Origin: Rhizophagus irregularis
Lineage: Eukaryota; Glomeromycota; Glomeromycetes; Glomerales; Glomeraceae
Assembly: GCF_026210795.1 (NCBI RefSeq)
Contig: NC_089442.1
Coordinates: forward strand, 1,984,001 to 2,048,000
Length of the DNA stretch: 64,000 nucleotides
Direction of reading: 5' to 3'
The notes beneath the pieces were generated by a model, which did not search any database, had not been told where the DNA came from, and saw nothing but the letters and a program-made list of their open reading frames with translations. This document shows positions 1 through 64,000 of this stretch, piece after piece. Both the position numbers and the translations under genes were made by a program. The first letter of the stretch is position 1. Every line of letters starts with the position of its first letter.

Positions 1-1140
1 ACTTTATAAAGCAGAATATTAATAATACAGTTCAAAGCTGATGATACCGAAAAACATGACTAAGCGAGCAACATGAATATATTTCTTGGTGGATTATTGA
101 GCGATTGTCATAATATTTTATTCAAATTTTAATTTATTGTTTAAATTAGAGGGTTGGTCCAATTGTTTTTTTAACAGACGATTCAGGCGCAGAAAGAAAT
201 GCATTGCCTGAATGGTAAAACTTATTTAAAAACATAAAAAGAACTATTATTACAGGAATTCGCCTTTTGTGTACATTCCATTTCCTTCAAGCATTTAAAG
301 GTGGCTTCAGGACTCAAAACATAAATTAACTAATAAGGAAGTTGGAACACTCATCATGAAAGGACAAAGAGAATCTTATATGCGCAAACATTTGTAGCAA
401 TGGATGCAAATTATGATTAAGAGATTTTTGTAATTACCAGCAGCTAATGAAGCATTTTGAACTTACATGGGAGCGCCAAGAATAGTGAGCTTTGTCCTTT
501 CGTATAGACCACTGATGGTGTGATGGAAATAAAATTATCAAGAAAGCAAATAGAAAAAAAGTAAATAAATTTGTACGACAGACTGTGGCATATATTATAT
601 AATCATTTTTTATAGTATGATCATGAATTTCATTCTAATATTTAATTTAAACATAAAAAGTGGTTTATTGAATAATAATAAGTTACTTGACTTTTTCTAT
701 TCTTATTGTGATTTTCAAATATTTTTAACACCGTGCAACAGTTTACTGAAATTATTCTAAATAATTTATAAAATTATCTTCACCCAAAAGTGCGTCAGAA
801 ACAAATATTAGTACATTCGTATGTCAGTATTCGACTTAACAATTTCTTATATATATAAAAAATAGAGTTTATTTATAATACGTAACATTACATTATTTTC
901 TTATACAGTTTAACAAAAGATTAAGTCGATAAAAAATTATTACTGTATAGCACTAACTAGGTAGTAGGTACCCCATTATAATAATATACTTAAGTATGAT
1001 AAGTATGATATGTGGTTAAGAATTTTAATTCTAGTAGAATTAAGCAAATTCCGGCCAATTTTTCCATGTTCCTTATAATTCAATTTTTAAATAGGGTAAA
1101 TTGATTTATGTCCGGGGTATTTTAGTCAGTGATATACAAA
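1..1140. other. AT-rich intergenic with a paralogue 3'-flank relic
   Basis: No open frame of coding quality is seen. Two short stretches echo the 8-19 kb gene family: a TTCAGGCGCAG motif near 183, and about 553-640, where AAATTTGTACGACAGA is followed by a TGATCATGAATTTCA stretch that closely resembles the downstream flank of copy 2 at 14,440-14,505. This suggests an old fragment of the same duplicated unit. The rest is low-complexity A/T sequence. Confidence 0.4.
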
Positions 1141-1144
1141 ATTC

Positions 1145-1345
1145 ATTATTATACCACAATGGTAAGTAAAGAATTAAAATTTGCTCTTTAACCAAGGTTG
1201 AAATCTATACATTCGGAAGTAACAGATAACAATCTAAACATAAATTAATGTTAGTCATAACTATTCTTTTGAAATAATAACTCTCCAAGCGTCTTAAAAT
1301 ATTCTTCTCCACAATAAATACAATTTTTGTACTTTTTATTAAAAT
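1145..1345 (-). pseudogene. Relic of kinase zinc-ribbon exon
   Basis: This stretch aligns by eye with the N-terminal exon of the minus-strand kinase at 4,551-5,626. Shared runs include CCACAATGGTAAGTAAAGAA (compare 5,053), the ACCAAGGTTGA / ACTAAGGTTGA stretch, and TTCTTCTCCACAATAAATAC (compare 5,492). The two matching blocks sit closer together here than in the kinase, so it is both deleted and mutated. There is no continuous reading frame. It is a dead fragment of the CxxC-rich region of a TKL kinase paralogue. Confidence 0.6.
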
Positions 1346-1440
1346 AAAGTAATATTAATAAATTTATTTTAATCTAGATAAGAAATAAATAATAATATCA
1401 TTATTTATACGTAAAAATAAAAGTATGTGAATAAAAATCT

Positions 1441-1545
1441 TTTAAGAATATTATTCGATTTCTTTAATTTTTTCAAATACAATTACAAAATCTTCTTTAA
1501 TATCATCGACATGTTTAAATAATTGTGAGGATGTATCACAAAAAG
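1441..1545 (-). pseudogene. Relic of MET17 last exon
   Basis: The stretch resembles the 3' coding end of the O-acetylhomoserine sulfhydrylase gene at 47,400-47,490. It keeps TATTATTCGATTTCT, a 19-base identical run AAAATCTTCTTTAATATCA and the following CGACATGTTTA, corresponding to the C-terminal codons on the minus strand. It has diverged and shows no frame beyond the match. Only the last ~30 codons are recognisable, so this is a partial duplicated relic, not a second gene. Confidence 0.6.
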
Positions 1546-2900
1546 TCTTCACGTCATCAAAATAATAACATAAATAAATAAATAGTACATAATAGAAACC
1601 ATCTTAATTAAAAAAAAAAGTAATTTCCAAATGGAAAAAAAATTCAATCAAATTAGTTTGGCTTACTTTACAAGACGTAAAGAAATAACGCCATTACGAT
1701 ATCATCAACTATCTTGCTTCTACTCTTAGTAATAAAATTTCAAGACTTTTAACATGATATGACCTACATTACATATAATTTTTGAACGTAAGCACGAATT
1801 CTTTTTGTATTTGAATTTTCTCCAAATTTAATGAAGTAAAATAAAAATGCAATTCACAAGTAATATCCTCATTCAAGTTAGCAAGCGAACCCAGTTAATG
1901 TGGTAAATTCAATTTGTGTAACAAATGAATACCGCAGCGTTTATGAAATAAATAACATACCTCCTACTACTCTTTGTGTTTACCATATATTTATAGTGAA
2001 CAAAAAAAAAAGATATGAATGTGAATGTGCAAGTTAATAAGCCTACTTAACCTCTAAACCATTTATTTATTATTTGGCTTTTGTCATTTTACGAAAAATT
2101 ATTACACGATTATTAGAATCGTGCGTGCGGACTGTACCGATGATTTTTTTCATTTCTAATCATAATAATACGCACACTAATCCTAATGATAGTATAATAA
2201 TATTGTTATTAGAACGGGCTATATCGGTCTTTGAGACTTTGACAGATATTTTGACGCCTGTTCAATAATACAAAATATTTAAGTTTAATTTTTTCTATGT
2301 CAGTAGTTATTTGTAAAAAGTAAAAACTATAATTCTAAACAGTCACCAAAATTCTAAAATTATAAATTATGTAAGATATTTCTGTCTTATAGTAAACTTG
2401 GTGATAAATTCATTGGCAACGAACGATAATTAACATTTTCTTCGTAGTATAAATTCATTTAACTTTACGTGATCCTCTCTCAAATTATTACGTCCGGTGA
2501 CTTCCAAGTAACAAGTATTATTACTCATTTATTCGTTTTTATTCTACATTTACTTTAAGTATATAAAAAATAATAGACAAAAACGTTATATATTTATTAT
2601 ATTTGTAGTCTCTAGTATATGAAATAAAAAAAATTATAAATTCAAGTCTCAAATAAATTCTAATTTCTTTTACATTATTTTCTTTTAATAATGAAAAAGT
2701 CTGATAAAAATTATTGAAAAACATATGTTGATAACGAAATATTTTAGTTCTATAGTTTTATGGATAATTGGAACTAGTTTTAATACGTTTTCCTGCTTAA
2801 TATTTTTTTTTAAACAAAAAAGTTAAATATTAATGTATTAAAACAAAACAAAGCAAAATAACATCGAGCCAGATAAATATTTACCACTATTATCATGAGT
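1546..2900. other. AT-rich intergenic, no gene seen
   Basis: Low-complexity A/T sequence with short chance ORFs only. From about 2,730 to 2,930 it is the 3' flank of the minus-strand kinase (on that strand, a T-rich stretch with TTTTGCTTTGTTTTG). A related copy of this flank recurs at 10,400-10,640. Confidence 0.4.
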
Positions 2901-2920
2901 TTCAAGTACTCCGTTTCTTC

Positions 2921-3345
2921 TCTTTTTTAAAGAGGTTGAAAAATTTTGAATTGTAGAACTTTTAAATTTTGTAATGATGTACCAAATAAAAAATAAATTC
3001 ATATAATTAGTAGTTTCAAATAAACCATTTTTTTTATTGTTATTTTTAAATACCTTTCAATGTCTATATCAAGCTCTAATTCTGCTGAAATATAATTAGA
3101 TTCTAAAGCAGTTGAAAAATTTTGAATTGTAGAATTTAAATCCTGTGATGATAAACTAAACGAATAAATTTAATAAATTCAAATAATTAGTTACGTCATT
3201 TAAGAGCAAATTCTTTTTGTTTTTTGTTATTTTAAATACCTTTCGGTGTTTATATCAAACCCTAATTCTGCTGAGATATAGTTAGAATTTAAAGTAGTTG
3301 AATAATTTTGAACTGTAGAATTTAAATTTTGTGATGACAAACTAA
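2921..3345 (-). repeat. Tandem duplicated C-terminal exon-intron units
   Basis: Three consecutive units of about 186 bp, each looking like an exon plus an intron on the minus strand. Units at 3,240-3,341 and 3,054-3,155 each hold a 102-nt exon with a TTTAG-type acceptor and a GAAAG/GTATTT donor. They encode about 34 residues, with LSSQ-(N/D)LNST-(V/I)QN in the first half and NYISAEL-(G/E)-(F/L)DI in the second. Both are phase 2-2, so they can be joined or skipped without a frame change. The third unit (about 2,921-2,990) has a one-base shift and lost its acceptor AG. The motif resembles the C-terminal tail seen in many Rhizophagus TKL kinases (family memory). Confidence 0.65.
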
Positions 3346-3557
3346 ACAAATAAATTATCAAATAATTAGTTACGTCATTTAAAAACAAACCAATTTTTTT
3401 TTGTTATTTTAAATACCTTTTATTAGTGTCTTTCTAATTTTGAGACATGATTAGAATCTGAAAAGTATAACAAATAATAAGTATAACATATTTCTTACTA
3501 ATTATATAAATAATGAATTTATATTACAATCAATCTTTTTTGTAATACCTTGCTTAC

Positions 3558-5626
3558 CAAATGAAATTGTTGATGATGAATAGATGGATGTACATTTAGA
3601 AATTAAAGCACTTAATGGCCTACTTGTATAAATAGCTTCTGAATGACGTTTTTCAGCAAATTCGGGTCCAATCTTCTTTGATTTTATTAATTTCGTTCTT
3701 TTTGCTTCAGCTTGATCAAATTCTGCTCCATTTACACGCCTAAATGCCCACCTATCAAAAGTTGAGCGAATGATTTTTATAGAAGGTCTTTTTTTGGGAT
3801 CAGCATCCCAACAACTTTTCATTAAACTAGCATAACATTCTGGTGTATCATCTGTAATTCTGGGTCGTTCTCCATCAAGAATTTTATAAATAAGAGTATG
3901 ATCATGTTCAACATTATAAAAAGGTTTACAACCTGTTGTAAGTTCCCAGATAATCATACCAAAACTATAAATATCAGCTTCTTTAGAAAATGCAGACCCT
4001 TTAAAGATTTCTGGTCCAATATAAGGTATTACTCCATATATTTCATCATTAAATGATTTATTATTTACAGCTTGTGATAATCCTAGATCCCCAATTCTCC
4101 AACGATAATTTCTACCATACAATTATTTTTTAAATCAAATAATATGTTTCCACTATGGAAATCACGATGCATAAATTTTTTATTATGAAATGTCTCAAGT
4201 CTAAAAATTTAAAAAGAATTAATAATCTAAATTTAATGATTATAATAAATTAATTAAATTTAAATAAACGTACCCTCTTGAAATTTTCCATAGAATATGT
4301 AGTTTTCGATTATTCCATGTAATTTTTGTAAAATTCTTTTGCAAATACTTATGCAAATCTCCTTCTGACGCATATTTCATAACTAATATATAATCATTTA
4401 ATTCAGAATCTTTTGTAAAACCATAAGTTTTGATAATACGACCACTATATTTTTTACAACATTGTTGATATAATTTTAGCTATTAAATTTAAGTTATATT
4501 AAAAATTAAATTTATTTAGTAAAAAATTGTAAGAATATTTTAATATTTACCTCATTTAAAAAATATTTGGCCATGTTTTTAGATTTTTCAAATCTTTTTA
4601 AAACAACAATTTCGGTAATACATCTTAACCAAGTTGCTTTATATATAATACCATAACCCCCTTTTGCTATTTCTTTGATATCCGTAAATTGAGAATATGG
4701 TATCCATTCAATTACACCTTTTTCTATTTTAATAAAGATAGGGCTTAATATATCTGGTACTCGAAAATATTTATCGATATTTTTTATAATTTTTGAAAAT
4801 TCAGCTAACTTTAATTTACATAAATTATCATATGCAATATTACTAAAAATGAAATCATCAAACTCACTATTTATAGATGATATTCTTTTACATTTTTTAC
4901 ATTGAGACTTATATACAGGTCCAAAAATAATATTGGTGGTTAAACAGTATCTGCATCCAGTATAAAATATATAACAGTTCGCACAATACTTCTGACAGTC
5001 TGATATATATGTACACATCGAGTCGCATGCGTCACAATGGGTTCCATCATGCCACCATGGTAAGTAAAGAATTGAAAATTGCTTTTTAACTAAGGTTGAT
5101 TCTATACATCCGGAAGAAATTAAATAACAATCTGAGCATAATTTAAATTGCTTCATAATCTCACTATCTGTTCCTTGATATAATGATTTTCCACATAATT
5201 TACAGTATTTTTCACTTTCAATCACCTTATTGTATAAAGTGAGAATATTTTTATCGGGTCCATAATAACTAATGATATTTCTATTTAATTGTTTAAAACA
5301 TAAAATTCTCACACAATTTACACAGCATTCTTGAATACTTTGTGGTACCTTTGTCCTGCTTATTTCATGTTCATTACACTCCAAGTCCATTAATAGTATA
5401 CGTCCAAATAAGTATTACTATCATTTATATCATTAATATAACTCGATAAACATTCTTGGCAATAATTTTGGAAATAATGAAGAATCTCAATATATTCTTC
5501 TCCACAATAAATACAATTTTTATCCTGCCTATTAAAAGAAATAAATTTAATCGGTATAGGACTAGACTTTAATCTTGGCGTTGGATCAAAAAATTTTTCA
5601 TCATTTGTAGTATTTACAAGCTCCAT
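3558..5626 (-). pseudogene. TKL-type protein kinase with multi-CxxC N-terminus, two frame breaks
   Basis: A Ser/Thr/Tyr-type kinase of the expanded Rhizophagus TKL class. Segments on the minus strand: 5626-4551, 4479-4274, 4200-3558, with introns 4550-4480 and 4273-4201 (GTAAAT and GTACGT donors). The N-terminus has repeated zinc-ribbon-like CxxC pairs, e.g. CIYCGEEY, CKLCGKSL, CDACDS, CKKCKR. The kinase part shows a glycine loop IAKGGYGIIYKA, lysine in VVLKRF, catalytic loop HRDFHSGN, DLG in place of DFG, and GPE in place of APE. Frame breaks: near 5,390 the frame ending NTYLDVYY stops (TAA overlapping the ATG of MDLECNEHE), and near 4,115-4,135, beside an A-run, the frame shifts by one between GNILFDLKNN and YRWRIGDLGL. 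Each is fixable by one base, so either a young pseudogene or assembly indels. The last exon ends at a GTAAGC donor (3,557-3,552); its phase does not match the duplicated exons downstream, so the true 3' structure is unresolved. Confidence 0.75.
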
Positions 5627-5635
5627 TTCATTATG

Positions 5636-5679
5636 TTAATTAACAAGTATTGATAACTTAATTAACAAGTATTGATAAC
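5636..5679. repeat. Perfect 22-bp tandem duplication
   Basis: The 22-mer beginning TTAATTAACAAG and ending TATTGATAAC occurs twice head to tail, starting 10 bp upstream of the kinase ATG (minus strand). It would lie in the promoter or 5' UTR of that gene. Confidence 0.85.
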
Positions 5680-7830
5680 GATAAAATTTGGAAATTTTGA
5701 CTGTACTGTATTTATATCATTATTAAGAGTTTCAATTCCGTTTGTGATACAGAAAGTGTTTAAAGATTTTCTCATGGAAAATTCGTTAAGAATTTCTTTT
5801 TTGAAGTTTTTATTATTATGGGGTTTTATTTGTACATCAGTCACACAAACATGGTATATATATACTACTTGGAATAAAAATGTTCTGCATTTTTGCCACG
5901 AAATATTTGGAATATTCTAGATTACAACAGAAAGTTCTTTTTTAAATTTAGAAGGATTTTATTAAAGGCCATTATAACTTATTTAGTTGGCGCATCAATT
6001 AGGTCCACACTAATCATATGAGAATGGTATACATCATCAGCTGATTCTAATAAGGCTAAAAGAGAAAAAATAAAGTATAATTATTAATTAACCATTTTTA
6101 ATAAGCTAGATTGGCCTGATACGCGATGACCAGTTAATCGATATATTTAATCGCATATAACATATTAATTGTATTACTCCCATATTAATTAAAAAGATTA
6201 ATTTGTAACTTATCTATAAAAAAGAAACAGCAAATAAAAAATTTGGTTAGAGTTTCATGTGATCGCAATACGTTTATTAGAAGTTTAGAACCACAATTTC
6301 ACGGGGTAAATGTGCCTCCACAGCCGTAAATTCTCGATAAGAATCTCTTCTAAAGTAAAACTAGCTGTGATCTGTTGCTTGCAACGGGATTAATTTATGT
6401 TAATATGCCGCTCGTCTACAAAATTTATACCCATGACCTTTTTCCTTTTTCTGCTACAGGCTTGTCTTTCTTTACATAATCTTTTTTACGTTTATAAAGG
6501 CACCTCAACTTCAAATATTTTCTGAAAAAAGCCATTTGGATTACGCGAGCATTAACAATACTTCACATTATATTTATAGAAAAATTGATGCATAGTATAC
6601 GAAAGAAGTATGGCAGCCACATTGGGCTCGAAAAATGGAAATTTTTTTTTTTTATAGTAAAAAATTTTATCACGTGATTTTAAGTTTTTGGCCAAACATA
6701 TGAAAAATTTTACGTATATATAAAAAAAAATGCTGGCCGGCCGGGTCATTTTAAAAATTTTATGTCACGAGAATCTAAAATTTTTTTTTGCCCGGCCTTA
6801 GTATCATGGAAACATATCTAATTTTATATCATTAAAATTTACTACAGCTTGGAAACAACCAACAAAAAATCACAATAAAAAATGAACGATAAAAACAATA
6901 ATAGCAAAAAAAAGTCTTTTAATGGCATTAATTATTATTAATAATTAAATAAACAAAACTCTACAAAATAAAAATAAAAAAATCTATTTAACAAATCACA
7001 ACTAACTAAAAAATTTTTTTTTTTTGGTTTTTGAAAAAAAGATCGAAAATGAAAAACTATTTTCCGGTTTGAACGGAAAAATAATTATTTTCGGTATTGA
7101 ACTAAAAACCGAACAGTTTGAATCAAAAAAAAGAATTGATTAAAAAAAAAAAATTTATTCTTCTGTATTGAATTAAAAAACCTAAAAAACCGGAAATAAA
7201 AAATTTATCTTCGGTTTGGACCGAAATAAAAGATTTAATTTTCGGTACTGAACTAAAAGTGAAAAACCGATAATTAAAATTTTTTTTTTGAAAAAATTTC
7301 AGAAATTATAAAATAAAAAGGCAACTGGATAGCTTCATTGTTGCGGCCGATCACATCGTAAATTAAACTTTTTTTCGTTAGCGCAAAAAAAAATTCAATT
7401 ATCTGTTATTAAGTCATAAGGATGCACACATGACTCTGACAGCCAATCAAATTATGGAATAGATCAGGCGCAGACGTATCACGCGGTTCTATGCTGCGGG
7501 GGACTATTCTAAATGTCAGATGGCCAGATTTTTAAATTACAATCGAAAGTTCATTATTATTATTATTTTATTTATTTTAGGTAATTATTACAAAATTATA
7601 TCTATTGTTTATTATACTATTGTACATTTTAATTATAAAGTGATTTTTTTTATATGCAAACATAATGCCATGAGCCCATGACAATTAAAAAGCTCATAAT
7701 GAATAATTATTGACAAAATATATTTAATATAGTTTACACTTAATAAGGAAATATTTGTAACATTTTTTAATACTTTGTATAAATAATAATTATGAACGTC
7801 CAAGTATCAATTTATTGTTAATCCGTAGCA
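5680..7830. other. AT-rich intergenic with A/T homopolymers
   Basis: No supported gene. About 7,050-7,280 contains an iterated stretch in which variants of TTTTCGGTATTGAACTAAAA recur three to four times, separated by A-runs. Around 7,425-7,480 there is a non-AT island with a CCAATCAAATTATGG stretch and ATCAGGCGCAGACG, versions of which recur upstream of the other two paralogues. Confidence 0.35.
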
Positions 7831-8124
7831 TTAATTAACTAACAAAAATAAGAACAAATTATTTATCCCAAAAAGCCTTTCATTGGTGTCTAACGATTTG
7901 TTTGAATTTGTCACACATTCCGTTACAAATTTCCCAGAGTAACCTAAAAAAAAATGAATATTACTATGCCACCCGTATGGATTACCCACTTTAAATTTCC
8001 AGGAGTATCTTACAATTTTTTCTTTTTTGTTGCATTCTGGTAAGTTGGACACATGATTTTTCCCACGTCCTTTTTCTTGATTATTAATATTAATGATTTT
8101 TTTCAGTACCTGTTCTAAATTAGC
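7831..8124 (-). CDS. Putative exon, unknown protein
   Basis: From a plausible acceptor (TTTTTAG just above 8,124) an open frame of roughly 95 codons runs without a stop. It begins ANLEQVLKKIININNQEKG and includes VRYSWKFKVGNPYGWHSN. The composition (Lys/Asn/Trp/Gly mix, few homopolymers) is more protein-like than the surrounding noise. No initiator or partner exon was identified and I do not recognise the family. It could be part of a short gene or a decayed mobile-element exon. Confidence 0.25.
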   Translation of the reverse strand, partial: ANLEQVLKKIININNQEKGRGKNHVSNLPECNKKEKIVRYSWKFKVGNPYGWHSNIHFFLGYSGKFVTECVTNSNKSLDTNERLFGINNLFLFLLVN

Positions 8125-8334
8125 CTAAAAATTGAAAAAAAAATCAATTATCAACCATATTTGGTTAATATAATTATTAATTCTATCTTAATAATTACAA
8201 ATTTTTTACCATAGTTATTTTTTTTTTTACACTAATCATACTTGGTTACCAATTTTGTAATTTTAAGTCGTATTTAAATAATCTTTAAGTCGTTGAGTAG
8301 GTTCTACTCATCATACTAATAAAGTTTCTTTAGT

Positions 8335-9905
8335 ATGGGCAACATTTCTAGTAGCAATCCAAAGTACACTTCAGCAAGCAACAGCAGTTCATTCAGTTCA
8401 AGCAAGAGTCCAAACAACAGTACAAACAAAGGTTTAAGCAAAAGTACAAACGACGATTCAAGCAGTACAAACGATGGTTCAAGCGACGACGGTTCAAGCG
8501 ACAGTTCAAATGAAAGTTCAAGCGATAGTTCAAACAGTAGTTCAAGCGATATTATTCGATATAATGTAATCAAAGATAAATTAAAAGATGAGGAACTTGA
8601 TAAGTCACTTGAGTTGTACAAACGACAGCTTAAGCAAAAGTACAAACGACGGTTCAAGCGACAGTACAAACGACGATATAAAAGTGACAGTACAAACAAT
8701 GATTCAAGCGATAGTTCAAACGGCAGTGATATTAGTCAGTATAATGTAATCAAAGATAAACTAAACGATGAGGAACTTTGTGAGTCACTTGAGTTGTACG
8801 AACAACGATTCAAAAGCGACAGTACAAACAATGGTTCAATCGATAATATTGATTGATATAATATAATCAAAAATAAATTAAAAGTTGAAAAAATTTATAA
8901 TTCACTTGGGAAGGAGGAACTTAATAAATTGATACTTAGCCTCGGGGATGAAACAAGATTTTTAAATCGATATCTCAAGCTTGATGATAATCATTTGGAT
9001 AAAATAAATAGAGATTTGCAAAAATTAGATCGCCTTCAAGGAAATAATTTTATTCCAAGTGAGGAAGATGGGAGGGATTTGGTAAATGATCTATTGCGGC
9101 GCAGAAGGGAAACTGACAAATTTAATGTTTATTTGTTTATTGAAAAGCTTTCAGATAATCGTTCGGACAATTCATTTCTTCGATATTTAGCAAATTCTCT
9201 GTTTAGAAACAAATATGGAATGTTCCACGTTGGATTAGAGATAGATGGAATTGTCCTAGAATGGGGCACCGGTGACGCTGGTCCTCATCTTATTTATCCA
9301 AGAATCAATACAAATCGATTATATGAAAAGATTGCACATATTCGTATCAATTACGATTCAAATTTTGATCGAGAATTTATCTTTACATCGAATATTTTCT
9401 TGCAGAATTGGAAATATCATCTACATAATTTTTTGTCTGTCATCTTAGATATAATGAGAAAGTTAAAATCTTTTGCTATATGAGAATTGGTATTATGCCT
9501 TCTAATAAATTACAAATCATTGCACAAAAATGTGTTAATTGGAATAAGAATTTTTATTATAATCCAGTAAATCGTAATTGTCAACGTTTTATTGAAGAAA
9601 TACTCGAAACACTTGGTTTAAAATTTAATCCTGAAGGCGAGTTTAAAAGGTTTCTGGATAGAATTGTTGAGTATGCAGATGATAGATTCTTGTTCGAGGA
9701 TAGAGAGTTTCTTTCGAGACAAGAACTTGATCAATTTACTGATCAGAATTGGGATAAGATCACAAATGTTTGGGACAAAAAATTACTATTATGTTATTCA
9801 AATATGATGAATAATATGTACAAGTATAAATATGACGAAAAATGGGGTCCTATTAATAACAAAGAAAAATGGTTAGTAAGAGAATACGAACTAAGAACAG
9901 ATTAA
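8335..9905 (+). pseudogene. Copy 1 of MGN / permuted-papain-like family (disrupted)
   Basis: Related to the intact genes at 13,164 and 17,505. The start context AAAG/TAGTATGGGCAAC is shared. The frame opens MGNISSSN (myristoylation-type), followed by a Ser/Asn/Asp-rich tract. Three copies of a YNxIKxKL segment occur where the other copies have one. At 8,854 the conserved Trp codon TGG (SWY/TWY in the paralogues) is TGA. The frame then continues through SLGDETRFLNRYL, FHVGLEIDGIVLEWGTGDAG and YEKIAHIRINYDS to about 9,480, where one extra base relative to copy 3 gives a TGA. The last 140 residues (NCQRFIEEIL..., to REYELRTD) continue in the +1 frame. With both a nonsense and a frameshift change the gene is very probably dead, although the core is little eroded, implying recent loss. 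Its 3' flank matches the other copies. Confidence 0.85.
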
Positions 9906-9960
9906 AATGTATATTTTTTATTTTCATATTATAGTTGTGTATTTATATTTATTTATTTTC

Positions 9961-9996
9961 ATGCTGTGAGGCGTGAGCTGCTGAAAATTAATAAAG
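9961..9996 (+). terminator. Conserved 3' flank with AATAAA (copy 1)
   Basis: ATGCTGTGAG followed by CTGCTGAAAATTAATAAAG lies about 55 bp after the stop. The same ATGCTGTGA...CTGAAAATT...AATAAAG arrangement follows copy 3, with a GATAAA variant after copy 2. Conservation outside the coding region marks it as the shared 3' UTR/polyadenylation region, with AATAAA as the likely signal. Confidence 0.55.
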
Positions 9997-11400
9997 TATT
10001 ACTTATTGTTGCATTGAAGTTCTATTATACGTAAATGAAAAAAACAAAACTAAATAAAATTTGTACGACAAAATTGAGGTTAATTACTCCACTAGCCGGT
10101 AATGATTTTAATGCTGGCCAAACTTATCATAGTGCGGGTCAAATTATACAGTATTACAAGCGTGATCGAGTATCGATCATCACCAATAAAACTCACCGTC
10201 TTTTAAGTTGAAATTATGTAAGACTTAAAGAGTTCATACGCTACCGTATTTATTTTGCAGTTTTTTAGTTTTTTTTGAAATAAAAATGCATATTATCTCT
10301 ATAAGATACTAAGCGATCAGTCATAATTTATTAACATTATTTTTTTTAATAAACATCAAACCTGATAAATTATTAATACTTGTTTCATATTTGAGTCACG
10401 GAACATTTTAATTTCTATAGTTCTACAAATAATTGAAATAATTGGAACTAGTTGACTATTTTAAATGTTTAAAATATAAAAATAAATTATTATTAAGTAA
10501 CATAAATATGTATTAAAACAAAAGGCAAAACAAAATAAAATAATAAAATAATATCAAGCTAAATAAATATTTATGGTTATAGGTTCTAAGGTTTAAAAAT
10601 ACTTCATCTCTCTTTTCTAAAAAGATTGGAATTAGTTTATTATTAGTTTAACAAAATTTTGATCAACAACGATGTTTGATAAATTAAAAATGTCAATTAT
10701 TTATCGATTCGGACCTAAATTAAAAATGCAAATACATTCATAACCGATTTGACAATGTTTTAGAAAGTTTTTTTTTTATTATTGTGGACTTTTGTTTACA
10801 CGTTAATTTTTACGAAAACTTATTATTTATGATTCCTTAATGATTCGAATTTTTTATATAATTGAAAATCGATTCATTTTCCTCGTACTATGTAAAAACT
10901 TGAGTTGCCAACTCGCTATCGAGCTGGACAAAAGGTATATATATCATTACTTAATATCATGTAAACATCTAAAGCATTAGGATTAAAAAATGTGCGGTTA
11001 AATCTTTTCTTTGAAGGAAACACATTCCTCCTAAACATCGAACGTGATACATTTCACATGATGTTTATACAATTATTAATCCACCGGCATTAATTTGATC
11101 TTCAACCAAACCTAAACTAACGAAAATAGGTTAGAACAATTAACAATAATTTATTAATAACTAGCTGGATTCCCGGGCCTAGCTAATTAAAATTATGAAA
11201 ATCAGATACCTTTCTGCTAAGCTGTTATATAAAGTCTAGAATGGTTATTAGCATTAATTTGGAATTTTGTGGTAAATAGGGAATCATAGGCTGTGTATGA
11301 CAAGTGATTTTACATTACATTGACAAAATAAAATAATAATAAAATATAAATAATATGCAATACATTTTTTATTATATAATAGTTATTATAATAGTTATAG
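9997..11400. other. AT-rich intergenic with kinase 3'-flank relic
   Basis: No gene found. About 10,400-10,640 resembles the 3' flank of the minus-strand kinase (2,730-2,940): a TTCTATAGTT stretch, ATTGGAACTAGTT, GTATTAAAACAAAA, AGCTAAATAAATATTTA, then TCTCTCTTTTCTAAA, in the same order. At 10,108-10,150 a TAATGCTGGCCAAACTT stretch resembles the GGCC-containing motif of the MITEs near 50.5, 53.6 and 62.8 kb. Confidence 0.4.
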
Positions 11401-12240
11401 TGATTCATTAGGAAGCCGGGCAAACCTAAAAAAAACATCCAAAGAATCATTAGACCTAAAAAAAGGTACCAAACTTTAAAAAAAGAAAAGAAAAAATGAT
11501 TAGTAATTACAAAAAAGAATTTTTTTAAAAAAATTAAAGATATAATTCAAATTAACCTTCACTCTGAAAGGCACCACCAAAACCTAAAAAGAGAAAAGGG
11601 TTGTTCCCTACAAAAAAAAAGTTAAATTAGTGACATTTTTTTAAAGTTTAAAATTCATTTCAGAACTTACCTAAAGTTCTCAAAAAATTGATCATCTACT
11701 AAAAACAAGAAAAGAATGAAACATCAATAATGTTTCATTAAAGAAATAATGTTAGGAAAATTTTATTTACCAAAATTTACATCTGTCCCAGGTGTTGCAG
11801 TACTGTCTAAACTACAAAATATAGAACACGAAATGTTAGTTAATGTTTCATTTCATTAAGAAATAAAAAAATTAATGAAAAACACTTACAAATTCCATGT
11901 CTGGAAAGACCCAAAGAGCCACCCTACAGAATGCAAAAATAAACATTAGTAAACATTTCATTAACTAACATTATGTTAAAAGAAGCATTTTAAAAGAACC
12001 TACTAAAATTTCACACGTCCAGAATCACGAACAAACCATATAAAATTTTTTGTTAAAAATTTTTAAAAGTAAAAATACTCACCACAATTCTGTTCGTGTA
12101 TAAATTATTCCTTATTCAGTCATCTAAAAAAATGAAAAATCAAACTGTTAGAAATGTTTGATTAAAAGAAATGTATTAATTCCTTCCTTACCAAATTTCC
12201 ATGCGTCTGAAGACAAACCAAGAAAACCACTGAAACCTAA
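11400..12240 (-). repeat. Ladder of micro-exon-like units
   Basis: On the minus strand about eight units, spaced 80-127 bp, each look like a short exon (28-45 nt) between a T-rich TTTTAG acceptor and a GTAAGN/GTGAGT/GTAAAT donor. Clear examples: 12,192-12,236; 12,083-12,123; 11,890-11,923; 11,771-11,811; 11,671-11,698. Several are homologous; the first (minus-strand order), GTTTCAGTGGTTTTCTTGG..., matches 11,890-11,923 over most of its length and both end ATGGAAATTTG / ATGGAATTTG just before the donor. The 12,083 unit has stops in all three frames, so the array does not encode one open protein. It looks like a decayed tandem array of exon-intron units. Confidence 0.5.
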
Positions 12241-13163
12241 AAAAAGAAAGACTTTATTTTTTTGGTTTTTTCTTGGTTTTTTGCATAGTTAATAAATACC
12301 TGTATTTCTGTTATTAGAAATGTTCAATTCCCTTTAGAAATTAAAAATTAAATGTAAAAGAAAAGATGTATTTTTTTTAAAAGAAAGGGATTTTTTTTTC
12401 GTTATGTGGGAAAATTCAGAAACTGAAAAATATTTTTTTAAAAAAAAAAGAAAATTCGTCATATGGGAAAATCTAAAAAGCAAATTTTTTTTAAGAAAAC
12501 AATGACGATTTCTAAAAAGACAATGTGAAGAATTTCATTGTTACGATTATAGCTTAATATTTTATATTACAATTACTAATTGGATTAGTTGCTATAATTT
12601 GTTTTTACGCCAATCATTTATGCAGCCTAATTCAAAATTGTATTGCTGCTAATCAATGTCAAATGATGCGCCACTCCGAATCCTATATAACAATCTGTAG
12701 CACAGGGCGCAGATACATCAGACACATGATGCTGGACGATCCAATTTAAATCCACCTTTTTATGCAGGGTAGTCTTAACGTCACGGTCGCACAATGCTTT
12801 TTTTATAGATATAGATTTAAAAACATTCCATTAATGTCGAACAATCTGATTTGAATTAAATAAAGGAAAGGAAGAATCTTTTCAGATATTACTTGTAATA
12901 CAACCTGATCTACCGATTGAAAAAAATTTTTTTAATTAGTAATTAATAATTACATAATTTTTTGTCGGAATCGCTGAAATAATAATCAATGTCTAAATTA
13001 ATATAAAATGGCGTGGAAAATATTGTTTATTATCATAATATGAAGTTGTATTTAAACAACTTTTATTCGTTGAAGTTGATTCATCCTCACCTATCTCCTC
13101 CTCCTCCCTATTCTCATATTCATTCATACTCATACTCATACAGTTTCTTTCATGAACTAAAGT
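12241..13163. other. Upstream region of copy 2
   Basis: No gene. Holds a GCGC-containing island (about 12,670-12,770, with AGGGCGCAGATACATCAG) resembling those upstream of copies 1 and 3. At 13,045-13,090 a GTATTTAAACAACTTTTATTCG stretch resembles 8,269-8,300 upstream of copy 1 (a TATTTAAA, TATA-like core). A pyrimidine-rich run (CTCCTCCTCC) and CATACTCATACAG just before the start could be 5' UTR or a small 5' intron end. Confidence 0.4.
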
Positions 13164-14249
13164 ATGGGCAACAATTTTAGTAGCACTCCAAAGTTCACTT
13201 CGGCGACTTCGGCGACTTCGGCGGCAAGCAACAGCGGTTCAAGCAACAATTCAGAAAGCAATAGTTCAAAAAACAAGCCAATAAACGATAGTTTAACTTG
13301 GTATAATAAAATCAAAGATAAATTAAAAGACGGGGAAGTTTGTAATTCATTTAAAGAGGAGGGGCTTGATGAATTGATACTCAGTCTTGGGGATGAGACA
13401 AGATTTCTAAATCGATATCTCAGGCTTGATGATAATCATTTGAAACAAATCACTAAGGATTTGCGGAAATTAGATGACATTCAAAAAAATAGAAATATTA
13501 CAAGCGAGGAAGAACTAAGGAAATCTGATAAATTCAATGTTTATTTATTTATTAGTAAGCTTTCAGATAATCGTTCCGACAGCCCATTTCTTCGATTTTT
13601 AGCAAATTCTCTGTTTAAAAACAAATATGGAATGTTTCACGTTGGATTAGAGATAAATGGAATTATTTTAGAATGGGGCACTGGTGACGCTGGTCCTCAT
13701 CTTATTTATCCAAGGGTCAACACAGATCGATTATATGAGAAGATTGCACATATTCGCGTCTCATATTTTAGTCAAGAATTTAACCTCTTAGACGCAATGA
13801 GAAAGTTACTATTTTTTGAACCAAATATTGGCGTTGTTCCTTCAAAAAAATTACAAATAATTGCACAAAAATGTGTTAATTGGAATAAGAATTTTTATTA
13901 CAGTCCATTATCTCGTAATTGCCAACATTTTATTGATGAAATGCTCGAAGCACTTGATCTAAAATTCAATCCTGAAGGCGAGTTTGAAAAGTTTCTGGAT
14001 AGAATTATCAAGAATACAGATGATAGATTCTTGTTCCAAGAGAAACAGTTTTTTTCGAGACAAGATCTCGACCAATTTGCTAATCAGAATTGGATGAAGA
14101 TCTCAAATTTTTGGGATCAAAGATTACTTTTATGTTATTCGGATATGATGAATAATATGTATGAGAATAATCATGACGAAAAATGGGGTCCTATAAAAAA
14201 CAAATTAGAATGGGATGAAAGAGAATATGCACTAGTGAGAACAGATTAA
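13164..14249 (+). CDS. Copy 2: predicted N-myristoylated permuted-papain-like protein
   Basis: Intact single-exon frame of 361 residues. It starts MGNNFSST, matching the N-myristoylation consensus (Gly2, Ser6), so membrane attachment is likely. Residues ~8-45 are Thr/Ala/Ser/Asn low complexity. Then come WYNKIKDKLKDGE, LSLGDETRFLNRYL, and a conserved core with FHVGLEINGIILEWGTGDAG (~res 160-180) and SRNCQHFIDEML (~res 250). A His in a small hydrophobic strand followed by Asn-Cys-x-His-Phe in a helix resembles circularly permuted papain-fold hydrolases (PPPDE, LRAT, NlpC/P60-like). That assignment is inference; the specific family is not recognised. The C-terminus (DEKWGPI...REY..VRTD) is strongly conserved between copies. 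Compared with copy 3 it lacks the long Ser/Asp repeats and about 20 residues between SYFSQEFN and DAMRKLL. Start chosen on shared AAAGTATGGGCAAC context. Confidence 0.85.
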   Translation: MGNNFSSTPKFTSATSATSAASNSGSSNNSESNSSKNKPINDSLTWYNKIKDKLKDGEVCNSFKEEGLDELILSLGDETRFLNRYLRLDDNHLKQITKDLRKLDDIQKNRNITSEEELRKSDKFNVYLFISKLSDNRSDSPFLRFLANSLFKNKYGMFHVGLEINGIILEWGTGDAGPHLIYPRVNTDRLYEKIAHIRVSYFSQEFNLLDAMRKLLFFEPNIGVVPSKKLQIIAQKCVNWNKNFYYSPLSRNCQHFIDEMLEALDLKFNPEGEFEKFLDRIIKNTDDRFLFQEKQFFSRQDLDQFANQNWMKISNFWDQRLLLCYSDMMNNMYENNHDEKWGPIKNKLEWDEREYALVRTD

Positions 14250-14344
14250 AAGGTTGACCGAATATACTGCATGACTGAAAATAAATTCATAAAAGTCTTT
14301 TATTTTTTTTTGTCACCGGTATGAATGTATTAACATTTTATTTC

Positions 14345-14376
14345 CATGCTGTGAGCCACTGAAAATTGATAAAATG
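14345..14376 (+). terminator. Conserved 3' flank of copy 2
   Basis: CATGCTGTGAGCCACTGAAA followed by ATTGATAAAATG, homologous to the 3' flanks of copies 1 and 3 but with GATAAA in place of AATAAA. Confidence 0.4.
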
Positions 14377-14399
14377 TTTGTTACATTGAAGTTCAATTT

Positions 14400-14940
14400 G
14401 TGCGATGGAAAATAAAAATTAAGACACAAATTATCAATTGGAAAATCTGTACGACAGATAGTTGCTATATTATTTTTTGTAGTGTGATCACGAATTTCAC
14501 TCTAAAGCCCTCTATAGTGGACTAAATGTAATTAAGGTTGGTGGCAATTACGAACATTCTGGATTACAACTTGGTTGCAACTCTAGTTTCGAATTACGAC
14601 TCAAAATTACGAAAATGCTGTAATAAAGTTGTAATACGTAATCAAGTAATACGTAATCAAAGTTGTAATACATAATTAAATTGTAATACGTTAAATTTGT
14701 AATAGATTGTAGATTGTAAATAAACGAAAATGCAAAAAATCAAGTTTTTTTTTTATAAAATGTAAAAATTCTAATTTCTTAATTTTTACTCGTGTATTTT
14801 CTATAAAAACACATTAGTAATTTATTTAAATGGAAGTTTTCATTATGGTTCTTCTTTTTTTTTGTATGTTGGATAAACATTTTACTTAATACTATAAAGT
14901 ATGTCAATGAAAAATTACCATAATAGAAATTTGCCCATTT
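14400..14940. other. Intergenic with iterated GTAATACGTAATCAA motif
   Basis: Between 14,560 and 14,720 a GTAATACGTAATCAA-like motif recurs several times. Before it, 14,440-14,505 matches the relic at 553-640. No gene seen. Confidence 0.35.
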
Positions 14941-14949
14941 TTTTGTTTA

Positions 14950-15390
14950 ATGTTTATTCGTGCATCTCTTGTTTGCTTATTCAAAAAATCTCATAAAGCT
15001 GCAGCAATGTTGAAAGAAAAGATTAAACAACATAAAATAAGTGGTGGTGGTCTCAAAACATATGTTGAAACTAGGTGGACAACTGTACATGAATGTGTTT
15101 CTTCGATTGTACGACTCAAAAATTGCTTAGAGGATATTCGAGATAACCATTCTGAAGTTATTACAACTCCAGCTATTTTAACAATTCTTCATAGTAGGGG
15201 ATTTTTTAGCGATATGCAGCATCTTTCAGAAGTATTGTTTCCAGTTGAAGCGGCTAATTCTACACTTGCAGATGCATACGTAAATCTAATGAAAATTGCA
15301 GCAGTAATTCAAAATCTTCCCGCTGATGAATATAAGGGATCACCAAAGCCTATTGTTATTACTAAAAAAATCGATAGAACCATTACTTAA
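14950..15390 (+). pseudogene. hAT transposase fragment
   Basis: An open frame of 146 residues containing FKKSHKAAAMLKEKI, GGGLKTYVETRWTTVHECV, ILTILHSRGFFSDMQHLSEV and STLADAYVNLMKIAAVI. This order (the ETRW region followed by a Leu-rich segment) is typical of the central part of hAT-family transposases that are abundant in Rhizophagus genomes (family memory). The N-terminal BED finger/first catalytic Asp and the C-terminal dimerisation region are missing, and the frame ends in homopolymer-rich sequence. It is a truncated, immobile fragment; no TIR or target duplication was found. Confidence 0.7.
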
Positions 15391-17500
15391 TAGTATTATT
15401 AGAATGATGCCAGTTACTGGGAAGCAAAAAAAAAAAAAATTTTTTTTATAACCGGAACTAACTAAAACCACTAATATTTGTAAATGTCAGTTACCGAACA
15501 TAAAGAAAGGGCAAAGTCCGATCTATTGTTGGAAAAATTTTTTTTTAAAAAAATAAAAAAAAATTTCTAATGAAAAAAATCCGATCTGTTGTTAAAAAAA
15601 AATTTCTGAATATAAAAAAAAAATTTACTGAACGATCTATCGTTAAAAAAAAATAATTTGTTAAAAAAATAATAATAATAAAATTACTAAATGAAAAAAA
15701 AAATAAAAAATAAATGAAAGAAAGGCCTATTATTATGAGAGATACAATATGATTAAAAAAAAGAGATACAATATGGTCGAAAAAAAAATCATCATCAAAA
15801 AAAAATTTTACCGAAGCTGTTAAAAAAACGTCCCTCCGGCCTATTGTTATCGGGAGTAAAAAAAAATTTGAAAAAATGCTTACTAAAAATTTAAAACATT
15901 ACTAAGAAAAAATCGGGTATTAAAAAAGAAAATATTGATAATAATATAAAAGGAAAAGAATATCAGAAAATTACTAAAGAAATTATTATCGATAAATATA
16001 AAAAACATACTAAAACTAAAATAGAAAAAAAATCAGTAATAAGAAAATACTAAAAATACTAAAAAAATAAAATTCTTAGAATTTAATGGGAATAAACTAA
16101 AATCGGTTTTTAAAAACTATTTAGAAAAATAAATAGAAGATGTGTTATATCAATAGGAAAATCAATGTAAAATTTATTGTCACGAAAATCACGAAAAAAA
16201 AGAGTTATTACGGTATTATGGAATTAATGTTTGCAGATTCATTACAAAAAAAAATTCTGTACATAATTAATATGATTAAAAAATTTTATATCTCAAAAAA
16301 TTACATTATATCGATATATTGTTACAGAAAAGAAAATTTCCAATATACTGATCTGATCTATTACAAAAAAAATTCCTATTAAACACCGATCTATTGTTAC
16401 AAAAAAAAATACACTAACCCGGTTTATCGATCTGCTTTTAAAAAGAGTTAACATTAATTACTTATTATACTTTATTAGTATTAGCCAAAATGCCAGTTAC
16501 CGAAAAGCAAAAAAAAAATCGTTTTATTTAATTAAAGTGATCAAGTGATTTATTGTTATAATTACTAAAGACAGTGTAATGATCTATTTCTTATTAGTAT
16601 TAGTAATGGGAACTTTAAAAAAATTTTTTTGCGCATTAGTAATCAGATGAAATCTGCCGATCAAATTGCCCGAAAGAAGAACTATAAAATTATGGCATAG
16701 TCAGGTGCAGATGAATCACACGCTGCACAATTCAAAAATTATTTATACGGGTAATCTAAACGTCTCATTGCTACATCCTGCGATAAAAAAACTTAGACGT
16801 ATAAGAAAAAATGCATTAAAAAAAATTTAGCCGTAGCTTTAATATTACTAAATAAAGATAAGTAAGTAAGTAACAGCAACATTAGTAATCCGCCAATCAA
16901 CATCTTTTAATTATACAATCACAGGACAAATCAGGCGCAGGCATAATACACATTTCTTTATACAGTAATAACAAGAAAAATATTAATTATTAAGTAATTT
17001 TTTTACATAATATTATATAATAAAAACTATTTTCACGTTCACGAATAAATAATATTTTATTAATACATTTTATGAGTAAAAATGAGGTAATCATTTCTCA
17101 TGATGTAATGTTTATCAATATTCATTTTTTTTTTTTTTTTTTGAGAAAAATTATTTATAAGGTGCAAATTCGATAAAAAAGAGAAATAGGGGCCTACTCT
17201 ATAATCTATAATCAAATCAAGTAGGATTAAGATTAAGAATAAATTTATGAATCCATAATCATAATTATCTATATAATCTAAAATCTATAATAGAAGAATA
17301 TAAATTTTTCGAAGTTTTATTTTCCTAATTTGTCTAGTAAAATCTAACCAAAAAAGAATATACTGGGCAAGTGTTTCGATGATCATTTAGACACTACTCC
17401 ATAGAAATTATCTCTATTCGTACACTGTATTACATTTTTACAAAGTACAAAGCCAATACCAAATAGGAAGAAATCAGTAGCTGTTTTCTATACTACGATA
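15391..17500. other. Low-complexity A-rich region upstream of copy 3
   Basis: Dominated by A-runs. About 15,510-16,430 repeats a short phrase, CGATCTATTGTTA followed by poly-A, at least five times in diverged form, which looks like microsatellite-driven expansion of one seed. Two copies of the gene-family upstream motif are visible: TCAGGTGCAGATGAATCACA near 16,703 and TCAGGCGCAGGCATAATACA near 16,933. Confidence 0.4.
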
Positions 17501-17504
17501 AAGT

Positions 17505-18899
17505 ATGGGCAACTTATTTAGTAGTAGCACAAAGAGCACTTCAACAAGCAATAGTAATTCAAAGAGCTCTTCAACAAGCAACAGTAGTTCAAAGAGCACT
17601 CCAACGAGCAACAGTAGTTCAAAGAGCACTCCAACGAGCAACAGTAGTTCAAAGAGCACTCCAACGAGCAACAGTAGGTCAAAGAGCACTCCAGCAAGCA
17701 ACGGTTCAAACGATGGTTTAAACGACAATTCAAGCGACGACAATTCAAGCGACGACAATTCAAGCGACGATAGTTCAAGCGACGACAATTCAAGCGACGA
17801 CAATTCAAGCGACGACAGTTCAAGCGACTATAGTTTTATTAGTTGGTATATGAAAATTAAAGACAAATTAAAAGATGAAGAAATTTATAATTCACTTGGG
17901 AAGAAGAAACTTAATGAATTGATATTTAGTCTTGGAGATGAAACAAAATTTCTAGACCAGCATCTCAAACTCTTCTATGACGACGATCATTTGAATAAAA
18001 TAAATAGAGATTTGCGGCGATTAGATCGCCTTCAAGGAAATAATTTTATTCCAAGTGAGGAAGATGGGAGGGATTTGGTAAATGGTCTATTGCAACGCAG
18101 AAGAGAAGCTGACAAATTCAATGTTTATTTGTTTATTGAAAAGCTTTCAGATAATCGTTCAGACAGCTCATTTCTTCGATTTTTAGCAAATTATGTGTTT
18201 AAAAACAAATATGGAATGTTCCACGTTGGATTAGAGATAGATGGAATTGTTCTTGAATGGGGAACTGGTGATGCTGGTCCTCATCTTATTTATCCAAGGA
18301 TCAACACAAATAAAATATATGAGAAGATTGCACATATTCGTATCAATTACGATTCAAATTTTAGTCAAGAATTTAATCATTCAACTAATACTTTCTTGCA
18401 GGATTGGCAACACTATATGCAAAATTTATTTTCCACCATTATAAACTTTATGAGAATGTTACTATATTTTGTTTTGAAAATTGGCGTTGTTCCTTCTAAT
18501 AAATTACAAATCATTGCCCAAAAATGCGTTTATTGGAATAGGAATTATTATTATGATCCATTAAATCGTAATTGTCAACATTTTATTAATGAAATACTCG
18601 AAACACTTAATCTAAAATTCAATCCTAAAGGTGAATTTAAAAAGTTTTTGGATAGAATTGTTCAGTATGCGGATGATAGATACTTATTCCAAAGGAGAGA
18701 GTTCCTTTCAAGACAAGATCTCGATCAATTTGCTGATCAGAATTGGAATATGATTACAAATTCTTGGGACAAAAGATTACTTTTATGTTATTCGGATATG
18801 ATGAATAATATGTATGAGTATAAATATGACGAAAAATGGGGTCCTATGAATAACAAAGAAAAATGGATAGAAAGAGAATACGAACTAAGAACGGATTAA
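17505..18899 (+). CDS. Copy 3: predicted N-myristoylated permuted-papain-like protein with Ser/Asp repeats
   Basis: Intact frame of 464 residues. It starts MGNLFSSST (Gly2/Ser6 myristoylation consensus). Residues ~6-65 are six 10-residue repeats of type SNSSSKSTPT, and residues ~75-109 are seven 5-residue repeats SSDDN/SSDDS, giving a flexible, strongly acidic linker. Then WYMKIKDKLKDEE, LSLGDETKFLDQHL, LDRLQGNNFIPSEEDGRDL, FHVGLEIDGIVLEWGTGDAG, an ~20-residue hydrophobic/amphipathic stretch, NRNCQHFINEIL, and the conserved tail ending REYELRTD. Candidate catalytic residues are the His of FHVGLE and Cys of RNCQHF (inference from permuted papain-fold enzymes). It keeps the Trp that is a stop in copy 1 and the frame that is shifted there. 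Upstream context ATAAAGTATGGGCAAC is shared with the paralogues. Confidence 0.85.
   Translation: MGNLFSSSTKSTSTSNSNSKSSSTSNSSSKSTPTSNSSSKSTPTSNSSSKSTPTSNSRSKSTPASNGSNDGLNDNSSDDNSSDDNSSDDSSSDDNSSDDNSSDDSSSDYSFISWYMKIKDKLKDEEIYNSLGKKKLNELIFSLGDETKFLDQHLKLFYDDDHLNKINRDLRRLDRLQGNNFIPSEEDGRDLVNGLLQRRREADKFNVYLFIEKLSDNRSDSSFLRFLANYVFKNKYGMFHVGLEIDGIVLEWGTGDAGPHLIYPRINTNKIYEKIAHIRINYDSNFSQEFNHSTNTFLQDWQHYMQNLFSTIINFMRMLLYFVLKIGVVPSNKLQIIAQKCVYWNRNYYYDPLNRNCQHFINEILETLNLKFNPKGEFKKFLDRIVQYADDRYLFQRREFLSRQDLDQFADQNWNMITNSWDKRLLLCYSDMMNNMYEYKYDEKWGPMNNKEKWIEREYELRTD
17521..17700 (+). repeat. Coding 30-bp minisatellite (six units)
   Basis: Six head-to-tail 30-bp units, three of them identical (ACAGTAGTTCAAAGAGCACT followed by CCAACGAGCA), the first two and last slightly diverged. 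They encode the Ser/Asn/Lys/Thr decapeptide repeats of copy 3. Confidence 0.9.
17727..17831 (+). repeat. Coding 15-bp minisatellite (seven units)
   Basis: Seven units of AATTCAAGCGACGAC or one/two-base variants (AGTT..., ...GAT, ...TAT) encoding SSDD(N/S). Related sequence also occurs in the corresponding part of copy 1, so the seed predates the duplication. Confidence 0.9.
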
Positions 18900-18986
18900 A
18901 AGTTGATTTTCATATAACCTGTGTAGATTCATAGAAATTATGTATATTTTTATTTTCATATTGTAGTTATGTATTGATATTTATTT

Positions 18987-19020
18987 CATGCTGTGAACTG
19001 CTGAAAATTATTAATAAAGT
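18987..19020 (+). terminator. Conserved 3' flank with AATAAA (copy 3)
   Basis: CATGCTGTGAACTGCTGAAA followed by ATTATTAATAAAGT, about 90 bp after the stop; equivalent to the flanks of copies 1 and 2 and the probable polyadenylation region. Confidence 0.55.
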
Positions 19021-19039
19021 ATTAGCTCTCTGGAAGTTC

Positions 19040-20310
19040 AATGTGTGTATATGTATATGTATGTTGGAGTAAGCATGCGTCGGGTCAGCTATGCTCTTAC
19101 AAACTGTAGTCCCAAAATTTTTTCAAATTTGAATCAATGGTATCTATCACATTACAAAAAAGGTTATAAACTACACTTATACAAAATTGTATATTTTCAT
19201 ACAAAAAGTACAATGCCTACGTTTCTGTTTGTTTACAAACGGTATGGGAATTTCTTTGATAATAATTATGTAAATTGTATGTAAGCTAGTGATCAAAATA
19301 TCACGTGCATTCACATGCATTTTATTCTTATATCATATACTGACTGGTACTGAACCGAAATTCAAATCAATCAAATTTTTTTTTTTGTATTTATTGTATT
19401 TTATTTTTACAAAAATATTCATGTACCAACATTCCAATTAAAAATTCCTGTTTAACAATTGATCGGTTGGTTACAATTTACGATTTAGAATAGTAGAACA
19501 TATTATTTCGCTTTTACATTTTTCAAATCAGGTTAATTTTCAAATTAACACTATTTTTTTTGATCAGGATCATATATATACTGTATTGTCCGTATATTCT
19601 TAATCAACTGAACAATAATAACAATTATATTTCAACGGAACTAAAATTTGATAGAGATTCTGATAAGTTTGTTATGAATCATCGCTTAGGTTTAACTTCA
19701 ACCAAAGTGAACCAGCGAATACTTTTTAAAAAAAATAGGAAAACGTACTATAACTAGTTTACATCACAAATAAGATCATGCTATTTTGACGTACTGATAT
19801 TTTTAGATTAAGGAATATAGTACAAATAAACATATACTTTATTCTATTTATTCTTGTGTAAATGAAGCATGATCTTAAGTATTGCATCATATGAAACTCT
19901 AGATCGAAGCTGGAATGAACTACCGCAGTATTGAAATGCACGCATTTCTTTATTGCATATTCGATCACATATGATGAACCACGAATTTCTTTAAACTAAG
20001 AAAACGGAAACCGTTATTAAGTCACATAATTATAATACAAATTTATATTCAAAATGGCTATATATTTAATATAACTTCATATAAAAAAATGGCTCATATA
20101 CAGACTTATTTAGCACAAATTTAGATATAAAAATGGTATAAATTTATGTACAAAAATAGCTTAAAGCTGACTACAACTTGAATAAGCTTAAAATAAATAC
20201 AATCAAATTTTGTGCCAAATGGGCTCATTGTATAGTGCATAACTTATGGATATATATTTGGTACAAAATTGATGCGAAAACTTTTTATTGGAATTTCTCA
20301 TTCCCCATTT
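19040..20310. other. Intergenic, no supported gene
   Basis: Several open stretches of 60-80 codons exist on both strands but none has coding-like composition, splice partners or recognisable motifs. I see nothing specific. Confidence 0.4.
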
Positions 20311-20610
20311 ATTGTCCGGAGCGAAGCGAAGGACAATATATGTCTACGCACTATGAAAAAAAAATCGATCACGTGAGTTTCTCTGTCCGCCACGTGATCG
20401 TCACCCAATGAAATCGGCAAATTTTAGTTTTTCGTTCCGGACTTACAACGGTTCCCGTTTCCTAGTTATTATTGTCCGGATGTCGGATGAAAATGATCGA
20501 TCACGTGAGTTTCTCTGTCCCCTCACGTGATATCATCCAATGAAATCGCAAATCGGAGTTTTATCATTTTTTCGCTCCGGATTTACATTGGTTTCCGTTT
20601 CCTAGTTATA
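20311..20610. repeat. Tandem pair of ~150-bp repeats with CACGTG palindromes
   Basis: Two adjacent units, about 20,311-20,470 and 20,471-20,610, both starting ATTGTCCGGA and ending CGTTTCCTAGTTAT. Each contains TCACGTGAGTTTCTCTGTCC followed closely by a second CACGTGA, so each can fold as a small hairpin. The units differ by small indels and substitutions. The GC content is well above the surroundings, suggesting a mobile or formerly mobile element. Confidence 0.7.
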
Positions 20611-20815
20611 GTTTTCTATTGTAATGGAAAATCTTTTCCGGTAAAAAATGTTATTAGGGGAATGTTATAGTAATTGAAATATAATTTGAATTTTTTTGGT
20701 AAAAAAATTCCTCATGGAAATCAATTTAATAAAAAAAAAAAAAAATTTTTCTAACTCATTTTCTTTCATTTTATTATTAAATGTTTCAGAAATATGTTAT
20801 GATTGCTTATTTTTC
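20611..20815. repeat. Partial copy of dispersed non-coding repeat R
   Basis: TTTCTATTGTAATGGAAAATC, TTATTAGGGGAATGTTA, AATTCCTCATGGAAATCAA and CTAACTCATTTTCTTTCATT, in the same order as 31,135-31,345 within the longer repeat described at 30,778 and 38,310. Confidence 0.7.
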
Positions 20816-21371
20816 TTTATTTTTTGGATAAATTGGACAATATTTAATTATTAAAATTCTTAATGAGATCGTCGTTAACTATAAAAAATAAATTGTAAAA
20901 TTTTGATCAAAAGAATGATTATTAAAACATTTCTATTAGTGACATCATGTACCAACTAATATAGTTTATTATATTTCAGAAACAAAAGTTTTAATTGATG
21001 GTAATATACTAAGCTAATAGGGAATGAAAAGAAATATGAATATTTGGTTTGTATATCGCGAAGTAATTGATAAAATGAAAAATAAAATGACAATAATTGG
21101 AAAATTTTATTATTGTGATCTTTCGTACTAAAAAATTTTATAAGATCATATGCTTGTTTTTAGGCAATTCGTGAAGTCACATATTGAAATTGCTTATTTA
21201 TCTTAATAAAAACCTTGCGTAGAACTATTATAAAATTTTGACCTTTCTTGTTATCTATATATATATTGCTCGGGGCCCCATCTAACCGGTAGTGTTACGG
21301 TAGTGTTACGGTTGTAGATTACAACAAACTAAAACACAAAGTGAAAACCATTCTGAAAATTGAGCGTTTCC

Positions 21372-21480
21372 ATATTTGTGTTCATGTGTAAAAAACGTCT
21401 AAAAAAGCATCATTTTGTCCGATTCATGTCAAAAACAAAATGGTGCTTTTTAGACATTTATTACACATGAGCACAAATAT
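21372..21480. mobile_element. Palindromic MITE 1 in left arm
   Basis: A near-perfect hairpin: ATATTTGTGTTCATGTGTAA at the left and TTACACATGAGCACAAATAT at the right, with arms continuing through GTCTAAAAA and its complement to a short loop. The right arm of the inverted duplication has a shortened sequence at the corresponding site (about 28,985-29,010), supporting an insertion here. Closely related in sequence to MITE 2. Confidence 0.75.
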
Positions 21481-21552
21481 TAACAAATTTAACTTCTCTC
21501 ATTTTGCAGCATTGCACGAAATAAATACAACTGCAAGTTTTCACTATTGTAA

Positions 21553-21746
21553 CCCTATAAAAACAAAATGTGTTAAATTTATTTTAAATTTGTGCTCATG
21601 TAAAATAAATGTCTAAAAAAGCACCATTTTATCTGATTTATGTCTTATTATAAAAACAAAAATTAAACAAAATGGTGCTTTTTTAGACATTTATTACACA
21701 TGAGCACGAATTTAAAATAAATTTAATACATTTCGTTTTTATAGGG
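21553..21746. mobile_element. Palindromic MITE 2 in left arm, TAA target duplication
   Basis: Inverted termini CCCTATAAAAACAAAATG and CATTTCGTTTTTATAGGG with arms of about 85 bp that include TGTGCTCATG and its complement. It is flanked by TAA on both sides (21,550-21,552 and 21,747-21,749). The opposite arm reads ATTGTAATTTTA without the element, i.e. an empty site with one TAA. A 3-bp TAA duplication fits a PIF/Harbinger-type non-autonomous element (inference). Confidence 0.85.
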
Positions 21747-21938
21747 TAATTCTACTAAAAGAAAATATTAATATACTAATCAGCTCGAACAATATTAAAT
21801 CTTCTGTTTAAAGAAAGATCTTCGCAAAATTCAAAAAGTTTAAATATACGTGTTGTTTAAAGAACATTTATATAGAAATAATAATAATATCTCGAGGACA
21901 CTAAGTTTACATTTTCTTTCCCCGCTGTCAAGTGAACT

Positions 21939-23569
21939 ATGAAAAATTTTGTCGTTTTATTATTCTTGATTAATGTATCATTCGTATCCGGCACTCCAAC
22001 TCTATGCAATGTGACATTAGTTCAAAGCAATGACACATTAGTTCAAAGCAATGACACATTATTAGTTCAAAGCGTTTCACGTGTTGCATTCGCAAATTAT
22101 TTATCCTTCTCAGGTGGTTTACTTTTGACTTTCTTCTCAAATCCTTCCAAATATGATAAAACTCCCTTTGCCATATTGAAAAGATTTTTAATACGAACTG
22201 CAGTTATACAATTAATGGCAGTTTTGATTCTTATGACTTTCATGACGAACAGATTCTTCAAGTTGAATGGTTTCGCAATGCCTGAATTACTTAGATCAAG
22301 TTCTATCGCCATGTATGTTTTCTGCGCTGCTGTGATTGTTTTAACACAGTGTATAGTAGATAAATATAATCGCAATGTAACTCGAGCCATATTTTTTGTT
22401 CCCATCTACGTTATTCAAATGATTTTTCAAGTCTACATGAAATTCAATCATCCATCTTCTGGATACATGCTTGTATTTCAATCGATTAGCATTTTTTCTC
22501 TATTATTTGCCATTCCATTGTCTTGTATCCTATATTGTTTTGAAGAAGAACATGCAATTAAAAAATTATTATACATTCTTATATATCCTTATGTATTTCA
22601 AACATATCTGCACATTGGATATATATCTTTTTTTTTATATTGCGATGAAGGTTATTTATCGTCAGCGTTGTTGTTATCCGGCAGTTTTTCATTGGGTAAT
22701 GTTCTTCATAGTGCTTATTACTTGATCTTCCCAAGAAAAAAATGTAAAGCTGTTCCAGACAAAGATAATAATTATAACAACATTCCCAATAACGGTGACC
22801 CTGCCACTTATGCGTACAGGGCTAAGGCATTGTATGACTGTACGTACATTTAAAAAAAAAAAATAATATTTCCTTTTGAAGAGAGAGGCTAATGAGTATC
22901 TTTGCATTGCTTATTAGACGAAGCGAATCCGGATGACAATAATGAGCTGTCATTCTCTAAAAAAGAAACCCTTAAAATTGCTGATTATAAGGGTAAATGG
23001 TGGCAAGCAATGAAAGCAGATGGTAATGTTGGAATAGCACCAAGTAATTACGTAAGTTCGCATTTCTGAAGATTATTATTGATGCATTTGATGTTCTAAC
23101 ATCATATAATATCTAGCTGCAAATTAAACCAAGGGAAAACTGGGAAGATGTCCCTGTCAAAGACGATAATGATGTTAGTAACACGGTTCCCGCTAACAAT
23201 GAATATACACGGAGAGCAAAGGCGTTGCTTGATTGTACGTTCAAAAAAACATTTGTATTTTCTTATGAGCAAAGGACTTAAGACAGAAGTGCTATATTCA
23301 GAGCGAGTAAAATAGAACGCTTACATTCTCTGCACTATTTTAGATGACGCAGATCCGAATGACAATAGTGAGCTTTCATTCTCTAAAGGAGAAATCCTTG
23401 AAATTGCTGATCATAATGGTAGGTGGTGGCAAGCAAAAAATGTCGATGGAGAAACTGGAATAGCACCAAGCAATTATGTAAGTTTATAACCCAAGTTTTT
23501 TTATGAATATTTTTGGGAAACTAACGTCCTTCCATCACATTACATCATAAAAAGCTACGACTCGTCTAA
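21939..23569 (+). CDS. Multi-pass membrane protein with two C-terminal SH3 domains
   Basis: Inferred join 21939..22839, 22918..23051, 23117..23234, 23344..23477, 23555..23569 (433 residues; phases 1/0/1/0 agree at every junction, stop TAA 23,567). Signal peptide [18 protein letters not shown], a short lumenal repeat with NDT glycosylation sequons (LVQSNDT x2), then about six hydrophobic segments, e.g. [17 protein letters not shown]3-1: the first intron splits the codon of the second Tyr in ALYDY, then [32 protein letters not shown]3-2: [36 protein letters not shown]. Both keep the ALYDY-like, WW and PSNY ligand-pocket residues. The architecture recalls the fungal osmosensor Sho1 (membrane segments plus C-terminal SH3 recruiting a MAPK scaffold), but the signal peptide, extra membrane spans and second SH3 differ, so orthology is not claimed. 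Confidence 0.8.
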
Positions 23570-24069
23570 GAAGCCAAGAACGATACTCAGTTTTTGATTT
23601 TGTATGTTAGTTTATTATTTTTAATTAATTAATTGAGACAGATGAACGATAAATATACAAAAGATTACTTTCTTTGTTTAATATAACTCTTCAAAATGGG
23701 ATTTAGATATAAATTCAATTAATTTTGGTCACATGTTTAAAAAAGAATTAGTTAGGAACGATCTAATACACATACATAAGCAAATATTAAATTTATTTAC
23801 GTTATGCCTTACATCTATTATACAGTCTCTGTTTTCATACAATTAAAAATGATCAAAACAAAAAATTCATCAAAATTGAAGCTTTTCAAAGGGTCGATAT
23901 TGAAAAGCTTTAAAGAGTATGCATTTTAAAAATTTTAAAATATTTAAACCCTACCCTTGAATGGCCCTGATATTTATAATTATACCGAAACTATAAATTT
24001 CGGCAGCTTTGATAACGTAAAATTTCGTCCTTGTAAAATTTCAGCCCATTTTAGGAGCTAAACAAGTTA

Positions 24070-25985
24070 AAACGTCACGCACGTATCTTAATTTTGGCGT
24101 TTTCTAACGGATTATAATTTGTAGGTTTACATGATCTCATGTCAGTTACTGCATCCCGTCAAAATATTAATATATTACCAATATGTACAGTAAATCACAA
24201 TGAATTGATCGCTTTCTTGTTTCAAGTCCCTATTGCAATGTAAAATAAAGCGCATATCTTAAGCAATATAAAGTATCAAACAATCCCATTTTCTAATCAT
24301 TATATAATTATTTGTTTTTTTGATCTTGAGTCCAAGTTACTATATTCCTTAAATGGAACAACGGTTTATGATGCAAACATAACCTAAAAAATGAATGAAT
24401 TTAATAAATATCACATTCCGAAAAATTTTTTAATTAACAACAAATAAGTCTATTATTTATATCACCTTATAAATAAATCATTTTTTGAATTATCTAAACT
24501 TGGAGTAATTAAAAATTTAAAACGTAAATTGATAATTTCACACATGTTTATGTGTTTAGCTCCTTCGTTGGATCTTTGTTAACAACTTGATTTGATGTAC
24601 TTACTGTATTAACACTAGTATATAATGTCGATTTACAAGTTAAAAATGAAAAGAATTGTTCATTATAACTATGACTCATTATTATGTACAGTACATATAA
24701 ATTCGTTCAAAAAATTTGGTAACGCATATTATTTTTAAAGCAACGAAAATTTGATAATTTGACGTATACGTATATCATAATTATTATCTACTTTTATATC
24801 AAAAATTTTTATTTTCATATTCTAATAAAATAAAAAATTTCTTCATGATAACCCAAAAAATTTTAATTTATTGCGCTTTTCAAAATTGTGCTACCCCCCT
24901 GCAGGTCATCTAATAAAAAAGATTATGAGATTATGATTACAGGACGATTACTGGACAAAAACCGGACAATTTTGTCTGGTAATTGTCCCGTAATTGTCCT
25001 ATAATCATCCTATAATCGTCCTATAATCGTAATCACTCAGTAATTGTCCAGTAATTGTCCTGTAATCATAATCATCAAGTAATTATAACGTATACAGAAT
25101 TCTGAAAACTGTGATAATAAAATAAATGAAAAAAAGTCTAGAGTGAAATTTATATTTCTACTGATCAATAAATATATATAATAAACCCGGGTAAGATTTG
25201 ATATATATTGCTCGCCCCAAATTGAAAATTTTTTCACAATGTTAAACAATGCTGAAATTTTATTACGTCTTGTAGGACTGCGGTCTTTCGGTCCTGCATC
25301 GTATACAATAAGACCGTCGCTCGGTCTTTTTAAGGAACGCAGTCTTATTAAGATTTTTTCTTTTTTTTTGCAAATAAAAAAAATTTTTAGCCTTAAATTT
25401 AATATAAAATCATTTATTATATGAAGACCTATCTGCAATCCGGATGAAATACGGATAAAACCACGGTTTTTATCCGGATATTCGCGGTTTATCGGGTCAA
25501 AATGCATACGAACACTAGCTTAAGAGTAAATAAAATAAATAATACTTGGACATTTTTACCATTTCTATATTTATTTTGTGTTTTTTTAGCAATGTTCTAG
25601 CTCCAGATACTACTTCTTATACTAAAAAGTGCATCAGAACAAGAAAGAAATTATTATTACAAAATCAAAATAAGCTTTCTAATTCCCTATTCATTATTTT
25701 ATTTACATATGCTGTATATACAATACGTACTATTTATTCCATCGGTATTATGTATACATCGATGAATTTTTTTGTAAATTATTCCACCGGTATAAAAAAA
25801 GTATAAAAAAGTATAAAATCCATCGGTGTCTACGCCATACACAATGAGATAAACCTAAATACTCCATATACACCGATGCTCTCCTCCCTTCAATATATAC
25901 ATACATTTGCTATACATATTAATATTAGTATTTAATGATTATGTGAACCTGCAGATTATAATCATAATTAAGATACGTAGTGTTT
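24070..25985. other. Spacer between inverted arms
   Basis: About 1.9 kb of single-copy-looking AT-rich sequence with one hairpin element (24,929-25,073). At 25,270-25,340 there is a GC-richer patch with ACTGCGGTCTTTCGGTCCTG followed by AAGACCG and GAACGCAGTC, partly self-complementary. Short CATCGGTGT/CATCGATG-like motifs iterate at 25,740-25,880. No supported gene. Confidence 0.4.
24929..25073. mobile_element. Small hairpin element (MITE-like)
   Basis: Termini GATTATGATTACAGGACG and, at the right, GTCCTGTAATCATAATC; internal copies of (T/A)AATTGTCC and TATAATCGTCC alternate in both orientations. About 145 bp, no coding capacity. No clear target duplication seen. Confidence 0.6.
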
Positions 25986-26292
25986 TATCTTGTCTAGCTC
26001 CTGAAATTTTACAAGGACGAAAGCCGATATTTATAGCTTCAGTAAAATTATAATAAATATTAAGATAGTGGGTTAGGTTTGAAGTATTTTAAAATGCAGA
26101 CTCTTTAAAGCTTTTCAGTGACGACCCTTCAAAAAAAAAAGTTTTGGATTTTATCACTGAAAGATGAAAAGTTTCGATTTTGAATTTTGATTTCACCTAC
26201 ATTTTAATAATATGAAAATAGAGACTGTATAGATGTATGTAAGGCATAACATAAAATAGATTTAATGTTGACTTTTTTAAGATATATATCTA

Positions 26293-27315
26293 CAGTGCCC
26301 AGAAAAAAGTGTCACCTATAAATTGGTACAATCATTGCACAAATGTACTTCTATATAAAAACTTTTTTTTATTAATCAACCCATATTTTTATGGTATATA
26401 TAAGTAAAAGTTGTCCCCAATTTGAATTATACTTTGAAAATTATACGAAATTTTAATAAAAATTGATTGAAATCTTGCTTGAAAAATGAGGAATATAGAA
26501 ATTTTAGGTATTATTACAACATTAAATTAAATTTTTTTATAATACTTTAATATTTTAATTAAATAGAATTACTTGTCGTAATTTTAAATATATTATTGCA
26601 AATTATTCAAAATTAATGAGATTGCTAATAAATTACACAAGTTTAAGAGAAAATTTGATATTTATTAATTGATATAAATTTTTAACTAAAGAACAAATTA
26701 TGATCTATAAAAAAAGGTTAAAAACATACAAATAAAACCTTTAAACATTTTTTAGGATCGTTAATACACTAAAAAATTTGGTTAACAGTTAAATAATTTG
26801 GTAATAATCTGCAAATGATCGGCAAGCCAGTCAAATTTGCATAATAAATTCAGTGTTTTCACGGGACAATGTCCGGGACAGGTGACACAAAAAGAAATTT
26901 ACTACGATCGGTGCTCAGAAAAAATGTCTAGTAGTTTTTTAAGTTACAGAATAGTCCGGGACAACCATTGCGGACATCAAAAATGTACAACACTGAATTT
27001 ATTGTTAATTATTTCATTGATTTTTACGAAATTTTATAATACATAATATATTTTAAATAATTTTATTTAAAAAATAAAGTATAATAAAACATATTATTTT
27101 AACGTTGCAATAATACCTAAAATTTTCTATTTTTTCAAATGAAACTTATGATATACCAATCAATTTTTATTAAAATTTCATATGATTTTTAGAGTAAATA
27201 TAATTCAACTTAAGGAACAACTTTACTCATAAAAGACAGGTTAATTATAATTAATAAAAAAAAAAATTACATAGAAGTACATTTGCGCAATAGCTGTATT
27301 AAATTATAGGCACTG
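26293..27315. mobile_element. Non-autonomous Tc1/mariner-type element with nested inverted repeat
   Basis: Ends CAGTGCC...GGCACTG, flanked by TA on both sides (26,291 and 27,316), as expected for TA-specific insertion. Subterminal inverted copies of GCACAAATGTACTTCTAT (left) and its near-complement (right, 27,272-27,288) strengthen the pairing. The left arm of the inverted duplication is uninterrupted at this point. Inside, 26,843-27,003 is a second inverted-repeat unit with ends AATAAATTCAGTGTT / AACACTGAATTTATT and GGGACA motifs. No transposase frame remains. Confidence 0.75.
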
Positions 27316-27584
27316 TATATTAAAATATGACCGAAATTAGAATTACAATAATTATAATTGATTATATATATAATATCATATATGTAATATGATTTGAAAT
27401 TTCAAGTTTAAATTATATTTTCTCTCTGCTTTGAAAGGTTATGTTAAACAAAGAAAGTAGCTTTTTACATGTTTACAAAAATTTATCTGTCTAAATTAAT
27501 TAATTAAAAAATAATAATATACAAAAATAATCAAAAACTGGCGAGAACCTCCGTTATTTTTTACACTTTATTGTATCGTTCTTG

Positions 27585-28765
27585 CTAGATAGTTTGTAGC
27601 TTTTTATAATGTAATGCGATAAAAGACGTTAGTTTCCCAAAATTATTCATAAAAGAAGAGATGTGCTGAGTTATATAAACTTACATAATTAATTTGGACA
27701 AAACCAGTTTCGCCATTTTGGTTCCTTGCTAGTAGCCACCATTTACCATTATCATTAGCATTTTCAAGGATTTCTCCTTTGGAGAATGACAACTCATCAT
27801 AACTGCTATTTGGATTTGCGTTATCTAAAAAAACAGTGCAGAGAATGTTAGCGTTCTTATTTTACTCGCTCTGATACCACATTATCTTGGCACTTCTGTT
27901 TTATAAAAAGAAATGCAAGTATTTTTTTGAACTTACAGTTATCCTTCGTCCTTGCTCTGTCTGGAATAGTTTCCCATATATTTCTTGGAAAGATCAAGTA
28001 AAAAGCACTTTTAAGAACATTACCTAGTGCAAAACCGCTGGCTAGCAACAACGCTGACGATATAAAGTCTTCATCGCAATATAAAAAAAAACATACATAT
28101 CCGACGTGTAGATAAATTTGAAATACAAAAGGATATATGAAAATGTATAATAATTTTACAGACCAAAATAATTTTTCAATAATAATTAAGATGCACAATG
28201 GAATGGCAAATAATATAGAAAGAATGCTAATCCATTGAAATGCAAACATGTATCCAGTTGATGGAAAATGGTTTTTCAAGTAGACTTGAAAAATCATTTG
28301 AATAACATAGATTGGAATAAAGATAACAGCTCGAGTTACAATGCGAAAAAATCTTGTTGTGTGTGCATTGCATGAACATATTGATATCATATTTCTTCCT
28401 ATAAAATGAGTCAAAGTCATCACACCGCAGCAACCATACATGGCGAGAGAACATACCCTAAGAAATTCAGGCAATACTAAATTATTCAACGTGAAGAATC
28501 TGGTCGTCATGAAAGTCATAAGAGACAATATTGCCATAAATTGTATAACTGCAGTTCGTATTAAAAATCTTTTTAATTTGGCAAAAAAAGATTGATCATT
28601 TTTGGAAGGATTTGAGAAGAAAGTCAAAAATAAACCACCAGAGAAGGATAAATAATCTGAGTAAGCGACTTGTGAAACGCTTTGAACTATGTTGTTGCAT
28701 AGAGTTGGAGCGCCGGATACGAATGATACATTAATCAAGAATAATAAAACGACAAAATTTTTCAT
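27585..28765 (-). CDS. Multi-pass membrane protein with one C-terminal SH3 domain
   Basis: Inferred complement join 27585..27599, 27685..27824, 27937..28765 (327 residues; stop TAG). Paralogue of the 21,939 gene with the same signal peptide ([18 protein letters not shown]), similar membrane segments ([34 protein letters not shown]) and the same intron position within the first SH3 strand. Here that strand is diverged (RARTKDNY instead of RAKALYDY). The rest reads [30 protein letters not shown]: the PSNY motif is QINY, so ligand binding may be altered. It lacks the second SH3 and the lumenal NDT repeats. The 5-codon last exon (LQTI) follows an AAAAAG acceptor conserved in the left gene. Divergently arranged copies with matching promoters suggest related expression. 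Confidence 0.8.
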
Positions 28766-29065
28766 AGTTCACTTGACAGCGGGGAAAGAAAATGTAAACT
28801 TAGTGTCCTCGAGATATTATAATTATTTCTATATAAATGTTCTTTAAACAACACGTATATTTAAACTTTTTGAATTTTGCGAAGATCTTTCTTTAAACAG
28901 AAAATTTAATATTAATTTATAATACTATTTCCTTTTTTAGTAAAATTACAATAGCGAAAACTTGCAGTTGTATTTATTTCTTCTACATGCGCAGAATGTT
29001 TTTCACTTTGTGTATCAGTTTGTTGTAATTGTAATTTACAACCGTAATACCACCGTAACACTACC

Positions 29066-29180
29066 GGTTAGTTTGACACTTGTAGTACATACCGTAAATA
29101 TACTCACCGTAAATATACTCCTGACGAATACGATTTCTATAACATGACTTGCTACATTATTGATATAAAATCTGAATTAA
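29066..29180. other. Flank of inverted duplication
   Basis: Short AT-rich stretch with no feature beyond an 11-base repeat CACCGTAAATATACTC occurring twice near 29,105. Confidence 0.3.
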
Positions 29181-29460
29181 AAGTTATGTGCACACGGCAC
29201 ATTTTGTAACGTAGTATGTGCGCAAAAATTTTCGATGTGCAGAAATTTTTTTTTAAAATTAGAAAACTGATCACGATAATAATAATATTTATTATTAAAA
29301 ATATGATATCATGCATCGAAAGTTATGTACGAAAATTTTCGATGAGCACAAAATTTTTTTCAAATGCCAAGTATTTCGCTTTACTCTAGTAAGTTAATGT
29401 TAGGAAACTGATCACGAAAATAATAATATTATTATTATTAAAAATACGATATAATGCATC
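29180..29460. repeat. Tandem duplication, ~140-bp unit
   Basis: Units at about 29,180-29,318 and 29,319-29,460 share AAGTTATGT, CGAAAATTTTCGATG/CAAAAATTTTCGATG, AAACTGATCACGA, an ATAATAATATT run and ATAATGCATC/ATCATGCATC. Non-coding. Confidence 0.75.
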
Positions 29461-30435
29461 AATAAATCGAAAACACAAGTGATGTTGCATACCATTTTCC
29501 ACACTTAGCTCTACCATAAAATTCTGCTAAAGATTTGACTTCTTTTTTCATCTAATCCATCACGGTTATTAGGAGCTTCGTTTTGATCTAAAATTTTCAT
29601 TGAATAATAAATATGAAGCGAAATCCAGAAATCTATTTCTTAAACTCTTATTAGTTGCTTGAGTAAATTGTTTTAATAGAGTTTTAATTAATAATATTTT
29701 ATTGTTAGAAAATTTAAAAAAAATCACTTTATTGTTATTTTTCGTTAAAAAATTAGTGTTAAAAAAAAAAAATTTTAAAAAAGTCGTATTTTTTTCATTA
29801 AAAGAAAAATTTTAAAAATTAGTTTTTTCTCATCAAAAAAAAAAATCGATGTTTTTATTTTGTGAAAAAAAATTAAAAAAAATTTTTAAAAAAATGGATT
29901 TTTTCGATTAAAAAGTTAAAAAAGTTGTTTTTCATTATAAAATTTAAAAAAAAAAGTTTATAGAAATTTAAAAAATCATTTTGGTTAAAAAATTTTTAAA
30001 AAACGTAAAAGTTTGATCGATTATCTAGGCCGATCCAATTTTTATTATTCATTTTTATAAAAAAAAATGATTTTTTTTAAATTTATATTAAAATAAAATT
30101 AAATTTAACATACTCAGTAAATATTCACCAATTAAATTACATTCATTCAAGATAATTTATTTGCCGGCAATCCTTTCTGTAGGATAAATGAATCAATGAT
30201 TCGGTAGAAGATGTTATCCCTCAAATAGCGTAAAGTTGTAATATTGTTAACTATACATTTTGAAAATAAAGCTAATTTCTTTCCCATTGATATTGTATTG
30301 CTTTCATCTACAGTACTAACAAACTCCAATCTGTCAAAAAAGCAGTGTTAGATTTGGGAAAAAATTGGTCATAAAACTAATCTAGTCTTGGATTGGCTGA
30401 TTGGATTAAACCCGAATTTTACCAAACTAATTGAC
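29461..30435. other. AT-rich intergenic with A/T palindromes
   Basis: About 29,690-30,090 is nearly pure A/T with many AAAATTTTT stretches. On the minus strand from 30,327 to 30,147 a 60-codon open stretch (ending LPANKLS) follows a TTTTTTGACAG acceptor-like site; it is not recognisable and could be chance. Confidence 0.3.
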
Positions 30436-30630
30436 TACCCCGCGTACCCTACAAAAATGTCACGAAACGGCCGGCATTAAGAAATTAACTATGTGACAAA
30501 TAATGAGTGACAAATAGGATTTCACACCTCTGTCCCCGGCTAGATACTTAGAAAACAAGGAAGGGTGTGACGCATGTGACAAAAACAGTCACGTGATTTT
30601 TCGTGACATTTTTGTAGGGTACGCTGGGTA
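30436..30630. mobile_element. Short TIR element (MITE), 195 bp
   Basis: Terminal inverted repeats of about 30 bp with one mismatch: left TACCCCGCGTACCCTACAAA and right TTTGTAGGGTACGCTGGGTA, continuing inward through AATGTCACGAAA / TTTCGTGACATT. If the outermost TA is the target duplication it belongs to a TA-inserting superfamily. The interior has GTGACAAATA-type repeats. No coding capacity. Confidence 0.85.
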
Positions 30631-30777
30631 AATCAAACTAATTCTACTGCGCCCCAAAAATTTGGAGACTCCGTTACTTTTTCAAAACATTTCCAAAGAT
30701 CAGTCAAGACCGATTAAGACCGCAGGACCGAGTGAGCATCTATACTTGACTCTCCATAATTAAATCAAAAATATAAT

Positions 30778-32450
30778 TCACTTTATTTATTTATTTATTT
30801 TTTTTTTTGAAAAAATGAAATCATTTATCATTGGTAATATGAACGCATTATAAATCTTTTTTAGTAATTTTCCGTATGAGATTTTCGAAACACTTGAATT
30901 TTATTATTTAATGAATGAATCATATGAAAATTATTGTATCGGATTCTCGGAATAAAGCAAGTATGTTAAAGGCAAGTAAAATCTAAATAAGGTAAGTGAA
31001 TTTTAATAATCTTGAACATTTTTTGCCAAGAGCCTCAAAAAAAAAAAAACTTCAAAATGGGAAAACATTCAAAAAATTATTTCAGCTTAACTGATATTAA
31101 GTTTTTGAAAGTCGCCAAGTTAACTTATTATAGTATTCTATTGTAAAGGAAAATCATTTCCGGTAAAAAAAATGTAATTAGGGGAATGTTAAAAAGTTTC
31201 AAAAAATATTAATAGTAATTGAAACGTAATTTGAATTTTTTAGTAAAAAAAAATTCCTCATTATGGAAATCAAATTAATAAAAAAAAAAAATTAAAATTT
31301 TTTTTCTAACTCATTTTCTTTCATTTATTATTAAATGTTTCAGAATATCATAATGATCACAAATTTGTACAATATTATACTGTATATCACATTACTATTC
31401 ACATTTATTACGATAAATATTATTTAATATTCTATTATCTATTATCAGTTATTACAGGTTAAAAAATTCATTAACTTTTTTTTTGGCACGCTACATATTC
31501 GGTCTAAAACAGTAAAACCTATTTTTAACGTAAATTTTTTGACGGTTAAAAAATTAACCCGCCATACCAAAATTAGTTTATTATTATGTAAATCTTTGTT
31601 ACGATTCACGAAAATGTTTATACCACGTTTCACAAGATAACAGATATGAAAGGTTAAAAAATTTTTTTTGATTATTTTTAATTGAAAAGGAAACCAACTT
31701 TTTTTATACATATTCAAGGTTCTTTTTTAGAAACATCGCAGGGGAAATATAATAAATGTTTCGCAGTTGTTATACAGCGGCAAACCATAATAATGATGAC
31801 TTCTTTTGGTAACTTTAAAATGTAAACGCCCATAGAACTTTTCCTTTTTAATAAAGAATTTTTAAATGATTGATTGAAACAAAAAGTTTAACAAAATGAA
31901 CATACGCACACACGCAGATTTGGGGGTTATTAATTATTAGAGGTTTATAAGCTACCGCCGATCTTATTGTTAAACAATACAATGCGGATCTTTTTCGTGT
32001 GTTTCTATCACAATTCTAAAAAACCAAGAAACCACTCGCCAATGACACGAAAAGCACAACCATTTAGAACTCAATTAGAAACTATTTGACTTAATTAATA
32101 AATGATATAATTAAGGGCTTAGTTCTAAATACTGTTAAGTAAAATTACCTATTAATGGGTAATTTGAGTTTATCGGACTTCAGCCGATATTTTTCCCTAC
32201 CTCAATACAATGGTCTAATTGGTCTTATTGTTTTACCTAATAATTATTTTAGATTATGCGCCATTTTTGAAGAGAGTCATTGTTGTATGAATCAAAATCT
32301 CTTAAACCAATTAAAGAAAAAAAATTGTTAATTAAAAACTTTGGATAAAGAAAATCAAAAAAACTTGCATTTTTAAAAGAATAATAAGATTATCATAATG
32401 TACGAAAGACAAAGAAAAAATAGCTGAATAAGCTGACCAATTAAAACGTT
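30778..32450. repeat. Dispersed non-coding repeat R, copy A
   Basis: About 1.7 kb collinear with 38,310-40,560 and partly with 20,611-20,815. Landmarks in order: TTCTCGGAATAAAGCAAGTA, TTAGGGGAATGTTAAAAAG, GTTAAAAAATTAACCCGCC, GAAACATCGCAGGGGAAAT, AACGCCCATAGAACTTTTCC, GCGGATCTTTTTCGTGT, AACCAAGAAACCAC and GGACTTCAGCCGATATTTTT. No open frame is conserved between copies, so it appears non-coding; class unknown. Confidence 0.8.
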
Positions 32451-32964
32451 ATTTTGTATTACTTTACATAATAGTTTCATTTCGCCAAGTAATACTTACT
32501 ACTTGAATTCTGTTACAAAAAAGCTCATCATATTTTTTTTATAGTATATCTATATATATTTTTATATAGCAGATTAAAATAAAAATATAAGAAAATAATA
32601 AAAATTTTATACAGAATTTATTGTAAGTATGTGGCGGTGATAATGTTGTTGATAAAACTGCAATAAATCTCAACTATCACACAGGTCAAGATTAATACTT
32701 TTGCGGCGTAAATATATATAAGTATAGTACGTATTGTATTGTATGTAAGAAATATAACCATTGTATTCAAGCCGCAGCAACAAAATATTGTTATCAAAAA
32801 GATCATGGGTATTATTTACGGCAAGATCTGTGGAAAGTCCCCGGGAATTCATGAAAATTTTTTTTTATTTAGTTTCAGTAATACTAATTATACGCGACGC
32901 TGCAATTGTGCCGAGAATGAGCAAACTACACATGAATATAAAATAAACTTATTAAATATATTTT
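32451..32964. other. AT-rich intergenic
   Basis: No supported gene; overlapping 60-110 codon open stretches in several frames lack consistent composition. Confidence 0.3.
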
Positions 32965-33733
32965 TATTATCCCTTAAACGGTTTTGCCGGCAAATTTGCC
33001 TGCAATTTTTCAAAATAAATTTATATCCAAATATAAAGTTTGTCAATATGATTTGGATTATCCTATAATTCCGCAGCTATATTGATCTACATTTTTAGCA
33101 TCAATTGTATGGTTTTGATATGTGGTTAATGACTGCTAATCACCGAAAATTAACCTCAAAAAAATAACATCGGAATTTTTATATAATAAATTAATTTTCT
33201 TTACCATAATATTCTGCTTCATTACAAAGCATTTTAATATATTTTTTTATTTTTATTATGAAACTTCACACTCTAATGAACAAAATAGAGATGATAAAAT
33301 TTAACTTTATGCATTTTTTACAAGTTCACAAAAATAATTCTTTTTTTGGGGTTCTATGTAAAGTCAAAATGCCACTTCTAAACATTAAAAATCATCATAA
33401 CAAAAGTTGTTCATCATAGAAATTTCTACATATTCAATTAAGCTTTAATATAGCTGCAATCAAATCCCAATGAGATCGTCAAAGTTAAATGCAAAATTTT
33501 TCGAAATTTTTTGTCATTTAAAAAATATAACTTTTGACCAATGGTCAATCTTCAATCTTATAATATGTAATTAATAAATAATGATTATTGTCACATAAAT
33601 TATGATTCAAGCTCTTTGCGAAAAAAAATTTTATTAGAATAACTTCATTTTTCATAAAATTAGATGAGAACTGAATTTTCGGTAAAATTGCAGGCAAATT
33701 TGCCTGCAATGTTTTACCGTTTAAGGGATAATA
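32965..33733. mobile_element. Non-autonomous TIR element, 769 bp
   Basis: Ends TATTATCCCTTAAACGG and CCGTTTAAGGGATAATA, followed inward by inverted GGCAAATTTGCCTGCAAT-like palindromes at both ends (32,988-33,010 and 33,690-33,710). The centre is AT-rich without a transposase. The doubly palindromic subterminal GCAGGCAAATTTGCCTGC is distinctive. Confidence 0.75.
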
Positions 33734-34498
33734 ATATGCGTTAAATTTTTTGAAACACGTGAATGAGTCGAATGAGTCATAGTTATGAAATTATTAAGAC
33801 ATTAACAATTTTTTCAAATTCACAAGGCACACGTGATTAATACGTATGAACTCCGCCGGATTATTTGGCGGTTACACAATTATTCTCGATACATCGTATT
33901 CTTACTATAATATTGTTTACTCATTTTTCTCTAATGACTTAAAATTTGAACGAACATTTTTTAACCATAAATATCATTGCTTATTACGTGACTCTTCTTT
34001 TAAATATGAGTATATAGTGAAGAGAAAGCGGAAAATCGATTATTTAATCTAATCTGGCGTAATTGATTTAAAATGAAACTACTATCCGAAATCACAACCC
34101 GACATGTGTAACTGATAAACTTTTTGGTGGCGTTGCTACGTTCATCTTTTTTTTTGCCATTTTTCTGTATTTTCACGTCCGTCTTTACCACTTTAACAAA
34201 CTGCTTTTTTATAAAATAAGAAAAAAGTGTCAAAATGACGTTAGAGTTGTCAAAATAACACGAGTCTAATAACTTTTGAATCATGGGAAAAATCAGATGA
34301 TCAATAAAAAAATAGAGTAAATATTGATCTTGAAGGCAATGTAACTTCGTTTTGAAATATAAGAATATAAGAATTGTATTTTCGCGAGTTACTATATTTT
34401 TCGCGAGTTACCATATTTGCGCGTTACTATTATTTACGCAAGGTACTATAAGAAATATCAGAGTTGTTATAATATTAGTGACTCGTTAAAAAAATAAT
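33734..34498. other. Intergenic before pogo-like element
   Basis: No gene. About 34,384-34,450 repeats (T)CGCGAGTTACTATATTT and a degenerate GCGCGTTACTATTATTT. Confidence 0.35.
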
Positions 34499-34500
34499 TA

Positions 34501-36391
34501 CCGTATTTTATCGAAAATAAGCACCCCATTTTTGCAAGGATTCTGGACGAAAAATTTGGGGGGTGTTTATTTTCAAGACTTTTTTTAAAATACGATTATC
34601 TATTAATCAAGGGGTTTTATCACTCTGGAAATTTTTTTTACTAATTCGGGAATTTCACCATGTGAATTAGGGGTATTATTTCGCGTTCGTGACTTTATAA
34701 CTTTCGCGTAACCTCGTAACTTTCACGAAACTTTTATACGACCTTCATAACTTTCATACAACTTTTATAACTTTCACAATTTCATACAATTTCAAACCTG
34801 TTTTAATACTATGCCACAAGTTTCAAAACGCCAACGTAGTTCGTATTCTATTGAGCAAAAAAAAATTGTCGTTGCTTATGCTAAGGAACGTGGCAGAAAT
34901 GAAGCTTCTAGGCACTTTGAACTTGATGCTAGTATGGTTGGAAGGTGGGTCAAAGCAAGTTTAAACTGGAAAGATGAAACAAAAGCAACAAACATGAGTG
35001 TAGGTTCTGGCCGAAAAGCATTTTATCCTGAAGCAGAAGTGGAGTTATACAAATGGGTTATGGAACAAAGAAAAATGGCATTAGCTATAACCACAGTGAA
35101 TTTACGAATTTCAATGTTTGAAATTTTAGACCGGCCAGAAATGATCTCTCTCTATGGTAATTCAATAGAAACATTTAAGGCAACATCTAGTTGGTTATCT
35201 GCATTTATGAAAAGGTATAAATTGGCTTTACGGCGGCGTACAAAAGTGTCACAAAAACTACCTGAACAAACAGAAGAATTATTGGAAAAATTTCGCAGAT
35301 TTGTCATTCGAATTAGGGTCAGAAAATCTTTTGAATTGTGTAATATTTTTAATATGGACGAAACGCCTGTCTGGTTTGACATGGCTGGAAATTTTACCAT
35401 TCATACGAAAGGTGATAAGACAATTCATATTCGTGGAACAGGAAATGAAAAAAACAGATTTACAGTAGTTTTAACATGTGCCGCAGGTAAGATTTACATT
35501 AAATTTATGGTTTTTATTAGTTTTTAAATAAAATAACAATTTTTTTTATTTATAATAGATGGAACTAAATTTCCGGCAATTTGTATTTTCAAAGGAAAAC
35601 AAATGCCACGCGGAGAACAAGCACCTTCTGGTGTGATTGTTTGGTTCCAAGAGAGTGGATGGATGAATACAGACTTAATGAAACGGTATGTTGATTATCT
35701 CAAACGTTCAAGAATAATGACAAACGGTCAATCCAGCTCTCCTGCATTGATGGTGTATGATTCTTTTAGAGGACATTTAGAAGAATCTGTTAAAAACGCA
35801 TTTCATGATACTAATGTTGATTTGGCAGTAATTCCGGGTGGTTTGACTAGCATTTGTCAACCACTTGATGTTGCAATCAACAAGCCATTTAAAGACAACC
35901 TCCGTAAAGAATGGCACCACTGGATGTCTAATGGTGGTGCTGGGTATACTACTTCAGGAAACCTTCGACGTGCTAAAATAAGTGATGTTTGTAAATGGGT
36001 TAAGCGTGCATGGGAGAATATTTCGGATGATATTATTATCCGTTCTTTTAAAAAATGTGGTATATCTAATGATTTAGATGGATCGGAAGATGATCTTGTT
36101 TATGAAGAAATTGATGAACTTCTTAAAGAACTTCAAGATGAAAATGAGGAAATGGATGAAATTGATTTTATCGATACAAATTAATAATATTTGTTTAAAT
36201 TTTATTTTTTTTTCTAAGTCAATAAAATCAATATAGTTAAAAATTATTTTTTTTTCTATTGTCAATAAAATTAATAAAATACCGGGGGATGCTGATTTTT
36301 GAAGGTGCTTATTTTTGATTTTTGCATGAAATCGCACAAAATAAGGGGAGGTGCTTATTTTTGATAGGTGCTTATTTTCGATAAAATACGG
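34501..36391 (+). mobile_element. Complete pogo/Tigger-like DNA transposon
   Basis: 1,891 bp with 25-bp terminal inverted repeats identical by eye (CCGTATTTTATCGAAAATAA then GCACC, and the complement at the right). It is flanked by TA at 34,499-34,500 and 36,392-36,393. The right end carries three subterminal copies of GGTGCTTATTTT(T/C)GA and the left end one inverted copy plus a diverged one, the expected kind of transposase-binding array. Intact ends, target duplication and an uninterrupted spliced transposase suggest a young, possibly mobile copy. Confidence 0.9.
34811..36184 (+). CDS. Pogo/Tigger-like DDE transposase
   Basis: Inferred join 34811..35486, 35559..36184 (433 residues; intron GTAAGA...ATAG, the split codon completes as Asp in AADGTK). 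The N-terminus MPQVSKRQRSSYSIEQKKIV followed by ASRHFELDASMVGRWVKAS is a psq-type helix-turn-helix, and FKATSSWLSAFMKRYKLALRR is the second, CENP-B-type DNA-binding half. The catalytic domain has the first Asp in IFNMDETPVWFDM, the second in LMVYDSFRGHL, and the third region CQPLDVAINKPFK, i.e. a DDD-type DDE_1 triad. The acidic C-terminus (ELQDENEEMDEIDFIDTN) is typical. It would cut and paste the surrounding element at TA sites. No stop or frameshift is visible. Confidence 0.9.
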
Positions 36392-36393
36392 TA

Positions 36394-38309
36394 TCTCTGA
36401 TAATATATTATTTCAATAATTTTTTTTTTTGAAAAAAAATATTCTCTCTGATGATAATATATTATCTCAATAATACAATATTTCACTCCAATAATGAAGA
36501 TTAAATGTTCCAATTTAATTGTGGTAGGTTGATCGAAAAAAAAATGGTTTGATGATAGTTAGTTTGTTCCTTTTCTTTTAGTTATCCAATAATCTTTTAT
36601 ACCATTTACTTTGCAATTACTTTTCTTTTTAGATATCTAATAATCTATTATACCATTTATTTTGCAAATACTTTCTTATTAGATATCCAATAATCTTTTA
36701 TACCATTTACTTTGCAACAGAGAGACTTCAAAAAGTCATGCAAAAATATTGAGGTATTATTTTATCATTAAAGTGTTGTGAAGGTTTGAAAGGCAATCCA
36801 AGTGCTTCTTGTTGGGGCTTAGCAAGTACTTGATAGGAGTATGATCTAGATGATGAATTTTAAAATCCACTGTTGTGGAGGAACATACCTTTTCAATAGT
36901 ATTTTAAAATCACCTGTTAAGGAGGAACACAACCTTTTTAACAGTTATCATCTTTTTCATGCCAATTATTTGTTCTCATTGAGGTCATTTTTGAATTCAG
37001 AGAACTGGAAGCACATCGTGGCCACAGTTTGTTGTCTTAGCATATGGGGGACAGCTACTGTGAACGTCCTTCTCTGTTTTTAGAGATTTCCAAATGATTA
37101 CAAATCTTTGAGTGCAAGGATTTGCTGCATGAATAACAGAAATTAGTGACAGTAGCTTGGTGCAAACCTTGATGAAAACTAACAGTTGTGCATCGCTGAG
37201 ATGGTGCGACCCTTTTGTTTTTCTGAAGGGCGTCTTTATATATTTCAGAATAAGCAAAATGTTCTGTTACCATGCCGACCCAATCATTCATATTTTTTGG
37301 TTCGACAGTACAGTACTCACATTCTGTTTATTTAGATCGCTGCACATGAATGACATGATGTTTAGGATTTTGCAAATTTCATAATGAATCATGGATGAAT
37401 TTCCCTTAAAATTTTGGAAATTGCAATGGTATCATTTTTATTCTATTGATTTTTTTATAGTACGAATAAAATTGTTGTATTTTAATCCAAAAAAAAAAAT
37501 AATCCATAAATTAATGATTGAAATTTTTATTATTTATACATATAGCACGAATAAAATCATACTTGTTTCTTTTTAAAAATTGTATTTTTAGTTAATTATC
37601 CTGTTTATTAAAATAAATTAATGATTGAAAAAAATATAATTATCACGTAAATCATAATATATAATTTAGTTTTTCGAAAATTTATTTATAGCGTAACAAA
37701 GAACTGATTACAAACTTGTGTTTTGAAATATAAAATAAATTGCTATAAAAAAAAAATATCTTGTCCCGAAAGAAAAACAATATTTTTTTTTTAACAATTG
37801 TTGTGTTATTAAATTAAATTTATTTATTATATAATATACGTTCATAGCGTAATGAAGATGTATAATTTTTAAAGTCATATAAGATTGAACTATAAATAAA
37901 TTACTAAATCCGATAGAGATCACCGGAATTGATTTTCCAAAATAATCACGTGCATCTTATACAACGCATAAGCGGATAAATTAAAATCCCGTACGATACT
38001 TCATATTTTCCGGAGTTTTTCAAAAAATTCATTGAGACCAAATTCAGATTCTCCTTATGTTCCATATTCGGGATAATATTAATGCCTACCCGGAATATAA
38101 TCTCCAAAGTTCATAATAAATTTTTTTCGATCTAAAAAAAAAAATTTTTTCAAGATCAACTAAAAAGTTAAACTAGTACGTTACTAGTAATATCTTATTC
38201 TGTTATACGTTTAATAAAAATTTTCCAATACCTGTTTTACCTGTTTTAACTGTTTTAACTAAATATATATATATTTTTTTGACTTACTATATTTATTTCC
38301 ATAATTAAA
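36394..38309. other. Intergenic, partly GC-richer
   Basis: 36,570-36,717 holds three diverged ~55-60-bp tandem units (A-TATCCAATAATCTTTTATAC then CATTTACTTTGCAA). About 36,780-37,390 is clearly less AT-rich than its surroundings and contains two similar phrases (TTTTAAAATCCACTGTTGTGG / TTTTAAAATCACCTGTTAAGG, each followed by AGGAACA). Open stretches occur on both strands there but none is recognisable. It could be a non-coding transcript or an eroded gene. Confidence 0.35.
36570..36717. repeat. Three tandem ~55-bp units
   Basis: Each unit carries TATC(C/T)AATAATCT(T/A)TTATA followed by CCATTTA(C/T)TTTGCAA. Non-coding. Confidence 0.7.
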
Positions 38310-40560
38310 AATTCAACTTCTTTATTATTTTTTTTAAAAAAAAAATGAAATCATTATTATTTAATGAACTTTATTGGAAACTTTACCACATTGATATGAA
38401 CGCATTGTAAATCTTTTTAAGTAATTTTCCGAATGAGAGATTAAATGAGAGATTTTCGAAAATGAAACACTTTAAAAAAAAAAAAATTTTTTTTTATTAT
38501 TAAATGAAAAAATGAATCATTTGGGGGATATAATATCGGATTCTCGGAATAAATCCGGTATGTTATTGGTAAGTAAAATCTAAATAAGGTTTAAGTGAAT
38601 ATTGAACATTTATCAGTTATTACATTTATTACTAAGTTGAAAAAAAAAATATTAGCCTCAAAAAAAAAAACATTTCATAATGGGAAAAAAAAAGTTTAAA
38701 CTTCAAATGGGAAAAACATTTTTTTAAAAAAAAGTTTAAACTTCAAATGGAAAACATTCAAAAAGTTATTTTTACCTTAACTGTTATTAAGTTTTGAAAA
38801 AAAAGTTTTGAAACCGTCAATAATTCAAAAATGGTCAAAATTAGTTTATTATAGTAGTAAATATTGTATTTAATATTATTGTATAATAAGAGTATATATT
38901 GTATAAGTAGTATATATTGTATAGCCAGTATAGGTAGTATAAGTAGTATATTGTAATAAAGGTAAAAACTCTCCGATAGAATGTTATTAGGGGAAATGTG
39001 TAAAAAGTTTCAAAATTTTCATATATATTATATAATATGAATAATATGAATAATATGATGAAAGAAAGAAAAAAAAAAAATATTAATAGTAATTAATACA
39101 TAATTTGAATTTTTTCAGTAAAAAAAAAAAAAATCTCATTATGGTAAACAAAAAAAATTTACTTAAAAAAGTCTAATAATTGAAAATTATGAAATTTATA
39201 CTAGAATTTCTAAAAAAAATTACTTCACATTTTGGCGCGCTGGTCTGAAACTTATTTTTTAGCATTAAATAAAAAAAAAAAAAAATTTTATTTATTTATT
39301 TTTTTTTTTGGCGGTTAAAAAATTAACCCATACCAAAATTAGTGTAAATCTTTGTTACATTCACTCATAAAATGATCATTATACCACGTTTCACAAACAT
39401 GATGTTTAAAAAATTTTTTTTTTTTTTACGATTATTTTTAGTTGAAAAGGAGATTATTATATAAACCTACTTTTTTATATTTATTCAGGGTTTTTTTTTA
39501 GAAACATCGCAGGGGAAATAAACAAATGTTTCAAATCACCGCAGTTGTTATACAGCGAAAAAAAAGCCATAATAAACGATGATTTCTTTTTGGTAACTTT
39601 AAAATGTAAAACGCCCACAGAAAACTTTTCCTTTTTTAAATAAAGAATTCTTGGTATACTTCATTTAAAAATGATTGAAACAAAAAGTTTGACAAAATGA
39701 AAAATACGCAACACACGCAGTTTTGGGGGTTCTATTAGAAAAATTTTTATATTTTATATATTTTTAGTATATTTAGAAGTTGAAAACATAACCTAACGCC
39801 GATCCTTATTGTTAAACAATGTGGATCTTCTTCGTGTATTTCTATTCTTTCTATTCACAACTATTCACAACCTATTCACAAACTTTTCACAACTTTCACA
39901 ACTCCGAAAAAAACCAAGAAACCACGTGTTAATTACACGAAAAGAATAACCATTTAGAACTTATTTACTAAAATTCTAGAAATTTCTTTACCGATTCAAG
40001 TTAGAGAAATGTTAGATAATGAATGTATGAGATCTAATAAGAATAATCATTATAAAACCGAATAAGGTGTCTTTTACATATGATAATAGAATGTATTTTA
40101 AGTAATTAAATGATAATAAAATTAAAAGGCTTAGTTCCTAATATTGTTATGTTCATTAATGGGTAATTCGGACTTCGGCCGATATTTTTCCCTACCCTCA
40201 ATAAAATGGTCTTATTGTTTTACCTAATAATTTTTTTTTTTAAGATTATTGAAAAATTATCCGATAAAAAAAAATGCGCCATGTTTGAAGAAACCCCATT
40301 GTAGGATTGTAGGAATTTAAACCAATAAAAGAAAAAAAAAACATTAAACAAATAAATTCATAACTCCGAATTCCGAATTAAAAAAAAAATTAAAATAAAT
40401 TTTTTTTTTAAATTAAAAATTTGAATCTGTATTTTGTAAAATTAATAAATTTTAAAGACAAAGAAAGATCAATGTTCATTATGATAATGAACACACACAC
40501 AAGTAAATAATAAGAACAAAAAATGAAAGATAAAGAAAAATATAGCTGATCAAAATTAAA
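38310..40560. repeat. Dispersed non-coding repeat R, copy B
   Basis: Collinear with 30,778-32,450 (same landmarks: TTCTCGGAATAAATCCGGTA, TTATTAGGGGAAATGTGT, GTTAAAAAATTAACCCATAC, GAAACATCGCAGGGGAAAT, ACGCCCACAGAAAACTTTTCC, GGACTTCGGCCGATATTTTT) but about 500 bp longer. The excess comes largely from longer A/T homopolymers and small local duplications, e.g. GTTTAAACTTCAAATGG twice at 38,693-38,750 and CACAACTATTCACAAC repeats at 39,856-39,900. Confidence 0.8.
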
Positions 40561-42195
40561 ATGATGATGATCAAATGGCTAAAATACCAGATTAAAACTC
40601 GAAATAACTTTGGAGTTAAAGGTCAAAATAAGACTAGTATGAAATCATATCTGGTTATATGGCTATTTGGGAATTTTTATAATTATAACCACCATTATTA
40701 TTTATGTTTACAATCTTTACAATCATTTTTTCAAAAAAAATGATTAAAACCCCCTGAAAAAAAAAAATTTGTGTAATTCTTTTCCCGTGGCTTTTTTATT
40801 TAATTTCATTCAAGTTTATAATCTTGTTTTTATTTATATGTTTTTCATTAAAATAACCAAAAGTTGGTATTCTGATTAAGTTTTATCAAGTGATTAAGAT
40901 CGTTGGTCTGCATTTAAACTGTTAATGATGACGTCAAATGTGTATCTACTCTCGTACAAGAAATTACGAGTTTTTACCGTATATATCAATTTCTTACCCG
41001 AAAATATTAAAAATAATAAGAAATAATTTAATAAATTTTTTTTATTTGTATAAATTTGAAAAACTGATAATTTTTAATATGGATATACGAGATATACAGT
41101 ATATCGTATGTATGTTATAATATATATAATATGTATATTTGGATTATTAATATCTAAATATTTATTATTATTTAAATTAATTGGTGAAAATTGTTCTTGT
41201 TTATCTGTTATGAAAAAAAAAACCCATCACTTTTATTTTCCAAATTGTTTGGTTCAGGTGAATGATTTAATTCCTTAATTGGCATAAAAGGTACAAACAA
41301 TAACGCAAGTATGTTTATCAATATATCCTATTAATTTAATTTCTTTTATTATTGGTGAAAAATTATTAAACATTTTCCCTAAAAATCTTACATTAAAAAA
41401 ATTGTAAGAGAATTTTAAATTTACATTGACACAAAAATTTAATCTCTCACAATAATAAATTAATTACATTTCTTTTTAAATACGTGAAAGAAACAAAAAA
41501 GTGGGATTTAAATTTAACAAAATAAACACAAATCAAAATAATGATGCAAATGATTTTTTAAGTTAAGTTTTTCTTATTCAATTAAGATTTACATTTACTA
41601 ATCATCTGACTAAATTGTGTTATGTGGCAACGGTATTTTAACAAACAAAGTTGAAACTTTCGGACTTTCAAATGATAGATAAACATTAACTGTAATAAAC
41701 TGTAATAGTATGGTGTTATACAACTGGGTATAATTATTCTATATAAAGTAATTAAACTTAACATTTTGCATTCAGGTTTTGTGGGGCATTAAAATATTAT
41801 TTTAACGAGTTATTGTTTCTATTTTATTTTTAAAATTATTTGTAGATTGATTCTTTTATTAGTGTACAATATAAATTAATAAAATAGGTAACTATTCTTT
41901 TACTGTAAATTTACTTTTTTAAATTACTTTTACTGAATCTACTGACGTATTATATATATATATATAATATATATATATTTAAACTCCCCCCCCCCTTTTC
42001 CATTTAATTGTAAATGGCGGTGTATTTTTTTTCTATTTTTTCAGATTTTTGAAAAATTTTTTTTATTAAAAAAAAAAAATCTTTTTTTTTTTTATATATA
42101 TTTTTCTTCTTTTTCTTTTTCTTCTTTTTTTTTTTCCTAGATTTTTTTTTTCTTCCAAACTTTTTTTTTAAAAAAAAATTATTAGAATTTTATAA
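40561..42195. other. Intergenic and kinase 5' flank
   Basis: No supported gene. Contains a (TA)n run at 41,951-41,980, a C-run near 41,988 and long T-runs at 42,020-42,180 just upstream of the kinase start, which may be the promoter/5' UTR of that gene. Confidence 0.35.
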
Positions 42196-44763
42196 ATGCA
42201 TCCTCCTCCTGCTTGTAATAAAGTATTTCGGTGGATTCGAAAGGTAAATTTTTTTTTTTTCTCTCTTACCTTCACGTCCAACGGTCCAAGTAGATTCAAG
42301 ATTTTAACTTTTATTAATTATATTTTATAAAGGCTGGGGACGTTACAATATGTCGAAAGCCAAAGTTAGATGATGATAATAATAGTATTATATCAACAAG
42401 TATAGAACATTCACATAGTATAAGACGTAGACATAAATTTTCTATTAGACATGATATAGGTGAAAGAGAAATACGGAGAAATAAAGTAGGTGGTGATTTC
42501 TCCCCTGCAAGTTCAATAAGTGATAGGAAAGGAAAGAAAAAACACAAAAGTCTTCCTGTACCGCCAAGAAAACCTGTTAATAGTGCTGAAGAAGGTACCT
42601 CTAAAAATGTTAATGGTGTCGTTGTTGACCCTCGCCGATTTTGTATGGTGGATCCATTCAATTTAGGTGGTCATCGACGTAGTTATACTTTAGATACTAC
42701 TTGGAATATAACCGCTTTTTTTGATAGTGTATCTAATGATAAAGATGATGAAAGTCCTGCTACTATATTAATAGCTAAAAAAGAAAATTTAGCAAGGAAT
42801 AGTCATAATAGATTTAGTATGCAACCTGCTCGTCGTAATAATAGTAAAAAACGTCGTTCTATAGCAAAAGAAATAAGGGAAGTTGAAGTTCGAACTTTTC
42901 GTTGGGAATCTCGTCGCACAAATCGTGAAAAAACTTGTTCTCAATTATATGAACTATACGAAAAACAAATTGATAATTCCCTTTTAAATAATTTTACTCA
43001 AGATAAACCATTACCCCCTGTACCTTTTGATAATGATGATAAATCATTTTGTGATAATGATTCTGAAACAATAATAGATCCTGAATTACAATCAATTATA
43101 GACACTTTATCTTTGATATCTGATCATCATAGTGATATATTTGATGATTCAAATTCATCTATATATACTTCAACAAGTACTATGCGTGAATCTTTTTCTG
43201 AATTATTAATTACTGATGAAGTTATGTTTAACTTAATTGAAGATGAAATTTCTGCTTTATCAACGAGAAATTCTGTAAATTCTTTTGAAACTTTACCAGT
43301 TGAAGTAGAAATGTGTTTATCATGTAAACGAAGATCAACCGAAAGTGGTTATAGTATTCAATGGTGTAAAGCATGTGAAATGAAAAGATTTGAACAACAT
43401 TTTGAATCTTGGTCAAGTGGTAATGATGATATTGATTGTTTCATATTAGAAAGTCAATTAAATTCAACAAATTTCTTTGATCATTTGGAATGGATATCAT
43501 TTGATAGGTTACAAGATGTTGAATCAATTGGTGATGGTGATACTACTTTTCAAGCCATTTGGTTGGATGGTCCTAGTAATAGATGGGATACGAAAAATAA
43601 TCGTTACGTTGGAAGTGGTGAATGTTTAGTAGTATTGAAATGTTTTGAAATTCCCGAAAATTCTTCTTCAGATTTCTTTGATCAGGTAAATATACTTTTT
43701 TTTGACGTTCGTTTACGTTCGTTTACGTTCTTTTTACGTTCGTTTTACGTTTTATTACGTTCGTTTTATCGAAAAATATAAAATAATTACTAATTTCTTT
43801 ACTATATATATTATTTAGTTGTCTAAATATCTTCGTTGTGAAGATAATAATGGCGCACATTTTGTACGTTGCTATGGTATAACACAGGATCCAGAATCGA
43901 AAGAATATATGTTTGTGTTACATTACGTAAAGGATGGAAATATTTCCCATTATTTGAAACAAAATTTTGTCGATATAACGTGGCAAAAAAGATTGGAAAT
44001 TTTATACGCTCTTGCAGAAGGTCTCAGTATCTTACACGAGAAAAATTTGATCCATGGAAATTTACATGATGGAAATGTACTCTTTGATGATTCTTTAACG
44101 TTAATAAGTGATCTTGGAATATCACGTTACCAAATTTCTTCTAATAACGGAGCATACGGTGTTTTACCTTTTATTGCTCCCGAGTTATTAAAGAATAAAC
44201 CTTATACAATGGCATCTGATATATATAGTTTTGGTATGATAATGTGGGAATTAATAGTTGGAAAAGCCCCGTTCGCTGATCGTGCACATGATGAGGAATT
44301 AGCAACAGAAATTTGTAAGAAAGGATTACGACCGGAAATTCCATCTGATATTCCCGAATGTTTTATCAACCTTTTAAGACAATGTTGGGATTCAAATCCA
44401 TTTAAACGACCTTGCGCTAACATATTACGTGAAACAATACATGAATGGATTTCATCAAATCCTTCATCAGAAATTTCAATCCAATTTCAACAATCAGAAG
44501 AAAAACGTCTCGAAAATGTAAAGACGACAAATTCTAATGATGATGTTCATCCAGAAGCTGTATACACTAATAGATCCTTCAGTTTCGAAAATCTTATTGA
44601 ACCAAATGTAACATTCACCAAATCTGTTAATCCCAAAGAACATTTAGCATTACAACAATATATTGCTAACGAAACTAAATTTTATCATCTTAAAATTAAA
44701 AGTTTAAAAGCAGAAAATAGTGATACAGCTGCTGAGATTTATGATATATTACAATATTGGTAA
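42196..44763 (+). CDS. TKL kinase homologue, probable pseudokinase
   Basis: Inferred join 42196..42243, 42333..43685, 43819..44763 (781 residues, all phase 0, introns GTAAAT...AAAG and GTAAAT...TTTAG). The N-terminal ~350 residues are basic then acidic and Ser-rich, with proline motifs KSLPVPPRKP and DKPLPPVPFD that could bind SH3 domains. A zinc-ribbon-like CLSCKRRSTESGYSIQWCKAC leads into HFESWSSGNDDIDCF, the usual linker of this kinase class. In the kinase domain the glycine loop reads IGDGDTTFQAIW (GxGxxG lost), the Lys in VVLKCF is kept, and the catalytic loop is HGNLHDGN: HRD has become HGN, so the catalytic Asp is Asn. DLG replaces DFG; APE is intact. The coding frame is undamaged over 780 codons, so it is maintained, most likely as a pseudokinase/scaffold. 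First short exon is the least certain part. Confidence 0.85.
43704..43768 (+). repeat. Intronic ACGTTCGTTT repeats
   Basis: Inside the second intron of the kinase homologue, ACGTTCGTTT or close variants occur about six times in a row (GACGTTCGTTTACGTTCG...). Simple-sequence expansion; the intron remains short (133 nt). Confidence 0.75.
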
Positions 44764-47411
44764 CGAATATACTACAATAATTAATTTTTAAATATAATCA
44801 AATGTCCCCTTTTTTTATTTTTTATTTTTTTTTTATATTATTTTTTTTTTTTCCTTCCTAATATACTTTATTCTTGTTCCTATATTTTTTTTTCTTTGCA
44901 ATACAGGTTATTGTATCGTTTTCATAATTGTAATATCCTTTAAATGCACCCCCCTTTTTTTTTCTTGTAAATTTTTTTTTCCTTTTAATTTTTTATACAT
45001 CATATTATTATTATCCCCTATATTATTATTACTATATTATTATCTATCACAATTCACAAATTAAGGTTTTAACATAAGGTTACATAAGTTTTTTCCTCTC
45101 CATATTTTATCATTTTATCTAACTATCTAAAGGAAATTATTAAAAGTATATATTAATAAACATCCATTTGTACAATAACGTGCATTATTTTTTTATTACG
45201 ATCAGAATTAATTGGTGTCAAGTGGTGAATGGTATTACCGTGTAATTGTATTAATGTAATATATAATTAATTTGTTTTCATAGGTATAACAATTAGTACA
45301 AATAGTCACGCAGTAAATAATTTACCGGGAGTGCAAAAAAAAAAAAAAAAAAATTGCGTAAAAAATGATTTATTAAATTTTTCATTATCAAAATCCATTG
45401 ATACTGTTAACCGAAACAATACAAATCTGATAGGTAGAAAATAATATTAAATAATAAACATTTGCACGATAATGATAATATTTTACAGCCAATATGCAAG
45501 TTTGTTATCATAAATAATAAATATAATCGTTTAGAGAGTACACATGATTGAAAAATGATTAAAATGATTGATTAGATTGATTATATTATAAAGGAATACA
45601 TTGTTCTATTTTTGTCTTTTTGATTTTTTGTATTTTTTTCCCAGGAAAAAGTTTTTCATTTTTTTTACGCCAAAAAAATTTTTATTATGTTATATTTATT
45701 ATAAGGTTTTTTCCTCAAAATGGCTCAAATTAGGTTTCTTTAATTTCTTTAAATAAACAATTAGGATTCTTTTAAATTTCTTTAAATAAACAATTAGGAT
45801 TCTTTTAAATTTCTTTAAAAATAAACAATTAGGTAGGATTCTTTTAAATTTCTTTTAATAAAATAATTATTAAAATAATTAGTTTTTTTTTTATTAAAAT
45901 ATATACTGTGTAATATATATGTATTTTTTATTTATTTTTTTTTACGAAAATATACATATATATATATATATATAATTATATATATATAAATTTTTTTATC
46001 TATTAATAAACGATCTTTGGGAATTTTTTTTTAAAGTTATTTTAGTTATTTTTTTTTTTTTACATTTTAATCAAAAATTTTTAAATAACTTCTTTTTTTT
46101 TTATTTCTTAAAATTTTTTAAAAAAGAAAGTAATAAATGTAATGTACGATATCATTATGATGTATTCATGCATTATGTTATCTTTTATCTTTCAAACCAT
46201 AATTTGAATGAAACTACAATTACGGTTATTTCTTTTTTTTTTTTTTTTTTTAAGAAAAAAAAACCTTTTTAAGGTAAAAAATATGAATTTTAAAAAATTT
46301 TTTATAATATATATAATAAAACGATATATATATAAAATAAAAACGCGATTTTTATAAAAAACGATCAATCATTTACAGTAATACAAATAAATTCTTTTCT
46401 TCCTTTATTAAACCCAAAAAGTTCAAGAAAGTTTAATAATAAAGTTTTTTTTTTAAAAAAAAAAAGTTTGAAAAAAAAAGAGTTTTGAATTTTTACGTAA
46501 TTCTTTTTTTTTTTTTACTATCCGATTAATATTATCCGATTATATATCCGATTATATAGTATATTATAGTGATTATATAGTGATTACATTATATTCATTT
46601 TATTATATTTTTAAATGATATCGATTATAGTTTTCATGCATGTGAAAAAAAAATATATATATAATTGTGTGCTTTTTTTCATTATTATTATTGGTTTATT
46701 TGATTTTATGGTTTTAAAAAGAGAAATACAAAAATGAAAAGCCACTTTATCTTTATTCAAAAAGTAAAAAATCATTTAAACTGTTTGAGCGGTTTATTTT
46801 CTTTGTTTTTATAAACAGTATATATATATATAATGGTATTTAACAGTATATTGGTTATATTGACAGAATGACAGTATATTATATAATATGTATAAATATA
46901 ATATATTGTCGATATTAATAATTTATATATTATTTGTACAGGAATCAATCAATTTTCCCCCCTTGCATATTTTAAGGATCCTGTGATCCAATATCGTGAC
47001 TTGCGTGACTTGTCCGTTCATCCCGAAAATCTGAATGCATGAATGATATATCTGTGGTGCAACTTATTTAAATATTCAAATTGTATTTTATTCGTATTTC
47101 AATTATTCTTTTTAAAACCTCTTTGTAAAACTTTTTTTTTTTTCTTATACTTTTTCGAATCATAAATCAAAGATTAATTAATATTAAATATGCAAAAATA
47201 AAAAAGTTTATGATATAAATATATTTTATTTCTTTTTCAAGGGACAAAAGAGTAACATGTAAAATATATATAAAAATATATATATATATATATATAATAT
47301 TATATACGTATAATTATAATAAATAATAAATAATAAATAATAAATTGAAAAAAAAAATATATCATGCTAATGTCATGTAATGTAAATACGTGATTATTTT
47401 TATAAATAATA
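44764..47411. other. Long AT-rich intergenic between convergent genes
   Basis: 2.6 kb without a gene, full of T-runs and (TA)n. 45,729-45,862 has four diverged ~32-35-bp units of AACAATTAGGATTCTTTTAA then ATTTCTTTAAAT. The 3' ends of the kinase homologue (plus) and MET17 (minus) both face this region. Confidence 0.45.
45729..45862. repeat. Four tandem ~33-bp units
   Basis: TTAGGATTCTTTTAAATTTC followed by TTTAAATAAACAA repeated four times with small indels. Non-coding. Confidence 0.75.
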
Positions 47412-50431
<3,020 letters not shown>

Positions 50432-50571
50432 TCGGTATCAGGACATTTCGCCGAAAGCCATTTCGCCAAAAAATAATCTCTGGCCTGAGTTATTTATAAT
50501 TCTGCATAATGTTGGCCCTATTTTTCGGCGAAACGTCCTTTCGGCGAAACGGCTTTCGGCGAAATGTACCG
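50432..50571. mobile_element. MITE with TTTCGCCGAAAG inverted repeats
   Basis: Left ACATTTCGCCGAAAGCCATT followed by TCGCC; right GGCGAAACGGCTTTCGGCGA then AATGT, with an extra internal copy CGGCGAAACGTCCTTTCGG. The middle contains ATAATTCTGCATAATG followed by TTGGCCC, shared with the element at 53,581. No coding capacity. Confidence 0.75.
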
Positions 50572-51790
50572 TAACCTTGATAAGTTATATTCGTTATCTT
50601 GTATCAAATATGTTACTTTTACTAATCACTGTAGTCTATGAACTTTACCTTTTAAATTTGTAAACTTCTTTAAATTTCACGGTTTAGGATGGGTTAAATT
50701 AGTTTAATATATGTTTATATGTACTGTATATGTAATAGATTGTAATTTTTTCAATAAAAAAAAAAATTTTTCTTTTTCTTTTTTACGCATAATCGTTTCG
50801 TTAATAAATACGCGCTTATACAGTATGTTTTAAGATCATGATAATTTATTTCAATGATAAAAGTTATTAGGATTGCTAATTTAGTAGAATAATGCGTTGG
50901 AAAGAATTAGCCGAGTGGATTTGTTAAAAGTCAAGATTTGTTATTATACTTTTAAGGTCACTTTTGATTTATTTTTATTTTTATGTTTCAGACGAACCTA
51001 CAAATTACAAGGACAACAAATAAATTGAGCCGAAAGTAATTCTATCACTAACGAACAAAACGCCACAAAAGGCAGTGACATCTGACCTTGAAGAAGAGAG
51101 AAACGGGACGGGTCCACGACCGTACCCAGAGCTCACCAACCGGAAAGAAATAAAAAAGAGAACCAAACATAAAAATACTGTCTAGTATCTAACAAATTAT
51201 TATATATATAAAAAGAAAATAAATCTATATCATTAAACCAAAAATTATCTCGATGGGTTGTCCAAGCTCCCGAATGTAAAAAATTGCTTGAAGTCCATCT
51301 AACATGTGCTTTAGCGTTGAAAAACCTCCACGTCGAGAATATGGAGTAGTTGTGACATTTCTATGAGTATAGGCTCGTCGAGCATTAGATTGGTGATCCT
51401 CAGCCACCGGCGGAATCAATTCAGTAGTTTTTCGGTAACGTCGAGAGTAAAATTTCTTTTTCGTTTTCGTAATGGCACGGGATTTTCCCCATTCTTTAAC
51501 GTGTTTGTTGCGCCGATTCCAAATTAAGGAGTCAATTTTCTCCATAATAATATTCATAAAGTCAGTAAAAATTTTAAAACGTGATTTCTTTTTCGGAATA
51601 TAATTGTAAGTTGTATTAGAAGGTAAAAAGGGTGTTCGGAGGATAATCCTCCGACAAAAGTGTCGTCAAAAAGTTTGGAAGCGTCGATACTAGCCTCCAG
51701 TCCAAAATCTTTGTCTTTAATTTCATCTTTAATAAGATTATAAAGGATAGTTTTGTGTGATGTTATAATGTTAAGAATATTGTCCGTATG

Positions 51791-52605
51791 TAGTGTTCCG
51801 AAAGGGTCAGGTCAACCCCGGGTTATTTGACCCGACCCGTGTTTAAAATCCGAATCGAGTTTATCATTATTTGACACGAGTCTTATATTCAACCCGACCC
51901 GTCGGGTCAGGGTCACACCTTTGCTTGACCCGGGTTGACCCAGGTTTAATCAAATATTTATATTTAAAATATTTACAAATGTTTATGTTACATGATTTTT
52001 AATTTCTAACTTTGTTTGTGTATAAAATGAGTGAGGGTGAGAAATTAACTCTTGGAAAGCGAACTTATTTTAAGAAGTCTATAACCCTTGAGCAGATCGA
52101 AATCAAGATGTTCTACTATGATGGAAGGTATATATTTAATAATAACTAGTATATTTTAGATTTTATTAAATCGTTATGAAAATATACTAGTAAAATATAG
52201 TAAAGTATTCACAGTTTTACACCTAGCAGCAATGGTAAGAGATTATCTTGTAATTGAATAATATTAAAATTGGTTAAATTTTTTTTTTTACCTGTAATTA
52301 AAAGTGTTACAGTTGAAGATTTTTTCTGGAGGAACCGGCCAAAAGAAGCAAAACCAAATACAAATTGCGCGTGTATATGTTTGAAATCAGGCTGGGCGTA
52401 AGGAGGATTTAAAAAATTATATATTTTAAACATATGAAAATTTTATTTGGATCTGGGTTATCCGGGAGTTAAACTATATCGGGTCGGGTCAGAGGTCAGG
52501 TCATGTAAATATTAACCCGGGTATTTGTACGGGTTGGTTTTTATACTCGAGTCAAGTTCAAATACATCCTCAAACCCGACCCGACTCGACCCTTTCGGAA
52601 CACTA
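51791..52605. mobile_element. hAT-type non-autonomous element inside the LINE
   Basis: 815 bp with 18-bp perfect terminal inverted repeats, TAGTGTTCCGAAAGGGTC and GACCCTTTCGGAACACTA, flanked by the 8-bp direct repeat TCCGTATG (51,783-51,790 and 52,606-52,613), diagnostic of hAT transposition. Subterminal GACCCG/CGGGTC motifs are repeated many times at both ends. Internal coding scraps include a plus-strand stretch from an ATG at 52,027 (MSEGEKLTLGKRTYFKKS) and one reading VTVEDFFWRNRPKEAKPNT at about 52,305, possibly remnants of a transposase N-terminus. The insertion splits the LINE reading frame. Confidence 0.92.
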
Positions 52606-53580
52606 TCCGTATGAGAAGGGCACAAGCCTACATGTTCATTATTATATATGGCAATATTACATTCCACACACGGAACATGGTCTAAAGGGTATAAGCGTGG
52701 ATAATTTCTTTGCTGAATATCAATTGTTGGATAAATAAAATTGTATTTTTTGAGTTTCGCTCCTTGTTTTTTAGATAGTTTGTCGCTGCATGGCACGTGA
52801 TTGAGTCATTCTTTAGTGAACGTCCAATCGATGTCACAATTATGGAGTTGTGTTTTGATAGATGTGAAAGAAGAGTTGTTAATCATAGAGTTAAAAATTA
52901 AAGGTTGAATCACATTTTGAGAATCTCGGTCGATCACGTGCATATTGTTCCACGAAACTAAACCGAGACTTTGTTGATGAAAAATTTGTGGTTGACCACG
53001 ATGGGATGTACTACGACATGTGAACCGATTCGCCAGTTCATCTGCTTTTTGTTCCATTCATTGTCACTATGTCCTTTGACTTTGTGTAGAGTAATTAGTA
53101 AATGTTTGTGATGAATTAGGTAAAAAATAAGATCCCAAATTAAAAAATTAGTTTTGTTTCAATTTTCGTCGAGGGCTGATAATAGGTGAATGTAAGAGCG
53201 TATTAAAAGTTGTGGAAGGAAAAAAGACAGTTGATCCTTTGAAAGAAACTTGTGGTGTGTTTGGTTGACATTGAATCCAACCATAACCGTTCAGGCAACG
53301 CGTGTTTCCTATAAATTTAACAGAACCATCTGTGTAGAATGTTGGTAAAGTTTCTTTTTGAAGTTCGGACGCTAAAAATTTTAATTCTTTTTTAATATTA
53401 ACATGGCATAATAAAGCCATATCAATGTGTTCATATATGGATAATAAAAAGGAATCTTCATTTGAAGATAATGATGAATTATTTTCAGTAGGAGTAATAA
53501 TTTTAGCGGACTATTATCTAATTTTAAAAAATATTCAAAAGCTATGTGTGTATGTAAAGGTTTAGTAACTACGTAAAAAG

Positions 53581-53722
53581 GGGGTCTGGTACGAAATCCC
53601 GAACTCTAATTCTGGTCAAACACATCACGTGATCCCACATAATTCTGCATAATGCGGGCCATTTGTCGGGATTTCGTACCATTCAGGATTTTGGACCGTC
53701 GGGATTTTGTACGGATCCCGTA
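53581..53722. mobile_element. MITE with GGTACGAAATCCCGA inverted repeats
   Basis: Left GGTCTGGTACGAAATCCCGA, right TCGGGATTTTGTACGGATCC plus an internal TCGGGATTTCGTACC. The centre has ATAATTCTGCATAATGCGGG followed by CC, matching the centre of the 50,432 element. Interrupts the LINE remnant. Confidence 0.7.
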
Positions 53723-54127
53723 TCATGATGTGTTTGATTAGGAATATAGTGTTCGAGGTAAGTAATTGAGGAATATGTGGTGGATTCTTGTGCGTGATAA
53801 TGTTTTACCGTGTTTTACCAAATATAATTTGCTTTTGTTGATTGTTCCAGTGGATAGACCATTGGAATTTAGGTGTCGTAATTGAGGGAAGAATTTCAGG
53901 AGATTTGTGGGTACGATTAATTTCACTAATCACGTCTTTTAGAGGATGTGTGAGGCGTAAGTTGTTGCTAAGTACATAATTGTCTTTTAGATTTTGATAC
54001 CAATTTGGTATTTTGCCTTTGTAGTTGTTATTATTGTTACGTTTTACATCGTCCCAGGAGAGTAAATAGCATCCATCCAGGGATTTAAGGTCACTTTTGA
54101 TTAACTGTAAATATTATTATTATTATT

Positions 54128-55139
54128 AAGAGCCGATCCGCCTACGAACGACAGAAAATTACTATATAAATTCGGGGTGAGGTTATTATAAAAATGCCAA
54201 AATTGGCTAAATTTTATGGGCTATAAAAACCGCAGATCATCATGCTGTGGCACCAAAATTCACATGATGATTCCTTAAATGTCAAAATGAAAAAAATAAA
54301 AAAAAATTGAGAAATTTATTTATTTGTTCAAAACTTTACTTTGAGGCAGCGTCAGATTTGACAGGTATGTATATATATATATATGAGAATTTCAAGTCGT
54401 ATATTACGTTATTTTAACATATATGAACACTTAAAATTATGTTCTCATGTATTTTATATGTTTGAAACTACTTGTTTTATATAATTCTAATATTTTCTCT
54501 TGCTTTTAGTTCACATGTTACTATGATCTCTTTCTATTTTCATGAGGAGTAACCCGTAAATTAATTTCAAATGGTGGAAGTTTTGGTATATGTATTCTTA
54601 TCTAGTTTTTCAATTTGAGTGCATCACACAAACTCTTAGCGTTAGTTTGCAAAATATTATTAGCTTTTTGAAAGTGTTGTAACAATAATATAAAAAAAAA
54701 TAACATACAATTACCAGAACAATAGGTAATAATGGCTTTTAGAAGGATTTATATAGCAGATAGGTTATTTTAGGTTGAATTTTTCATTTTTAGATCTTTT
54801 CTATTTGTACGTTAGTTACGCTTGTTTTTAGCCAAAAAACCATCCCTTTGACAATAATATTTGAGTAATTTTCATGCGTGAAGCAATTTTACTGAATAAA
54901 TGAATATTTAAGACACGGTAGGTGTCAGATTTTAGCGTTTATTGTGAGTTTCTATGTGAAAATATTTTTCTCGATATTTTTCTTGGCATTTTTAAGTTTC
55001 ATCACATGACTTGGTATCACAACATGATTTGTGATGATTTTGATTGGCAAAATTTTGCCTATTTAGTTTATTTTTTGCAATAAAATTTCCCCCGAATTTA
55101 TATAGTAATTTTCTGTCGATCATAGGCGGATCGAATCTT
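54128..55139. mobile_element. TIR element, ~1.0 kb
   Basis: Terminal inverted repeats of about 50 bp with few mismatches: left GATCCGCCTACGAACGACAG then AAAATTACTATATAAATTCG, right its complement ending CATAGGCGGATCGAATCTT. The inner part has AT-rich sequence and no transposase frame. Target duplication not clear (TAA/TTA edges). Confidence 0.75.
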
Positions 55140-57132
55140 AAAGTTTATTGTAGTCACATGAGCAAATGTTTATCCTTGCGCTTTTGTCTAAATTATTCGA
55201 ATGAATAATTATACAATATGTGAATATTAATTGTACAGATAGTATAGATAGAATATAAAACTATAAATTATAATATTATAAAAGATTTTACTTGAATTGA
55301 TCTTTAATTTCGGTTTATTTTATTTTATTTTATTTATTTTTTTTTTGTGGCAATTTACGCTATGCAAGGCGTATATTATTACAGTAATCAATTAATAACA
55401 ACGAAATTTAACACTATTTAAAATTATATTACATTAACCAGTTAAAAGGTTCAATTATTATTTAATGAAAATTTATTTAATTCGTCGGTATTATCGTGAC
55501 ATACTTAATATTTTTATTCCGAGTTATTAAGATATTTATTAAGTATCTTAAACTTAATATATATATTTATCACCTGGCTACTAATTGGTATTTAGGATTT
55601 TTTCCGCCAGTTATAAACTGGCGGACCAATTAGTATATCTAGGATGATAAAAAAGTTATTTACTGATCTAGTTTAGTATATAAATGGGTTATCATCCGAA
55701 AAAAATTATTTATTTATTGTAAACAAATAATTGATAAACAAATAAAAAAGGATAATCACATGAAATTGGTAATAGTTACAGCTGGTAAAATTTTTTTTTT
55801 TAAAATCTCGTTTGCAAAATAATTATTATTTTTACCAATATTATCAGTTATATGTATGTGGATATTTACATATACAGAAAATTTGATTGTTTTGATTATT
55901 ATTGTTTATTCAATTCAGTATACTTATAATCAGTTATATGTAAATTTCCAATTAGATTTAAGAAGAAAAATATTTAATTGCTTTTTTATATAAAAAAAAC
56001 AGTAGTCAAATAATATTAATAAAAGAAGAAAAAAATTTAAAAAGAAAAAAAAAATATTAATATTAGTAATCAAAAATCAGGAATTCACAGTCTCTAGCAT
56101 TATTTCTTATCCCACAATTTTTGAAAAAAAAAAAATATAAATATAAGTACCAGTTGACTGTATGGGTGGATGTCCCCCAGCATTACCCACAAATTTTCAC
56201 CTATATATATAAAACTTAATTTTAGCCTGAATTGTCAAGCATTTATTTATTAAAATTTGAAAATATTTTTATAATTAAACAATTCATGATTTTACCGATC
56301 AGTGGAGCAACATTTTTGCTGATCACTAATTAAATTTGGAAAATTGCAGAAATTAGACATTAGAAACCCGATTTATTTATATTTGTAAAAAGGAGATGGC
56401 TGAAATTCACATGTAATACCGTAACTACACACCTTAATTGGAGTGCTTTTTTTATAACTTTATATTTTATTTCAAAATTTTTTAATAGTGAAAAGCATAG
56501 CATAGCGGACATGCTTTTATCACTTTGCTGATCATTCATCAATCATATAATATATCATGTCACATAATTTTGAAGATACGGTTAAAGCCATAAAATGCTG
56601 GGCCAAACTATATATACTAATGTTTTTTTAGCAGTATAATTTATGAAAAATAAAAAAATATATATTGTCAAAGTTAACCTTAAACCAAAATTTTCAATAA
56701 TTAGATAACTGTTTAAAGAATTTTTTTGATAAATTTAATATGCAGTAAATTTAAATGAATGTTAAATTGTCTATATAAAATTATTATTATGTAGGATTTT
56801 CAATCAAAGTAATTATAGCGAAGTGACAAATGATTGACAAAATTGTGATAAAGTAAAAATAAATGATAATCATTTCATTGGTGCTTAATAATCACCTAAG
56901 ATGAAATGATTAATCAGTTACTGCGATTTTGTAATAATTGATCTACATTCCAGTTTGTTTGTCATATACGCAATGATGCAATGCTTGTACTTGTGATCAA
57001 CGCTTTTGCACATAATGTATTTTGCATAAATATTATTACCATATTTATTACTAATAAAGGCGCTCAATAAAAAAAAAAAATATTTACTTTATCTTTTCCA
57101 GTTGGGGAGAATTTGAGAATTTTGATATAGTA
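55140..57132. other. Intergenic and 5' flank of third kinase
   Basis: AT-rich, no gene. A perfect hairpin CCGCCAGTT-ATA-AACTGGCGG lies at 55,604-55,624 within a larger imperfect inverted repeat (TACTAATTGGTAT ... ACCAATTAGTATA). At 56,590 TAAAATGCTGGGCCAAACTA resembles 10,108. Just before the kinase start, TTATCTTTTCCAG at 57,089-57,101 is a good splice acceptor, and from 57,102 the frame is open into the ATG at 57,133 (WGEFENFDIV), so an upstream exon may exist. Confidence 0.4.
55604..55624. repeat. Perfect 9-bp-stem hairpin
   Basis: CCGCCAGTT, loop ATA, AACTGGCGG; GC-rich island in A/T surroundings, with a second outer inverted pair about 12-15 bp away. Possibly the remnant of a small palindromic element. 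Confidence 0.6.
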
Positions 57133-60100
57133 ATGGACCAACGTATTGAAGGTATATCAAATAAGCTGAAATATTAAGTTTTTATTTATAAACAATTCAT
57201 GTTTAATATTTTACATAATTCAACTAATTATATTCTTAATTTAAATAACTAGATTGTAAGTAATATATATAATTTACAGTAAATGCATTTTATATTGTCT
57301 TTATATTAACTAATTAATAATTAATAATACTATAGGGTGTAAGTTATATGATATCTATATTTGTATTATTTATATAATTTAAACTAACTAATTTCTTTAT
57401 TTAAAAAATTATTAAATAATATAGGGAGTAGTAAGTTATTTATTTAATTCTATTATTACTTATTGTTATAATATTTACATATAATTTAAACTATCTAATT
57501 TCTTTATTTAAAAAATTATTTTGTAATTTATTTAGCTGGTAAGTCATAAGTTATTTATTTAATTCTATTATTACTTATTGTTATAATATTTACATATAAT
57601 TTAAACTATCTAATTTCTTTATTTAAAAAATTATTAAATAATATAGCGCGTAAGTTATTTATTTAATTCTATTATTACTTATTGTTATAATATTTACATA
57701 TAATTTAAACTATCTAATTTCTTTATTTAAAAAATTATTTTGTAATTTATTTAGCTGGTAAGTCATAAGTTATTTATTTAATTCTATTATTACTTATTGT
57801 TATAATATTTACATATAATTTAAACTATCTAATTTCTTTATTTAAAAAATTATTAAATAATATAGCGCGTAAGTTATTTATTTAATTCTATTATTACTTA
57901 TTGTTATAATATTTACATATAATTTAAACTATCTAATTTCTTTATTTAAAAAATTATTTCGTAGATGGTAAGTTGTTTATTTAATTCTATTATTACTTAT
58001 TGTTATAATATTTACATATAATTTAAACTATCTAATTTCTTTATTTAAAAAATTATTAAATAATATAGCGTGTAAGTTATTTATTTAATTCTATTATTAC
58101 TTATTGTTATAATATTTACATATAATTTAAACTATCTAATTTCTTTATTTAAAAAATTATTTTGTAATTTATTTAGTTGGTAAGTCATAAGTTGTTTATT
58201 TAATTCTATTATTACTTATTGTTATAATATTTACATATAATTTAAACTATCTAATTTCTTTATTTAAAAAATTATTAAATAATATAGCGCGTAAGTTATT
58301 TATTTAATTCTATTATTACTTATTGTTATAATATTTACATATAATTTAAACTATCTAATTTCTTTATTTAAAAAATTATTTTGTAATTTATTTAGTTGGT
58401 AAGTCATAAGTTGTTTATTTAATTCTATTATTACTTATTGTTATAATATTTACATATAATTTAAACTATCTAATTTCTTTATTTAAAAAATTATTAAATA
58501 ATATAGCGCGTAAGTTATTTATTTAATTCTATTATTACTTATTGTTATAATATTTACATATAATTTAAACTATCTAATTTCTTTATTTATTTAATAGATC
58601 GTAAGTTATAAGTTATTTATTTAATTCTATTATTACTTATTGTTATAATATTTACATATAATTTAAACTATCTAATTTCTTTATTTATTTAATAGATCGT
58701 AAGTTATAAATTATTTATTTAATTCTATTATTACTTATTGTTATAATATTTACATATAATTTAAACTATCTAATTTCTTTATTTAAAAAATTATTAAATA
58801 ATATAGGGGGTAAGTTATTTATTTAATTCTATTATTACTTATTGTTATAATATTTACATATAATTTAAACTATCTAATTTCTTTATTTAAAAAATTATTT
58901 CGTAGATGGTAAGTTGTTTATTTAATTCTATTATTACTTATTGTTATAATATTTACATATAATTTAAACTATCTAATTTCTTTATTTATTTAATAGATTG
59001 TAAGTTATAAATTATTTATTTAATTCTATTATTACTTATTGTTATAATATTTACATATAATTTAAACTATCTAATTTCTTTATTTAAAAAATTATTTCGT
59101 AGATGGTAAGTTGTTTATTTAATTCTATTATTACTTATTGTTATAATATTTACATATAATTTAAACTATCTAATTTCTTTATTTATTTAATAGATCGTAA
59201 GTTATAAATTATTTATTTAATTCTATTATTACTTATTGTTATAATATTTACATATAATTTAAACTATCTAATTTCTTTATTTATTTAATAGATCGTAAGT
59301 TATAAATTATTTATTTAATTCTATTATTACTTATTGTTATAATATTTACATATAATTTAAACTATCTAATTTCTTTATTTAAAAAATTATTTTGTAATTT
59401 ATTTAGCTGGTAAGTCATAAGTTGTTTATTTAATTCTATTATTACTTATTGTTATAATATTTACATATAATTTAAACTATCTAATTTCTTTATTTAAAAA
59501 ATTATTAAATAATATAGCATGTAAGTTATTTATTTAATTCTATTATTACTTATTGTTATAATATTTACATATAATTTAAACTATCTAATTTCTTTATTTA
59601 AAAAATTATTTCGTAGATGGTAAGTTGTTTATTTAATTCTATTATTACTTATTGTTATAATATTTACATATAATTTAAACTATCTAATTTCTTTATTTAT
59701 TTAATAGATCGTAAGTTATAAATTATTTATTTAATTCTATTATTACTTATTGTTATAATATTTACATATAATTTAAACTATCTAATTTCTTTATTTATTT
59801 AATAGATCGTAAGTTATAAATTATTTATTTAATTCTATTATTACTTATTGTTATAATATTTACATATAATTTAAACTATCTAATTTCTTTATTTAAAAAA
59901 TTATTTTGTAATTTATTTAGCTGGTAAGTCATAAGTTGTTTATTTAATTCTATTATTACTTATTGTTATAATATTTACATATAATTTAAACTATCTAATT
60001 TCTTTATTTAAAAAATTATTAAATAATATAGCATGTAAGTTATTTATTTAATTCTATTATTACTTATTGTTATAATATTTACATATAATTTAAACTATCT

Positions 60101-61895
60101 AATTTCTTTATTTAAAAAATTATTTCGTAGATGGTAAGTTGTTTATTTAATTCTATTATTACTTATTGTTATAATATTTACATATAATTTAAACTATCTA
60201 ATTTCTTTATTTATTTAATAGATCGTAAGTTATAAATTATTTATTTAATTCTATTATTACTTATTGTTATAATATTTACATATAATTTAAACTATCTAAT
60301 TTCTTTATTTATTTAATAGATCGTAAGTTATAAATTATTTATTTAATTCTATTATTACTTATTGTTATAATATTTACATATAATTTAAACTAATTTCTTT
60401 ATTTAAAAAATTATTATGATCTAGCTTGTAAGTATCTCTATTGTTATATATTTATATAATATTTATTTGTTAATTAAATTCTTTTATTTAAAAAATTATC
60501 TATTACTTTAGTTGGTAAGTTGTAAATTATAGGTTATTATGTATTTATCCAAAAACTAAGACTTATATTACATTAAATTCCTATTTAAATTTTAGAGTAA
60601 GTAATAATTTATTTTAGTGTAAATTATAATACAATCTATAATAAAATTTTAATTATTTAAATTTATAGATTTGGAAAAAGTGGAAATACAATTATAGATG
60701 ATTTTATTCTTGAAAAAAAATTAAGATGGATTCCTTATAACAAATTTAAAAATGTTGAATATCTTAAAGAAGGAGGATTTGGTGCTATATACAAAGCTAT
60801 TTGGTTAAAGAATGATGGAGATGAAAAAGAAGTAATTCTTAAATGTCCCAAGAATTTAAATGAAAATTTAAATGAATTTTTGAAAGAAGTATGATAGATT
60901 GATAGTATATTATTTTTTTATTTTTATAATTTATATTAATTAATTATTATTAATTTTTGTAGTGGGACTATCATAAGAATTGTTTAAATTCATCAATTGA
61001 TATTGTAAATTTTTATGGATTTACAAAAGATCCAAAAATTTCAAAATATGCGGTAGTAATGGCTTATGCAAATAATGGTAATTTAAGAGAAAATTTAACA
61101 AGAATAGTCAAAAATAATTGGAATCAAAAATTATATATGTTGTACAGAATTATTACTGGACTTAGTAGAATACATAAAAAAAATCTTATTCATTGTGATT
61201 TTCATGATGGTAATATTTTAAATCATGATGAGAATATAATTTATATTAGTGATTTAGGATTATGTCAACCTGTAAAATCGTTTTTGGAAAAGTATGATAT
61301 TTATGGTGTTATACCATTTATGGCTCCTGAAGTTTTAAGAGGCAAATCTTATACTCCAGCTAGTGATATATATAGTTTTTCTATGATTATGTGGGAATTT
61401 ACATCTGGAGTACCACCATTTAATGATAGAGCACATGATATTCAACTTACTTTAAGTATTTGTAAAGATGGTGAACGTCCTGAAATTATTGAAAATACTC
61501 CACAATGTTATGTAGATTTAATGAAAAGATGTTGGAATGAAGATCCATTAAAAAGACCATCTTCTAAAGAAGTATTGGAAATTATTGACAAATGGATTTC
61601 CCGTCCTAATGAAGTCAATGATGAATTAAAAAGCAACATTATGGAATTTATAAATGCACCAATTGGGCAGTATAACAATCTTGTTACTCAATCTCATCCT
61701 AAAGCATATTATACAAGTCGTTTACTTGATTTTACTAGTAAAAAATTGAATGAAATACTTGAAAGTAGAGATTTACAAGCTTATTATTCAAGTCAATCTA
61801 CTAGTGAAAAAGTAAATGAAATTCTTGAAAGTGAGGATTCACAAGCTGAAGATTTGGATGATTGTATAGTTAATTTGAAGTCATTAGGTATGTAA
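57133..61895 (+). CDS. TKL-type protein kinase with intron/micro-exon array
   Basis: Secure coding parts: 60669..60888 and 60963..61895. Proposed first exon: 57133..57151 (MDQRIE, donor GTATATC). Between them lies the array at 57,253-60,668 (separate entry). After the array comes FGKSGNTIIDDFI, the usual (W)xSGNxxIDxFI linker of this class, then WIPYNKFKNVEYL, glycine loop KEGGFGAIYKAIW, Lys in VILKCP, catalytic loop HCDFHDGN (catalytic Asp kept; the Arg of HRD is Cys), DLG, APEVLRG and the Arg of the C-lobe in DPLKRPSS. The C-terminal tail contains a duplicated segment (LNEILESRDLQAYYSSQST / VNEILESEDSQA). The kinase looks catalytically competent. If all candidate micro-exons are used the protein is 424 residues; taking the whole array as one intron joins the outer exons out of frame. 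The upstream start is the least certain part. Confidence 0.8.
57253..60668 (+). repeat. Tandem array of ~33 intron-like units separated by 3-nt micro-exons
   Basis: Each ~80-110-bp unit begins GTAAGT, carries a near-invariant core (TTTAATTCTATTATTACTTA then TTGTTATAATATTTACATAT), a branch-site-like CTATCTAATTTCTTT, and ends in AG. Between AG and the next GTAAGT are exactly 3 nt in 32 of 34 places: ATC 8, ATG 5, CTG 4, CGC 4, TTG 3, CAT 2, ATT 2, and GGT, GGG, CGT, CTT once each. One junction near 57,425 has 6 nt and one near 60,595 has 1 nt. Three end-types alternate (TTTATTTAG-CTG, AATAATATAG-CGC, TTTAATAG-ATC/TTCGTAG-ATG), and a five-unit block (CTG CAT ATG ATC ATC) is itself duplicated with a period of about 524 bp (59,407 and 59,931). 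Units 1-2 and the last three are more diverged than the middle. Confidence 0.9.
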
Positions 61896-62929
61896 TATAG
61901 TATATAAAGAAAATTGTTCTTACAAATTATTTATGTGAAATTAATTTATTTAATATTTGAACTTAGATATTAAAACAGATGAAAATTAACTAGTCATTGT
62001 TTGTTTTTAAAAAAATTTATAGTTTTTAAGTGATATTTGATATTATACATTTAAAAGAAATTTTATTTTATTCTTTTTAGATTTATTTAAACATTAAGAC
62101 TAGAGTAGTAAAATATTTTATAAGTTTCTTAGTTTGTAATTTAAATAATTCCTTTTTTTTTCTTTTTTTATTATACTTATAATTATTTAAACACTAAGAC
62201 TAGAGTAGTAAAATATTTACAAGTTTCTTAGTTTGTAATTTAAATAAATCTTTTTTTTATAACTTTTTCAATTATGAGATATAAATTATCAAAATAATAA
62301 TATAAAACCATTTCCAATGATAATGGATAGGCCAACAGCCTAACACTAACCATTTAATGATCTGTTTGATCACATGTTCGTACATAGATCTAAGAAGCGT
62401 CGCGTAGAAGAAAAAAATCAAGAAAAATAATTATAGAAGCGTCATGTATTACGGGCTAAGATCCGAATTTTGTACTTGTTTTCTTTGTATAAAAACGTCA
62501 TCATGTATTCCCCAAACCTTTGTATAGCGTAATAAAAATTTTTACAACGATCGACTGATCGTGATAAAGAGGTGTATAGTTGGACCCATAATAACGCATC
62601 CAATAAAATTTGTTTATTTTAAAATAAAATAATTTTTTTTTGGTATGTATATTTAGTAAAATCTTAACATAATTTGATAGTTATTAACCTAAACTATAAA
62701 ATGACGTTGAGATTATTTCAGTTGAACATCTATATCAAAAGTTATTAGCTTTCAAAGTTCAAGTACTTTATTAATATATTAAAAGAAGGATTTGAAACAT
62801 ATAATTCTGGCCGGAATTTCCAAAATTCTATAATGCGGGCCAGATTTAAGATATGTATCGTTACACAAATAACTTGTATTTAAGTTTCGAAAAATTTTTC
62901 ACACGACGTTGATCTTAATTTTTTTTATT
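61896..62929. other. 3' flank of third kinase and intergenic
   Basis: A direct repeat of about 65 bp, AGACTAGAGTAGTAAAATAT then TT..AAGTTTCTTAGTTTGTAA, occurs at 62,096-62,155 and 62,197-62,250. A less AT-rich stretch at 62,330-62,600 has an AGAAGCGTC motif twice. At 62,800-62,850 TTCTGGCC and ATTCTATAATGCGGGCCAG form a small hairpin related to the centres of the MITEs at 50.5 and 53.6 kb. Confidence 0.4.
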
Positions 62930-64000
62930 CTCATGCCGAATAACACAACATTGTCGCAATATAGCTAAAAAAAAAGAAAAATTGTCAATATTTTAAATTC
63001 AGATGATGATGAAAGCACCGATGAAGAAATTGAGAGAGTTGATAATCAAATTGAAAATGAGGCAGAGCAATTTTCTCAGTTTTAATGAAAAATATGGAAA
63101 CACTTAAGTTTTCTAAGCGTCCATTAGTTAATTTAGGAAACTCTCGAACAACTAAGTATAGACGAAAAATCAAAGCATTGGAAAACCAAAAGAAAAATGG
63201 ACAAACACTGATTCAACTATTATCTAAAGAAAAATCTCAAGAAACATCAGATAGCGAAGAGACACAAAATAATGATGAAGAAATCAATAAGGAAAATGCA
63301 AATAAATCTATGAAATATGTAACTTTTATCAACCAGATTGAAACTAAATTGAAAACTGAAAATCAGCAATTAACTTCAGGGCACAAAATGCATCTCAAAG
63401 CTGTTTAATATTATTTTCAGCTTCTCAGTAAAGGGCATGCAAAATTAAAAGCAAGTCAAACTGTTGCAGAGCTTTTAAATCGTGGAGTATGGTTTGCACG
63501 TTGTGTTAGAAGTTGGGCTAAAGCATTTAAAAACTATGATGATGTTCCTAAAAGTAATCGAGGACAACATTTTAAAGGGAGCAGTATTCTTAATGATGAA
63601 GATGTTCAACTAAAAATATCTTTATATTTGCAACAACACAAATTTGATGTTACTGTTAATAGTTTTCGTGATTTTATTTGTGAAGAAATTTTGCCTTCCA
63701 TTGGTATAGAAAATAAATCAACAATTAGGTATAATAAACTTATTTACATTATATAATATATTTATTTAATTAACTATCTTATTTATTTTATTATTTTTAG
63801 CAAATCAACAGCAAATCGATGGTTAAAAAAAATGTGATTTATGTTTGGTCGTTATGCAAAAGGAATGTATGTTGATGGCCATTAAAGAGAGGATGTTGTT
63901 GCCTATCGGAAAGAATTTCTTGAAAATATGGCTAAGTATGTATTTATTTATTTATAATGAGAGATTTTATACTTTAAATTTAATATTTTAATTAAATATA
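62930..64000 (+). pseudogene. Degraded DNA transposase, runs off the window
   Basis: Broken plus-strand frames: DDDESTDEEIERVDNQIENE (stop), then from 63,085 KFSKRPLVNLGNSRTTKYRR, KIKALENQKKNGQTLIQLL, KMHLKAV (stop), then FQLLSKGHAKLKASQTVAEL, NRGVWFARCVRSWAKAFKN, GSSILNDEDVQLKISLYLQQ, an intron-like gap at about 63,730-63,800, and WLKKM (stop) FMFGRYAKGMYVDGH (stop) REDVVAYRKEFLENMAK. The order matches a DDE-type transposase family common in Rhizophagus, with the ...YVDGHERxDVVxYRKEWLE block (family memory). Several stops and a frameshift show it is dead; the catalytic part would lie beyond 64,000. Confidence 0.7.

Follow-up and report, generated by a model that had tools for sequence, protein, structure and literature searches.

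Dozens of predicted single-codon exons precede the kinase exons in a gene family of Rhizophagus irregularis

The window examined here is a stretch of 64,000 nucleotides of the fungus Rhizophagus irregularis (assembly GCF_026210795.1, contig NC_089442.1, positions 1,984,001 to 2,048,000, forward strand). It contains a predicted protein kinase gene in which a short ATG exon and two kinase exons are separated by an array of intron-like units (Table 1). Domain PF07714 covers residues 70-320 of the predicted spliced product (Pfam E 1.8e-42). The donor of the first coding exon, GTATAT at 57152, is unlike the GTAAGT donors of the array, where the interior introns (57425..60322) are 88-112 nt each and run from GTAAGT to TAG. 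By motif count, 34 GTAAGT lie in 57256-60597, and TAG plus exactly 3 nt precede 32 of them, confirming a count made in a preliminary description of this DNA. The same description had listed ~34 micro-exons, almost all of 3 nt; this holds for the 32, and the two odd gaps are corrected to 6 nt (GGAGTA, 57425-57430), where the donor has its GTA duplicated, and to 1 nt (A, 60596). The motif TAGNNNGTAAGT is found at 32 places in the window, all inside the array, with none elsewhere and none on the opposite strand, and AGNNNGTAAGT has one extra window place outside the array, at 16861. Apparent internal 1-nt gaps were a counting artefact, produced when the nearest AG was used, and are really AGA triplets (TAG/AGA/GTAAGT).

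Table 1. Features of the array-bearing kinase gene, in window positions
Feature	Position	Strand	Remarks
First coding exon	57133..57151	+	ATGGACCAACGTATTGAAG; MDQRIE and first base of next codon (phase 1); spliced model
Intron 1	57152..57252	+	101 nt, GTATAT...TAG
Conserved 5' micro-exons ATT (57253-57255) and GGT (57336-57338), with the intron between	57253..57338	+	
Interior array	57425..60322	+	29 micro-exons: 28 of 3 nt, one of 6 nt (57425-57430)
Conserved 3' micro-exon CTT	60425..60427	+	
Conserved 3' micro-exon TTG	60512..60514	+	
1-nt exon A	60596	+	TTTTAG/A/GTAAGT; middle base of Glu codon
First kinase exon	60669..60888	+	starts in phase 2, FGKSGNTIIDDFILEKKLRWIPYNKF...
Second kinase exon, to stop	60963..61895	+	

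Very short exons between canonical sites (GTAAGT...TAG around 3-nt gaps) were found both in the window and genome-wide. The pattern TAG-N3-GTAAGTTATTTATT is present at 1824 places in the genome and its reversed control at 0, well beyond chance. Gaps of 2 nt occur at 5 places (control 0) and gaps of 4 nt at 2 (control 1); with sizes 2, 3 and 4 counted, 1824 of 1831 gaps are exactly 3 nt. Thirty arrays on 17 contigs were parsed, the one in the window and 29 more, with 20 of the 30 loci picked by kinase-exon score and L001-L008 left out of the count as fragments of L009-L011. All 30 sit in sense, 5' of one kinase family, and terminate in a 1-nt exon A. The array of the window has many counterparts across a gene family, a point absent from the preliminary description. 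Individual arrays hold 16-59 micro-exons, and ATT is followed directly by GGT close to the 5' end in 27 of the 30 micro-exon lists. The codon split by the 1-nt exon, which is present in every chain, is GAA in 28 cases, GAG in one and AAA in one (Glu in 29/30), and the kinase exon starts one base ahead of [FY]G.S in all 30 loci. The array end motif has 81 exact places genome-wide, and 174 with up to two mismatches against 74 for the reversed control, while the first kinase exon has at least 151 genome matches. Judged by these 81 end motifs and 151 kinase exons, genes with such arrays probably number around a hundred.

Within the 30 loci, 871 GTAAGT have TAG or CAG no more than 9 nt upstream, with a gap of 3 nt in 831 and 1 nt in 27. 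In the 30 assembled chains, 861 of 901 gaps are 3 nt and two are 0 nt, counts that lean toward 3 nt because the chain script prefers exons of that length; the window count and the genome-wide counts of 2-4 nt gaps are free of this preference. A GTAAGT donor follows 845 of the 901 micro-exons and none of 20 ATG exons. The 842 introns of at most 125 nt are 53-121 nt long, with residues modulo 3 of 300/252/290, and by raw motif count 681 contain CTAAY, the branch A lying a median of 32 nt from the 3' end. The other 29 of 871 introns exceed 125 nt and probably hide units with other donors; at least one is found in the chains of 18 loci, which are thus incompletely parsed models, and the chain of L034 starts within its array. 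Nanopore-based assemblies make errors in long AT-rich repeats, and a few of the 2-nt gaps might be such errors. An assembly or polishing artefact is nonetheless extremely improbable, since the 30 arrays, spread over their 17 contigs, differ in unit number and triplets and are mostly frame-consistent.

The ATG exon, located by motif in 20 of the 30 loci, ends in phase 1 in all 20, and the kinase exon has a phase 2 start in all 30; a single long intron would therefore break the frame. The micro-exons are of one phase and keep the frame, their total being 1 modulo 3 in 27 of the 30 loci, with 25 arrays both closed and stop-free, figures that lean upward with the script's preference for 3 nt. Among the 12 loci without an intron >125 nt, 10 close the frame and 8 of these are also stop-free. 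Frame closure fails in L012, L027 and L035 (0-, 2- or 4-nt gaps), and L011 and L014 have one in-frame stop each; a stop-free stretch of 293-305 residues persists downstream in these five loci, which may represent pseudogenes, errors of assembly or faulty parses. In L017 a 2-nt gap shifted the frame in the first parse and was omitted from the second, and the array of L016 is counted as open, yet its kinase exon contains TGA. A satellite borne within one ~3.5-kb intron and removed whole, with the splice-like signals as passive hitchhikers, would suit a tandem, AT-rich array with higher-order periods of ~197, 219 and 422 bp (TRF) and an exon number that varies between loci. Such a satellite is very unlikely. 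The clean 3.5-kb intron, which the preliminary description had set against its own reading, would leave the window's kinase out of frame, and phase predicts the same for the 20 loci where the ATG exon was located; moreover, the 3-nt spacing is kept at 1824 places against 7, and stop avoidance between neighbouring triplets alone would be left without explanation.

Stop codons are avoided across the introns. Where a triplet ends in T, the one that follows it, ~100 nt away, starts with AG, AA or GA in 2/245 cases against 53/547 otherwise (p=4.5e-7); the counts are 2/207 against 44/406 for triplets unique per array and 2/95 against 38/220 in strict clusters (p=6.7e-5), these p-values being approximate even with duplicates removed because paralogues share kinship. 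In the predicted frame, 792 neighbour codons contain 2 stops, compared with 17.9 +- 3.3 in shuffles, and in the wrong frame 131, compared with 98.9. The depletion is limited to the predicted frame and to lag +1, the downstream neighbour, with none at lags +2, +3, +4, -1 and -2. This codon relation suggests that each unit is most likely an exon of a single codon, joined to its neighbours in order and translated; together with frame closure it supports the first option of the preliminary description, a gene made up of 3-nt exons by the dozen. Nested or stepwise splicing (stwintron or recursive), a further option raised there, would discard the triplets along with the introns. Abutting acceptors and donors do resemble recursive sites, and the two 0-nt gaps in the 30 chains might be taken in its favor; however, these are 2/901 against 861/901 of 3 nt (in chains that favor 3 nt), so that zero-length exons or introns nested in a splice site are not what the arrays consist of. 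Under nested splicing, adjacent triplets would moreover be expected to show no codon relation, and the relation observed, which would need the triplets in the mRNA, indirectly supports their presence there. Nested splicing is thus unneeded and unsupported, and highly improbable.

Combinatorial alternative splicing, in which subsets of symmetric cassette exons would be skipped to yield many N-termini in the style of the Schistosoma micro-exon genes (MEGs), is compatible with 3-nt exons of phase 1-1, as any skip is frame-neutral provided that the 1-nt exon stays. Codons made by skipping one unit nevertheless keep their stops (lag 2: 15/208 vs 36/519, p=0.87). Because skip-created codons are not purged of stops, skipped forms are not under visible selection, and combinatorial splicing is unlikely, although low-level skipping may accompany mostly constitutive inclusion. 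A non-coding host gene with tandem introns bearing small RNAs, as in the 48 tandem SNORD115 introns of SNHG14, would agree with the strongly conserved intron core, a 26-mer found within two mismatches at 2135 places (control 0). The array exons show the constraint of coding sequence and run on into a kinase, an Rfam scan of 57000-60900 gave no match up to E=5, and the folding of six introns did not surpass that of shuffles (z 0.19 to 0.91); a host gene of this kind is extremely improbable.

The array very probably consists of true micro-exons, most of them constitutive, within a protein kinase gene. Through intron definition, the spliceosome would take out the ~100-nt introns one after another, the perfect GTAAGT donor standing in for absent exon information, and would join in order 32 exons of 3 nt, one of 6 nt and the terminal 1-nt exon. 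We infer that splicing follows this order and that protein is produced; in the mRNA, the ATG exon and the first kinase exon would then be 103 nt apart, with a 35-residue segment, DWWSTAPAHAFALAHHRDDYDHPAYDHPAYDHPFE, encoded ahead of the kinase, and an example peptide predicted from array translation is DYDHPAYDHPAYDHPFEFGK. Array peptides are hypervariable, with 30 pairs whose kinase exons are >=90% identical sharing a median of 19% of the array peptide interior (25 open loci). Interior introns are alike, somewhat more within than between arrays, and terminal introns are unlike interior ones. The similarity of interior introns and the TRF periods favor the remaining option of the preliminary description, an intron multiplied together with one codon, as the likely mechanism of growth. 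As we infer, the unit of one codon and one intron would be gained and lost by unequal exchange between similar introns. As a unit always contributes exactly 3 nt in constant phase (1-1), array length and sequence would be free to change without frame damage. It is tentatively suggested, at rather less than even odds, that the array is a codon satellite, a tandem repeat of exactly one codon and one intron with which a whole kinase family could extend, shorten or rewrite a protein segment residue by residue, the frame being kept. If true, the array would supply a recognition surface with its own source of variation, serving a purpose like that of the hypervariable repeats of fungal incompatibility receptors.

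These genes appear to represent an extreme form of the split gene, with an intron of ~100 bases predicted after nearly every codon, and no earlier description was found. If true, this is, as far as we are aware, the densest known splitting of coding sequence, with up to 59 consecutive micro-exons. It bears on how small an exon the spliceosome handles in series, on a local, frame-safe route of intron multiplication, and on how genes create variation. Such genes are likely misannotated because ordinary aligners struggle with very small exons, as described in the accessible parts of the literature. For R. irregularis, Nanopore RNA-Seq is described by Manley et al. (PMC10234402). In the open-licence literature, among the titles and abstracts of the matches listed, no description of Rhizophagus micro-exons or 3-nt exon arrays was found; the repeats of the SP7 effector are, in the accessible part of their source, other repeats and not this arrangement.

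Several known systems resemble the arrays in part. Introners, sister introns and stwintrons also involve the multiplication of similar introns, as dispersed insertions into many genes, whereas multiplication in the array is local and together with one codon. SNHG14/SNORD115 has dozens of tandem introns (PMC11608373, accessible text), but these bear snoRNAs, unlike the array with its lack of Rfam matches and of stable structure in six folded introns. Schistosoma MEGs form a multigene family with many small exons of 3-81 bp (PMC10526429, accessible text), as the arrays do. MEG introns are long (up to 5 kb) and the products are trematode secreted proteins, whereas the array genes encode a fungal kinase and have near-uniform 3-nt exons and introns of ~100 nt in tandem-repeat relation; long introns of the MEG type were not found between the micro-exons, 842/871 being 53-121 nt. 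The aphid bicycle/megacycle genes, according to the accessible part of PMC9168663, have ~17 exons on average and in one gene >100 micro-exons, with small internal exons that almost all share one phase and start with codon position 2. They are alike in these many one-phase internal exons and in belonging to a rapidly evolving family. The 3-nt exons of the array follow one carried base (phase 1) and so also begin at codon position 2, unlike the kinase exons. Neither single-codon exons nor a tandem array of introns is described in that part of PMC9168663, and the bicycle products are putative gall effectors, not kinases. The 1-nt micro-exons of plant APC11 and VPS55 and of Fusarium CYP621A are conserved across relatives and frame-essential, and those of VPS55 have conserved GTRAGT donors (PMC8831610, PMC12940212, accessible text), much like the array donors predicted here from sequence. 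Those 1-nt exons are single and isolated, whereas that of the array closes a run of 3-nt exons in 30/30 loci.

Stops in codons that straddle introns were the decisive test of the array as coding sequence. When adjoining triplets are joined in phase 1, a codon arises from the final base of one and the leading two bases of its successor, despite an intervening intron of about 100 nt. The comparison took in 792 neighbour pairs of 3-nt exons with an intron no longer than 125 nt between them; of 871 introns, 29 exceeded that length and were dropped. Two phase-1 stops occur, vs 17.9 +- 3.3 after within-array shuffling of triplets, and none of 5000 shuffles gave a value as low. Whole triplets (phase 0) include six stops; in phase 2, the wrong frame, there are 131 vs 98.9 expected from shuffles, thus no stop avoidance. 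Stated as a neighbour rule, the next triplet starts with AG, AA, or GA in 2/245 cases after T vs 53/547 otherwise (p=4.5e-7). The depletion persists when each pair is counted once per array (2/207 vs 44/406, p=1.1e-6), when equal pairs with similar introns are merged across loci (2/95 vs 38/220, p=6.7e-5), and for pair types alone (2/72 vs 37/199, p=6e-4). It is not seen at lags +3 (10/187 vs 34/482), +4 (18/178 vs 25/436), -1 (21/229 vs 33/563), or -2 (14/208 vs 38/519). Such a one-directional rule, for which we see no other reason, points to splicing and translation of the triplets. Were single units often skipped, codons formed at lag +2 should also avoid stops; there, however, the counts are 15/208 vs 36/519, which argues that such skipping is unimportant. 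Very probably, then, the array consists of genuine, mostly constitutive micro-exons of a protein-kinase gene, spliced in order, a reading weakened slightly by incompletely parsed chains (exon-intron parses of single loci).

In the window, GTAAGT occurs 34 times within 57256-60597. In 32 instances a TAG stands upstream with exactly three nucleotides between it and the donor; these 32 three-nucleotide gaps agree with the preliminary description. No copy of TAGNNNGTAAGT was found in the window outside the array on either strand. The gene model comprises 37 exons separated by introns of 72-112 nt and totals 1275 nt including the stop, encoding 424 residues, with PF07714 at residues 70-320 of the spliced product (Pfam, E 1.8e-42). 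Its frame is lost if exon 1 is joined directly to the kinase exon or if the 1-nt exon is omitted, and unspliced reading meets a stop after 14 residues. The 6-nt gap has the form NNNGTA before GTAAGT, as do gaps at genome coordinates G000:C2:702883, C19:3474187, and C24:1598059; in these GTA is duplicated at the donor, giving two possible donors 3 nt apart.

Features of the window gene model and nearby repeats (window positions)
Feature	Position	Remark
ATG exon	57133-57151	
Micro-exons		32 of three nt, one of 6 nt, one of 1 nt
6-nt gap	57425-57430	GGAGTA
1-nt gap	60596	A
First kinase exon	60669-60888	
Second kinase exon	60963-61895	
Tandem repeat	62083-62268	99-bp unit nearly twice, immediately 3' of the kinase gene
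Separate short-period repeats	8395-8848, 17523-17828, 22006-22061	some units related (TTCAAGCGACA-like)

The same architecture recurs across the assembly (146,748,485 bases, 32 contigs), in which the window occupies C14:1984001-2048000. The intron-core 26-mer matches 968 + 1167 places with at most two mismatches (control 0), and the TAG-N3-GTAAGTTATTTATT junction 883 + 941 = 1824 places (control 0). With an N2 gap this junction has five places (control 0) and with N4 two (control 1). Gaps of 4-15 nt account for 33 rows genome-wide (15 + 18), classed by reading as a further TAG lying 3 nt upstream of the donor (9), a second donor following a 3-nt gap (5), a 3-nt gap enlarged through duplicated GTA (4), and other (15). 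The kinase exon adjoining the array has at least 151 matches, and the 1-nt-exon motif 81 exact places on 27 contigs, or 174 with at most two mismatches vs 74 for the reversed control. When the first 100 junction rows were compared with the kinase-exon matches listed, five places or clusters had no kinase exon nearby among those matches (G000:C1:1937442-1937632, C1:2292053-2293961, C1:4551031-4552637, C1:7918336, and C2:19526-23271); these may be unlisted paralogues or arrays in other genes.

Arrays were read at 30 loci on 17 contigs of this one assembly, comprising the window, nine picked by the repeat alone, and 20 by kinase-exon score, a sample set against the 151 or more kinase exons and weighted toward close relatives of the window gene. 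All 30, including the nine picked by repeat alone, lie upstream of a kinase exon in the same sense. The ATG exon, recovered by motif in 20 loci, ends in phase 1 in every one, and at all 30 loci the kinase exon opens one base ahead of [FY]G.S. Summed micro-exon lengths equal 1 mod 3 in 27 loci, and the last micro-exon, 1-nt exon, and first kinase base together read GAA in 28, GAG in one, and AAA in one. The array closes the frame up to the kinase exon and is stop-free in 25 of 30, a count limited by the preference of the chain-building script for 3-nt exons. Introns longer than 125 nt, which probably hide a unit, occur in 18 chains; among the 12 loci free of them, 10 close, eight of these also stop-free. 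The chain of locus L034 begins inside its array. Closure fails at L012, L027, and L035 through 0-, 2-, or 4-nt gaps, yet 294-305 residues follow downstream without a stop; these loci may be pseudogenes, assembly indels, or misparsings. L011 and L014 carry one stop each in the array, and a 2-nt gap that shifts the frame of L017 in a first parse is absent from the second. At L016 the array is open, and a TGA lies within the first kinase exon (G000:C6:1478097-1478312). Six loci (L009, L010, L013, L014, L015, and L017) have extra ordinary exons between ATG exon and array, encoding EEFEGSGT-like repeats; those of L010, read by eye, preserve phase 1.

Arrays hold from 16 to 59 micro-exons, beginning with ATT then GGT in 27 of 30 lists and ending the peptide in ...FE in 22 of 25 open loci. 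Interior introns have a 7-mer Jaccard similarity of 0.48 within arrays and one nearly as high, 0.38, between them; the final introns are conserved from one locus to another (0.32) but differ from interior ones (0.05). Judged by these similarities, the pattern is that of a tandem array expanding in its middle with its ends fixed. Intron lengths take 51 distinct values and vary freely as the gap stays at three, which argues that selection acts on the gap. Across 300 pairs of the 25 open loci, median identity is 0.18 in the array interior and 0.84 over the first 70 kinase-exon residues, and for the 30 pairs with kinase exons at least 90% identical the interior median is 0.19; the array identities are raw values without a random baseline, lowered somewhat by incomplete chains. 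Of the 861 three-nucleotide exons in the 30 arrays, 831 carry T or G at the middle base, which falls at codon position three; this bias could reflect a splice constraint or few founder units.

An excerpt of the genome paper describes mapping of Nanopore RNA by minimap2 -ax map-ont with a maximum intron of 3000 for expression tracks (PMC10234402). Exons of 3 nt would be expected to escape placement under such settings, and the arrays may therefore have been missed before. Among the matches listed from the open-licence literature, no family-wide series of dozens of single-codon exons with repeat-like introns was apparent. Micro-exon genes are known, as partial texts indicate, from Schistosoma (MEG; PMC10526429) and aphids (bicycle; PMC9168663), as are single 1-nt exons (PMC8831610; PMC12940212). 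GTAAGT serves as donor behind 845 of 901 micro-exons, the script scoring this hexamer highest, and behind none of 20 ATG exons. This donor pattern is consistent with intron definition, in which a perfect U1 match would compensate for the missing exon context; sequential removal of introns would spare factors a clash on the two sides of a 3-nt exon. The GTAAGT donors of the array resemble the conserved GTRAGT donors that the available text describes at the 1-nt exons of plant VPS55 (PMC8831610).
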